A DNA stretch of 64,000 nt from Nitzschia sp. pyKryTriq1 (taxonomy: Eukaryota; Bacillariophyta; Bacillariophyceae; Bacillariales; Bacillariaceae): NCBI GenBank assembly GCA_956465555.1, contig OY101115.1, positions 3,100,001 to 3,164,000 on the forward strand, read 5' to 3'. A program made the position numbers and the translations under genes. Shown here piece after piece: positions 1-64,000 of this stretch (positions are counted from its first letter, which is position 1; each line of letters opens with the position of its first letter). The notes under the pieces were generated by a model, which was not told the DNA's origin, did not search any database, and worked only from the letters and a program-made list of their open reading frames with translations.

Positions 1-2
1 AT

Positions 3-908
3 CGATCAGATCAGTTGGTATCACCAACATTGGAAATGTGCAAGTCCGTCCTTTCCACATGGTCGAGATCCGAGTCTTCCCGTCGGGCATTTCGAGCCGA
101 AAAGTTATTGTCAATCATGACCAAAGACCCAGCTCTTCCAAACCCTGATATCACATGCTACACATCTGTGCTGAATTGCTGGGCCTCCTCTGGCAAAGAC
201 AATGCCCCACGAAGAGCAGAGTTGCTGTTGAGATCCATGGAACTGACCGAGGATGAAAGCTTGCAACCGAATTTGTTGTCGTACTCTTGTGTTCTTAATG
301 CATGGGCGCGATCCAAGGATCCAGACGCCCCCACCCAAGCCGAACTTTTACTGCATGAAATGGAGAAGAAAAATGGTTGGGTAGTCGATAGAGTGGTATA
401 CACTGCCATGATTTCCGTGTGGGGTCGCAGCAAGCGACCAAAATCGATTGCCAAAGCCGAGGCGTATTTCCAGAAACTACAAAGTCTGCAACGATCCTCC
501 ACCGAAGGAGAGGAAAGTGAGGAAGAAACTGCACCAGTACCCGTTGCCACTGTAGTCGAATATACTGCTCTAATTCAAGCCTGGGCATGGCACGTCGCAG
601 ACAATATAAACGAATCGAAACGTGCAGTGGATAGGGTGGAGGAGTTGCTGGAGGAACTCATGGAGAAATATTTCATTAGCAAATTTGAAGGTCATCCTGA
701 TGCCGAAAAGATGCGACCAAATCGGCAGACTTTTGCATCCGTCTTTCGCACCATCAGCAGTGCCCGTCGTATCCCGAATCGCGAAGATCGAGCCAATCGG
801 GCTCTCGGAGAAATGCAAAAGCTCAACTTGGAGCCAACTACGTACATTCTCAACTTGATTGAGAAATGCTCTCGAAGTTCCAAGAAACCAAAGCGTAAAG
901 CAGACTGA
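3..908 (+). CDS. Pentatricopeptide repeat (PPR) protein, 5' end missing
   Basis: The frame is open to the left edge with no convincing start codon, so this is the 3' part of a longer gene; it ends with TGA at 906-908. The roughly 300 visible residues hold about five PPR-like units of 35-45 residues, recognisable by the recurring YTSVLNCWA, YSCVLNAWARS, YTAMISVWGRS and YTALIQAWA helices followed by AELLL-type second helices. This long, Trp-rich variant is common in diatom PPR proteins. PPR proteins bind RNA in organelles and act in processing, stability or translation. The C-terminus is basic (SRSSKKPKRKAD). Target RNA and organelle cannot be inferred because the N-terminus is absent. Confidence 0.85.
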   Translation, partial: RSDQLVSPTLEMCKSVLSTWSRSESSRRAFRAEKLLSIMTKDPALPNPDITCYTSVLNCWASSGKDNAPRRAELLLRSMELTEDESLQPNLLSYSCVLNAWARSKDPDAPTQAELLLHEMEKKNGWVVDRVVYTAMISVWGRSKRPKSIAKAEAYFQKLQSLQRSSTEGEESEEETAPVPVATVVEYTALIQAWAWHVADNINESKRAVDRVEELLEELMEKYFISKFEGHPDAEKMRPNRQTFASVFRTISSARRIPNREDRANRALGEMQKLNLEPTTYILNLIEKCSRSSKKPKRKAD

Positions 909-1165
909 ACCACTCAGTGGTTGCCAAGGCTTTCTGTAGGTGCTGCTATTACTCATACTGGCACTCAAACAGCAACGCAAAAAAATCCATTAAACCAAGT
1001 GATGATGACCTATTCAGCATAGTACTACGCGTAGTCTCCCAACGAGTACACCAAATATAGTAATATACATGCATTTAGACATTACCAGGACAGTGTTTGG
1101 TCTGTGATTGTACAGCCGTGATTCTTTCACAATAATCAAGTCAAGTCAAGGATAGAGGTCTCTTC

Positions 1166-2471
1166 TTATCGTTTTCGCACAGTGCCACTTTCGTCCATAA
1201 AAGGAACTTGTTCCGAGTCGTCATTGTCTTTGGAACTCATTTCAATGTCATCACCAGGTGTCATTGCCTTCATCGGTGAACCAACAATGGCAGGCGCAAG
1301 CGAGGAATCTGGGTTTTTGGCTTGCGTCTTTTCTAACACTGAAACGTAGGAATAGCGCGCCGAGCCCAACAAGACCACCAGAATACCGCTTCCATTCAGA
1401 GGCGTAATCGGCGTAGCAAAGATTATTGTTGAGATGGCGATCATGAGAACTTGCTTGACATTTGCGGCGATACATAAAGTCAGGGGGGAGGTCAATTTAT
1501 TCGCCATGAGAGAACAGATATTGAGAGAAAACGAAAATATTCCACTCATGAGCACCACGGCTGCGGGATAGTAGGTACTGTATAGATCCGTTCGGGTCGC
1601 AATCGAGTTGATCTCTCCGGTCAAAAAGCTCAAAATAATACACTGAATCATTGCGAGTGGGGCCATGTGTGCTAGAAGATCTACTGGATGAAGCTTGAGG
1701 GCCCCCGTCAGCATTTCACCGGAAGCTACCACCTTGAGAGCTGCAAGAAGGACACAGCAGCTAGTGTAGAAGAAACCGAGAGCGGTGTAAGTCATGTCGC
1801 CAAAGCAGGCCATGGCCACCCCGACGACAATCGGAACTACGGCAATGATACGGTTCGGTGAGATGGACTTTTTAAGACAGAGCCCCATGACGATGGTGAT
1901 TGCACTTCGTAAAAGAATGCATGATAAACAAGTTAGAACAATAATGTGGAACTCCCCAAACGGGCCAGTGAAAGACCATTTGCAACTTACGGGACCAAAG
2001 ATCTCATGACCTGGTTGAAATTAACAGAGACATAGCGCAAAGATACATTTCCTATGGCAATGTTCAGGGAGAAGATGACCGAAAAGGCGATGATGTACTT
2101 TTTCCCTGCGTTGTCCAATTCTTTCCGGGTGATATTCCCCAGCAGTCGTTGGAAGACTCCTGTGCGTCCGAACTCCTTATCGGTTGCTAGGGACTGAAAG
2201 ACAAGCTGACTGCCGATCGAGTTGCATACCATATGCACAAAACTCAAGAAGTACGGATAATGAAAGTCGACAGTTGCAAAAGCGGCTTTGTTTAAAAGCG
2301 TGACTCCGATATTGTTGACTGTCCACAGCAACAGCCATGTGCTGACCCAGGAACAGAAAAATGAGAGAATGAACGACGATGAGTCGAGAAGTTCGATGAT
2401 TCAGTTTACTCAATGCTTCATTTAGCAACTCTAACTGCCACTTACGTTGATGCATCACGAAAGATACTCAT
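1166..2471 (-). CDS. TPT/DMT-family sugar-phosphate or nucleotide-sugar transporter (paralog 1)
   Basis: Three exons close to one 371-residue frame: 2446-2471, 1991-2341 and 1166-1904, with introns of 104 and 86 bp bearing GTAAG donors and AG acceptors. The first exon codes only nine amino acids. The protein is a multi-pass membrane protein of the triose-phosphate-transporter branch of the drug/metabolite transporter superfamily, with landmarks [13 protein letters not shown] near the N-terminus, [28 protein letters not shown] and, near the end, NVKQVLM. Such carriers exchange phosphorylated sugars or nucleotide sugars across plastid, ER or Golgi membranes; the substrate is not predictable here. 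The C-terminal tail is acidic and cytosol-like. It is head-to-head with a close paralog at 3938-5166, which has the same tiny first exon but lacks the second intron. Confidence 0.88.
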
Positions 2472-3011
2472 AGTGACACTACTTATTAATTGGTCAAAAT
2501 GTGGGGCGGCCTACCAGTGCCAAGACTATTGTTTGTTGAACTATTCTCGAAGCGATGTTCTACTGTACCGGTATGTCTTGTGCATCAGACCAAGGTCAGA
2601 AAGACTGATCAGGGATCTTCATGGCCGTTTTTGAAATGACCTCGGCCCTCTTTTCTGGCTTTGCAGAAGAGCAACGCGCAAAGCCTCATCACGAGTAAAA
2701 GCGCGCGTGAGATGCATGCGTTTTCAAAAAAGTCAAAGCAAGGAACAACTTCATTCATCCTCATGGATCGATGCGCCTGTACGTCACCACCATGAATTAA
2801 AAATGTATCTATCTGTTCATACCTGTAAACACGAATCTTTGGTAAAACAATAAGGGATTTTTTAACAATAATATTGTGGTGTCTCTAGAGACTACTCTGT
2901 ATTGCTCTGATCCCTTCTGCTTGATCAACCAATTTGGGGGCCGGACGCCGGATGGACCTCGAAAACGGACAACGCAAAACGCAACGGACATGTGTTGGAG
3001 AGTGTTGCTCA

Positions 3012-3559
3012 TGATGATTCGAAGGAATCGAATATTGAGACACGCGGCGAATGATTCTGTATAATTCTGAAGGATTCGGAGAGAATCGAAGACCCCCGGA
3101 GAACATCGGAGAAACGATATGAAGAACGACACACGTTTGACCGAAAGTACATGAGAAGAAAATAGTAGAGTAGAAGTGCTTATAATTTTAGTAAGCGGAC
3201 ATTACGCTAAAGAGACACGAGAGTTTGTAACACGCTTCGAAGCGAAAGGTTAAGACGAACCTCGTTTGAAGCAACGATCCGTTACTGAAATTGATCAACA
3301 GATAAGGGCTTGAACACAGAGCTAAGGTAAAAAGAGCTTGATGATTCGAAGGAATCGAATATTGAGACACGCGGCGAATGATTCTGTATAATTCTGAAGG
3401 ATTCGGAGAGAATCGAAGACCCCCGGAGAACATCGGAGAAACGATATGAAGAACGACACACGTTTGACCGAAAGTACATGAGAAGAAAATAGTAGAGTAG
3501 AAGTGCTTATAATTTTAGTAAGCGGACATTACGCTAAAGAGACACGAGAGTTTGTAACA
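3012..3559. repeat. 221-bp direct repeat pair between the transporter genes
   Basis: Two copies, 3012-3232 and 3339-3559, appear identical over 221 bp with an offset of 327 bp and a 106-bp spacer. Both lie in the shared upstream region of the divergent transporter pair. Neither copy carries a convincing gene; short open frames in it simply repeat. No target-site duplication or terminal inverted repeat is evident, so I call it a local segmental repeat, possibly a transposon fragment. The rest of 2472-3937 shows no gene. Confidence 0.85.
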
Positions 3560-3937
3560 GACATGTTCAATGTTGTGATGGTGAATGGTGACGAATGAAT
3601 CATCTGAATCTTCTTGCTACACTACGGTAGTACCAGCAGCTCGGGTGAGAATGTCAGAAAAAATGTGAACGGGACAAACGCGCGCGAAACGGGAACGTGA
3701 GGAAGTCTGCCATACCACCAACCGCAACTCCCATTAAAAAAACACAAACCACAAACAATGCTTTCCAATTTCCAACACAACTTGAAGCAAAAAACGATCC
3801 GTGGGAAGAAGTGAGAAAGACAACAGAAACGAGAGAAGAACAGCTCGTCTCGACCGCAACTTGTACATTCGTAGAAGCTAAGCACCGAGACTTCACGGCT
3901 GTGTAAAAAAGCTGTCGCCAGCAGCAGCAGGATCAGC

Positions 3938-5166
3938 ATGAAATTCATGGAAGACGCCTCGTTGTAAGTGTGCAACGAATCTCTGCGTGGAGGCTTTTTA
4001 TCTGGCAGAAATAAATATCAGGCAACGGCTCACGCCTGCCTGCTTGTTCTTCACATAGTATTTGGCTCGTGGTGTGGACAGTCAACAATGTGGGGGTCAC
4101 AATGCTAAACAAACTTGCCTTTTCGACGGTCGATTTCAAATATCCTTACTTTTTATCTTTCGTGCATATGGTCTGCAACTCTTTGGGGACATACTACGTG
4201 TTCTGGAGCTTAAAGCGCGACGCAAAGACGGGACGAGAAGGACTCTTCCATAAATGGTTTGGAGACAATTTAGTGCGAAAGGATCTCGACAAGACGGGGC
4301 AACGGTATATTTTCCTCTTTTCATTAATATTTTCCATGAACATTGCCATCGGAAATGTTTCGTTGAGGTATGTTTCGGTGAATTTCAATCAAGTGATGAG
4401 GTCATTAGTTCCTGCCTTTTCGATTGTTATGGGCATGATGGTGGGAAGAAAATTTTCCTTGCGGAGAGTGCTTTCGGTGACACCGATCGTGGTCGGGGTG
4501 GCGATGGCGTGTTTTGGAGACATGACATATACGGCACTCGGATTCTTTTACACCAGTTGCTGCGTAATATTGTCGGCCCTGAAAGTGGTAGCTGCTGGGG
4601 AAATGTTAACTGGACCTCTGAAAATGCATCCTGTCGATTTGTTGGGGCATCTGGCTCCGTTAGCGATGATGCAATGCTTGGCTTTAAGTATGGGGACAGG
4701 AGAGTTCTTCGAGATCCTAGCACGCCCCGAATTATATTGGACCGACATGAAACCCTTGGTCGTGGTGACTATCAGTGGGTTCTTTTCCTTTTCTCTCAAC
4801 GTCACCTCGTTCATGACCAACAAAATGACATCTCCGCTGACGTTATGCATAGCTGGGAACGTGAAACAAGTCCTCATGATTGGTATCAGCACTATCATAT
4901 TTTCAACACCCATCACGTTTTTAAATGGAGCAGGAATCGTCGTTGTCCTGGCTGGCTCTTCATTATATTCTTACGTCTCGCTGAAAGAAAAGAATCAGGC
5001 AACAAGTGAAGAAGTGAAAACCGAGTCCGTATCATTAATAGGACAAGGGTCGGAAGATGAGGATAAAATTCCAGAAGTTGCTATGAGCCCAATCAAATCA
5101 CAAAATACTAGTGTCCAAATGCGAGGATTTGGTGGGGACCCCTCAAAAATACCTCTGAGTGTTTGA
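3938..5166 (+). CDS. TPT/DMT-family sugar-phosphate or nucleotide-sugar transporter (paralog 2)
   Basis: Two exons, 3938-3963 and 4059-5166, give a 377-residue protein; the 95-bp intron has GTAAG/AG borders and interrupts the frame at the same place and phase as intron 1 of the paralog on the other strand. The sequence is co-linear with that paralog throughout: [63 protein letters not shown] and NVKQVLM are shared. About ten hydrophobic segments are expected. The second intron of paralog 1 (after SLVP) is absent here, so an intron was gained or lost after duplication. The tail beyond the last helix (about 55 residues) is hydrophilic and diverged. Two in-frame ATGs open the first exon (3938 and 3947); I chose the first. 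Confidence 0.88.
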
Positions 5167-5897
5167 GAAGCCTAGCGAGAAGCGGCTGAATGGATCCGCT
5201 GTTTGCACCGCTGGCCTTCCCACACGAAACGAAAGACGAGCAGGTATCGGAGAACGAATCTTCGATGCATCGGCGTTTAGTAACAAATCAAGGCGTATAG
5301 TGCTGTCTATCTCCTAAAGGGAGGGAATGAGCACACATGTCGCTGCTATCAGGTGCCTACTGTATTGGGTACGAAGACTGTCAAGCTGTCTACTGGAAGA
5401 ATCTTGAAAAAGTCCCAGTTCGCTACATTCTTTTGCATTCCTGGTATGATGTTATCCGGCCAAATAGATGAGGTCTTTACCATTTATGGTAGTGGCTGTA
5501 TCGAACTGTGCCTGTGTAGACTATTAGTTGGGAGGAGAGAGGAACAGGAATGCGTACGTAGTTACCGGTAAAATACTCGTACAGAGAGAGGGGTGAGGCA
5601 AATAAAGATCGAAGATCGTCCTTTTCAAAGTTGCGCGTAGGATTTTCTATGAACCCTACCTGCACGTGTATTCGCGCGCTATTTTGCAAGAGCAAAAAAT
5701 GGCGCGAATGTTGGCACACGCCGGCCAGCAGTACGTATCTCGTCGTGATCGCATTGTTAACAGCAGGGAGCAAGGCACTTTACACTACTTTACGAACCAT
5801 ACCGGTACAGGTACAGTACCGGTACAAGTATTGTTGACTTGTATCCTACATCCTACCATAAACTCTACCTCTATTAAAATCAAAGCAGCAATCCAAC
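5167..5897. other. Intergenic, no gene seen
   Basis: Short open frames only, with no codon pattern or domain. The right end contains a GTAC-rich palindromic stretch around 5805-5832, of a type recurring in many spacers of this window. Confidence 0.6.
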
Positions 5898-6616
5898 ATG
5901 GCACTCATGGAAGACGTTCAACAAAAGGGTGTTGCATCGCCAGGCTCGTCTGCCGTTCCCGACGCAGAAATGCTGTCCCCCGACTCGGACTCGGACTCGT
6001 CACCATCGCCATCGTCGGCTGCCAGGACGAAGGAGAAGGAAAATCGAAAACAGGAAGAACGGACATGTCACATGATGCCGTGCTCCATTGACTATCAGGG
6101 CATGGCGTCCACGCATGTCTACTTTCGTCCGGTGGAAGCCGACGGTGTTCTCAGCAGCACGTTTCGTGGTCGCGGTCTCTTGGCGCTCTCGTCCACCCCT
6201 AAGCAGGACAAAAATAGGAATAATCATGAGGATGACGATGTTGATAAAGACCAGCAATACTTGTCTGCGGCCTTGCTTTCGGTCCAAAATCAACAATTGC
6301 AAATCAAGGCGGAAATCGATGATATTTTGGAATGGCATCACGAACACAATCCTGAAACATTGTTCCTTCGAAACAGCGATGGTACGGCCACCAGTCGCGT
6401 GGAAGTGGCACAAGACTGGTGCGAAGTCGCTCTTGCGGTACGTCCTTTACATACAGCACAGACAATAGTGCATCGCCATAGACTAGACTAGACTAGCGAT
6501 TGTACGAGTTCAATCCTCTCACCTTTTTCTTCTCTTTTGTTTCATTCCACGATGCATCCCTTCAATTCCAGTTGCACGAGGCTATTCCTGTGGAACAAAA
6601 AGTGCCCGTGGCCTAA
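5898..6616 (+). CDS. RNASEH2C: Ribonuclease H2 subunit C
   Basis: Two exons, 5898-6437 and 6572-6616, joined by a 134-bp GTACGT...CAG intron, give 194 residues; the second exon codes only LHEAIPVEQKVPVA. The recognisable core is MMPCSIDYQGMASTHVYFRP followed by STFRGRGLLALSS, matching the conserved LPC-I-x-G-A and FRGR-L elements of the non-catalytic C subunit. In the trimeric RNase H2 this subunit pairs with subunit B to support the catalytic A subunit, which removes ribonucleotides from DNA in the nucleus. The N-terminus is a Ser/Asp-rich low-complexity stretch, and a second acidic loop (NNHEDDDVDKDQQ) is inserted mid-protein. Assignment rests on the two motifs and normal family length. Confidence 0.82.
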
Positions 6617-7029
6617 GTAATAACATCTCAATCTCGGGTTGAGAAACGTGACTTGTGAAAAAGTCCTCCTCTGCTGCGTACCGTACTTGAGTGTGGAGTA
6701 CTTGTATACAATTCCAGACTCTACTCTAGACTGGCGGGTGACTAACAACATCAGATTACATTCGTTTGAGTACGAGTACGTTCCGTAAGGAACTAGATAA
6801 CATGAGAAGTAAAGCTGGGTTACAAACCAAGACGAACATAGATAACGGTACGCTCTACTCGTACAGTACATTGTATTTGAAGTAGACTCTACTGCTCGAG
6901 AGGTACATGCAGCACTATCCTATTAGGTGTTGTCGGACTAAACTTTTTGGCTGTCCAGGAATCAATCCTGCGACGCACCTAGCCAAGGACAAAAAGGTAT
7001 CATTGAATTCTTTCCTTCTCCTTTCCTTT
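6617..7029. other. Intergenic, no gene seen
   Basis: Lies between the 3' ends of RNASEH2C and the LRR gene on the other strand. It shows TA-rich and GTAC-type simple sequence and no supportable gene. Confidence 0.6.
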
Positions 7030-8505
7030 TTAAGATTCACTGCATTGTTCCCCACAGCATGTGCAGCACGTATCGGCACAGACCACTTCGCCGTCACAGT
7101 CAGCCTCTAGCTCGTCGAGGCGTCCAAAAGGTGATCGTCTCGCGCAAAGTTCATCGGGCATGGTTCCCGTCAAGTCGTTCCCTTGCAGATCCAGCAACTT
7201 CATCTTCGTCAACGCGCCAATTTCAGTGGGGATCGGACCCGAAAGTTCGTTGCCGTACAACCACATTTGGATCATGTCCGTCATTTGACCAATTTCCGTA
7301 GGGATGGTTCCTGTAAGACCACAGTTGGTGAGAGACAGACTCACCAAAGTGTCTACAGTGGTCATGTTTGTCGGCATCGGGCCGGCAAACCCTGGATTGT
7401 CATCAACCCAGAGTTCAAAGATCTTGGGCATTTTCGAGATGAAGTCGATGCCACCATCTAAGAAGCTAAATCCAGCGTACAGATATTCCAAGTTTGGAAG
7501 AGTGACCAAATCATCAGGAAGGGTGCTGTTGTAGGCGTTTCCATCCATGACCAAATAGTTCAGGTCAGTCAGGCCACCCCACATGCCCTCGGGGAGAGCA
7601 CCAAAGTACAGCGAATAGGAAAAGTCCAGTTCCTTGAGCTTGATGAGTTTTCCGAGATGGGTGGGCACACCGTCATATTCAAAGGAGGTGGTACCGAAGA
7701 AAAGGTACTCGAGATTGGTGAGTTCGCCCAAGAAAGCGTTACCCTCTTCTCCCTTGTTGTGCACCAAGTTGTTGTAGAGATCCAAGTAAGTCAAGGAGTC
7801 CTTCAAGTAGGCCACTTCAGCGGGAAAGGAGCCTGTTAGACCGTTGGTGTCAAGTTCAATCTTGGACACGCGGTTCTCATCGTTACAGGTGATTCCGTGC
7901 CAGTCACAGACTTCTCCAGCACGCATGAGCCAGCCACGGTTGCTAAACCAGCCGGGCAGAGCGACGTCTTCACCAAAGTGAAAGTCAGTCCAAGCATTGC
8001 GGGTTGAGTAGGTGGCGAAGAAAATACAAGCAAGCGCGTACAGTTGCAGAGCTTGGTCTTCCATGGTCAAGTTGGGGTACTGAGTCGCGGGCAGCGTCTG
8101 CGTCATGACCCAAGTGAGCGCCTTGGATTGATAACTCAGCGGATCCTCGAATTCGGTGCCGCCATTTCGAGCCGCTTCAACGATGACATCCATAACCAAG
8201 TTGGCCGTGGTGGGGGTGGGCCCAGGAGTTCCGTTTTCGAAAACGGAAGGTGCCCCAGCCGGAGCTGTTTCCCCCTTTCCGGAACTCACACCAACCGCGA
8301 TACCAACAATGATACCCACGACCGAAAGACCAATCACGGCATACAGACAGTATTTTCGGAGGCCTCCGCTCTGCTTCTCGCGGTTGGTAGAGCCGCCCGC
8401 CATTTCGGCTTCATAATCGGTAAAATCAGGCGAAGAAGACTGGGGGTTTTCCACAGTATTTCCCCAGTCGTCTTGCACTTCGAACTCGTTGTCTTTTCTT
8501 CCCAT
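7030..8505 (-). CDS. Single-pass transmembrane LRR protein (diatom LRR receptor-like), copy A
   Basis: A single exon codes for 491 residues from ATG at 8503-8505. A hydrophilic N-terminal tail of about 50 residues precedes one membrane segment (about 51-73, YAVIGLSVVGIIVGIAVGV) with no cleavable signal, suggesting a type II protein with the LRRs outside. A cap region contains the plant-like CDWHGITCN motif, followed by about eight LRRs of the plant-extracellular type (for example LTGSFPAEVAYL, LTGTIPTEIGQM, LSGPIPTEIGAL). It ends in a cysteine cluster, CADTCCTCCGEQC. There is no kinase domain. The nearest relative is copy B, divergently oriented at 11573-13216, with the same architecture and tail. 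A surface-recognition or adhesion role is an inference. Confidence 0.88.
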   Translation of the reverse strand: MGRKDNEFEVQDDWGNTVENPQSSSPDFTDYEAEMAGGSTNREKQSGGLRKYCLYAVIGLSVVGIIVGIAVGVSSGKGETAPAGAPSVFENGTPGPTPTTANLVMDVIVEAARNGGTEFEDPLSYQSKALTWVMTQTLPATQYPNLTMEDQALQLYALACIFFATYSTRNAWTDFHFGEDVALPGWFSNRGWLMRAGEVCDWHGITCNDENRVSKIELDTNGLTGSFPAEVAYLKDSLTYLDLYNNLVHNKGEEGNAFLGELTNLEYLFFGTTSFEYDGVPTHLGKLIKLKELDFSYSLYFGALPEGMWGGLTDLNYLVMDGNAYNSTLPDDLVTLPNLEYLYAGFSFLDGGIDFISKMPKIFELWVDDNPGFAGPMPTNMTTVDTLVSLSLTNCGLTGTIPTEIGQMTDMIQMWLYGNELSGPIPTEIGALTKMKLLDLQGNDLTGTMPDELCARRSPFGRLDELEADCDGEVVCADTCCTCCGEQCSES

Positions 8506-9544
8506 GGTTGAAACGATTGGACTGGTGGACTAATGTATTCGAACCGAGTACGGTACAAGTAGAAAGAGTGGTCCACTTCGTACCGCAACAACGAACTTGG
8601 TTCTCGCTGCTGGGCTCCGTCAACAACGTCGTCGCGTGGTGGTCCGAAACTTTCGATTTTGGGGCCTCGGTTGGTCCGTTACAGAGGTGCGCGCCGCTCC
8701 ATCCGTCCAACGCACGAGTATCTGCTACGGTACGAAAGTACGAGTATCAGGAACTTGTAGTGTTTGTGGGTGCACAAGCCGGCCAATTTGTCACGACTAT
8801 CCAGAATTGAGACAAATGAACATTACAGTATCTTAAGAAATGTATATTATATAAATTCCCGCGCAGCCGGAGTTGTGTCGTTTCAAATGCTGACACGCGC
8901 GACTTGTCCAACCAATGCTCTAAATCCATATCCCACCAAAAATCGGAGATGCACGAACAACGGGAGTGAAATAAACTTCTTTTGTCGATAGATGATGAAG
9001 AACAATGATGATGAACGCATGACATGATAGTCTCTCATCAGTTGGTGGAGCTCTGCTCGTGGTACCAGGTAGTAGTCTACTGTGAATGTAGTCGAAAAAT
9101 AATCTACCATAAAATCTACTAACAATAACACGGGGTTCTCATCTCCGAAATCGTACAAGTCGGTGCGCTCTCACCCCTTTTGGACGCGAAATGCGTCAAG
9201 TCGGTTGGAGAGCCGAAAGCACACGGTGGGCACGCGGTGTCAACAAGTCGCGAAACACAACAGTAGCTAGTATTATGATGCATCTCGTAGCAGTACTTGT
9301 ACAACTACTTGTACTTGTACTCGTCTCTACTCTAGCTAGAGCTACTAGCTAGTAGTAGAGTAGAGAGCTGAGGTAATTTAGTAACTACTGTCACTCTAGT
9401 AGTACTAAGTACTATATCGTAAAGCAGCGAAGTACTAGTACTACTACACTCTGTGGCTGCTTTACGATATTACAAGTACTGACTAAAAATAATTCTAGAG
9501 AGTCGCTAGCTTGCTCGCTGATGGCACTACACAGTACTACTACT

Positions 9545-10130
9545 ATGTGGCTTGTTTATCCTGCTTGAGACGACGGGCTTCTTCTTTTTGATAGGCATCT
9601 TCCTCTGCCATTTGCTTGCTTGATCTCGTATTCGGTCAGCAGTGGTAGGTATTCCCTCCGGCGGTACTAGCTGCTCAATGATGGATGAGGCTTCTTTCGT
9701 TTTGCTGCTGGTATTGTTCTTCTTCCCCCTGTTGAAAGCTAGCAGTATTCTTCCTCTGACGATGATGAGAGATTTTTCCTTTTGAGGAATGCTTCTCCTG
9801 GAGTAGCTGCAATGCCTGGACTCGGATCGGGCAGAATGATTTCTTCTTCGTTGTCATCCTCATCATTGTCGTCGTCAATATCATCCTCATTATTCTTCAC
9901 CACCAGTGCGGCTTCTGGAGGTGGTTGCGCTGTGTCATTTCCTCTGCTCTCTCGTTGTGCTGCTTCTGCTGATTTGACAGCAACAGGAATGCGCGGTGCT
10001 TTCTTTTATGTTTCTTTGGGTGCCATTTGCTGTTCCTCGAGAAGAAGCTTGGCATGGAATAAAATTCGTGGGGCCGCCGTATGAAGATTCTCACGTGCTG
10101 CTGCTGCTGCTGCTGCTGTTACCGTCGTCC
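9545..10130 (-). pseudogene. Possible decayed gene with acidic and Gln-rich coding remnants
   Basis: On the minus strand several stretches read like real protein but lie in different frames: a segment with HAKLLLEEQQMAPKE, an acidic run with DDNDEDDNEEEIILPDPSPG, a Gln/Glu-rich run, a stretch containing SSIIEQLVPPEGIPTTADRI, and a final coiled-coil-like MAEEDAYQKEEARRLKQDKQ ending at a TAG near 9546. No combination of consensus introns that I found joins them into one frame. Either this is a pseudogene with several frame changes or a gene whose introns I could not resolve. The family is not recognised. The opposite strand gives only a Ser-rich artefact. Confidence 0.3.
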
Positions 10131-10578
10131 TTTATCATGACGAGCATTATTGTTATTGCGTTGGTGTGAATTGTTTTGTCGAAAAATGCGATGAAAACGA
10201 GCGACGCGGAGGTCGATTTGCGGCGCACAGACAGTACGGTACAGTAGAATTTTTTTCAACTACACAGTAGTGCGTGAACGTTTTGAGGGGTTGTGAACGT
10301 GCGTGTTGTTATCGTGCAGCGTCTGTTCTTTGTCGGGTAGAATAAAACGTCGCAAAAGGCGACGAAACGAGCGACGCGGCGGTAGATTTATTTTTCAGCT
10401 ACCGTCCGAAATCGACTTTCTTCAGTCACCGTAGACCTATTTCTACATACGGGAAATCCGCATCTGGTAGAAAAGTACGACTTCGGTAGATTTTTCAGGG
10501 TTATGTACTGGTACCTGTACGGGTACTCTCTCTCTCTCTCTACTACTGGCTAGTAGAGTAGCTACTCTACAGCTCTAC

Positions 10579-10608
10579 TCTCTCTCTCTCTCTAGAGAGA
10601 GAGAGAGA
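10579..10608. repeat. (CT)n-(AG)n palindrome
   Basis: A run of CT dinucleotides meets a run of AG dinucleotides at a central CTAG, making a self-complementary stem of about 15 bp. It lies in noncoding DNA between the two LRR genes. Confidence 0.75.
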
Positions 10609-11572
10609 ATATCTCTACTCTCTAGTAGAGTAGTAGCATGTACTCGTAGTGACTACTTTTTTGTACGAATTGTCACAAGAGGAGTCGTCGTCATCAGTCA
10701 GTCTACGTACGGGTACCAGTACTGGTACCATTGATGGTACGATGAAGTAGTTCCCCCAATAATAATTAAATAATGTCATTGCATTTCTTTTTGTTGAGCA
10801 AGGGCAGCAGCAGGTCCTCCTCGAGTATCATCCAGGGACCGTAGTGCTACACGATTTTATTATCATTAGGAAAATAGAGGGAGATCTCTCATATCATGAT
10901 GATCTAATACTACATTGTACCCCTTTTACCAGTAGTCCATCGGAACCGGTACATACTCGTACAGGACAGTAATCCTTGACTTTTCATTTTATACACTCTC
11001 TACTCTCTACTAGTAGTAGAGTAGCTCTCTCTCTCTCTCTGCCTCTCTCTACTAGTAGTAGTAGCTAGCTACTCTACATGAGTAGAGAGAGAGGCCAGTA
11101 GAGTAGTACCACCGGTACGGTACCAGGTAGAGGGAGAGTAGAGCATTGTTAGTTGGGAAAAATACAACCACTACCACTACCACTGCTTCCAACGGACCAG
11201 TCAACAAGAATACTTAGGAAAAACGAGCCGGTCGGCTATGTGTGACACGCCAGCAAAGCCACTTCACCTTCCGGGGCGGGCGGACCGAGCGACGCAACGC
11301 TGCTTCGAGCCAAACTGGAAACTCAAAATTGTGCCGCAACTCTCGAAATTTTTGAAAGGTTCATATCATACTCACAACATCCTTTGATTGTCATTGATCC
11401 ATCCATCCTCTGGGAATCTTTGACAGGACGATCACTTTACGAGTATTGATTATTTCTCGCGTCGTTGTTAGCTCGATCGTTATTATCATTGTTGCTGAAG
11501 TGATTATTGATCCCATTCCAACGTTTTAAATTTATCGCACTTTCGCTAAATTCCCACTTGATTTATAGCACA

Positions 11573-13216
11573 ATGATGCAAGCACAGCGTTACACCGATG
11601 ATGTCCCCGCCATCGAGGACAATGGCATGCAGGATGTCGAAGATTACACAAGTGACTATTATGAAAATAATCCAGGCGATGTAGTCTCCAACTCGACGAA
11701 TCACCGTCGGGCCCGAAAGAAGAATACATGTGCTCTCAGTCTCTTGGCGGTGGGTACCTTGATGATTATTATTGGCATTGGCTTTGCCATGGTTGGCAAG
11801 AATGAAGAAAAGAATAGCAGTAGTATGGCAAACAAAGCTCCATTTGTAGCCAGCCCCACTAAAGCTCCAGTACCAGCTCCTACTCACGGTGACCATGAGG
11901 CCCTAGCGAGCCTCGGGCCCACACACGAGACGATTTATGACTTTATTGTCACACTTGTAGGCACGACCCCTCTTCTGGATGAAAACTCCCTCGCATCGCG
12001 AGCATTGGCCTGGTTGGAGGAGACTCATGATGCGGATCGATTTGGTAACGAGCGAATCAAGCAACGCTTTTCGTTGGCCTGTCTGCACATGGCTACCAGC
12101 GAAGACTCGGATTGGGTCGACGATAGCGGCTGGATGTCTGACCAAGATGAATGTGCCTGGCACGGTGTCGAGTGCAAGGAGCACAAGCTGATTGCTCTCA
12201 ACTTGACTGCCAATGGATTGGGTGGGATCGTCCCATGGGAAATTACCTTTCTCAAGGACTTTTTGGTATCCTTGGAAATTGCCAGCAATGATCTCGTGAA
12301 TGAAAACGAGGAATTGGCATGGATGGGAGAACTCACGAATTTGCGTAAGTAATATCATACAGAATTATACTGTCGTCCAACAAAGACATGCAAACGCGTT
12401 AAAAATATCTCATCTCAAATCACCACTCTCTGTCTGTCTATCTGCTGATTCTCTATCTACTGTACTCTACCCCTACGATATATAGGAATGCTCGATTTGG
12501 AGAGGACGTACTTTGCTTACGATGGAATCCCGACTTATATTTCAAAGCTTACGCATCTCAAGATTTTGGACATGTCGGAAACCTTGTTTATGGGAGAGCT
12601 TGATGGGACCATCTTTGCTCCTCTCACGCAATTGATGTATTTAGAGATGGGAGGAAACCTCTACAATTCGACATTGCCGCAAGAAATCATTGACTTGCCC
12701 AACCTGGAAGCTCTTTACGCCTATGAAAATGGATTGGAAGGTGAGGTGGATTTTCTTCCAAGCTTGACAAAAATTGTTGAGATTTGGCTAGATGAAAATC
12801 CAGACCTCGGGGGCACGATCCCGACGGAGGTGGGTCGACTTACGAACTTGGCTAGTTTGTCAGTTACCAATTGCGACATGTGGGGACAGATTCCAAGTGA
12901 GTTTGGGAAACTCACCATGATGGAACAAATGTGGTTCTATGGAAACTGGTTTTCAGGCACCATTCCGTCTGAGTTTGCTACTCTGCCCAAGCTGCAAATT
13001 TTGGGGTTTGAGGACAACAATATTACCGATACCAGCATGCCAAAGGAGCTTTGCGCCAAAGAAATGTTGGCTCTCAGTGCCGATTGTGGTGGAGACTTTA
13101 ACTTGGTCGACTGTACCTGCTGTACATGCTGTGAAGCACCCTGCCCCATTATCAATCTTCCCACTTATGATGCCGGTCGATTACTAGAGGTCCAGGATGA
13201 AATCCGAAGGCTCTAG
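11573..13216 (+). CDS. Single-pass transmembrane LRR protein, copy B
   Basis: Two exons, 11573-12344 and 12486-13216, with a 141-bp GTAAGT...AG intron, give 500 residues. The start is the first of two adjacent ATGs. Architecture matches copy A: an acidic N-terminal tail of about 50 residues, a basic stop (RRARKK), one membrane segment at about 52-73 (LSLLAVGTLMIIIGIGF), a Pro-rich stalk, a cap with CAWHGVECK, then LRRs such as LGGIVPWEITFL and LGGTIPTEVGRL. The cysteine tail VDCTCCTCCEAPC closes it. The intron falls inside the LRR domain exactly where copy A reads through (LTNLEYL in A, LTNLRML in B), so the copies differ by intron gain or loss. No kinase domain is present. Confidence 0.88.
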
Positions 13217-13624
13217 AGAGTGCGATGTGGTATGATACTCGCTGATCTACTCCTTCATATTATTATCGACACACACAAGTCTATCGGGAGATTTTTTATT
13301 TCCAAATTCTCTCTATACATTTGATTCATCATTTTTTAACAATGCTCTCGTCTGGCCAAACCAAAGATTGCTACGAGAGTTAAGTAGGCATGACTCGTAG
13401 ACTTGCAGACAAGGTTACACTGCATGTATTGTTGACATATTATTATTAAGACTATTCAATGTTTCAAGATGTACATTATTGATTATTGTATGTTGTTGGA
13501 GGAGGAGTCAAAGCAGCACCGATAAGAAGAAAAATCATGCTTCGTGGCTTGGCTTAGTAAACATCCCTGCCATTCCTGTGTTGCAAATAACCCCTCATGC
13601 TCGTAATACACTTTATCGTACATG
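13217..13624. other. Intergenic between two convergent genes
   Basis: AT-rich 3' flank shared by LRR copy B and the secreted protein gene on the other strand. No gene is seen. Confidence 0.6.
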
Positions 13625-14623
13625 CTATTCTGCAAAGACCACAAAACACTCCTTGACATGATGGAATGCTGGATAGGGTCCATCACGCAACTTGCTGCAC
13701 AACAATCTCTCCAAGCGACGTTCGTCACTTTCTTTCAAAAAGCGCTTACCGCCGAAGAGAAAGGAAAAAATGTCGTCATCTGCTAAGGCACCCCCGAGTG
13801 CCCAATCATCATCTGGCTCGTCATTGGCAGGACTGGTGCTTCCCATGAAATAAAAGATATCGTCAGTGTAGCCATACCGGTAGTCGTCGGGTTGGGCGGT
13901 GGTGGTTTCGGAGCCATCCAAGGCCTTGCCGCTAAAGTAGAAGTCGTCATCTGTGTGATCATCGTCGAGCCAAAAGTCCGTAGGAGTTGCCGTTGGACTA
14001 GCGGTCGGGCTTGAGGACGGACTAGCGCTTGGACTTTTTTCCGCAGCCCCCTTAAAGTAAAAGTCGTCGTCCGTGTGATCATCATCGTTGGTGCTGCTCC
14101 TACGAGCGGTGCAGAAACGGCAGGACCATTCAAAGAGCGCCGCAATGTCAAAGTATTTGCCGGGAGTACGCCAGAGAGACCTATCGCGTCTACGCAGTCT
14201 GTTGTTCTCGGCGGAAGAGTCGCTAAGGACGATCATGGATCGAACGTGGACATCGTCATCGCCGCTGTCTTGTGCTTCGACAAAGGCGGACATGAACGAA
14301 TCTTCGAAGAAGATTGTTTCTGAAGACGACATGGTGCTGATGTCTTCCACATCGACTAGAGTGATTCGGACTTGGTTGGTATTGCGGTGTACTTCTGGAT
14401 CCTCCTCAATCACTTCTTCTGTCCTGACCGTGGTGGAACTTTTCTTGATCGATTTGGGTTGTTTCATCGAAGGAGATGCCGGACTACCAGGTACTTGACG
14501 TTGCTCCTGGTCATGGCGACCACTGGGTTTTTCCTTGGAAGACTTGGCCCGCTTACCAAACAACCGAGCTTCGGCTGCACCTACGAGCAGGGACAAGATC
14601 AAGAGTTTCGAATAGAATTTCAT
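13625..14623 (-). CDS. Secreted protein with four acidic-aromatic (TDDDFYF-type) repeats
   Basis: Encodes 332 residues from ATG at 14621-14623, chosen because a signal peptide begins there (MKFYSKLLILSLLVGAAEA); the frame extends upstream only through a (TTG)n tract with no ATG. The mature part is basic and Ser/Pro-rich at first, then acidic. Four spaced copies of a short motif occur: DDDHTDDDFYFKG (about 180-192), DDDHTDDDFYFSG (220-232), YGYTDDIFYFMG (250-261) and ADDDIFSFLFGG (281-292). A PSASPSSSPTASPTATPT linker separates the first two. Two cysteine pairs flank the repeat region. No known family is recognised. The Ser/Pro linkers and acidic repeats resemble diatom cell-wall or matrix proteins in composition only. 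Confidence 0.75.
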   Translation of the reverse strand: MKFYSKLLILSLLVGAAEARLFGKRAKSSKEKPSGRHDQEQRQVPGSPASPSMKQPKSIKKSSTTVRTEEVIEEDPEVHRNTNQVRITLVDVEDISTMSSSETIFFEDSFMSAFVEAQDSGDDDVHVRSMIVLSDSSAENNRLRRRDRSLWRTPGKYFDIAALFEWSCRFCTARRSSTNDDDHTDDDFYFKGAAEKSPSASPSSSPTASPTATPTDFWLDDDHTDDDFYFSGKALDGSETTTAQPDDYRYGYTDDIFYFMGSTSPANDEPDDDWALGGALADDDIFSFLFGGKRFLKESDERRLERLLCSKLRDGPYPAFHHVKECFVVFAE

Positions 14624-14638
14624 TTTGAAACGGTGCCG

Positions 14639-14670
<32 letters not shown>

Positions 14671-15396
14671 CCTTTGCTGGGTGCAAAAATTGTGGCGGTC
14701 ACCTAGCTCGATGTTGGTGGATTATCGAGGCAATCATCCAACATCATCCAGAATGAAACGCTCACCCTTGCACACGATCGCACAGATAAACGTGAAAGGT
14801 GACATGGTAGGCAGTACTACTCGTTCAGGTATTCGAAACGTCTCTGTAATCAATATCCCATGGCAAACAACAGAGACGTTTCTTGCCGTTTCAGGTCGTA
14901 CATGTACGACTCAAGATGAAACCGACGACACGCCAAGTCCAGAAAGCGCTGACGACACATTCTTTCGTCTTTTAAGACTGTTGTAAAGAACCACATTCTC
15001 TGGGGGTGTTGTCATGGTGAAAGACAGAAGGCATCACGACAGTACCGGTACGCAAAGATTGACCGGGAATACATGTGACCTGTGACGGAAGATCTCTCTG
15101 GCCGCAGATTTGGATTTTGGATCAATTTTTTTTCTATACGGTACCAGGTACCTGGTACACGTAGGGCCCTACGTGGTATTTTCTAATGGGCGACCGTCTG
15201 CCGTACGTCTGGAAGTCCAACATCGCGTCCAAGAACCGCAATGGCTCATCGAAGATCTTTTTTTGCGGATCGCGAATCGCGATCTTCCCGCATCAGCAGA
15301 GTCGAAATTGGAAGCCGATGAGCCAAGAGGTCATTCGAAACTTTCGAACTTGTGTTATCCAAAGTACATTCTTCAATCATACCTGTCTGCCCATAG
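14624..15396. other. Divergent promoter region
   Basis: Shared upstream DNA of the secreted-protein gene (minus) and the MIF-like gene (plus). It holds a (TTG)10 tract at about 14640-14670 and a GGTACC-rich palindromic stretch near 15138-15160. No gene is seen. Confidence 0.6.
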
Positions 15397-16126
15397 ATGA
15401 AGCTCCTGTTGACTGCCTTTGTCTTGTCACTTTCAGGATCGTTCACAATTGCCACAAATCCAGCATTCGTCTCTGCCGCCACTACTCGAGTTTCAACCAC
15501 ATCCGTGACAGCCATGACCGACGAGAACAACAACGAAACCCCGTGCGGGGCTTCTCCGCATCCGTTTTCTATGCTTCCTGGGGATCCATCCTTGATTCTT
15601 ACTACCAATGTCGACCTTGGGGACAAGAAGCTCGAAATCATGAAGGGTACGTAGTGTGGTACACACAGTTGTGATGGAAAATATTTGGCTCATTTTTGTC
15701 TCCGTCGACGGACTCATATAATTCGTTCCAGCGTGCTCAAAGGCGATCGAAGCGGCCACTGGCAAACCAGAAAGTTACATCGGTAAGTCATGAGAAGGGC
15801 AGTTTTCGGTCAGAGTTGTATATATTGTGTATTGCTATTACAAAGAGTCGTGAACTCAAATTGATGTGCTCTTGATTTTCGGTCTACCTGCAGCGGTATC
15901 TATCAACGACAAGGCGTCGGTCATTTTTGGTGGAACAGAAGATCCTACTGCGCTCGGTTGTCTGTATTCCATTGGTGCAATCGCCAAGGAGTCGAATGGA
16001 AAGATTCAGGCTAGCGTCACAGATCTTCTCGAGCCATTTGGAGTTGCGGAGGACCGCATTTACATTAACTTTTTCGACGTGCCTCGAGCCAACGTTGGAT
16101 GGAGTCGCAAAACCTTTGCTGGATAG
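15397..16126 (+). CDS. MIF-like protein with N-terminal extension
   Basis: Three exons (15397-15646, 15732-15782, 15894-16126) join to 177 residues; both introns are GT-AG. From about residue 64 the protein follows macrophage migration inhibitory factor throughout: PSLILTTNV at the front, ATGKPESYIAVSI, FGGTEDPTALGCLYSIG, DRIYINFFDV and ANVGW. In MIF the catalytic base for tautomerase activity is the proline exposed after removal of the initiator Met; the equivalent here is Pro64. The 63 residues before it start with a hydrophobic signal-like segment (MKLLLTAFVLSLSGSFTIA) followed by PAFVSA and a Ser/Thr-rich stretch. An organelle or secretion presequence is therefore likely. A lysine equivalent to MIF Lys32 is present in ATGKPE. 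Confidence 0.88.
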
Positions 16127-16255
16127 GCAAAGGCTCGATGTATGTTGAAAGGTTGTCTCGCTACTTGGAGAGAAAAAAAGTAAAGCAACCGCAAGGAAAA
16201 TGAATATTCATTAAAAAGACGACGCAGAATACTAGTAGTTGTGTAAACCATCTAG

Positions 16256-17179
16256 CTAGTCGTCAACATCGTCATCCTCGTCCGTTTGGAAGAACGTATA
16301 ACTCAGAGTAACATCTGTAATATAAGCCACTTGGGGGTCTTCCAACATTTCTGGGTCGATGAAGAAAAATACGGGCATATCGACTGTCTCGCCGGGAAGC
16401 AGCCGTTGCTCCTCAAAGCAAAAGCATTGAATCTTTTGAAAGTATAGCCCCATCTTAGGAGGATGGACGTTGTATGTTGCCACGCCAGTAATCGCCTTGT
16501 CCGAATGATTGGTAACTCGAAAGAAACTTAGGGCCGTTTCTCCGGGGACAACCTTCACATCTAATTGAACGGGAACAAAGGACCAGGGCATGATATCGTT
16601 GATGGTCGTATCGAACCGAACAGTGACAAGATTCGCGTTTGCAACAGGGCGAAGTTGTGCTAGTCTGGAAGCCGCTTCCTCGTCGGTCCAGGTATGTACT
16701 CTGGCGGATGATTTTGGTGCTACCGACTGCATGAAGCCACGGAAGGCCTTGGCGACTGCGTTCGGTTCACCGTCCTGCCCTTCAAAGATAACGCGTTGTG
16801 TGGTGCCCCCAAAACCGGTGGCTTGGCAGAACATTTTGTACAAGGGAACGGATGCATAGGTTGCACCAATGGCTCCAACCACCACCGCAGATGCGTACCA
16901 CGCCACTTGGATGTTTCGTTCTTCGGCTGTGAGCTTTTGTCGTGGCTTGCGGCGGCGGAAGGAAAACCAGTTGCTTTGCTCTTGACGCTTGCGATAAAAC
17001 TCATAGGATTTCCCCTGCGCACTTTGACCAGAGGAACTAGAGGCTCCCTCGGAAAGATGCCGCTTCGTGCTATTCATCAAAAATTGATTGCGGCTGTTGT
17101 GGGCTGGGTAGTTGGATGTTGCTCTTCGGCAAAACAACGGCCACACCGATGAATGATGAACGTGCACGATTCTTTTCAT
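16256..17179 (-). CDS. COX11: Cytochrome c oxidase assembly protein COX11
   Basis: A single exon codes for 307 residues from ATG at 17177-17179. COX11 delivers copper to the CuB site of COX1 in the mitochondrial inner membrane. Landmarks are one membrane segment (about 93-112), then VPLYKMFCQATGFGGTTQR, and the copper-binding motif IQCFCFEEQ. HPPKMGLYFQKIQCF and PVFFFIDPEM also match the CtaG/COX11 family. The first 80 residues are basic and Ser-rich, fitting a mitochondrial presequence. The C-terminus is acidic (TDEDDDVDD). It is tail-to-tail with the MIF-like gene, with 129 bp between stop codons. Confidence 0.96.
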   Translation of the reverse strand: MKRIVHVHHSSVWPLFCRRATSNYPAHNSRNQFLMNSTKRHLSEGASSSSGQSAQGKSYEFYRKRQEQSNWFSFRRRKPRQKLTAEERNIQVAWYASAVVVGAIGATYASVPLYKMFCQATGFGGTTQRVIFEGQDGEPNAVAKAFRGFMQSVAPKSSARVHTWTDEEAASRLAQLRPVANANLVTVRFDTTINDIMPWSFVPVQLDVKVVPGETALSFFRVTNHSDKAITGVATYNVHPPKMGLYFQKIQCFCFEEQRLLPGETVDMPVFFFIDPEMLEDPQVAYITDVTLSYTFFQTDEDDDVDD

Positions 17180-17857
17180 GTTCTCGGGATTGGTACAACT
17201 AGTAGAAAAGAATTGTGATAAGGAAGCACCGACTAGCTTTCCTGCTTGTAATGCGGAGCAAAAAAATGTACGAGTAATAAAGCAGGGAAACTCCTGGTTG
17301 TCGTGCCATTGTCGTCGCCTTGCTTATTGCGCTTGCTTGCCTTTTCTTTGTTGTGCTGCGGTGGTGGTCCGTTCGCCCGGCTTGGCACGTGGCGAATGCG
17401 ACATCATCCATCATGCATTCGAGCTTGATTGTGCTCTCAAGCCTGAGCCTGCTGGTCAGGCAACAGATGTCCTTTTCTGGAATTTCAAGCCGAGCAATTG
17501 GCCCAAGAAAAATCAGCCTCATCCCTTGGCCTACAATAGTACCAGTACTAGTCTCTACCGTACTACAGTACTAGTAGAGATTACCTACCGGTAGTAGTAC
17601 ATACTGGTAGACGACTACTATTCGTAGCCCTTTTGTGGATGCAAGAGGTACATACAATAGCGAAGAAAATGTGCTCCTGGTGAAAGACTTGCATTCGGGA
17701 ACGTGGCGAAAACGTAGCTAGCTAGACTACTACTAGGAAGGAGCTCGAGATTACTGAACGCCGGGTTATTGTAATGCGGCATAGTACTTTAAGTAGAGCG
17801 GTACCAACCAAGTAGCGGAAGGGTTGGGTAGTTGTGGTTTAGAGCGGATGTGCAAGT
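17180..17857. other. Intergenic, no gene seen
   Basis: Upstream of COX11 and downstream of the KH gene. It contains scattered ACTAGTA/GTAC simple sequence near 17540-17620. Open frames are short and lack protein-like character. Confidence 0.6.
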
Positions 17858-20106
17858 TTATGAGTGCGGTAGATCCTTGTTTGAGCTGCTGCCCGGGAAG
17901 GAAGAAGGGTGTTGTCCATATGCTTCAGAACCCTGAAATGAGCTTTCAACGGGTGAGCCATGGTATTGTGAAGGATGAAAATCCTGTCTATGCGCCAGTT
18001 GTGGCTGGTGAGACGGATGAGGTGCAAGCTGGTGATGAGATGGAGGCTGAGACTGCTGCTGCTGTTGAATGGATGGTGGGTGGAAGGGTGCTTGAGGTGA
18101 ATAAGCGGCTGTAGGTGGAAGGACCATTCTTTGACTCATCAAATACTGGGCCAGACTGACGCTGTGTGCTGTTGGGCCTCGGATTGTAACAATGCGATTC
18201 CGTGTCCCTGGAACATACTCTCCCCTCTGACTTATTCGGATTCGAGTGTTCGAATGCATCTGAAGCTCGTTTAATGTCCTTCCGCCCCTGCCAAGAATAG
18301 ATCCTATCAAGGTATCAGGCACAAGAACTTGAGCAGTGAAGCCTGGGGGTGTAGGCTGTGGGAGCTGCGGCGCGAAATGCGTGTAGTCCACTCCACCAGA
18401 GGGCGGCGCAACATTGATCCGCAAAGAGTCTTGCAGCTGAAGAGCAAGGAGGTCGGGTGCTGAAATACTGTTCGAAATCGAAACTTGATCCATCTGGTTC
18501 GGATGTGAGGGTGGGAACAGATACACTGGCGGTGGGTTTGCACTTCCGTGAGGACCTCTAGCAGGCGAGGACATCATCGGAGGCATATCATGGGCATAGG
18601 AATGTGAACCCTCTGCGAAGGCCGCGTTGTACGGCTGCATCGGTTCTCTTGAAGGCGGCGGCCTTGCCATCGATGAGGTGGGGTTTTCCTGTGGGATCCG
18701 AGGTTGAACTCGCTGATCCCATAGCATTTGTCCAGCAAGATCAGGAGAAGAGCTTGATCGCTTTGCTGCTCCGAACTGGTTGTACGGGCTACCGCTTTCC
18801 CAAATTGGTGATTCTGGGGACTGACCGCTTGGCACAGCAAGAAGTGGTCTTCCAGGAACAGGCCCTGCTGGGACACCGCCGAATGATCCTTGCATGACGA
18901 CTCGTGAGTAACTTGTGGTCATGTTTGTATATCGACTTATCTCCTGGTGGGCCAGCATACCATCAAGGATAATGTTTAGACAAGACAGGCAAGTTTCAAT
19001 CGTCGGCCCAGTTAGCGTCACGATTCTTTCTGACGTGCCTGAGGCAACTCCTCCCGAAGGCGATGCAGGGTCTGGGATTTCTTTCGGTGACAGTCGGACA
19101 GATGAGACACCAGATGCGTCCTCCATGTGTTTGATGTTTGATCCCGCCTTCCCAATAATCATTCCGCAGCTCGAGCTGGGAACAAGAAGACGAACAACAA
19201 AGTCAAAACCCATAGGCGGTGGATGCTCATCTGGTTTCGGCTGCCATGTAAGATGCTGAGAGTGCTGCTGTTCCTGTAACATGTAAAATCTCTCGAGAAG
19301 TAACCTCACAGCAAGCTTGACGCTATCTAGTTGCCCTTGAACTAAACAAACTCTGTCCTGCGTCCCGGGATAGTAGTCTCCTGTCTGGCTCAACTTTATC
19401 CGAGCAGAGGACTGGGTCTGCATCTCGGATATTGTTTGTCCGGCTCGTCCGATAATGGATCCGGCTACATTATTTGATACCAGGAGCTTGATCGCAGAGG
19501 GGTAAGCCGATGGGTTGTAGGCTGCGTCTGGGGACTGAGATAGTTCTTGCTCTGTTGGAGCGGGAGCGACTGGTGCGGGTGAAGACGGATACTGCTGTGG
19601 GAAATGTCCTTCTGGTACTGAGACCGTCCAGTTGCCTTCATTCTGGGGTTGGTGTCGCATGGGCTGCATTTGCGCGGACGACGATCCATCGCCGAGGCTT
19701 GTAGTAGGGTAGCCACGACCACCGCCCGAGTGTTTCATCTGACCATCTGCGGACGACGACAAGCCACCAGTGCTAGGACTCGTTGGTGTTGATGTGCTAC
19801 CTGAAGTTGTAGCTGAAGTAGGGGGAGGGGAGCCTGTGTCACTTGATTTGCCCAGTTGGTGGGTGTGAGGAGTCGTCTTGTGAGCTTCAAGACCACCAAG
19901 TGCTGTACTTGGCTCTAAATAAGAGAGACCATGATCTGAAAACGCATTCCGAGGCTGCATCTGCGATAATCCACCTCTCATCCCTGTCATTTCGTTGCTT
20001 GGCCCCTCATTCTGAGAGTTTGCAAGGGTTGGAAATGAGAAATCAAAGATCAATTTGTTCACAGCATCCCTCTTCAAGCCACTGCACTTACACTTGTTGA
20101 TTCCAT
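17858..20106 (-). CDS. Triple KH-domain RNA-binding protein (PCBP/Nova-like)
   Basis: I model two exons: 20092-20106 (ATG plus four codons, MESTS) and 17858-20011, joined by an 80-bp GTAAGT...CTCAG intron, giving 722 residues. The longer open frame reaching further upstream lacks an ATG and ends at a stop, which supports this start. Three KH domains lie at about 179-245, 276-355 and 560-632, with intact GXXG loops GRAG, GKAG and GRGG inside IIGRAGQTISEM, IIGKAGSNIKHM and ILGRGGRTLNEL. The regions between and around them are Ser/Pro/Gln-rich and probably disordered. The two-plus-one spacing is that of PCBP/hnRNP K and Nova, which bind C- or YCAY-rich RNA in splicing, stability or translation. 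RNA targets here are unknown. Confidence 0.87.
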
Positions 20107-21160
20107 CTTTCCCTGCAGAACTCCTGTTCCCCGCAAGCAATCCTTTCAGTTTGCTTCCTAAATCACAATCGCACTGTCCAACAACGGTCCTAAGCAAACC
20201 ACATTGCTTGAAAGCGAACAAGGGCTGTGGAAGAAACGAGACACACTTTTAGAGACTAGACCGGTTGAAAAGGAAATGATAGAATAGTCGCAAATAAAAG
20301 GACGAAGATAGCTTTATCCAGCAGCTCTTCAATACGTGATAATACGATAGCTTTGGAAGTGGTAAACATTGGTCTGACTACTCGAACCCCTTGCCTAAAA
20401 CGGAATGGAAAGAGGAACGTTGGAAGATTTTGCTTGCGTATTCTGTCATAGATTTCGAAACAAATCTACAAGTAAAACCAAACAATTGTCTCTTTCTTCG
20501 TAGCAGTATAAAGCAACATGGTGGATCTCCTTACCAGCTGGATCGCAAATGGGACGAGGATCGGATCAACCAAGGATGAAAAAGTTTATTTCTAGTTCAG
20601 TGGCGATATCCGCGATAGCCAAGGCTTGGTTTCTTTGCAAATTGTGGATTTGCAGCATGACGTCCTTCGTCACACACGTACGCATGAGCTTCACGAACTA
20701 ACAACGTATGTCCCCGCCGTCTTTGCTTTGGAACCCTTTCGTCAAAAAGGACACGACGACAGCCGCGGGCGCGCGCGCAATGTCGTGTGATGATGTCATC
20801 GCTTTCCCACGCTCCTCTCGCGCAAATTGGTTCGTCGCGCGCGGCGTCGGTATCTTTCGAGTGACGTCATTTATGACACACGACTTCTAACCCGGGACTG
20901 AAGCATTTCACCTCTGGGGGTCAACGATGATCGATACCGCGCGGTCGCTGAATTCCGGATTCCACTAACTGAAAGCACATACGTTTCGCGCGCAAAAAAG
21001 GAACTCCGTTTAACCGTTTGCTCGCCGAAGGAGTTGAAACCTCGTTTTTGCCGAAAGACGACTCCTCCTCCATCGCGGAACAATTTGTCAATCATCAAAC
21101 CCACAAGAACTCACTTCTTTTCCTGTCATCCAAATCTTCCCTTGTATTTGTTGTAACGAG
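20107..21160. other. Divergent promoter region of KH and UBE2S genes
   Basis: No supportable gene. The stretch at about 20755-20880 is CpG-rich (GCGCGCGC runs) and contains a TGACGTCA palindrome, annotated separately. A 62-residue open frame at 20391-20579 is not protein-like. Confidence 0.55.
20862..20869. promoter_or_regulatory. TGACGTCA (CRE/CCRE-like) palindrome
   Basis: A perfect 8-bp TGACGTCA lies about 290 bp upstream of the UBE2S start codon. This is the consensus for bZIP factors; in diatoms TGACGT elements are known CO2/cAMP-responsive and aureochrome/bZIP target cores. A function here is only inferred from the match and its position in a CpG-rich promoter. Confidence 0.4.
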
Positions 21161-22182
21161 ATGTCCGCATCGACCACTGGACCCCCAAGAGCAAGCCTTT
21201 ATCGCCAATACAGTAGAGGTTCTAGTGGCGGAGGAAGCAGTAGTTCAATTGAAAACCTGCCTCCCCGTATTCTGTCGAGAGTGGCTCGTGAAGTTCGAGA
21301 CCTAATCAAGAGTCCACCTGAAGGCGTCACCTTAGTCCTTGACAATGAAACGGGATTGCCTTCAAACTTGGGAGAACTTGTGGTAAGTTGAATATGTACC
21401 TTCGAAAGAGAGCATCTCTCGAGACCGGGTAGCAAACTGTCTCGGCATAATGGTTGCATGCCGCCCTATCAATACCATTCCTGCTTTGGTCGCTCAGTCG
21501 GAGAGCATGCGTCGATATTTCTCCGAAGACATTTGCTGCGTTACAGCTTTGGGCCTTGATGTCTCGGGAGCCAATTGTGGCTGCTGCTCTAATCCTCTTT
21601 TGTCCCTTTCTTCTTCATTTTCAGGCTGAACTCGAGGGGCCGCAAGGAACTCCTTATGAGTCTAAATTTTTCCGGCTGAAGTTGGTCCTGGGTGTTGATT
21701 TTCCGCAATCCCCTCCGCGTGGTTTCTTCTTGACGAAGATCTATCACCCAAATGTTGATATGTCGACGGGCGCGATCTGCGTCAATACGTTGAAGAAGGA
21801 CTGGACGGCAGCAACCACCTTTGCTCATGTCTTGAGTGTGATTCGTTGTCTTCTAATTGTCCCGTTTCCGGAGAGTAGTCTCAATGATGAAGCAGGAAAA
21901 CTGTTCATGGAAAGCTACGACGAATATTCAAAGCGTGCCCATTTAATGGCTGATGTTCATGGTCGACCAAAATCCAGCATCGAAGGAGATGAAAAGCGAC
22001 GAAAGACGGAAACGGACGAAGGTAGTAACGACCCAGACTCCTCTCCGACAAACAGCAAACGAAAGCCGGGCATTCCTCTTGGAAGCAAAAACGCTAATAG
22101 CATCTCTTCGAGCGGCAAGGGAGGGAAATCCCTGGGGGACAATGGACGCTTGAGTAAGAAGAAGAGCTTGAAAAGATTGTAG
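21161..22182 (+). CDS. UBE2S: Ubiquitin-conjugating enzyme E2 S-type
   Basis: Two exons, 21161-21382 and 21625-22182, joined in frame across a 242-bp GTAAGT...CAG intron, code for 259 residues. After a Ser/Gly-rich N-terminus the UBC fold runs from LPPRILSRVAREV to about residue 170. The E2 core reads YHPNVDMSTGAICVNTLKKD, placing the catalytic cysteine at about residue 126 in the context ICVNTLKKDW. LNDEAGKLFMESYDEYSKRA follows, as in UBE2S. UBE2S elongates Lys11-linked ubiquitin chains with the anaphase-promoting complex in metazoa. The lysine-rich C-terminal tail (SLGDNGRLSKKKSLKRL) parallels the basic UBE2S tail, though it is longer and Ser-rich; the final LKRL resembles the APC/C-docking end (LRRL in human). 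Confidence 0.85.
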
Positions 22183-23439
22183 AGCGGAATTTCGAAGCTC
22201 CTCCATGCTACGGTCCTCAGAACGGTGTTGTGAGGCATCTAAAGCAGTGAAGTCAAACTAGAGGAATGCCAATCGAAAACACACATAGTAGTCTTATCTC
22301 CTCGTGATACTCTCCTGCCGTTTAGTGGTCGTCGCATCTTTTCCTTTTCTCCTTACACGTAGCTACACGTAGCTACACGTAGACTAGACAATTTGTAGAC
22401 CACCACACGCCCTACCTGCGATCCTATTATTTGCTCCAGCAGCAGTGAGGGGGGGGGGCTTTTTTGTACAGTAGCTTCACTGGTGAGGGCAAATCGTTTC
22501 TATTTTTGTATTGTCTCCTCCAAGTTCAACTCTTGCATCGCACCACCCCTCTTTGGTAGCTACCGGCACCCCTATCATAGACGAGAGCTGCTGGAGCAAC
22601 GAGTGTTCGCTATAGTACTATAGTATCATGCGCTACCACCAAGTACGTACCGGTATCGAACATCCCACCACCACAACTTCTTCTTTGTACTACTAGTATG
22701 GTGGAGTGGTCTACTTCTTGTTTCGCAGGTATATGCGTTGTTCCTCGCTCTCTCTCTCTCTCTCTCTCTACTAGTATCGGTAGAGAAGAGAGATGAAGTT
22801 GAGAGAGGGTAGGAGTAGAGAGCAACTGACTACGAATATCGAACCGCCTGTAGACGAGAACACATACGTACCGGTACAGTACACGTACGCAGCAAGAAGA
22901 CTACATACTGTATTAGCGACTGTAATTTAAAGATCGGCGTGCTTGATTTCATGTCGTAGCATCGTCTTCAATATGTCGCATGCTTTCGCGCGTGATTTCT
23001 TGCGCAGGCGAAGAAAAAATGAGGGAACGTGCGGTCCGCAAAAAATTTACAAGAACGTTCAGTACAAAATTTCACGTAGGATGAAACCCACGTCATTTTT
23101 CGAGCCGAAGAACCGCATCCAAGCAACGCAGATTTTATAGGCTATTAGTCTACCGGTACTGTAGGTCAAAGCCATCCGACAATCAACCATGCTGATGAGA
23201 AGGTTTTCGTCCAAAATAAAGAAAAGGCCCCGTACCCAGTCACATTTTTAGTGCTCTTACCTCGACTCTAAAGAGGGCTTGTCATCTCATTTTTGCAATA
23301 CAAGCAGCAGGTAAGAACGATCTGAGAAGATCATTTGATTTTACGTTACTGTAAGCTAAAGACTCAGACGACCTTATTTCCCAAACCTGTCACGTTGATT
23401 CAACGTTCATATAGTTTGATTGCCATAGACATTCAGAAG
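22183..23439. other. Upstream region of the MetH gene, simple sequence
   Basis: Contains three tandem copies of a 10-bp CTACACGTAG-type word (22358-22385), a G-run at about 22448-22459, a CT-run near 22746-22769 and GTAC-rich words. A possible 5'-UTR intron of the next gene lies at 23311-23436 (GTAAGA donor, TTCAG acceptor), ending three bases before the MetH ATG. No gene is seen. Confidence 0.5.
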
Positions 23440-26400
23440 ATGGCGCCCCCTACACCCAAAAAGCTTTACCCTAGGCTAAAATTCAGTTATGATGACGTCG
23501 AGCCCACGCCTGCCTTGGAGCCTCCCCTTCCTGTATCCGATGCAGCACGCAATCATGTTCCGAATCCTTACATGAACTCCCAACTTGTACATGAGAAGAT
23601 CGCTGCCGTCCGGGCCAAGTCGACTCATCCCAACAAGGATCTCAACATCGACTTTGCTCAACCAGCGACTTTGTACCCCGAGTCGTTCCCCTATTTTGTG
23701 CGTGGGCGCGACAGTCTTCGTGAGTACATCACGTCTTTGTTCACGAGCCAGATCGCAATCTACGACGGTGCGATGGGAACCATGATCCAGAACTACGCCA
23801 AGCGGAATAAGTTGGAGGAAGAAGAATACCGAGGAGAGCGCTTCAAGGATTGGACGTGCAATGTGAAGGGCAACAACGACATGCTGAGTGTTTCGCAGCC
23901 TAAGATTATCTCTGATATTTACAGAGCGTATCTTGAAGAAGGCGGCTCCAACTTGATCGGAACGAATACCTTCTCGTCGACTACCATTGCCATGGCTGAT
24001 TATGAGATGGAGCCGTACGTGTACGAGCTGAACTACGAGTCTGCCCGTTTGGCGCGTGAGGTTTGCGACGAGATGACCGCGAAGGATCCTACGAAGCCCC
24101 GTTTTGTTGTTGGAGCCATCGGCCCGACGAATCGTACTGGTTCTATTTCTCCTTCCGTCGAGGATCCAGCTGCCCGCAACGTGACTTTCGATGAGTTGGT
24201 AGAAGCGTACTTTGAGCAGATTGTTGGTCTCGTTGACGGTGGATCCGACGTCTTGATGGTTGAGACGATTTTTGATACCTTGAACGCTAAGGCTGCGTTG
24301 TACGCCGTCGGGGAATACCTCGAGATGAGTGGACTTGACATCCCAGTCTTCGTCTCTGGAACTTTGGTGGACCAGTCTGGTCGTACCCTGTCGGGTCAAA
24401 CGGGGGAGGCATTCTATGTTTCTATCCGCCACGCCAAGCCTATGTGCGTCGGTCTCAACTGCGCATTGGGTGCCATTCACATGAAACCTTTTGTGGAACG
24501 GCTGTCGAAGTGCGCCGAATGTTTCGTCCATGTGTACTCGAACGCTGGTCTTCCCAACGCCATGGGTGGATACGACGATACTCCAGCGACTATGGCCGAG
24601 CAGAATAGGGTATTCTTTGAGAATGGCTGGCTGAACATGGTCGGAGGTTGTTGCGGTTCCACACCTGCTCACATCAAGGCTATCCGAGAAGTTGCTGTGA
24701 ACTTCAAGCCTCGCAAGCTTCCTGATGTTGGACGTCCCAAGATGTGGCTTTCTGGTCTGGAGGACTTGGTCGTTGACGACGTTCACAACCACCTTGGACT
24801 TCCGTTCTTGAATGTAGGTGAACGTTGTAATATTGCCGGGTCTATCAAGTTCAAGAAGCTGATGATGGCTGGCGACTACGAAGCCGCCATGGACATCGCG
24901 AAGAAGCAGGTTGAGGATGGAGCCCATGTCATCGATATCAATGTTGACGATGGTATGCTTGATGGCGTTGCAGCCATGCAAAAGTTTGTTAAGATCGCCG
25001 TCACCGATCCCGAGATTTCGAAAGTCCCCTTCATGTTGGACGCTTCCAAGTTTGAAATTGTGATGGCCGGTTTGAAGTGGTGCCAGGGAAAGCCCATTGT
25101 CAACTCCATCTCGTTGAAGGTTGGTGAGGATCTGTTCAGGGAGCATGCTACTCTGCTTCGCAAGCACGGAGCTGCCGTTGTTGTGATGGCTTTTGACGAG
25201 AAAGGTCAGGCCGCTACGGAGGAGGATAAGGTCCGCATCTGCAAGCGCTCGTACGACATTTTGGTGAATGAAGTGCGCTTCCCTCCTGAGGATATCATCT
25301 TCGATCCTAATGTTTTGACTATTGGTACTGGAATGGAGGAACATGCCAACTATGGTGTTGACTTCATCAATGCTACGAAGAGGATCAAGGAACTGTGTCC
25401 GTACGTTAAGATCAGTGGTGGAATCTCGAACTTGTCATTTGGATTCCGTGGAGTAACCAAGGTTCGCGAATCCATTCACTCGGTATTTTTGCACCATGCG
25501 ATCCTTGAAGCTGGAATGGATGTTGGTATCGTGAACGCCCACGAAATGCTTGATTGTGAAGAACTCGAACCGGATATGAAACTCTTGTGCGAAAATTTGA
25601 TCTTTAACAAAACACCAGATGCCACTGAAGACATGCTCACGCGTACTTCCTACGAAAGGGCTGTAATTGATGCCAAGAAAAAAGGACATCCACCTCCCCG
25701 AAAGCCACGCGGTCCGATGCCAAACCTCCCAAGGCTAAAATTCAGTTACGATGACGTCGAGCCCACGCCTGCCTTGGAGCCTCCCCTTCCTGTATCCGAT
25801 GCAGCACGCAATCATGTTCCGAATCCTTACATGAACTCCCAACTTGTACATGAGAAGATCGCTGCCGTCCGGGCCAAGTCGACTCATCCCAACAAGGATC
25901 TCAACATCGACTTTGCTCAACCAGCGACCTTGTACCCCGAGTCGTTCCCCTATTTTGTGCGTGGGCGCGACAGTCTTCGTGAGTACATCACGTCTTTGTT
26001 CACGAGCCAGATCGCAATCTACGACGGTGCGATGGGAACCATGATCCAGAACTACGCCAAGCGGAATAAGTTGGAGGAAGAAGAATACCGAGGAGAGCGC
26101 TTCAAGGATTGGACGTGCAATGTGAAGGGCAACAACGACATGCTGAGTGTTTCGCAGCCCAAGATTATCTCTGATATTTACAGAGCGTATCTTGAAGAAG
26201 GCGGCTCCAACTTGATCGGAACGAATACCTTCTCGTCGACTACCATTGCCATGGCTGATTATGAGATGGAGCCGTACGTGTACGAGCTGAACTACGAGTC
26301 TGCCCGTTTGGCGCGTGAGGTTTGCGACGAGATGACCGCGAAGGATCCTACGAAGCCCCGTTTTGTTGTTGGAGCCATCGGCCCGACGAATCGTACTGGT

Positions 26401-29400
26401 TCTATTTCTCCTTCCGTCGAGGATCCAGCTGCCCGCAACGTGACTTTCGATGAGTTGGTAGAAGCGTACCTTGAGCAGATTGTTGGTCTCGTTGACGGTG
26501 GATCCGACGTCTTGATGGTTGAGACGATTTTTGATACCTTGAACGCTAAGGCTGCGTTGTACGCCGTCGGGGAATACCTCGAGATGAGTGGACTTGACAT
26601 CCCAGTCTTCGTCTCTGGAACTTTGGTGGACCAGTCTGGTCGTACCCTGTCGGGTCAAACGGGAGAGGCATTCTATGTTTCTATCCGCCACGCCAAGCCT
26701 ATGTGCGTCGGTCTCAACTGTGCTTTGGGTGCCATTCACATGAAACCTTTTGTGGAACGGCTGTCGAAGTGCGCCGAATGTTTCGTCCATGTGTACTCGA
26801 ACGCTGGTCTTCCCAACGCCATGGGTGGATACGACGATACTCCAGCGACTATGGCCGAGCAGAATAGGGTATTCTTTGAGAATGGCTGGCTGAACATGGT
26901 CGGAGGTTGTTGCGGTTCCACACCTGCTCACATCAAGGCTATCCGAGAAGTTGCTGTGAACTACAAGCCTCGCAAGCTTCCTGATGTTGGACGTCCCAAG
27001 ATGTGGCTTTCTGGTCTGGAGGACTTGGTCGTTGACGACGTTCACAACCACCTTGGACTTCCGTTCTTGAATGTAGGTGAACGTTGTAATATTGCCGGGT
27101 CCATCAAGTTCAAGAAGCTGATGATGGCTGGTAACTACGAAGCCGCCATGGACATCGCGAAGAAGCAGGTTGAGGATGGAGCCCATGTCATCGATATCAA
27201 TGTTGACGATGGTATGCTTGATGGCGTTGCAGCCATGCAAAAGTTTGTTAAGATCGCCGTCACCGATCCCGAGATTTCGAAAGTCCCCTTCATGTTGGAC
27301 GCTTCCAAGTTTGAAATTGTGATGGCCGGTTTGAAGTGGTGCCAGGGAAAGCCCATTGTCAACTCCATCTCGTTGAAGGTTGGTGAGGATCTGTTCAGGG
27401 AGCATGCTACTCTGCTTCGCAAGCACGGAGCTGCCGTTGTTGTGATGGCTTTTGACGAGAAAGGTCAGGCCGCTACGGAGGAGGATAAGGTCCGCATCTG
27501 CAAGCGCTCGTACGACATTTTGGTGAATGAAGTGCGCTTCCCTCCTGAGGATATCATCTTCGATCCTAATGTTTTGACTATTGGTACTGGAATGGAGGAA
27601 CATGCCAACTATGGTGTTGACTTCATCAATGCTACGAAGAGGATCAAGGAACTGTGTCCGTACGTTAAGATCAGTGGTGGAATCTCGAACTTGTCATTTG
27701 GATTCCGTGGAGTAACCAAGGTTCGCGAATCCATTCACTCGGTATTTTTGCACCATGCGATCCTTGAAGCTGGAATGGATGTTGGTATCGTGAACGCCCA
27801 CGAAATGCTTGATTGTGAAGAACTCGAACCGGATATGAAACTCTTGTGCGAAAATTTGATCTTTAACAAAACACCAGATGCCACTGAAGACATGCTCACG
27901 CGTACTTCCTACGAAAGGGCTGTAATTGATGCCAAGAAAAAAGGACATCCACCTCCCCGAAAGCCACGCGGTCCGATGCCAAACCTCCCAAGGCTAAAAT
28001 TCAGTTACGATGACGTCGAGCCCACGCCTGCCTTGGAGCCTCCCCTTCCTGTATCCGATGCAGCACGCAATCATGTTCCGAATCCTTACATGAACTCCCA
28101 ACTTGTACATGAGAAGATCGCTGCCGTCCGGGCCAAGTCGACTCATCCCAACAAGGATCTCAACATCGACTTTGCTCAACCAGCGACTTTGTACCCCGAG
28201 TCGTTCCCCTATTTTGTGCGTGGGCGCGACAGTCTTCGTGAGTACATCACGTCTTTGTTCACGAGCCAGATCGCAATCTACGACGGTGCGATGGGAACCA
28301 TGATCCAGAACTACGCCAAGCGGAATAAGTTGGAGGAAGAGGAATACCGAGGAGAGCGCTTCAAGGATTGGACGTGCAACGTGAAGGGCAACAACGACAT
28401 GCTGAGTGTTTCGCAGCCTAAGATTATCTCTGATATTTACAGAGCGTATCTTGAAGAAGGCGGCTCCAACTTGATCGGAACGAATACCTTCTCGTCGACT
28501 ACCATTGCCATGGCTGATTATGAGATGGAGCCGTACGTGTACGAGCTGAACTACGAGTCTGCCCGTTTGGCGCGTGAGGTTTGCGACGAGATGACCGCGA
28601 AGGATCCTACGAAGCCCCGTTTTGTTGTTGGAGCCATCGGCCCGACGAATCGTACTGGTTCTATTTCTCCTTCCGTCGAGGATCCAGCTGCCCGCAACGT
28701 GACTTTCGATGAGTTGGTAGAAGCGTACTTTGAGCAGATTGTTGGTCTCGTTGACGGTGGATCCGACGTCTTGATGGTTGAGACGATTTTTGATACCTTG
28801 AACGCTAAGGCTGCGTTGTACGCCGTCGGGGAATACCTCGAGATGAGTGGACTTGACATCCCAGTCTTCGTCTCTGGAACTTTGGTGGACCAGTCTGGTC
28901 GTACCCTGTCGGGTCAAACGGGGGAGGCATTCTATGTTTCTATCCGCCACGCCAAGCCTATGTGCGTCGGTCTCAACTGCGCATTGGGTGCCATTCACAT
29001 GAAACCTTTTGTGGAACGGCTGTCGAAGTGCGCCGAATGTTTCGTCCATGTGTACTCGAACGCTGGTCTTCCCAACGCCATGGGTGGATACGACGATACT
29101 CCAGCGACTATGGCCGAGCAGAATAGGGTATTCTTTGAGAATGGCTGGCTGAACATGGTCGGAGGTTGTTGCGGTTCCACACCTGCTCACATCAAGGCTA
29201 TCCGAGAAGTTGCTGTGAACTACAAGCCTCGCAAGCTTCCTGATGTTGGACGTCCCAAGATGTGGCTTTCTGGTCTGGAGGACTTGGTCGTTGACGACGT
29301 TCACAACCACCTTGGACTTCCGTTCTTGAATGTAGGTGAACGTTGTAATATTGCCGGGTCCATCAAGTTCAAGAAGCTGATGATGGCTGGTAACTACGAA

Positions 29401-32043
29401 GCCGCCATGGACATCGCGAAGAAGCAGGTTGAGGATGGAGCCCATGTCATCGATATCAATGTTGACGATGGTATGCTTGATGGCGTTGCAGCCATGCAAA
29501 AGTTTGTTAAGATCGCCGTCACCGATCCCGAGATTTCGAAAGTCCCCTTCATGTTGGACGCTTCCAAGTTTGAAATTGTGATGGCCGGTTTGAAGTGGTG
29601 CCAGGGAAAGCCCATTGTCAACTCCATCTCGTTGAAGGTTGGTGAGGATCTGTTCAGGGAGCATGCTACTCTGCTTCGCAAGCACGGAGCTGCCGTTGTT
29701 GTGATGGCTTTTGACGAGAAAGGTCAGGCCGCTACGGAGGAGGATAAGGTCCGCATCTGCAAGCGCTCGTACGACATTTTGGTGAATGAAGTGCGCTTCC
29801 CTCCTGAGGATATCATCTTCGATCCTAATGTTTTGACTATTGGTACTGGAATGGAGGAACATGCCAACTATGGTGTTGACTTCATCAATGCTACGAAGAG
29901 GATCAAGGAACTGTGTCCGTACGTTAAGATCAGTGGTGGAATCTCGAACTTGTCATTTGGATTCCGTGGAGTAACCAAGGTTCGCGAATCCATTCACTCG
30001 GTATTTTTGCACCATGCGATCCTTGAAGCTGGAATGGATGTTGGTATCGTGAACGCCCACGAAATGTTGGCAATCAGCGAAGTTGATCCAGACCTTCTGG
30101 AAGCCTCCGAGGAACTGATCTTTAACAAAAATCCTGACGCCACCGAAAAGATGCTCGATCTGACAACAAAGGAGAAGGCAGCCATGGAAGCCAGAAAGAC
30201 GGGTGGCACTTCAGAGGTCAAACAAGCGTCTTGGAGAGACTTCGAGCCCAAAAAACGTCTTGAGCACGCCTTGATCAATGGTATCTCAGAGTTTGTGAAC
30301 GCAGATGTCGAAGCCGCAAGGCAAGAGGCGGATAAACCTCTTGATGTTATCGAAGGGCCTTTGATGGATGGTATGAATGTTGTAGGAGACTTGTTTGGTT
30401 CCGGAAAGATGTTCTTGCCGCAAGTTATTAAGTCTGCTCGTGTCATGAAGAAGGCCGTTGCCTATTTGCTTCCTTTCATGGAAGAAGAGAAGAAAAGGAA
30501 GATGCTTGAAGATGGACTCGACCCTGCAGATTTTGACGAGAATGACGATTCAAACTATGCTGGCAAAGTTCTCATGGCAACAGTCAAAGGAGATGTTCAC
30601 GATATCGGAAAGAACATTGTAGCCGTCGTTTTAGGATGCAACAACTACAAGGTTTACGACATCGGCGTCATGTGCTCGTGTGAGCTTATTTTGGAGAAGG
30701 CGAAGGAATACAAGGTCGATGTCATTGGACTTTCTGGCCTTATCACTCCTTCTTTGGATGAGATGGTGGTCGTTGCGAAGGAACTCTCTAAGGGTGGTTT
30801 CACACAACCAGTTATGATTGGTGGTGCCACTACTTCCAAGATGCACACTGCGGTCAAGATCGCTCCCAATTACTTCACAGCTGCCCACCCTGTCATTCAT
30901 GTTCTCGATGCTTCCCGTTCTGTCACCGTGGTTTCCTCTCTCCTTGGTGAAAACAAGGCAGGATTCGTGGAGGATCTCGATGAAGAGTACGAAGAAATGC
31001 GTGAAGACTACTACGCTGGTTTGGAAGACCGTTATTTCCTTACATTCGAGCAAGCAAAGGCACAGAAACTGTCGATCGACTTTGACAAAGCGCCTCCGGC
31101 CCCTGTGCCAAACAAGGTGGGAACCACTGTCATTGACACTGTCAAGGTGAAGGATATTGTACCCTACATCGACTGGAATCCATTCTTCCAAACATGGGAA
31201 TTGCGCGGTCGTTATCCCAATCGTGGCTACCCCAAGATCTTCCTGGATCAAAATGTTGGGTCAGAAGCCAAGAAATTGTTCGATGATGCGCAGAAGATGA
31301 TGCACGACATCATCGCGGACGGATCGATGACTCTAAAGGGTATCGTTGGTCTTTTCCCTGCCAACCAATCCGACGATGGCGAAGACGTTGAAATCTTCGA
31401 GACCGAAGCCGATCGTGAGGCCGGCAAAGTAGCTGCCAAGTTCTGTATGTTGCGTCAACAAGCAGAAAAGGAATCCGACGATCCTTATCTCTCTCAAGCT
31501 GACTACATCGCCCCCAAGGGATACAGGGACCACATCGGTTTCTTTGCCGTATCTACCTTTGGGTGCGATGCTCTTGTCAAGAAGTATGAATCTGAGAATG
31601 ATGATTACTCCAAGATTATGGCGCAGGCCCTCGCGGATCGTTTCGTCGAGGCCTTCGCCGAGTATTTGCACCGGGAAATCCGTATCGACATGTGGGGCTA
31701 CGCCGCCGGCGAATCGCTCGACGAGGCTGATCTATTGAAAATCAAGTACGACGGTATTCGACCTGCTCCTGGGTACCCATCCCAACCTGACCACACCGAG
31801 AAACGCACGATGTGGGATGTTGTCAAGGTTGAGGAGCAGGCTGGTATTCAACTGAGTGATTCCCTAAGTATGATTCCCGCTGCATCAGTTTCCGCTTTGG
31901 TTTTCGCCCACCCACAGTCTGCGTACTTCGCCGTCGGCCAGATTGGCAAAGACCAAGTGGAGAGCTATGCCAAGCGCAAGGGCATGGAGTTGGATACATG
32001 CGAGCGATGGTTGTCGCCCATTCTCAACTACGAACGCGATTAA
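23440..32043 (+). CDS. metH: Cobalamin-dependent methionine synthase with three tandem catalytic heads
   Basis: An uninterrupted frame of 2,867 residues from ATG 23440 (MAPPTPKK); usual MetH is about 1,230-1,270. It transfers a methyl group from methyltetrahydrofolate via cobalamin to homocysteine. Residues 12-703, 765-1456 and 1518-2209 are nearly identical copies of the homocysteine-methyltransferase plus folate-binding module. Each has GAMGTMIQ, zinc ligands in GLNCALGA and [11 protein letters not shown] (Cys341/404/405, 1094/1157/1158, 1847/1910/1911), [11 protein letters not shown] and [12 protein letters not shown]. After head 3 come the cap, the B12 domain with DVHDIG (ligand His2387) and the AdoMet reactivation domain with [14 protein letters not shown], all once. 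Heads 1 and 2 end in identical linkers finishing [14 protein letters not shown]. No intron is seen inside the coding region. Assembly error must be excluded. Confidence 0.93.
23473..25731 (+). repeat. MetH head repeat, unit 1 (2259 bp)
   Basis: First copy of the in-frame 2,259-bp (753-codon) unit: 2,076 bp of catalytic head (23473-25548) plus a 183-bp linker (25549-25731). It differs from units 2 and 3 at a few sites, for example T at 23490, a TTC codon at 24703-24705 (TAC in the others) and a GAC codon at 24874-24876 (AAC in the others). Confidence 0.95.
25732..27990 (+). repeat. MetH head repeat, unit 2 (2259 bp)
   Basis: Second copy, head 25732-27807 and linker 27808-27990. The linker looks identical to that of unit 1. 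Private differences cluster in the first half, for example C at 25929, C at 26160, C at 26470 (Phe to Leu) and A at 26664. Confidence 0.95.
27991..30066 (+). repeat. MetH head repeat, unit 3 (2076 bp, no repeat linker)
   Basis: Third copy of the head only. Identity with units 1 and 2 stops abruptly after the HEM codons at 30066, where the sequence changes to the version that leads into the cobalamin domain. It has two private silent changes near 28342 and 28380. Confidence 0.95.
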
Positions 32044-32346
32044 GTTCCTCCAAGCATGTTGGATACAATTGGCCGACCACTCGGCGGAAATTCGCTACTG
32101 TAATCTCTCCCATAAATCACACCTAATACATATCCATATAAAAATACTTCTATAAACACCGCAACTATACTTGTACCAGGTAAAGTCATCTGAACTACAG
32201 GTAACCGACTCACTCATCCGCGGGAAGTCAGCTCCATCAGAGTTCCGTTGCGAAATAGTAGTAGCAGAGACAGACAGAATCCGAGGAGACACTCTCGCTT
32301 TCCTCAGGCAAGGGTCATCTAAGCGGTTCCCTCAGGCATGGGTCAT
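32044..32346. other. 3' flank of MetH with 27-bp tandem duplication
   Basis: Short spacer between the convergent MetH and coiled-coil genes. A 27-bp imperfect tandem duplication spans about 32303-32356 and runs into the last codons and stop of the minus-strand gene. Confidence 0.7.
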
Positions 32347-33072
32347 CTAAGCAGTTGTACCATCGTTGGTGAGGCCGTAAAATAGGTCCATCTGCTCTTG
32401 CCTGCGGCCGGCGAAGGCTCCCGATAGGTCAGCGTCGCCAGTCCCGCCTGGTCCGACAAGAGACCCAGGAGCCTCGTCAAACGCGCTACGGAGCAAATCG
32501 CGACGGGCGTGCTCCTTATCCTCGGTTCCTTTGCCGTTTCGCATGAACTGGAGTCCCTCATGGAAGGACTGCTGGAGTATTGGTTCGCTTGGAAGCTTCG
32601 GAGCGGCTACCGCCTGAATCGCTTCAACCGAGAGCAACGAGAGGACCTTGTCATGGCTTTCGTACTGCAAGTAGCCTGCCAGTTCGTTGCTCGCCTCCCC
32701 CATCTCTTTCGCGTACTGAAGGGTGCCCTCATTGTCGTTGTCGCTGAGACCTTTGATGTGTCTGGCACACGCTTCGAGTGCCTTGCGCTCGCGGTCCATG
32801 ACTCCTCCCAGTCGTGCTTTCTCGTTTCCAAGCATGTCTCTCTTGCGACTTAGCGTTCCCAACGCTTCATGGTCCGCACGAATCTGGGTCAAGAGAGCGG
32901 CCTGTTCCTGTTTGAGTTGACGCAGACTCCCCTGGACCTTTCCATGATTGTCTTGTGCAACTTGCTTGGCGTTGCGGAAGTTTTCAAGGTCGACGCTCAG
33001 TGCATTGAACTGAGCCGTGACTGAGTGGGATTGCACCAAACTACTGTTCGTACTTGCGGCAAAGTTGTTCAT
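32347..33072 (-). CDS. Coiled-coil protein of unknown function
   Basis: A single exon codes for 241 residues from ATG at 33070-33072. Residues about 20-130 are heptad-like and charged (LRQLKQEQAALLTQIRADHE, RKRDMLGNEKARLGGVMDRE), predicting a long coiled coil. The C-terminal third is less regular, ending in a Gly-rich segment and RRQEQMDLFYGLTNDGTTA. No membrane segment or targeting peptide is evident, and I do not recognise the family. Consistent length, an ATG start, absence of internal stops and protein-like composition support a real gene. Its 3' end overlaps a 27-bp tandem duplication in the DNA. Confidence 0.7.
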   Translation of the reverse strand: MNNFAASTNSSLVQSHSVTAQFNALSVDLENFRNAKQVAQDNHGKVQGSLRQLKQEQAALLTQIRADHEALGTLSRKRDMLGNEKARLGGVMDRERKALEACARHIKGLSDNDNEGTLQYAKEMGEASNELAGYLQYESHDKVLSLLSVEAIQAVAAPKLPSEPILQQSFHEGLQFMRNGKGTEDKEHARRDLLRSAFDEAPGSLVGPGGTGDADLSGAFAGRRQEQMDLFYGLTNDGTTA

Positions 33073-33520
33073 ACTTGGAAGAGATTGTGGAACTCCTGGA
33101 TACGAAGATGCCTATTCCAACGATGTGTTCTTGCTGTTGCCAAATGAAAGCAAGGATCCAATCAAAGCCAATGATGATGAATGAAGAATCTGAGCATCAT
33201 GCGTAGAAAGAAAGAATTGTGATGATTGCATGGCGAGACACGATTTTTTCGTTGCTCTCGCGGTTTTGGCGCGTTTCCTTCTCTACGTACCGGTACACGT
33301 ACGGACCTGCGTGCGCGGAGGATTTCATCGTACACGTAACGTGCGATGGCAAGACGGATGTGGTGTCGTCTGTACGCCATACGATTTCTCCTCCGATCTA
33401 TGATATGATGATTCTACCGGTACAATAAGTACTCGTACCGGTATGTTTACCGACCTCATGTTTTGACATCAGATAGCACGAGCCTTGCGATGCCATGCTT
33501 TCATCCTTATGCAGTATGGT
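33073..33520. other. Intergenic, no gene seen
   Basis: Separates two genes on the minus strand. GTACCGGTAC-type palindromic words occur at about 33285-33303 and 33415-33442. Confidence 0.6.
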
Positions 33521-35020
33521 TCATGGCAATAGCTCATCATACTTGAGGATAGCCTCTGCCAACCTGCTGTACTCCTCTAGCTCGTTATAAATATGACTAG
33601 AGATTCGCACGTACAGGACGCCATTGATGCACTTGATCGGGACTTCGATGAATTGATCAAATAAAAAGTCTTGGATCCGCTTGGCGTCTTCCGATGTTGC
33701 GCTCGCGACTACTACTCCTTTTTGTAATCTGTAGGGGAGTCGAACTAGAGCCATCATTGGGGCATGCAACTCAAGAGGGACCAGTGTGACCCCTTCCTTT
33801 TGTCCGTGCCATTCCATCCCCAATAATTCGACGGCAGCGTGAAGCTTCGAACGGACGTCGTTTTGTATTTGTTGGACATTATTATTTTTCTCTTGCCAAA
33901 AGTCCAAGACTACCGGGACAGATAAGGCTGCTGCATAGTCCCGACACCCATCAAACAGGAAACGACTCTGGAAGCCTTGTCCGATCCCGTGAGACATAAC
34001 AGCTGGCTCTTCCAAGATTGTGTCTCGCCATTCCGAACTCGGACAGTAGAGGAGGCCGATCCCACGAGGACAAGATAACCACTTATGCCCATTTGCCAAA
34101 TAGAAATCAATGTCTGGAAGGTTCGAAAGATCTACCGGCTGCGCCAATAGTCCATGGGCACCGTCGACCATGACGAGCATATTCCGGTCTTTGCCCATCT
34201 TGGAAAGGGATTCCAAGGGCATATTGATCGCTGTATTGGATGTGGTATGATCTAAAATCAAGAGCGCGTTGTCGGTAGTGATCTCCATTGGAATATCCCT
34301 CAGAGTTTCTTCAAGGGCAACTTGGAACATATCGCTGGGGTTTTCGAATTGTTCTATCTTGTTGAAATACGAGCTGACTGGAATCTCTGTGACTCGATCA
34401 CACAGTTGATGGGCAATTTTCTTCAGACTACCATAGGATGTATCCCATAAAATAATATGAGATTGACGACCAAACCTTCGAGTGTAGCCCCTCAGAACAG
34501 TATTGAGACCATACGTCACATTCGGAATCAGGGTAGTCGCCTCTCGAGGAGCGCGACAAAACTCTGCCAGTCGTCGAGCCGAGTATACCAAATGGGGAAG
34601 CAGGTCGCGATCAAAGTAGCGAAGGGGTTGTCGCTCCAAATGCAGCCGCCAATCTTCTGCACGATAATATCCCACTTTCAAAGCAGCACCAAAAGCGCCA
34701 TGATTCAGGAAGGTCCATCTCTGACGATCCAACAGAAAATCGGATTCCGGATGCTTGACGGTCGGTATCGAAGATGATGATTCGAACGGTAGGGGTGGGG
34801 GTGTATAGTCATCATCACTCCGAGCCATTAGAGAGTCAACGTCCTCCGAATGAAAGGATCCCATGGCCTGGTATCCTTTCGTATGAGTATTCATTTTCGT
34901 ACTGAAGAGGCTGCGTTGGTAGTGCCATCTCTCAGGAACACGCCACCGACTAAGTTGATTACTGGTACTGACAAACCTCGAGGAAAGGTAATATGGGTTT
35001 GGAGGCGGTAATAACGGCAT
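33521..35020 (-). CDS. Class V aminotransferase, isopenicillin-N-epimerase-like
   Basis: A single exon codes for 499 residues from ATG at 35018-35020. It is a fold-type I PLP enzyme of the aminotransferase class V branch closest to CefD/isopenicillin N epimerase-like and cysteine desulfurase-like proteins. Visible landmarks are FLNHGAFGA (about 105-112), NVTYGLNTVLRG, LDHTTSN, VDGAHG with the pyridine-N-binding Asp at about 286, and NGHKWLSCPRGIG with the Schiff-base lysine at about 313. The first 50 residues are basic and Ser/Tyr-rich without acidic residues, as in a mitochondrial presequence. Eukaryotic members are mostly uncharacterised, so the substrate is unknown; true penicillin biosynthesis is not implied. 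Confidence 0.85.
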   Translation of the reverse strand: MPLLPPPNPYYLSSRFVSTSNQLSRWRVPERWHYQRSLFSTKMNTHTKGYQAMGSFHSEDVDSLMARSDDDYTPPPLPFESSSSIPTVKHPESDFLLDRQRWTFLNHGAFGAALKVGYYRAEDWRLHLERQPLRYFDRDLLPHLVYSARRLAEFCRAPREATTLIPNVTYGLNTVLRGYTRRFGRQSHIILWDTSYGSLKKIAHQLCDRVTEIPVSSYFNKIEQFENPSDMFQVALEETLRDIPMEITTDNALLILDHTTSNTAINMPLESLSKMGKDRNMLVMVDGAHGLLAQPVDLSNLPDIDFYLANGHKWLSCPRGIGLLYCPSSEWRDTILEEPAVMSHGIGQGFQSRFLFDGCRDYAAALSVPVVLDFWQEKNNNVQQIQNDVRSKLHAAVELLGMEWHGQKEGVTLVPLELHAPMMALVRLPYRLQKGVVVASATSEDAKRIQDFLFDQFIEVPIKCINGVLYVRISSHIYNELEEYSRLAEAILKYDELLP

Positions 35021-35569
35021 GCCTCAAACTCCGGTTGATGCGGAAGGGTGTGAAGTTGACAGGCCTTTCATGGAACCGATAGAGATGACAAGCTCTTGAA
35101 GGATATGAGATATGATGCTGGGGTCGTCGGCGGCAGATAATAGTGACAATAATGGACCGAAAGATTCGCGCGAGAAAACTGGAAGCCATCAATGCAAGAC
35201 ATCATGACGAGCGGGAAACAAGCGAAATTGCAATCCTCCGGCAGAAAGTCTTCGTTCATTTCCCTGTGGGCATATATAATTCGAGTTGTCGGAGTGTGAC
35301 GTTGTTTTGGCGGGCCATCGCGATGACACTCGTACGATACCGCCGGCTGGTACCTGGTACTCGTACCGTACCGGTACGAGGTACGGTACAAGCACTGTAC
35401 CAGTACCGGTGGAAGCCTTCGCCCTTCGCCTCGCTTGGATCTGCATTTTCGCATCTCGGTCATCTCGGCAGCAAAAGATTTGCCGGCGACCAGCCGCCAA
35501 GACGACGACGACGACAAGGTTACCTTCACTTTTTTCTCCAACTACCTGAAACTAAAATCATAAATTAGC
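35021..35569. other. Divergent promoter of aminotransferase and OTC genes, GTAC-palindrome cluster
   Basis: At about 35348-35413 an unusually dense run of GGTACC, GTACCGGTAC and GGTACGGTAC words forms overlapping inverted repeats. No gene is seen; short frames through it are artefacts of the repeats. Confidence 0.6.
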
Positions 35570-36704
35570 ATGTTGAGCACAGGAAAAGCTGTATTTCAAT
35601 CCATCATGAAGGGCCAAGCAAGATTTTCCACCTCTGCTGCAGGAGTGTTGTCTACCCTCAAGGGCCAACACTTTACTTCCATCGACAAGCTGAGGTACGA
35701 ACACTTCCTTACTGCTCGTCGAGACTGAATTTGGAATTCTCGATCGACCAAGAAGAATGTCCATGTCTTCTAACATTTCATCTCATTTTTCATTTTGCCG
35801 TAGCAACGATGAATTGAAGGGACTGTTGCAACTTTCTCACCAATTCAAGGAAACTTATTCAGATAAGTCCAAGCCCAACCCTCAGCCTTTGACAGGGGAG
35901 TCTATGAGTATGATTTTCCAAAAGAGATCGACGAGAACCCGTGTTTCGACCGAGACGGGCATGGCCATGTTGGGCGGACACGCCCTCTTTCTAGGACCTT
36001 CTGATATCCAATTGGGCGTCAACGAAAGTATGCGAGACACTGCCTGCGTCTTGAGCCGATTCAACTCGATCATCTTGGCTCGTGTCTACGCCCACGCAGA
36101 TATTATTGAATTGGCGGAATATTCCAGTGTTCCGATCATCAATGCTTTGAGTGATCTGCACCACCCCCTTCAAACTCTAGCTGACCTCATGGCTCTGCAA
36201 CAACATTTCGGAATGGATTTGGCGGGAAAGACGGTCTGCTGGGTCGGTGATGGAAACAACGTCCTTCACGACCTCATGCTCGGATCCGTCAAGATGGGAA
36301 TGAACGTCCGAATTGCCACCCCCAAGGGATACGAGGCAAACGCCGACATTATGGCCCTCACCCTGAAGTTGGCAGCTGAAAATAACGCCGAGGTCTTCAC
36401 CACAACCGTCGCCGACGAGGCGGTCAAGGGTGCCGACGTTGTCGTCACTGACACATGGGTCAGCATGGGACAAGAAGCAGAATACGCCAAGCGTGTCGCG
36501 GAATTCGAAGGATACCAAGTAAACACCGAACTCATGGCCAAGGCCAACCCTGGTGCCGTCTTCTTGCACTGCTTGCCTCGCCACCCTGAGGAAGTCACAG
36601 ACGAAGTTATCTACAGCGATGCCTCTTTGGTATTTAATGAAGCTGAGAACCGTATGTGGACCGTCATGGCTGTCATGGCAGCTCAACTCGGCAAGTTCGA
36701 TTAA
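35570..36704 (+). CDS. OTC: Ornithine carbamoyltransferase (mitochondrial)
   Basis: Two exons, 35570-35694 and 35804-36704, with a 109-bp GTACGA...GTAG intron, give 341 residues. The enzyme makes citrulline from ornithine and carbamoyl phosphate, a step of arginine synthesis and of the diatom urea cycle. Signature sites are all present: the carbamoyl-phosphate loop KRSTRTRVS, HHPLQTLAD, DTWVSMG (ornithine loop) and HCLPRHPEEV with the catalytic cysteine. The first exon codes a basic, Ser/Ala-rich leader (MLSTGKAVFQSIMKGQARFS) that looks like a mitochondrial presequence, with the intron just after it (...SIDKL then SNDELKGLLQLS). Length and order match the family. Confidence 0.96.
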
Positions 36705-36986
36705 GATCCCCGTTCGTGAGGGGTAAACAGTATATCGTACACTTACGGGTACAGAAAACATTCTGTGTTTCGACGTCACCATATAGCTTACGACGACAAT
36801 CCTCTTTTCGCATGAGCTGCATCGAACAGGCTATTGCATTGTATTTTTAAAAAGATAGAATGAATCCATCAATCAATAGATATTTCCATTGTATATCCAG
36901 CGAACTTTTCGAGGAGTCGTCTCGCCACTGCTCGCAGTAGACTACCTGCACGTACTGTACTTGTCCAGATCATTGTTTCTAGTAGT

Positions 36987-38468
36987 TTATTTACTCAACG
37001 AGTAGAGTTTGCCTACCTTTTCTTGCAACGTCGATGGCCATTCGAGTCGCTCCGTCAAATATTCTCGGTTTCGCAAACGAGTACATGAAATATCCAGGGC
37101 ACCGACTCCGTCGTCAATATTGAAAAGAAGTCGGGGTGGTAGTTTAGGAGGAGCATTGATTTTGTTGCGATTGATAGCGTCCGCCTCTAATTGATCCAGC
37201 CGTTCACATGCCAATCCCAACTGTTTTTCGGCCTCGGGTCGATCTCCCGAGGTCCATGCTACACTCGCCAAGGCCATTCGTCCTTCTCCTTCTTTAGCAA
37301 TCACACGTTGCAACAAAGGAATATCCCGACCCTCCACGGTCTTGGTCTTTTGAATTCCCTCTTTGAGCATGCTTTTAGCTTCTTCCAATTTCTTTGGGTC
37401 ACTGGAAGACGCAGTATCGATTCCAGCATCCAAACTACTAATCACAGAGCGCGCTCGGTCTCCAATATCGTCAAAGTAGTCCGCGGCCAACATATGAATG
37501 GTAGCCGCTTGGTCGTATTCTCCCTGGAGACGCAGTGCCATTCCATATTCCCATGTCGCATACGGATTGGTACGAGCTCCATCTTCCAACAATTCTTGTG
37601 GAGTATCCCATTCTTCCCGCGAGGCTAGTTTGAGCGCTTCTTCGTAGTCTTGAACAGCCATCTTGCGTTGTTCGGGAGTCGCCGTCGTGTGCAAACTACG
37701 AATAGCCCTGGCACGTCCAAGACTAGCAGATCAATATGGTAATAGATAGAAATTTGGACAAAGTAGCACACGAAGAAAATGAGTTCGAGTCGAGATTTTT
37801 GATAAGACGATCGTCGACCGAGAAAGACAAATCTTCTTGTCCACTTACAGAGCCGCCGGAAGTTCAGCAGGATCAGCATTCTTTCCATCGGGTGTGTCCA
37901 GCAAGGTTAGAGACTTTGAGTAGTCGGAAATGGCATCCAAAGGCCGCAGCAAAGCCATATAGCAATCTCCTCGCACTCGATACAAGCCCGCTTGTTCATC
38001 AGCTGGCTGTCGTTGCCAGGCTTGGATCGCTTCCGACAAGAGTTTCTCGGAAACTTCAGGGTCACGGGCAGCTCCATAAAATGCAGCAAAAGCATTTCGC
38101 AACAAGGAAATCTCTTCCTTGGTCGGTGGAGCAGCCTTTGTCTCGGCAGCAGAGGCGGCAGGAACCCCGAGGTTGTTTTGGTACCAAGCAACGATGGAAT
38201 CGGATAGTTGGTGGCTCATCGTTGACGACGACGACGAGCTGGTTGGCGTCGAAATGGTGGTCAAGTCAAGTTGACTATGCACACCAGCAACAGGAGATTG
38301 AAAGGCAGACATGGCACCAGGAGCGAGATCCACCGGAGAGATAAGCAAAGGAACCCAAGCCTCTGCCACGAAGGAGCTCGGACGTTTCGTGATCGTCGTG
38401 GTTGACAACAGCAACGTGGTGCCAGCCACGAGAACGAGGGGTCTGCTGGTTCGGCTTTCAAGTCTCAT
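36987..38468 (-). CDS. TPR-like helical-repeat protein, probably organelle-targeted
   Basis: Two exons, 37849-38468 and 36987-37722, with a 126-bp GTAAGT...CTAG intron, give 451 residues; the join reads ELPAALLGRARAIRSLHTTA. The N-terminus has a hydrophobic stretch (LVLVAGTTLLLSTTTI) followed by SSFVAEAW, compatible with a signal peptide or bipartite plastid leader. Beyond a Ser-rich segment, pairs of amphipathic helices of TPR type recur: GLYRVRGDCYMALLRPLDAI with SDYSKSLTLL, then AVQDYEEALKLASREEW, YATWEYGMALRLQGEYDQAA and GRMALASVAWTSGDRPEAEK. TPR domains mediate protein contacts in assembly of complexes. No enzyme domain is present and the specific family is not recognised. A second Met at residue 53 is an alternative start. 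Confidence 0.8.
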
Positions 38469-39114
38469 CTCAGAAATAATAATATACTCTATTCAAAACT
38501 CTTAGAGGAAACTGGAAAGCAGCTCAAATGTTGATAACTGCAATTCTTGGGTATTGTGGGGATGGCTATTGTATGCTATCCTCCTCCCATACGAGTACAA
38601 GGCAAGGAAGAAGAAATAATAGTGATGTGTCCGATGATGTTGTTGTGTGAACACGATGAATGAATGACGCGATGTTGTTGTTGCGTGGTCGTAATAAAAG
38701 GTGCTAAGCTAAAATAATATGCTCAAAATTTTGCGAGGGACGTTTAGTCACGGTCAAGGCAGTCACGGGTGTGGATGACGTCATGGTTTGGTGGGCAGGC
38801 TAGGCAGGCAGGCAGGCAGGCTCGCTCTCTACTACGGTACAGTTCGTGGTACGAGTACTGTTCTTCACCGCATGCATCAGGCGTCAGGCGATATGTCTGT
38901 CGTCATCGACGACACTCTTGTTGAATGAGCGTCGACACAGCCCAATGCAAACACAACAACTGTCCACCGTCAAGCAACAAGCAACCGCACTTGGTTGTTG
39001 TTTCCTTGTTCCGTGTTCCGTGTTCCGATAGAGTAGACTACTGGTAGTTTACTTGGAAGAATCATCATATACGCGTACTCTTGTTTCCAACCATCCCTAT
39101 AATTCCATATCAAG
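38469..39114. other. Divergent promoter of TPR and Nudix genes
   Basis: Contains a TGACGTCA palindrome (separate entry), a GGCA tandem tract at about 38799-38820 and a triplicated TTCCGTG word near 39007-39027. No gene is seen. Confidence 0.6.
38776..38783. promoter_or_regulatory. TGACGTCA (CRE/CCRE-like) palindrome
   Basis: A perfect palindrome lies nearly midway between two divergent start codons, about 310 bp from the TPR gene and 330 bp from the Nudix gene. It matches the bZIP consensus related to diatom CO2/cAMP-responsive elements; regulation is inferred only. Confidence 0.4.
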
Positions 39115-40578
39115 ATGTTTCCTTCCACGCCAATACGTTGTGCAACGCGGCGTTGTCGCCAAGCATTTGCATCGACACAAATCACCGGGAAGAATAAGAA
39201 CCACAGAGAATTGCTATTTGTCAGTTTGGGTCGTGTGGAATCATCCTCATCGTGTTCATCACTCGGGGGATGGTGGAAAGTGGATCAATCATCGCGCCGC
39301 TCGTTTTCGTCATCGGCTCAGTTTGCCGATCCCCCAGAGGTGTCATTATTATCATCCACGAATGAAAAATCATCTCAGCGTCAATTTTCGTCTTCCATTG
39401 TGCCACCCGAGGATGGTTCCTCTCCGACATCGGCTGCCGTCAGTCAAGTCGAACCGGATCGGGCTCACCAGCGAATATGGCTACCTCATTCACTCGAGGA
39501 GCCTCTCTTTTGGTCGGAGGACGTCGTACACGGTGCCGAGTCCAACCCTCATGACCTCGCCAAGCTGCTAGAACGGATTGAAACACAAGAAGTGGGGGGA
39601 GGAAGGATGCGATCGAAGCAGTATGGTGTGCTGCACGAAGATCCAGCTGTCGACATGCGGCTTTTGACGGAAAATTATACAGTGACAAGCTTGGCAGCTG
39701 CTTTGAGAGATCGAGAAGATGTGCTACAGCATTGTGCAGTGCTGGCGGAACAAAATGAAATGGAGGCCCTGAAAGATTATCTCAAGATGTTTCATCCCGA
39801 CTTGGTACTGAATCGTCGGAACCAAAAAAGACAGCTAGATGTGACAAAGCCACTCACAGCAACATCACTAGAGACAATTCGAAAGGCGTTGATGCGAATG
39901 CCTCGTCGAGTTGTTCAAGCCCATTCCCGAAGGGCGGGTGTTGTCATTCCGATTGTCCATGTAGACGGGGTACCGTCGTTGTTGCTGGAAAAGCGATCAC
40001 CCGACTTGCGAGCCCACCCTGACGAAGTATGCCTTCCCGGCGGCATGGTATGTTCTGTGGCCGATAGAACGATTGTGGAGACTTGCCTGAGGGAGTTCAA
40101 AGAAGAAATTGGGGGATTGGAATTTGACTATCACCAAAAAGGCGGTGGATCTCACGGTGTCAGCGTTTTAGGGGTTTTGCGCTGCAACTGGGGCGAAGTG
40201 CACCACATGTAAGTGTTTGCAACAGCACGGCGAATTATATTGTACGCGGTAGTAGCTGAGGACTATTCCTCACTTTGTCTTTGCAGGGTTGGTGTTGCTG
40301 TCACTCCCGTCGTTTGCTATTTCAGTCAAGATTTAGCCGAGGTCGATTTAAAACCGAACGCTGACGAAGTGGCTGAGGTGTTCACCATTCCTTTGGCGAG
40401 CCTTCTAGATCGCAGTCAGTGGGTATACAAAGAGGACCACGCTCCTATCTTCATTGGAGGCCCATACATCATTTGGGGTCTGACGGGGTTTTTGTTGGAA
40501 AGATTTTGGAAAGATGTACTGCTACCTTTTCAGCACTCTTCCACCACCGACCCACAATATTCTCACCACCATCTCTAG
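39115..40578 (+). CDS. Nudix hydrolase, CoA-pyrophosphatase (NUDT7/8-like)
   Basis: Two exons, 39115-40208 and 40287-40578, with a 78-bp GTAAGT...GCAG intron, give 461 residues. The Nudix fold occupies roughly residues 275-430. The box reads LPGGMVCSVADRT followed by CLREFKEEIGG, and the upstream LLLEKRSPDLRAHPDEVCLPGG matches the CoA-diphosphatase signature (R-S-x-x-L-R-x-H-x-G-E-x-x-F-P-G-G). Such enzymes split CoA and acyl-CoA to phosphopantetheine and 3',5'-ADP in mitochondria or peroxisomes. The first 100 residues are Ser/Arg-rich and resemble a mitochondrial leader. About 170 residues between leader and Nudix domain match nothing I recognise. It is tail-to-tail with pyruvate carboxylase (87 bp between stops). 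Confidence 0.85.
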
Positions 40579-40665
40579 CTAGAGCCATCGCTAATCTCGA
40601 ACAAATAGTCGTATTCGCTGTGCATTTTGATGTTCTTATTATTCATGTAATTTCGTGCAGGCCCT

Positions 40666-43600
40666 TTACTCTTCCTCGATAAACACAAGCAAGTCACCTC
40701 CGTCGATTTGATCTCCGGCGGTAACAACGACTCGATCAACAATTCCACTTACTGGAGCGCCGACCATTGTCTCCATCTTCATGGCTGAAAGAGATACCAA
40801 TGGATCACCAACCTTGACCCTGTCTCCCTTTCGGACCTTTGTCTCGAGCACGACACCGGGCATGGGGGCTCCAATACTTCCAGCAACGCCGGCCAAAGCT
40901 TTGGGTCTCGCTGGAGCATCCTCAATACCAGCAGATTTATCCTTGACAGACACCGAACGAGGAGTTCCATTCATTTCAAATTGCAAGTTTACAAAGCCGT
41001 CCTTGTCAGCCTCGGATAGAGAAACAAGCTTAATCACAAGTCGCTTTCCGGGCTCGAGGGAAACCTCAACTTCCTCTCCAACCTTAATACCAGTCAGGAA
41101 AGTCCTGGTGTCCATGTGGTTGACGGCACCGAATTCGGTCTTGTGCTCCATGTATTCATCAAAGACACCAGGATAAAGGGCGTGTGACATGACGTCCACG
41201 TCACGGATATCTTCTCCTTTGCCGCCGTCGATTGCGCCCCACTTTGCTTCCAAAGTATTTCGGGCTTGCTCAAAATTGTAAGGGGCCATGTCAGCACCTG
41301 GGCGACCTTCGAAAGAAACCAGATTTGTTCCTTCAATTTTCTTGCCCTTCAAAACTCTCGATCGCAGTGGTTCTGGGAAGCCAAAAGGCGGAATACCGAG
41401 GAGTCCCTGAAAGTATTCGACAACACTCTTGGGGAAGCTCAAACTCTCAGCCTTTTCAATAATTTCAGCCTCCGTAAGCTTGTTTGCAACGATGAACTGA
41501 GCAAGATCACCGGTTACCTTGGATGAGGGGGTGACCTTGATAATATCTCCAAGCACGTGATTCGCCGTCGCGTAAGCCTCCTTGACCTTACTCCACTGAC
41601 CTGTCAAACCGAGCTGCGTACTTTGAAAGAGAAGATTAGTGTATTGTCCACCGGGCATCTCGTGGTGGTAGACGTCAGCGGATCCAGTCTTCTGGCCGGA
41701 CTCGAAAGGGGCGTAGATCCCACGGCATTCCTCCCAGTATTCATTCAACGCCTGAACACTCTTGAGACTCAAACCAGTGTCGAGGGCAGTACCTTGCGTA
41801 CTTGCAACGATGGCTCCGAGAGATGGTTGCGATGTTGTGCCAGACATGGCATCCGAGGCGGCATCAACAGCGTCTGCTCCAGCCTTGGCAGCAGCAAGCA
41901 TCGAAGCGACTCCAGTGCCAGCAGTGTCATGTGTGTGGACATGGATCGGCAAGTTGGGGAACTCTTTACGAATAGCGCCCACCAGCATGGTGGCTGCTTC
42001 AGGTTTCAACACGCCCGCCATATCCTTGATCGCGAGGACGTGAATACCAAGGGCTTCGAGCTCACGCACGAAATTCATGTAGTACTCGAGGTCATAAAGG
42101 CCACGCTTGGGATCCGAAACATCTCCGGTGTAGCACACAGTTCCTTCAATGATACCTCCGGCAGCCCCAACACAGTCGATTCCAAGTTTCATGTTTTCAA
42201 TGTAATTGATAGAGTCAAAAACACGGAAGACGTCCATACCTGTATCTTTTGCCAACTTGCAGAACTCGTAGTTGACATTATCTGGGTAGCTAGTGTATCC
42301 AACAGCATTTGCACCACGAAGAAGCATTTGGAAAGGGATATCCGGGACGGCTTCGCGAAGATCAGCCAGACGATCCCATGGGCATTCCCGAAGGAATCGC
42401 ATAGCAACATCGAAAGTTGCTCCACCCCAACATTCTAGAGAGTAGCAATTGGCCAGAGCGACCTTTGTCGCCGGAGCAATGTTCAGCATATCAATAGTGC
42501 GAAGACGAGTCGCCAACAAGGATTGATGCGCATCACGCCAAGTCGTATCGGTAATCAACAAGCCCTCGTTGCGACGGACAGCCTTGGCAAATGCTTCCGG
42601 GCCCTGTTTATCAAAAATTTCCTTCAATGACTTGGACTTGGGTCGTCCTGAGTCAGTGATCACGGGAATAATAGGATCAACAGTGGCCGGTGGAGGGCCA
42701 ACAGCACCAAGTTCTTTGGGGGTACCGTTCACAATGATCTCTGCGATGTATTTGAGCATTTTTTGAGCACGATCTTTTTCGCGGAGGGGGGCCATCAAGT
42801 AAGGGTTCGAAGCGATGAATCCAGTATCAACGACACCATCTAGGAACTGTTCATTCTCGAGGACATTGAGCAAGAATGATTTGTTGGTAAGGACACCGCG
42901 CACTCTGAACTCGCGGAGGGCTCGAATCAACTTTGCGGCAGCCTCACGTCGAGTGCGGGCCTTGGAAGTAATCTTAACCAAAAGCGAGTCATAGTGGGGA
43001 GAAATCTTGGCACCTGGGAAACCTGGGCCATCATCCAAACGAATACCCATACCAGTGGGCAAACGGAAGACACTGATAGTACCAGTGTCGGGTCGGAAGT
43101 CATGAGAAGGATCCTCAGTAGTGACACGGCACTGCATCGCAAAGCCAGTAGGCTCAGGAATGTTCTCTTGGATCAAACCAAGTTCCGGAAGCGTTTTGCC
43201 AGAAGCAATCAAGATTTGTGATTGGACGATGTCAATACCGGTAACTTCCTCGGTGACAGTATGCTGAAAACAAAGAGGAAAAGCAATTATTTTCGTCAGT
43301 CAATATTTGGCCGAATATAATCCACCATGGACGCAACATCAAGAATCTATCACATACCTCCACTTGGACACGAGGGTTGACTTCCATGAAATAGTGCTTG
43401 CCATGCTTATCGACCAAAAATTCCACTGTACCTGCATTCAAATATTTTGCATTCTTCAAAAGATTGCAAGCGTCGTTCAAAATACTTTGTCGGAGACTAG
43501 GGTCGAGGCCTTGTGCCGGTGCTGTCTCAACGACTTTTTGGTGACGTCGTTGGACAGAGCAGTCGCGATCCCACAAGTGCACCACATTGCCCGTACCATC

Positions 43601-44942
43601 TCCCAAACATTGCACCTCAATGTGACGGGGAGTTTCCACGTATTTTTCCACGAAACAACGTCCATCACCAAAGGCGTTGAGCGCTTCATTGGAAGCTTGT
43701 GTGAACATTGGTTCCAAATCTTTTTGGGTTGGAACAACACGGATACCACGTCCACCACCTCCCATGAGGGCCTTGACGATGACGGGGTACGAGCAGTGGT
43801 TCTTGGGATCCTCGATCCATTGCTTGGCAGCTTCAACGGTGGCAAAGGCAGTCTCTGATCCTGGAACAACAGGAACCTTGGCGGCAATTGCGAGATTTCG
43901 GGCTGTGGCCTTGTTTCCAAAGGAATTCAAATTTTCGACGGTTGGACCAACAAATGTCACCCCTGCCTTTCGAAGGCCCTCGGCAAAGTGTTCATTCTCC
44001 GAGAGGAAACCATACCCAGGGTGGACCTATTGGAATTGGAGGAGAGAAGTACATAAAATCAATAAAGATTTTCATAAACGGCATTGGCACAATCATAACA
44101 TATCCAAGAAGAAAAAAGTACGTACTGCTTCAACTCCGTTGGCGACACAAAGCTTGACAATTGTGTCGATGTCGAGATACTGGGCAACTGGCGATTTGCT
44201 TCCATCCAATTCGAAGGCTTGGTCAGCCTTGTAGCGATGCTGAGTGAAACGATCTGCATGTGTAGCAACAAAAAATCGGCAGGTAGCACAGTACAGTACA
44301 GTGAGATCCAATCTTTCAAAGAATAAAATCTTCGACCGCCGATCGACGACGAGTGACGATCGATGACGAGCCTCGTTTTCTTGACAGGGAGAAAAAGTTT
44401 GATGACTGACAACAGACAGACGAAAACAAACTCCGTAGAAAAGTCACGTAAAGATGTACTGGGGGATGAGAACCCTCCCCCGAACGCTTTCCCCGCTTGA
44501 ACAACCAACGTTCCACGACATCGCGACATACTGTACCGGTACATCACGACCATGACCGTTTCTGATGACACGATCAACGCAACGATAGCAATGTGGATGC
44601 AATGACATACATACCTTCATGAGAGTAGATACCGACGGTCTGGATGCCTAGCTCGGCAGCACCGCGATTGATACGAGTGGCAATCTCTCCACGGTTAGCC
44701 GCCATGAGCTTCTTGAAAGGAGGCTCTGAAACCGTCACACTCTTGCCAGGGAGCATGCTTGGATGGGTGGATCCGACATGAGAGGAGACCGAGCGCCTCT
44801 GGTCATTCAAGAGGGAGTTTGTGGCCCAGGAAGAGGTGGTAGAAAGGGCTCGAGCACCAACTGCGAGCTTTCTGGGCCGAGCAGTGATGGCTCGGCGAGT
44901 TTGTCGCCGAACGGCTTGAAGGGCAACCTTGCGGAAGATCAT
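40666..44942 (-). CDS. PYC: Pyruvate carboxylase (mitochondrial)
   Basis: Four exons (44615-44942, 44126-44253, 43358-44026, 40666-43263) close to 1,240 residues, the normal size. It carboxylates pyruvate to oxaloacetate using ATP, bicarbonate and biotin. Order: presequence of about 65 basic and Ser-rich residues; biotin carboxylase beginning [15 protein letters not shown], with the ATP loop [14 protein letters not shown] and [20 protein letters not shown]; carboxyltransferase with [18 protein letters not shown] and [13 protein letters not shown]; tetramerisation region; and C-terminal biotinyl domain with the biotin lysine in SAMKMETMV. Exon joins read through conserved blocks (YSHEDRF, GVEAVHPGYGF, VQVEHTV). 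The leader supports mitochondrial location. It shares a short divergent region with the aldo/keto reductase gene. Confidence 0.97.
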
Positions 44943-45552
44943 TATTTTCTTGTGACAGCGATCAAGAGATTAAGATTCAACTGAGCGATTATTCGTAGTT
45001 GTAGAAATGTTTCTTTGTTTGTTTGTTTGTTTGTTTGTTTGTACAATTCCTTGTTTCGACGACAGGCGATGTCGTTTGTCGAGGAGCGTTGAATTGTGGT
45101 CGTCGGCACTGTTGATTGTTGGAACCTGTCGATCGGGGGAAAATACCGCATCTTTTCATTTCGCACCCACTACTACTACACGCCGGTTGGATCTTTCACC
45201 GGGTTCGCGTTCGCTTTTAGCTCGTTTTACCAGTTCTCTCAACCGGTGCGGCAAGTCGTAGGGTTCTTGACACCAAATATGTCGTTTGCATGTCTGATCC
45301 CTAAATAAAAACATTAATTTCTTTCCCCCAATGTCGAAAGTACGGGATAACGAGAAGAAACAAAAGCCGTCATATGTAGTTAGTTTCATTCTTTCCACAA
45401 CTAACATATATTCTCCTCGATTCCATTCTCCCCGCCCGATTTTGAGATCTTTACTACTAGAGTATGGTGCTACAGTACTACGTAGTATGTACGTACTACT
45501 ATGATACTACTCCCCACTGCCGCGGCGCAGAGCGCTCAAAAACACACCTCCC
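44943..45552. other. Divergent promoter of pyruvate carboxylase and aldo/keto reductase
   Basis: Contains a (TTTG)n tract at about 45012-45041 just upstream of the carboxylase ATG. No gene is seen. Confidence 0.6.
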
Positions 45553-46916
45553 ATGCATGTCATTATTCGTCATCACACTGCTGTGGTCATGCGCCATTTC
45601 GTTTGGTTGGTTTACACATCCACCATTCTCCTCCTCCTCCTCCGAATCTCATCTGCATTATTTCCTGTAAGGTCGACGTCTCGTTTCTACGATACGAGGA
45701 ATAGTTTGAAGTTTCTGCAAGGCTCGTCCATGGTTCGACCCAACAAAAAGCGGACACCTCGAGAGGAGGGTGGTGACAACCGTAACAGCGACAGCCAAAC
45801 AGGACGAAAGAAGAGAGCTGCCATGCATTCGCTTCGTGCTACGGCAAGTGCTCGGCAGGCTCAGTCGCTAACCGATGGATCGAACTTGCCAACGGTGTTA
45901 TTCTTCCATGGGTTGGATACGGCACCTACAAACTTGGAAAAACGACCGCCCGAAAGTTGACACTAGAAGCCATGGTACAGGGATACCGTTGCATTGACAC
46001 AGCGTTTATCTATGGAGGCGAGACAACAGAGACTCAGGTAGGCTTGGCCATTCAAGATGCCATGGAAAAGGGCATTCTAGAAAGAAAAGATTTGGTTGTC
46101 CAGACGAAACACTGGCGAAAATATCATGGATACGAACCGACTTTGAAGTGCCTCGAACTAAGTTTGAAACGACTACAACTGAATTATATTGATATTTGGT
46201 TGATGCATTGGCCTGGTCCAGCTTGGACAACCATGAACCGACGAAAGGATTTGATCACGCAGAACGGACCTTGGCACTACGCTGCTCATTCCAAGGAGGA
46301 TTTGCCAACGCTCCGAAGTGATACCTGGCGTGCTATGGAAACGGCCTTGAAAGAAGGCAAGGTCAAAGCCATCGGAGTGTCTAATTTTTCAATCGCACAC
46401 TTGGAACGCCTCAAAGAAACGGCCACTATTTGGCCGCCTGCTGTGAATCAAATCGAGTGCCATCCGCTCTATCCTCAAACAGAACTCTTGGAATACTGCG
46501 CCACGGAAGGAATTGTCGTCCAAGCATATGCATCTCTAGGTGGGCAAGATGCAGGCAAATCGTTCTGGAGGAAAGTATACCCACACACAAAAGGTGAAGA
46601 GCCTGTGACAAAGCTCTTGAACGCGCCTCCCGTTCTGGCTCTCTCGAAGGAAGTGGAAAGAACTCCAGCTCAGGTTTTGTTGCGATGGGCGATTGAAAAG
46701 AATTTGACCTTGGTTCCAAAGTCATCGTCTTCTGAACGTATGGTGGAAAATGCGACCATCTTTGATTTTTCGCTGAGTGTTGAGCAGATTCAAACTCTCG
46801 AGGCTGAACTTGAGCGAGCTATATCAGCGGCGGCAACCAATGAAGGCGAGTCCGTGACTGGCATGACACGTCTTTGCTGGAGGAACGATCCTCTGCGGCT
46901 TCTTGATTTTGACTGA
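45553..46916 (+). CDS. Aldo/keto reductase with N-terminal targeting peptide
   Basis: The AKR body is unmistakable: RWIELANGVILPWVGYGTYK at the front, then catalytic Asp in CIDTAF, Tyr in FIYGGE, Lys in VQTKHW and His in WLMHWPG, and later KAIGVSNFS, VNQIECHP and LVPKSSSSERM. These enzymes reduce carbonyls with NADPH. The body lies in a different frame from the only upstream ATGs, so I propose an intron 45667-45788 (GTAAGG donor after LRISSALFP, acceptor AACAG) joining 45553-45666 (or from the ATG at 45589) to 45789-46916. Exon 1 then codes a signal-like leader, MRHFVWLVYTSTILLLLLR. Neighbouring AGs give slightly different joins. The C-terminus is tail-to-tail with the next gene (48 bp). Confidence 0.8.
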
Positions 46917-46964
46917 TTAGGTTTGCGAATAATTCTTGTGAAACAAAATATGTCGAATCGCCAG

Positions 46965-47957
46965 CTACGTACGGACGCGAAGTAGCTCGCGAATGTTGCC
47001 GGCTCCATTGTCATAAACCTGCAATATTTCCACCTGGAATTCATCTTGTGGCTTGGAATGCGCTTTTATGCCTTCTCGAAAAGCATCAGATCCACCCCCA
47101 ATTCCAAAGTAGTAGCGTTTTGTAGCTATATACGCAACTCCAGTACCCCTTCTCAAGTGTTTCGTGATGAAACGAGCAGTATCCATGGCGGCAGCCAGTG
47201 AGTATGTGGTCTCTGCCGCCAAGATACAATCAAACATGCCGTCGGAAGGAACGCCGGGTGGAAGAGACGATGGAACTTTCTTGGATGATGATGCATCCTC
47301 TAAGAGACGTGAGAGAGAATTCCAGTCTCCGGCACCTAATGGGGCATGCTGTGAGAGCCAGAGCGTCAATTGTTCTTCGGCCGCCCCATCCATTTCAAGC
47401 GACTTGACATTAAGTGCAATGTTGGATATGGTCGCATTCAGTACGAACTCATTGAAATCGGTGAAACACACGAAGGTTGAATCATCATCTCCAAGCCTTT
47501 TCGTTTCTCGTAATACCCAACACCCCGGCAAGCCATGGCCACATCCAAGCTCCAGTACAAATCCTTTGATTTGGACTTGATTTTGGCTGAGATACCGACA
47601 GAGATCGACGCTACACTCCCAGACTACATCACCACCTTCGTAGATGCCTGGGATCAAGTCAGTCCCTTGGATGCTCGATGTGGTTGATCGTTCGCGTACC
47701 CTTGCAAGGGAATCGGAAGTTCTGCCATCCTCGTCAGTGAGTGTGACCCAATCATGCGGAGGTGGAAACGAAGAAATGTTCCGTTGAAATTCGGCTAGGA
47801 GGTTTTGACACCAGACGAATGATTTGATTTCGGAGGAGGCTGAATTTTCTCCATCTACAGGGGAAATCGAAACACCGCTGCCGCCGGGTAGAGGGGTTTC
47901 ATGAAGCGATCCATCATTCTGGCCCTCCGACGGTAGGAAATTGAAAGAAAAGGACAT
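46965..47957 (-). CDS. METTL18/HPM1-type protein-histidine methyltransferase
   Basis: A single exon codes for 330 residues from ATG at 47955-47957. It is a seven-beta-strand SAM-dependent methyltransferase; motif I reads GFVLELGCGHGLPGCWVL. The segment before it, GTDLIPGIYEGGDVVWECSV, is the hallmark of METTL18/Hpm1, which methylates a histidine of ribosomal protein uL3. CFTDFNEFVLNATISNI and DCILAAETTYS match the post-I and motif-IV regions. The first 70 residues are Ser/Gly-rich and variable. The substrate is inferred from family membership only. Gene symbol left open because orthology to METTL18 rests on motif recognition. Confidence 0.82.
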   Translation of the reverse strand: MSFSFNFLPSEGQNDGSLHETPLPGGSGVSISPVDGENSASSEIKSFVWCQNLLAEFQRNISSFPPPHDWVTLTDEDGRTSDSLARVRERSTTSSIQGTDLIPGIYEGGDVVWECSVDLCRYLSQNQVQIKGFVLELGCGHGLPGCWVLRETKRLGDDDSTFVCFTDFNEFVLNATISNIALNVKSLEMDGAAEEQLTLWLSQHAPLGAGDWNSLSRLLEDASSSKKVPSSLPPGVPSDGMFDCILAAETTYSLAAAMDTARFITKHLRRGTGVAYIATKRYYFGIGGGSDAFREGIKAHSKPQDEFQVEILQVYDNGAGNIRELLRVRT

Positions 47958-49065
47958 GTTGTATGTTGTTGCCTCCAGTATCTTTTAAAGCTACTCCGTA
48001 AGAGCTAAACCTCTGTTCAAGTGTGACGCCATAGGTGCGATCCACTCTTTAGGTCACGGAAGACAATGATCGTTCACTTGCTGCTGTCAATGCTCGATGT
48101 TCAATGTTCAATGTTGTGTGTTGTGTGCTGTTGTGTCAGATTTGTGGTGCTGCTATGGCGCTGCAGTTGCTGGTCTCGGGCTGTGCGGTCCCAAGGATCA
48201 TGTGCGCGTGATGGGTGATGTTCGGATGAATCAAAAAGGGCAGACGGGCGGTATCACGTACGAGTATGTACTGTACCGGGGGTACCAGGTACCACAGTAA
48301 CAGTCTACCGCAGCGCTGACTGTTCGTACTGTAAAAGTTGAACGTACAAGTACCAGGTCTGTAAAAGTACAAGTACAAGTATCCATACTGTACAAGTACA
48401 AGTACAGTACTGTACAAGTACAGTACCAGTACTGTACCAGGTAGAGTACCGCCCGACGAGTATTGTACTATGTTCGGGCCCTTGGATCTTCCAGCTCTCT
48501 TTTAGAGTCGTCTCTCCAGAGATAGTATCTACCCGTAGCAACGCTTCAAAGTCTCTCTACTAGAGAATAAAAGTACAGAGGAAGTGGACAAGACGTTGGT
48601 ACGGGCATGCCTGTACACTGCCTGCCACTGTACTCGTACCGTAGCTGTACCAGTGCGGCAATGCTTCATGGGGATAAAGTTTGGACGATGAACCAGGAAT
48701 GGACGAACGGGAGGTCCTAGTGCTATAAAGGACCGGAGTCATCAACACGACGATATAGAAGTTTGTTTTGCTCTGGCTCTCGCTATCAACGCTAGACTCA
48801 CTAGAACGACAACAACACAACGAACCCCACCTGACATACGAGTCACATACAGTGGTTTTTCGACGTAGAGATCACTGAGTGGACTTGAAACGCCTTCTAT
48901 CATTACGCCTGAGAAGTTTCTTGTCTCTGATTTGAAATGCCCTCGAATAAACTTCTTTCGACACGTACAGCTCAGGTACAAGACACCCCCAAAAAGTCGA
49001 GCCAATCCCAAGTTCGGGCTCGTCGGCCAGAAATGAATTCCCTCGACATGCACGGAGCTCCCAAT
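47958..49065. other. Intergenic, GTAC-rich, no gene seen
   Basis: A dense run of ACAAGTACAAGTAC, GTACTGTAC and GGTACC words spans about 48255-48445 and can fold on itself in many ways. Tandem TTCAATG/TGTTGTG words occur near 48095-48135. Open frames here lack protein character. Confidence 0.55.
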
Positions 49066-49287
49066 TTATTCTTCTTCTGCGGTTTCCTCTTCCTTCTTAG
49101 CGGGCTCTTCTTCATCACCCATGAACGAGGCGATGACTTTTCGTGTCAATTCAATGTCTTCCTCCTTGCTTTTGGCAGGTTTGGTAGCTTTTGCGTTCAA
49201 AGACGACACGAAGGCACGCGGTTGAGCAGGAACGAAGGCAGCCGCCACAGCAGGCAGTACCAAAAGAGTAGCAACAGACAGCTTCAT
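49066..49287 (-). CDS. Small plastid-targeted acidic protein, unknown function
   Basis: Encodes 73 residues from ATG at 49285-49287 (MKLSVATLLVL...). The leader is a textbook diatom plastid bipartite signal: a hydrophobic signal peptide ending AVAAAFVPAQPRAF, with the AAFVP version of the ASAFAP cleavage motif, then a short Ser/Lys-containing transit stretch. The mature part is only about 45 residues: KSKEEDIELTRKVIASFMGD followed by a Glu/Lys tail. No family is recognised. The targeting motif, in-frame ATG and clean stop argue that it is real despite the size. Confidence 0.75.
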   Translation of the reverse strand: MKLSVATLLVLPAVAAAFVPAQPRAFVSSLNAKATKPAKSKEEDIELTRKVIASFMGDEEEPAKKEEETAEEE

Positions 49288-50274
49288 TTTCAAATGCAAA
49301 GGGAGAGAAGTGGATTATGACTTGGGAACGATGCGAGCAAAACGGGCTGCCCTTGCTGTCGTCTTCTCATTCGGAGACACCGCGCCGCCGATAGAGTTGG
49401 ATATCCATCCCCCATCGTTGAATTGCGATAACCGATCTTGAAACACGCACGCGTGCGTTTTGTCGTAATTACTAACAGTACCAGTAGTACCGGTACGAGT
49501 ATGGTACCAGTACTGTACGAACTACCAGCGCTGCTACGCGCGGTACAAGTAACGACGTCTGCGCTCGCTACTCGTACGTGTACAGTACCGGTACTCGTAC
49601 TATTTCAGTAATAGAGCAAGGTTCAGTGACGTTGGCGAATTCGCGTGCGAAGAAACGCTAAGTAAGTACCATGAGAAATCGAGGGACTACGAGTACCATC
49701 ATCATCATCTTCGTCTTGTTCTTGAAGCTTGCTTGAAGGTCGATTACTACAGTCGAGTCTCTCTGCTCTACCATACTACTACTAGCTAAGCTAGTAGTAG
49801 TAGTAGAGCAAGCTACTTGAGGATGGATCGGATAGAAGTAGTCGTTTGTCTTCACCTCCTCCTCTATCTACTAGTCTACTACCCTCCACCAGCACTGCTG
49901 CTTTGTTGCTTGCTTCTTTCTTTTTGTTCTCTCGCTGTCAGCTAGCTCTTGAGTAGTTTTATTCCTTTTTCTTTCAAGAGTAGCTAGCAGTTTTACCAGA
50001 GTACTGGCTACCCCGGCACAGTGAGTGGACCAGTCGTCGTACTGCTCTACCGGGGCATTGTACGTCCTCTTCCACAGCTATTCCTAGAACTGAGGATACC
50101 ACATAATACATTCACTCGACAGCTTGGAACTTAGAATCCTCACAGATAATACTTTGCTATGCTGCATCACTTTACATCTATAAATCTATTGTCTAGAATT
50201 TTATTGTAGGACGAGTCGTGAAAACCCGACTGTGTCATCATATGTTGCCATGGGCTTCATGGAGAGAAGCAAAA
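49288..50274. other. Intergenic, simple sequence, no gene seen
   Basis: GTACCGGTAC words at about 49477-49600 and TAGTAGTAGTAG tracts at about 49770-49810. No supportable gene. Confidence 0.55.
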
Positions 50275-53269
50275 TCACCGTGGAAGACACGCAGTACAGC
50301 AATCACCCGATTCAACACACATACCGCAGTTTGCATAAATCTGAATCCCTTTTCCGCACATTTCACTGGGAATGCTGGCATTGTCGTCGAAACCATTTCC
50401 GAAGACCGAGAAGAATTGCAGATTTTCGAGATTGCCCACCGCACTTGGTATTGTGCCAATGATTTGATTGTAGTCCACCTGATAGAAAACCAGCTGAGAC
50501 ATCGTTCCGATTTTCGTGGAGATACCACCGGTAAGAATGTTATGGTCAAGGTCGATAAATCGAAGGGAGGTCGAATTGTACAACTCCTCGGGAATGGGCC
50601 CCGAAAAGACGTTCCTGTCGAGGTCTAGTTTTTCTAGATTCTTCATGGAACCAAGCCAACTTGGGATCCATCCAGTTAATGTATTTCCGTCCAAATCCAT
50701 TTCTTTCAAGTACTCGAGATTATAAAGCTCGTTTGGTATCGATCCTCTCAAGTTGGATTCATCTGGAGTCAAAAGAACAAGAGTGTGAAATACATGGCGG
50801 AGATAAGCAACTATGGTCTGTCTCAGGGGGAGGGGGGGGCTTACCTAAGTTGAGCTTTTGAACTTGCTGGAGATCGTCACAGGTGACACCTCCCCATTCG
50901 CACTCATGAGAATCGCTCAAAAAACTGTTTCTGCTGCATGGCATCGAAGCATCCCTGCTGCACTTTGTCCACCCGTCACCACCTGTGGTGAAATAGAGAA
51001 GAGCAAGAATGTATCGTTGCAGTAGATTTTCGTCATCAGGACAGAGGTGCATGTCATCATCGTCCACAATCCAGTTATAGGCCCGATATGCTGGGTGTTC
51101 AACATCGTCGAATCTTTCGGCAGCCAAACCAGACAGCGCTACTACTGTCGCACCAATTTGGAGCTTGCGAGCTTCGTACAGCATACCGCTACACGGCAAG
51201 GTTGGAGCCATGCTTTCACTGGGATGGTTTGAAGGAGCGTTGGTTAGTCCGATGGATGTCCCCATGCTTGGTGTGGCGGTTGGTCCGGTGGATGGTCCCA
51301 TGCTTGACGCAGCTGTTGCTCGAGCCGTTGGTCCCGTGGTTGGAGAAGTGGTTGGCTCAGTCGTTGGTCTGGTCGTGGGAGCGGCACTCAACTCCATAGT
51401 TGGTCCAGTCGTTGGTTCCGTGGTAGGCCCGGCACTTGCTCCAATAGTTTCTTCTGGTGTAGGTCCAGCTGTTGGCTCCGATTTAGGTCCAGCGGTGGGT
51501 CCGGTGGAAGGTAAGGGGCTTGGACCAGTGGCTGGACTGCTAGACGAGGTCGTCGAGGCATCCGAAGGCACCAACGAAGGCGAATCAGACGGGAAGGAGG
51601 ACATTATAGTTTCACTTGGGAAACTTTCCGAAAATTCTACTGGTAGCTGGGTCGGCACCAACGATGGTGAAATCGATTTCGAAGGGGGCTTGGTAATTGG
51701 TGCGAGACTTGGCTCGGGAGCTGGATGTGCGATAGGACTATCAACTCTAGAAGGCATTCCAAATGCAGGTGGGAGTGAAGGGGGAATCAGGCTGGGCGCA
51801 TCTGAAGGAATCAGACTTGGTGTATCCGAAGGAATGAATGACGGGGCATCTGATGGTATGAATGAAGGGGCATCTGATGGAATGAATGACGGGGCATCTG
51901 AAGGAATCAATGACGGAGCATCTGAAGGAATCAATGACGGGGCATCTGACGGAATGAATGACGGGGCATCTGATGGTATGAATGAAGGGGCATCTGATGG
52001 AATGAATGACGGGGCATCTGAAGGAATCAATGACGGGGCATCTGAAGGAATCAATGATGGTGAATCGGATGGTATTGACGAAGAGATATCTGAAGGAGTT
52101 TCTGTAGGCACTCCTGTAAGTTGACTTGATGGCGTCAATGTTGGGCTTGAAGAAAAGGCGGTTGGAGATGCAGTCAGAAAAAATTTTGAAGGGGCCTGGG
52201 TAATAGGTGCCAGACTTGGCTCAGGAAGTGGGTCAACTTTGTCGAAATCAGGTACCAAAGTAGGAGCAATCGAAGCGACTGAAGGAACATTTGTAGGCTC
52301 TTTCGTAGGTTCTCTCATTGGATCCACAGTCGGGATAAAAGTGGGATTCGAAAAAAAGACATCGGTCGGGAGTGCCGAAAGCTCCATTGATGGGTCTGGT
52401 GATGGAGAAATTGAAGGAATGTCCGACTCCCGAAGGGATGGCTCACTAGTTTGCATTCCAGTGGGACCAGTCGATGCGACATCTGTAGGAGAGTCAGTAG
52501 GCCCTCCTGTAGGCTCCCTCGATGGCACCACTGTCGGGCTAGAAGACGGCGCAACTGGAAAGGCGGTTGGAGAAGCAGTCAACGAATATCTCGAAGGGGT
52601 CCTGTTAGTTGGTGCAAGGCTTGGCTCTGGAGCTCGGACCGTAACAGGAAAATCATTTCTATCCTGGTTTGGGGATACAGTTAAGGATGGTACTGAAGGA
52701 GTCCCGGTTATTGGCGCAAGACTTGGCTCGGGAACTCGGACCGTGACAGGAGATCCTTCAACTCTGTCCTGGCTTGGGAATAGAGTGAAGGAAAATACTG
52801 AAGGAGTCTCGGTTGTTGGTGCAAGACTCGGCTCTGGAGCTCGGACCGTTACAGGAAAATCAACTCTGTCATGGCTTGGGGATGGAGTGAAAGGAAATAC
52901 TGAAGGAGTCTCGGTTATTGGTACAAGACTTGGCTCTGGAGCTCGGACCGTAACAGGAGACTTTTCAACGCTGTCCTGGCTTGGGGAAGCAGTTAGAGAA
53001 TATCTCGAAGGGGTCCGGGAAATTGGTGACAGACTCGGCTCTGGAGCTCGGACCGTGACCGGGAAATCCACTCTGTCTTCACCCTCAGAAGAATCCACGT
53101 TATTCGACCCATCAAGATGTCCGCAATCAAATGGAAGAGTGAAATCCGATTCAAGATCAACATCCTGAGAATCGGAATAACTGAATTGACACGGATCTCT
53201 GGACTTTGAAGCATGAACTACGCTGTGGGAAGCGAGGAGAACAATGGAAGACAACTTCAACCACAACAT
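50275..53269 (-). CDS. Secreted mucin-like LRR protein with three families of Ser/Pro/Thr repeats
   Basis: Two exons, 50845-53269 and 50275-50762, with an 82-bp GTAAG...CCAG intron, give 970 residues. A signal peptide (MLWLKLSSIVLLASHSVVHA) leads into low-complexity repeats: about five units of 36 residues around PVTVRAPEPSLAPIT; a Ser/Thr/Pro section; about twelve 8-residue units of APSFIPSD/APSLIPSD; then GPT/EPT repeats. A globular part follows (CSGMLYEARKLQIGATVVAL onward) with cap motif CEWGGVTCD and about six plant-type LRRs (LRGSIPNELYNLEYL, LTGWIPSWLGSM, FSGPIPEELYN), ending in cysteines GMCVESGDCCTAC. No membrane segment follows the LRRs. A heavily O-glycosylated wall or adhesive protein is plausible from composition only. 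Confidence 0.85.
51780..52075 (-). repeat. 24-bp coding minisatellite (SDAPS[F/L]IP) with 120-bp higher-order period
   Basis: About twelve units of 24 bp, each coding PSDAPSFI/PSDAPSLI-type octapeptides. Unit variants recur every five units: the stretch starting near 51841 matches that starting near 51961 at an exact 120-bp offset, so a five-unit block was itself duplicated. Confidence 0.9.
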
Positions 53270-55153
53270 CTTCTGGCAATGAATCGTTTGCGAATCCTTG
53301 AAGTGATCGAAGCGTTAACCAAGTTCAGTAATGATTTCTTGCCGGGGCTGAGAGATGGTACCCGTATGGACCTTGGTGGATGTAAAGTATTTTTTCTCTA
53401 CAGTGTGGTTGATACTCGTACCGGTACGGTATGGAAAGTCGGCGGCAGGAAAAAAAACAGCAAAATGTGGGACGCTACTGGGCAATCCAACGACCAGGAA
53501 ACCTTTATACTTTTATTCATCTATGCTTAGTTGCATTTCGCTCCCGCCAAACGGAAGTACATTCTCTCTAAGTATAAAAGTCGTATGTGACATTTTCTGG
53601 GATATGGCACTTGCTCATGAATATAAGTACGGTAGAATGCGGTACAAGTACGAGTACTGTAAAATCCGAGTGCGAACGGCACGGCGGGATCAGTTAGGGT
53701 CGACAGCCTCGTGTTGTCGCCGGCCGAGCCCGAGACTTGTTCGTAGCCCGGTACCGGTATGTACCTGGTATACCTGGTATCCCAGTTGCGAACTTGAGGG
53801 GAAGGACGTCTGCCAGTCACCCCGAATGGCAAACGGCCGAACCGACAGCAAGAAAGCATCAACAAACCTCCACGCGCAAGCGCTCCCCCTCGTCAGACAC
53901 CTCGCTGCGACTATGCTTCGCCACGGTGACTTTGCCCTAGCAGCTGGCGCACCGCCAGCTGCCAATGCAAATGCCGGCATCCCCCAAAACGAGGCCTAAC
54001 AATCCCACCCGGCGCCATCGGGCACCTCGCCCACCCTTGCTGGCTGGGCCAAAATGGAGCGAATCAAGTGAATAGGATGGAAGAGGCAGGGATCCTTACA
54101 ACAGTAAATCCCCCTTTTTGCCACACACCGGATTTGCAATACAAGACCTGGTCCAATTCAACAAGCAACGTAGGTGGCGGAACGTAGTGCAGCCATCCCA
54201 GTTGCGAACTTGAGGGGAAGGTCAGATGGAGATTGAATTGTATGGAGGTTCGGATGTCTGCCAGTCACCCCAAATGGCAAACGGCCGAACGGACAGCAAG
54301 AAAGCATCAACAAGGAAGGTAACATGACGATGACAGTTTCTTTGTTTCATCCGGATTGATATCGTTCGATCCCTGCTATGGTGCAGTAGCGACGTTTAGA
54401 TAGTTAAAAATGCTGACCCACCTGCCCGCTCCCGTCAGACCCTCGCGAATCAAGCGAATCGGATGGAAGGGGCAGGGATCCTTACAACAGTAAATCCCCC
54501 TTTTTGCCACACACCGGATTCGCCCAACACTACAGGACTACACGTACTGTAGACCTGATCCAATTCTACAAGCAACGTACAGTAGGTCGGCGGAACGTAC
54601 TGCAGCCACTGCACTGTACCAGTACAGTACTGTACCGGTACGTAACTGGTACTGATATCCATACTTGTAAACTAAAGAATGAAGCCAATCTACCGGTACG
54701 CTATGCATGAAGTACAAGTACTGTACAGCAACAGGTCGAAAGAGAACAAGAGACCTCCAACTACCCGTATCTGCACACCAAATCAGCCAAATCAGCAAGT
54801 CTCTACCAGTAGTAGGAATACGCACACTCGAGCTATAGAGAAAGACTACTACCGGCACGAAAAAGCCAGGAGATTCCAGATTGTCTTCCGAGGAGGGAAA
54901 AGTAAAACCCAAAACGCGCAGTCTCTCTACTACGTAGAAAGAGCACAGCCTCGCCGTATTTTAAAAAATAAAGAATCCATTCTTCATGCACTCTACAAGT
55001 ACTACTACTAGAGCCTTCTTGACTTGGCACAGCTCCAACTCTTCATATTCTCATAATGGAACATGATAAAAGATGGCAAAGGTTTTGCTACAGTACGCGT
55101 ACGCCCCCTTTGCCAAGACTACGAGTACCCCCCCCCCCCCCCCCCTCGAACTT
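53270..55153. other. Gene-poor spacer with tandem noncoding repeats
   Basis: Apart from the 415-bp tandem repeat (separate entry) it holds GTAC-rich words near 54600-54730 and a run of about 19 C at 55129-55147. Open frames are short and not protein-like. Confidence 0.55.
53780..54610. repeat. Imperfect tandem repeat, about 415-bp period, two copies
   Basis: Copy 1 about 53780-54195, copy 2 about 54196-54610. Shared blocks are CCCAGTTGCGAACTTGAGGG at 53781/54197, CAAATGGC/CGAATGGC...GACAGCAAGAAAGCATCAAC, and CAGGGATCCTTACAACAGTA with its flanks at 54088/54474. Indels of tens of bases separate the blocks. Copy 1 contains a perfect hairpin at 53940-53962 (10-bp stem, 3-base loop) not obvious in copy 2. 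No coding potential is evident. Confidence 0.75.
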
Positions 55154-56889
55154 TTACCACGTGAGCAGAGTTGTGGCGGATGCCAACACCATTGCGCACA
55201 GCCCGAGAGAAGCAACAGCTTTGTTCTGGAAACGCCGTCCTGCAGAAATACTCGGATCCAGACTGTTATGAATCAAAGGAGGGAAAACGAATGCTAAAGG
55301 ACATCCAAGCAAACTTCCCATCAGACTAACCACCTTGTCGAGACTGTTCATCGTAGAGATCGCTACCACTGCAAGGAGACAAACCAGAACAGATGCAATC
55401 AAGTTTCGACTCTGCAGTTTTGATGTAGACTTTCCGCAACATGCTTGCATCGCGCCAGAGATAGATCGACACGCAATTTCCAAGGAAGGAAAGTTTTGCA
55501 AAGGAAATGTAAAGATCACTGCAACACTATACGCTAGCTGGACTGTTGTTGCAATGTTCCCTTCTGGGAGAGATGTGGTCATTACCGTCTTAACATCTTT
55601 TCCAAATGACATCCAACAGAAAATTCCAAAGAAAGTGTAGAAGGTAATAATCCCCAGAATGACCCGACGGTAAACCGACGGAAACTTTTTTCGATCTTCC
55701 TCGCGATAGACGGCTTCTTGCAGTGGAACCAAAAGAGTTATAGAGCCTTCAAACAACAAGACCTGAAAGGATGATCATGGTGAGCTAGGGACAACAACCA
55801 GTTCACAGGCCTTGGATATCGTCCAACACTTACACTTGTCCCAATGAACAAAAACCAGCCCGAATTAAAAGGCTCAAGACGATTGAATTTATAAGCAATT
55901 TCTGCCAGAGGCCCACGTCCCTCCTCGGATTGAAGGGCATTGGCGAGCGCAAAGCCAAGACACGTTATCAACCCGTACAGAATGAGAATATTGGCAAGTA
56001 AGTTTGTGATTGTAAGCTTACGAATATCTCGGATCCAACTCATTGGAATCTGGAACACCAGCATGACAGACATGAAGTAGGTGGGAGGAATGTCAACTTT
56101 GAACAATTGCAGGGTACTTGCGGAAAGATTTTGTGGCACAAAGATCAAATATGTCAAGCAGACACCACTTTGCATCGCGGCAATGCCAACCTTGACAATT
56201 GTTTCGCCAGCAGCACCGAGCGCTCTGTAGGCGAGTTCTGGGTAGGACAATATCGTCCGCCTGGCTCTTTTGCGACCAGCTTCCAAAGCTGTCAGTTCAA
56301 AAGCTCTTTGACTCTCGAGCTTCCAGCTGTCCAGCAAACAAGCACTGCTGGACAGGAATAAAACAGTTGAAAAAAGCAAAATAGGAACCGCACAAACATA
56401 TCCAGCATTTGCGAATCCATGTGGCAAGTATAAAATGGCCGGACCGACCATTCCTTTGATTATGCCAAGGACAGCACTAGTCAAATCGCCGCCCATACTA
56501 TGCGCATGTGGATCCTGTTCTTCTTCAACCCCGTCTTCCTTCCAACTTGGACGACGACCGAGAAGTTGGCGTCTTTCATCGTCGTCGTCGTCAAGTTCAC
56601 CATGAGAGGTATAAATACTTCTCATCCGAATGTCCTCGAAGCCTGGGTCTAGAAGGCGTTCATATACGAATTTATTGAGCATGGAGAGAGGAACAGGGAC
56701 TCGCTCTCGAACATTTTGACGCGTTTGACGTTGACGAGCAAGACCGAATTCCTTCGCCATTTCGGCTAGACGACTAGAATCTTCCCCGGCCGTATAAGTT
56801 TGCATGTGCGACGACTGATTGTAGCCGCTAGTTGCTCCATATTTCTTGTTTTCGAGGGGGAGAAGTGTATCTTCGCCTTCTTTTCCCAT
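55154..56889 (-). CDS. Amino-acid transporter, AAAP/SLC38-type
   Basis: Two exons, 55834-56889 and 55154-55762, with a 71-bp GTAAGT...TCAG intron, give 554 residues. About 130 hydrophilic residues (with acidic LDDDDDERRQ) precede eleven or so membrane helices. The first helix region reads GGDLTSAVLGIIKGMVGPAI followed by LYLPHGFANAGY, the conserved opening of the amino acid/auxin permease family; later AYSVAVIFTFPLQNFPSLEI fits helix 8-9. Such carriers move neutral or cationic amino acids across plasma or vacuolar membranes with protons or sodium; the long N-terminal tail is typical of vacuolar AVT-type members. Substrate and membrane are not determinable. The intron joins FIGTSV to LLFEGSITLLVPLQ. 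Confidence 0.9.
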
Positions 56890-58221
56890 GCTTGCTTTCG
56901 AATCTTGATCCCGACAAAGAAATCAATGTAGACAACTCGTACCAGGATAGATCTTCCTTGTCTCTTGCTTGAGCGGACCTTCGTCGTTGTTGTCATCCAG
57001 CAACCAGCGCAATGAACCAGAGGGATGCATCCCTCTTTTGTTCTTCTTCGCATCAACAAACCAAAACCCATTCGCATTCCTACATACGTGCTACGTGCGA
57101 CATCTCGTACCGGTATTGTACGTACTACCTAGTAGGTAGGTTCGGCGGCACCCGTGGACACGCTAGATTTGAAGGATGACGAGCATGCATGCAGCGAGTT
57201 TGGCTCGACATCCCACTCTTTAGCTATCGGCTAACGTACAGACCGGGGGTACCTTTGGGGGATCTTTATGGGGAACCTATTGGAACAGATTTGTTTCTGA
57301 GAATTGTGAGCCTATTTTTATTGTCTACTTTGCTACTCTTGATTTTCCAGGAAAACTTCCAGTAGTAATTGCAATTGCATTTTCCAGTAGTAAATCCACA
57401 GGATTCTACTGTCTTTCATCTTGCCATATCATTGGCACTGACTCAGGATGTGCATCTCTTCATTCCCACTGTGCCACACACCACCTGTTCTAGTCTAGAC
57501 ATGACGCACCAGCGATGCCACGCAGGTGGCGGTAGCCATTGAAGTGACGGAGAGGGAAGGAAGGTCAGACGTCCGCGACGAACGGAGAACAGACGAAACT
57601 TCCGGAGCCTCTCATCGGAGAGGCTCCAAGCAGCAGCAAGGAAGTCGATTCTGTTGTTCTTGTGTTTACTCTTTTGTATTGCTTGTAACCATCCTGTCGA
57701 GGATAGTCACAAGCAATACTATAGTTCGTTCTAGGCTATCGAGCCTAGCGTTTCGAATGTTAAACCACCACCGCCCCAGCCACCTTCGCAATCACGGAGG
57801 TGTGCGACAGGCGGGACTCCTACTAGTCCCGAATTATGCCACACACCACCTGTTCTAGTCTAGACATGACGCACCAGCGATGCCACGCAGGTGGCGGTAG
57901 CCATGGAGGTGCCCGGGGGTGCAAGTGGCAAAAGGGACCCGGAGGATTCCTACACGTACATTTCTACGTTTCTGGTGATGTCTGTCCGTCAATACATGGT
58001 CCGCGGCCAACCATGCATGGGAGCGCTCTACGTACCCCGACTCTTATTTACCCCGGATCATTATTCTACGGGCAACCTGCTCTCTCTATCTACCGCCGGT
58101 ACGAACAAAACACTGTACGAGTACTTTGGTAGCATACGATAGGCCCCTGTAGAGAACGCTTCGCTGGACTTCCTTATTCTCCTTTTACTATATGTTCTTG
58201 TGAGACAATAAATTCGAAGCC
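56890..58221. other. Intergenic region containing a hairpin-rich repeat element
   Basis: No protein gene is supportable. The notable content is the element at 57472-57904, annotated separately. The remainder has GTAC-type words near 57100-57140. Confidence 0.55.
57472..57904. repeat. Hairpin array flanked by 68-bp direct repeats
   Basis: Direct repeats at 57472-57539 and 57837-57904 match over 68 bp (offset 365). Between them lie four strong stem-loops in about 230 bp: 57604-57627 (10-bp perfect stem, loop ATCG), 57676-57719 (20-bp stem with two mismatches, loop GTCG), 57731-57748 (7-bp stem, loop ATCG) and 57812-57831 (7-bp stem, 6-base loop). The first three loops share an RTCG sequence. 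No open frame of note runs through it. It could be a small non-autonomous mobile element or a structured RNA gene duplicated at its ends. Confidence 0.7.
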
Positions 58222-58668
58222 TTATTTATGGTGTACATCTGCGAATTCAAGTGCCCTGCCTAGCCTGGTGTTGTTCTGGCGAACAACACGTGAACCGGGG
58301 AATCGAATGTTCAAAACATTGCCGCTACCAAAGTAATAGCCACACAATTCTACAGTAATGTTCTTCGCCTTCCACACGAACGAGTACGTTGCCTTAAAAT
58401 ACATGCCCGTTTCCATCTGCTGCCGTTGGTTCTGTCAATGCTTGACATTGCTGGTGAAGTTCTCTGCCAGTTCGACATTTTGATTGGCTGGAGGGATGTC
58501 TCACTTGCGTACGTTTCCCTAATTGGAAAACCACCAGCAGCCTGAGTCGAATTTGTACCAATCAAACTGAGGCCAGGAAGCGAAGTTGAAGACCATTGGC
58601 CGCCTTGTTCCTCCGATCTTGGCCTTCTGCACCCCGGCAATGGCCAAAGTCGTACCGGGCAAAGACAT
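58222..58668 (-). pseudogene. Broken gene of unknown family
   Basis: One minus-strand frame beginning at ATG 58666-58668 reads as protein over about 148 codons, with segments such as TTLAIAGVQKAKIGGTRRP, VFNFASWPQFDWYKF, PPANQNVELAENFTSNVK, FKATYSFVWKAKNITVELC and NIRFPGSRVVRQNN, interrupted by about three stops. Short introns could in principle remove some, but I found no good set. I cannot name the family or say whether it is of cellular or viral origin. It is head-to-head with the HSF gene. Confidence 0.4.
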
Positions 58669-58943
58669 CAAAATCTGAAAAAGAGACGGCAAACAGCTGC
58701 CTGGCCGAGGCTCGAGGGAAAAACAAAAGCCTCACCATCACTGTTTTCTCTTTCGCGACCGGCAGTGGCGGGGGAAGGAAGAAATAATTCTTCATCTTTG
58801 ATGCGATCAGAAAAATATTACAAAAAGTAGACTATCCACCTTCCTCCCAAAGAACGAGACCGAGCTACCCAAGCGAAAGCACACAAAGAAGAAGAAACCT
58901 ATTATCAAATCGTTTTCAGCAAACAACAACGAAAGAAACAACA

Positions 58944-59995
58944 ATGGCACCGATTGACTACAACACAGATGATGGGACACCCAGAATGCAATCCATCGAC
59001 TACTCGGAGAGCGATCAACATGATCAAGATGAATACGACAAGTCCATCGCTAAGGGCGGAGTGACCACCCCTTTTCCTTGGAAGCTCCATGATATGCTGG
59101 ATGATATGGATCGTCAAGGCACCCATTCCGTGGTGACTTGGCAGCCACACGGACGGGCTTTTATGGTACACAAGCCGAAGGACTTTGTTGACAAGATCAT
59201 GAAACATTACTTCAACCAAACCAAAGTGAGTATCCGTGCCTTTCGTTGTTGGAATGTTGTTATCAAACGTGGTCTAACCCCCCCCCCCCTCCTTCCTCGC
59301 AGTATGCTTCATTCCAGCGCCAACTAAACCTCTACGGCTTTTCCAGGCTAAGCCATGGAAAGGACAAGGGAGCGTATTACCACATGTGCTTTGTCCGAGG
59401 CGAGCGAGGATTGTGCCGCAGCATGATCCGACAAAAGATCAAAGGAACCAAAGTCCGAAGAACTCTCGCGCCGGAAGAGGAACCCAATTTCTACTTACCG
59501 CAATGGGGCAAGACAAAGATCGTAGAAATGACCGGCGTGTCCCTTCATCCTACACCAGTCAAGTCGACAACCGCCTCCTCCAAGCCAAAACCCCGCACTC
59601 CGTCTTCACAAACCAAAGCTGCGAAGAATACAAAGAAATCATCTCCGGCAGTCAACAACTCGCTGGTCTCGATGATCAGAGAAGCACCAACACAAGCCGG
59701 AAAGACTCTCCTCCCTCCTCCGCCTGTCATCAAGCAACTGCAACCAAGCGGCCCAATATCTTCCGAGGTTGAACCTCAGCCTCCGTCCTATGATCCTGCA
59801 AGGGGAGGGGACTTGCTTTTCTTCGAGGGTCGTCCTTTTCGATACCTGGAACACATTGAACAGATCCCGCCACTCCAGTCGCAAGGACCTCGGCAGTCCT
59901 ACAAGGAGAGGCTTCACAACATGATCAACTCCATTGTCATGGAATCTCCCAGCTGGCAAGACGCCGGTCAACACAATCAAATGTGCAGCGTGTAG
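58944..59995 (+). CDS. Heat shock factor (HSF-type transcription factor)
   Basis: Two exons, 58944-59225 and 59303-59995, with a 77-bp GTGAGT...GCAG intron, give 324 residues. The HSF DNA-binding domain spans about 40-145: TPFPWKLHDMLDD, VVTWQPHGRAFMVHKPKDF, then the recognition helix ASFQRQLNLYGFSRL and GAYYHMCFVRGE. The intron interrupts the domain just before the recognition helix (FNQTK then YASFQRQ), a common site in HSF genes. HSFs bind nGAAn arrays; the family is strongly expanded in diatoms. The part after 150 is Ser/Pro/Lys-rich, and no clear heptad oligomerisation domain is visible, which is usual for many diatom members. Specific targets are unknown. Confidence 0.94.
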
Positions 59996-60299
59996 CGCAC
60001 AACGTGTCATGGGAAACGGATCCAGTCATTCTTTGATCTACGAGTACGGGGAACGGACGGGAGAAAACAAGCTATAAATGAGTATTCATGAAAGATACAC
60101 ATACCGTTCCAACTGTAGCAGCCAGGCGGCTCTTGATATGTAAAACAAGTATACATAGCAACACTTTCATCTGTAAACGTACGTACCTCTCTTCTTTCTG
60201 TGGCACGTGATTGATACTAGCCATCACGTCGTTGATTGTTGACTTTCAGAAAGTGATGCTTCGGCTCCTCGGGTGCATCGCTATAAGACAGAAGCGTAA

Positions 60300-60499
60300 N
60301 NNNNNNNNNNNNNNNNNNNNNNNNNNNNNNNNNNNNNNNNNNNNNNNNNNNNNNNNNNNNNNNNNNNNNNNNNNNNNNNNNNNNNNNNNNNNNNNNNNNN
60401 NNNNNNNNNNNNNNNNNNNNNNNNNNNNNNNNNNNNNNNNNNNNNNNNNNNNNNNNNNNNNNNNNNNNNNNNNNNNNNNNNNNNNNNNNNNNNNNNNNN
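60300..60499. other. Assembly gap (200 N)
   Basis: Exactly 200 undetermined bases; a round number suggests a placeholder rather than a measured size. Confidence 1.
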
Positions 60500-60710
60500 G
60501 CCCGGTCTCAAACCGCCTCGTTGATCCGACCGGATCCAGGAAGGAAGCCACCAGGTGTGCCGAACATGCAGAACAATAACGCTTCTTCACCGCATTGACA
60601 GCCAGCACGGCAAAAGCGCTCCGAGACGGGTCCGCCTCATAGACTCTTTCATCCACTGCATCTTTGAGTAGCACCTCAAACAAGCATTCAACCCGCTTCA
60701 ATGCCAGAAC
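60500..60710 (-). CDS. Possible exon running into the gap, unknown protein
   Basis: A minus-strand frame reads LALKRVECLFEVLLKD, then EADPSRSAFAVLAVNAVKKR, YCSACSAHLVASFLDPVG and STRRFETG before meeting the gap. An AG that could serve as a splice acceptor (TTTCTAG) lies at its upstream end near 60711. The composition is protein-like, but no start, partner exon or family could be found. It may be part of a gene or transposon interrupted by the gap. Confidence 0.3.
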
Positions 60711-61554
60711 TAGAAACAATAGACAATAGCCGACTGCACTTGAAATTGTCCACCCAGACGATCGTGTCGAAGAAAAAATTCTCGTGGATACACAGACAAA
60801 TCGCTCAGTCTCTGCCCCGAAAACCGATTATTGCACGGCCAATGCTGGTCGTAGAGAGCTCCGGATAACATGCGTGAGATTTTCATACTTTCAACGCCCA
60901 TGAGCATCAACAGGCCTCCTATCGATCAATACATTTTCGTGTTTTTACGTCCCAGAGCATGGACGGGTCATGTTAAAAGCTCGGCTGGAAGCGCAAGTCT
61001 TCCAACTCGCCAGAAGAAAGCATCCGCGGCGAGACCGATCAACATACTTCATCGAATATTCGATGCATATCCCAACATACACCCCGCGACAGGAATGCAC
61101 AATAGCCAAGAGAGTGAAATGAATAATTCGTTCGTAAACACACACTTTCTCACCACCCATTCAATCGAGGAAGAGTGGGCACCACCCACTTTCGCTCCGA
61201 ACGATTTCCTTTACACCCACGAGTTCAAATGTGAATCATAGGAAGCTCTGCCTTCAGATCAAGAAGCAAATACAGCGACAAGTGAACACCGAAACTCTTC
61301 AACCGCTAGATAGTGATCAATCATTGGGAGATCGTTTTCCACCAAGCGCGGTACCGGTGAAAAGTGCCGCCTCTCACCATCGAAGCGAGGAGTCAGTTAA
61401 CACACGTCATGGAAAAGACAACACGACTCACTCGGGACACTCGAGAAGTCCAGTGACACACCTACTATTAGTGGCTTGGTTCCTCGCTCGGTTCCTTGCG
61501 GCGGTTAATCAAGTCCATTCCATCTGTGACCTTGTATCGTTGTATTGATGCCAA

Positions 61555-61842
61555 TCAGCTCTTGATCATCGGTACAAGTACGATGGAAGGGTAGAATGAA
61601 TGGAACAGATCATCATTGTTCTTTTGTGTCAAGTGAGTAGCCCTTACAAGTTGGCGATGATAAGACGGCTTCACGAACTGAATATCAGCAAATTCTAAGT
61701 AGGGTTCCGACGCATCACCCGTGATGCCAAAGAAAGCGAACCACCCTTCGGTGTCGGAACACAGCGAGAAGTGAGGAATCATCCGGAACAAACCAACGGC
61801 GGCATGACCGTGGTAAAGAGAGACGAATGAAGATGATTGCAC
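61555..61842 (-). CDS. Unassigned open frame, possible exon
   Basis: About 95 codons with protein-like content (HGHAAVGLFRMIPHFSLCSD, WFAFFGITGDASEPYLEFAD) and a TGA stop at 61555-61557. It has no ATG at its head; a CTAG that could act as a splice acceptor lies upstream near 61885-61890. No family is recognised and no partner exon was found. Confidence 0.3.
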   Translation of the reverse strand: MQSSSFVSLYHGHAAVGLFRMIPHFSLCSDTEGWFAFFGITGDASEPYLEFADIQFVKPSYHRQLVRATHLTQKNNDDLFHSFYPSIVLVPMIKS

Positions 61843-62768
61843 CGAGATGTTTTGGTTGGGTTTTATCTTCCGTGAACGATCAGCATGCTAGAAGAATTTG
61901 ATATGATTCTCACTGCGGTTTACATCGAAAATCGTAGACATGCCGATCACACTGGCTTTCTTCGAACATGAAACAATGCAACAAAGCGAACCACAATAGA
62001 CACCGACATAAGCGAAGAGACCTCCCTCTCTTTAAGCCGCCTACGATTGATTTACCATTCCGCTCGATGATTATTTGTATCGGTCCTCGATTTTCGAATC
62101 ATCTCCTGCTTGTGTTGTGATGGAAGCGAAGGAAGGCGCCAAAGAGTGAAGAACCCTCCAGCATACACCACCAAGCAAGTGATTTCAATGCCAGAACACC
62201 AGCAGAACCCTCTTCCGATTTCCTCACAAAATGTGAGAGTCTCGAGCCAAATCGTTCGTTCTTATTGGTGGATCAGGGAGGACGTCAGGCGTACGGTTCC
62301 GAAGTCCCGGGCGTCGCGCCCATTGATTCGAGAACCCTTCGAAGTTCTGGATCATTCCATTTTCCTCAGATCTGTAGTATATTATTTATCGTTGTTGGGG
62401 ACATGCAATCCCCTTACACATAAATAATAAAAGGCGGATAGAGTTCGCCCAACCAAAAAACCGCGATGATCGATGATGATGCGCCCGCCCGAACGATGAG
62501 GGCGTGCGTGTTGCGTGGTGTTGATAGAGATTCTTTGACTAATACGACAGCTGTGCATGGTCTTTCCACCATGCTTTCCACGGTCCGGGGTTGCGTGCGT
62601 GATTTTAGTAACTCGGTAACCCGTCGGCGGCACTCGCCGTTCAAGCATGGCCGTGAGAAGTTGCGGACGGGGCGGACGGAGCCTCCACCAAGACGCTCCT
62701 CCTCTCATCAACCCTCCTTGTTGTGAAACAGTTGTCTATATTACTGTCGAATATCAAAGGAAGCCACC

Positions 62769-63415
62769 ATGTGAGTTCCGAGTCTGCGGGATACCATGAT
62801 AGTGTAGTCGGGATGCATAGTTAGATTGAAATGTAGATGTGTGGAAGTTTTGGTGTCGACGCGGATTCTTGATGAGATGATAGACTACCCGATGCTATCG
62901 CGGCGGGCCCGATAACCCTCGTTTCCGTGCCCTTTTTGAAGATATTTCTCACGCAATTCTTCACTGCTTTCTTCAACAGGTCTACCTCTTTGATGCAAGG
63001 AGCTGAATTTCAGCACATTCTTCGTATTCTCAACACTAACGTTGAAGGAAAGCGAAATGTGGTTTTTGGTCTGACAAAAATTAAGGGTCTTGGACGCCGA
63101 TTTACTGATCTAATTTGCAAAAAGGCTGAAATTGATGTCAACAAGCGAGCTGGAGAGCTTACCGCTGATGAGATCGAAAAGCTTGTCGCCATCATCACTA
63201 ACCCTCGTCAATTCAAGATCCCCCTTTGGTTCTTGAACAGGCAAAAGGACTTCAAGTCTGGAAAGTACAACCAAGTCTTTGCCCAAAACGTTGACGCTAA
63301 GCTTCGTGACGATATCGAACGTCTTAAGAAGATCCGTGCTCACCGTGGTCTTCGTCACTGGTGGGGAATCCGAGTCCGTGGACAACACACTTGCTCCACT
63401 GGACGTCGCAAATAA
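62769..63415 (+). CDS. RPS18: 40S ribosomal protein S18 (uS13)
   Basis: The body from 62980 to 63415 is uS13 of the small ribosomal subunit head: [60 protein letters not shown] and [20 protein letters not shown], ending TGRRK. The N-terminus of the family (M-S-L-x5-F) is not reached by a normal upstream ATG. I propose that AT at 62769-62770, in the excellent context AAGCCACC, is joined by removal of intron 62771-62979 (GTGAGT...CAACAG) to G at 62980, giving ATG TCT ACC TCT TTG and a 145-residue protein [12 protein letters not shown]. The alternative is the internal ATG at 62992 (MQGAEFQ), three residues shorter than the family norm. The C-terminus is shorter than in animals by a few residues. 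Confidence 0.93.
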
Positions 63416-64000
63416 ACTAGCAAGTTCATGGCAATACGTATCTGAGCATGTTCATTACTACTCTACTCCTAGGATCTAGTCAAGTGTAGCTGCATGTATC
63501 TAAATCTGAAGGGTCTTTCTTTTTTGATTCTACGATTGCGAGAGCAGTACAAAATTGTCGTTGCCGCCAGCATTTTCTCCTAATTTGCCGGCAGGGTGGT
63601 GAAAGGAATCGAAATGCGGTGCTTGCACCATTTCTATATGCATGATTTCAAAGTCCTCCTGCTCTTTCTAGAGAAAAATGAAAGTTGAATCTCTAGCTAC
63701 GCTCTGTCTCTAGTACTCGCGAGTACTACGATCTCTCAGTCATACTAGTTGTTGTAGAGACCAGCAACCACCCAGGCTGCAGCTTCGCACTCTTTCGGGC
63801 TCCAGGGAAGAAGTACTACTGCTAGTTGTAAGAACAAGAACTCTCTACTTTCGATCGTACGAGCGAACATATCTCTACTCTAGTCCGCTAACACGCTGCG
63901 ATGAAAGACTATAGTACTGTCGAGCAGAGAGGATGGGCGAGAGGAGGAGATAGTCTACTCTACTAGAGCTATGAATACTCTGTACTACTAGAGTACGAAC
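63416..64000. other. 3' flank with simple sequence, no gene seen
   Basis: From about 63690 to the end, CTCTAC/TAGTAC-type low-complexity DNA dominates. No supportable gene. Confidence 0.6.

Follow-up and report, generated by a model that had tools for sequence, protein, structure and literature searches.

Three homocysteine/folate heads in front of a single B12 half in a predicted diatom methionine synthase

A single open frame in the window, the 64-kb stretch of Nitzschia sp. DNA analyzed here, is predicted to encode a cobalamin-dependent methionine synthase (MetH) variant with three substrate heads. The three-head layout looks real and unusual. The account that we put forward, with belief and doubt in about equal measure, is that of a real nuclear gene in which the Hcy:Fol half was multiplied to three in front of one Cap:Cob:Act half, by way of a two-head ancestor, such that one B12 would be served by the extra sites.

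One open frame with three Hcy:Fol heads and a single B12 half

The frame lies on the plus strand and is stop-free throughout (23335-32043); it is preceded by an in-frame stop at 23323, has its first ATG at 23440 and terminates at 32043. The complete coding frame (23440-32043), delimited by the open frame and Pfam matches, specifies a three-headed MetH-like protein of 2,867 aa and 318 kDa; the mass computed from Met 23440 is 317.7 kDa, and a first-pass annotation of this DNA gave roughly 310 kDa. A direct repeat runs through the frame in three copies, in phase and at spacings of 2259 and 2259 bp, and self-comparison at an offset of 2259 gave 4,343 bp matching at 99.5%, well above chance. Across the whole frame, Pfam returned S-methyl_trans and Pterin_bind three times each and B12-binding_2, B12-binding and Met_synt_B12 once each; four more weak matches all fell below the curated cut-offs. 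Frame, repeat and Pfam matches together confirm the earlier description of one frame with three Hcy:Fol heads at an exact 2,259-bp spacing and one B12 half.

Comparison of the copies divides the gene, all on the plus strand, into unlike parts. Head 1 opens with a unique N-terminus of ten residues (23440-23469), unlike the starts of heads 2 and 3, and continues into a homogeneous block (23470-25548; repeat and copy comparison, AlphaFold2 model) that holds an N-terminal extension, the Hcy domain and most of the Fol domain; the repeat unit takes in this extension of about 95 aa. The block is followed by tail A and a linker (25549-25728; also delimited by the MTR alignment and the AlphaFold2 model), that is, the Fol end and then a stretch of 18 residues. 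Head 2 has its own homogeneous block (25729-27807) and tail A with linker (27808-27987), and the linker peptide PPPRKPRGP occurs twice, at aa 751 and 1504. The homogeneous block of head 3 (27988-30066) runs into tail B (30067-30225; copy comparison and head 3 model), which comprises the head 3 Fol end and a short Fol:Cap linker. The remainder (30226-32040) is a single Cap, B12-binding and reactivation half, assigned by Pfam, by its motif and by the match to human MTR, which covers residues 1632-2902 of the 2,902-aa frame (1597-2867 from Met 23440), i.e. head 3 and the C-half.

The sequence features by which MetH enzymes are recognized are all found. The Hcy domain (PF02574) with its three cysteines is present in three copies, and the cysteines (341/404/405, 1094/1157/1158 and 1847/1910/1911) are the same in all heads; those at 341/404/405 are invariant across a 42-row alignment, and by homology we take them to bind zinc. 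The Fol, or pterin-binding, domain (PF00809) is found in three stretches, the Cap and B12-binding domains carry the DxHxxG motif (DVHDIG, aa 2385), and the AdoMet-binding reactivation domain (PF02965) scores 366.9 bits, with RPAPGYPS at aa 2774. The order Hcy-Fol-Cap-Cob-Act is found in one chain from head 3 to the C-terminus, with two extra Hcy-Fol heads in front. One head per B12 domain is usual in MetH but does not define it.

The heads were compared with 75 bacterial MetHs at the 209 aligned columns that 98% or more of these enzymes conserve. Thirty of the columns are altered in at least one head; at 24 the three heads share one change, and the remaining six fall at or past head position 696, within tail or linker sequence, four of them being slips of the alignment into the linker. 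Inside the block, no head deviates alone at a conserved column, and the five motif stretches that were compared are identical in the three heads. The first-pass annotation had held that the cysteines and folate-site motifs are kept in every head and that none looks dead, and the identical cysteines and compared motif stretches bear this out. Judged by their motifs, all three heads look intact, the catalytic work of the extra heads being putative.

Near-identical head blocks and diverged Fol tails

The copies of the block of about 2.06 kb are 99.5-99.7% identical, with 6-10 pairwise differences per 2,058 nt and a silent-site divergence of 0.9-1.5%. Twelve sites vary among the three copies within 23491-25548, copy 1 being the odd one at four, copy 2 at six and copy 3 at two; two more silent sites, with copy 1 odd, lie at the left edge of the block (23472 and 23490). 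Nine of the twelve changes are silent, the other three being replacements (F/L, F/Y and D/N); the probability of three or fewer replacements in 12 under neutral change is P = 0.0018. This silent bias speaks against a neutral tandem expansion, in which the layout would be real and translated but only head 3 would matter, heads 1 and 2 being tolerated passengers of recent unequal crossing-over whose copy number may vary between strains. The bias could, however, stem from alleles or from single-head ancestors, and neutral expansion is favored by the divergence of just 0.3-0.5% between the blocks and by the identical tails of heads 1 and 2. We regard it as the main rival and a serious one, if somewhat unlikely. 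The low block divergence and the identical tails indicate that at least the third copy is young or freshly homogenized.

Every head also contains a 622-aa open reading frame on the minus strand (23476-25344, 25735-27603 and 27994-29862). Though open in three copies, these antisense frames are probably a shadow of codon use in the conserved frame.

The blocks end at a sharp edge (25548/25549 in head 1), past which heads 1 and 2 continue into tail A and head 3 into tail B. Tail A and its linker are identical in heads 1 and 2 (180/180 nt), whereas tail A matches tail B at 83 of 159 nt. The first 45 codons of the two tails encode 22 identical residues, ten by way of the same codon, with a dN of 0.46 and saturation at silent sites. 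With saturation in the tails against 0.9-1.5% at silent sites in the blocks, the split between the tails is far older than the most recent common copy of the blocks, and the idea that the three copies are plain duplicates was rejected because tails A and B differ. A tail A fragment aligns to human MTR across the conserved LCE-LIFNK-PDATE stretch, as does tail B. Alignment and model thus point to tail A as a long-diverged Fol end; a hidden intron or a junk joint is unlikely, since tail A has a match in human MTR and supplies the end of the Fol domain in the model. That tail A is still a good Fol end despite its saturated silent sites is a second point against neutral expansion, although this conservation could predate a recent fusion. 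By GC3, tail A (0.43, over 60 codons only) differs from tail B (0.57) and the blocks (0.60). A foreign origin of tail A by codon use is unsupported, its codon score of -1.16, again from 60 codons only, being intermediate between -1.07 for the blocks and -1.20 for tail B.

The two tails also bear on the reliability of the assembly. The copies come from a single assembly and differ at allele-like levels, and a third head could come from two haplotypes of a two-head gene; the true number of heads might then be one or two, the assembler having joined alleles or looped through a repeat. Yet the in-frame period is exact, twice, and the stutter of one gene is excluded as the source of tail A because both tails match methionine synthase and are strongly diverged from each other. 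Moreover, the only run of N in the 64-kb window (60300-60499) lies 28 kb downstream of the array. This run is exactly 200 N, a scaffold gap of a size typical of modern long-read scaffolding, whose reads could span the head array. On this evidence we consider an assembly or haplotype artifact improbable.

The surrounding window

Ten chosen neighboring frames, compared with Pfam, included a ubiquitin-conjugating enzyme, Cox11, a pyruvate-carboxylase-like protein, ornithine carbamoyltransferase and others, a set that fits a eukaryote. About 260 bp downstream of the gene a 28-bp unit occurs twice in tandem (32302-32356), reaching into the end of a convergent ORF (32347-33072). At the left of the window, two identical 221-bp direct repeats (3012-3232 and 3339-3559) are set 106 bp apart; the right copy is immediately followed by GACAT (3560-3564), which also occurs 20 bp ahead of the left copy (2987-2991). 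The pair is perhaps a very small terminal-repeat element. At 51783-53077, arrays of 24-bp and approximately 105-bp tandem repeats lie within a Ser/Pro/Thr-rich minus-strand ORF (50759-53269) that, by its look, may encode a repetitive surface- or wall-type protein, with a start that resembles a signal peptide by eye. The GC content of 60001-61000 is 0.38, a value that may partly reflect counted N.

Predicted structure of the heads and linkers

Residues 1-872, comprising head 1, tail A and the start of the next head, were modeled with AlphaFold2 from the 42-row alignment. The Hcy:Fol body of head 1 is predicted confidently as far as about residue 750, apart from local dips, and includes two closing helices from tail A (711-721 and 728-748); the model of head 3 with tail B has an equivalent helix pair at 615-625 and 632-651 of the fragment. 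In Foldseek, the top match of the head 1 model was the human N-half, with target-normalized TM scores of 0.95 and 0.96 for two human entries. Hcy:Fol is described as a rigid body with a flexible linker to the C-half in two reports (PMC10567725; PMC13376404), and a rigid body on a mobile linker makes the N-half a plausible repeat unit.

The linkers are predicted to differ in kind. In the head 1 model, residues 761-872 fall below 50 pLDDT, their last part being the start of a cut-off head, and the start of head 1 is below 50 pLDDT at 1-47 and 71-89; by comparison with that start we infer a flexible inter-head stretch of about 90 residues. Segment 742-857 is 15.5% proline. At the head 3 Fol-Cap junction only 653-660 of the fragment fall below 50 pLDDT. 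By a simple chain estimate that takes no account of excluded volume or of how bulky the heads are, the effective concentration would be about 25 mM for a 16-residue tether and about 1 mM for 100 residues, which would favor head 3 roughly 25-fold over a head on a 100-residue linker. A short Fol3-Cap linker beside inter-head linkers of about 90 residues should thus favor head 3, and the heads are unlikely to be equal even if all are active. The tie of the Cap domain to head 3 by a short linker is a further point on the side of neutral expansion, though heads 1 and 2 could, as modeled, meet the tethered B12 domain.

Proposed origin and working of the gene

For the gene multiplied through a two-head ancestor, as we prefer to read it, the starting point would be a single-head enzyme; the methionine synthase of Thalassiosira pseudonana, at 1,359 aa, is near the length of one head plus the C-half here, which makes a single head the likely ancestral state. 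A two-head state may have followed, either because the head was duplicated or because a head became fused to the front end of a second MetH copy. At the junctions, tail A is followed by a ten-residue stretch and then an ATG (25717 and 27976) just upstream of the block start, an order that resembles what the attachment of a head, together with its linker, to the start of a second MetH would leave. This fits an ancient two-head state that was homogenized afterwards as well as a fusion, at a more recent date, with a diverged paralogue. The blocks would later have been homogenized, and the third one gained, by unequal crossing-over or gene conversion; the identity of copies 1 and 2, which extends through tail A, appears to mark a further recent duplication or conversion.

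The ATGs just ahead of the head start at both junctions also raise the prospect of isoforms: in addition to the giant protein, or in its place, the locus might make a normal MetH of 1,355 aa, either by starting internally at the ATG of 27976 (MPNLPRLKF...) or by inter-head splicing. By the usual Kozak rule, the ATG context at 23440 (AAGATGG) looks better than that at the junctions (CCGATGC). The promoter scan used a bacterial consensus and was set aside, favoring neither side. The product from 27976 would have about the length listed for the T. pseudonana enzyme (1,359 aa; PMC4523565, Table 1), and alternative splicing has been reported for the human methionine synthase mRNA (PMC4775819). Altogether we think an isoform gene very improbable.

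In the enzyme that we propose, with three heads in one chain, the short linker would bring the Cob domain mostly to head 3, and the flexible inter-head linkers, each about 90 residues long, would put heads 2 and 1 within its reach as well; one B12 would thereby gain extra homocysteine/folate sites. Extra heads would bring a gain only where turnover is held back by the wait for substrate at head 3. A stronger version, in which selection maintains three tethered Hcy:Fol bodies around one common B12 domain, with concerted evolution and more methionine per scarce B12, we hold very tentatively and judge rather unlikely. The first-pass annotation likewise proposed that three heads could feed one cofactor domain in an alga dependent on external B12, a reading of which the layout is the supported part.

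MetH is the textbook example of a cofactor domain that has to visit several partner domains, and B12 is limiting for many algae. With a natural enzyme of three heads per cofactor, one could test directly what limits turnover, access to substrate sites or the chemistry of the cofactor. Should the extra heads be neutral, the gene would still show that in-frame repetition of the Hcy:Fol body leaves it unbroken, and it is a clean record of old divergence in the tails and recent homogenization in the blocks.

Comparison with known systems

Relatives were sought in several collections. Viral contigs held no relative of a single-head query or of a query spanning tail A, linker and head. Eighty prokaryotic loci out of 533 relatives were compared, heads being judged by frame length alone: 75 contain a single frame of 1,227-1,306 aa, a size that corresponds to a MetH with one head; five, from Aquimarina, gave just a frame of 333-336 aa and were left out of the alignment. 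In these five loci (L044, L058, L062, L069 and L074) the short frame carries the Hcy motif and the tblastn match extends to query residue 1354-1356, so MetH there looks split, with a separate Hcy gene. Among the matches listed from nine genomes reached through these loci and from 299 of one phylum (267 with PF02574), the longest open frame was 1,382 aa, so that by length none has several heads; bacteria tell little about algae. The first-pass annotation knew of no described MetH of this layout, and the titles and starts of abstracts covered in the literature, a scope mostly outside subscription journals, contained none.

Human MTR (9ssp, 4ccz) and Thermus MetH (8g3h, 8ssc) have the same domains in the same order as head 3 and the C-half, but here Hcy:Fol is present three times rather than once, with long flexible linkers predicted between heads and with two kinds of Fol tail. 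The T. pseudonana methionine synthase (protein 693), listed in Table 1 of PMC4523565 at 1,359 aa with a conserved domain from 85, matches one head plus the C-half in length, N-terminal extension included, and would, from this tabulated length alone, have a single head. A diatom precedent for three tandem catalytic repeats per chain, by analogy, is CDCA1, the cadmium carbonic anhydrase of Thalassiosira weissflogii; as given in PMC4413181, its three near-identical catalytic repeats lie in one polypeptide and the full-length protein has about three times the activity of one repeat. The CDCA1 repeats are 80-82% identical, compared with 99.5-99.7% for the block DNA here, and the enzyme is unrelated: each of its repeats has its own active site and metal, whereas the three heads of the predicted MetH would share one cofactor domain.
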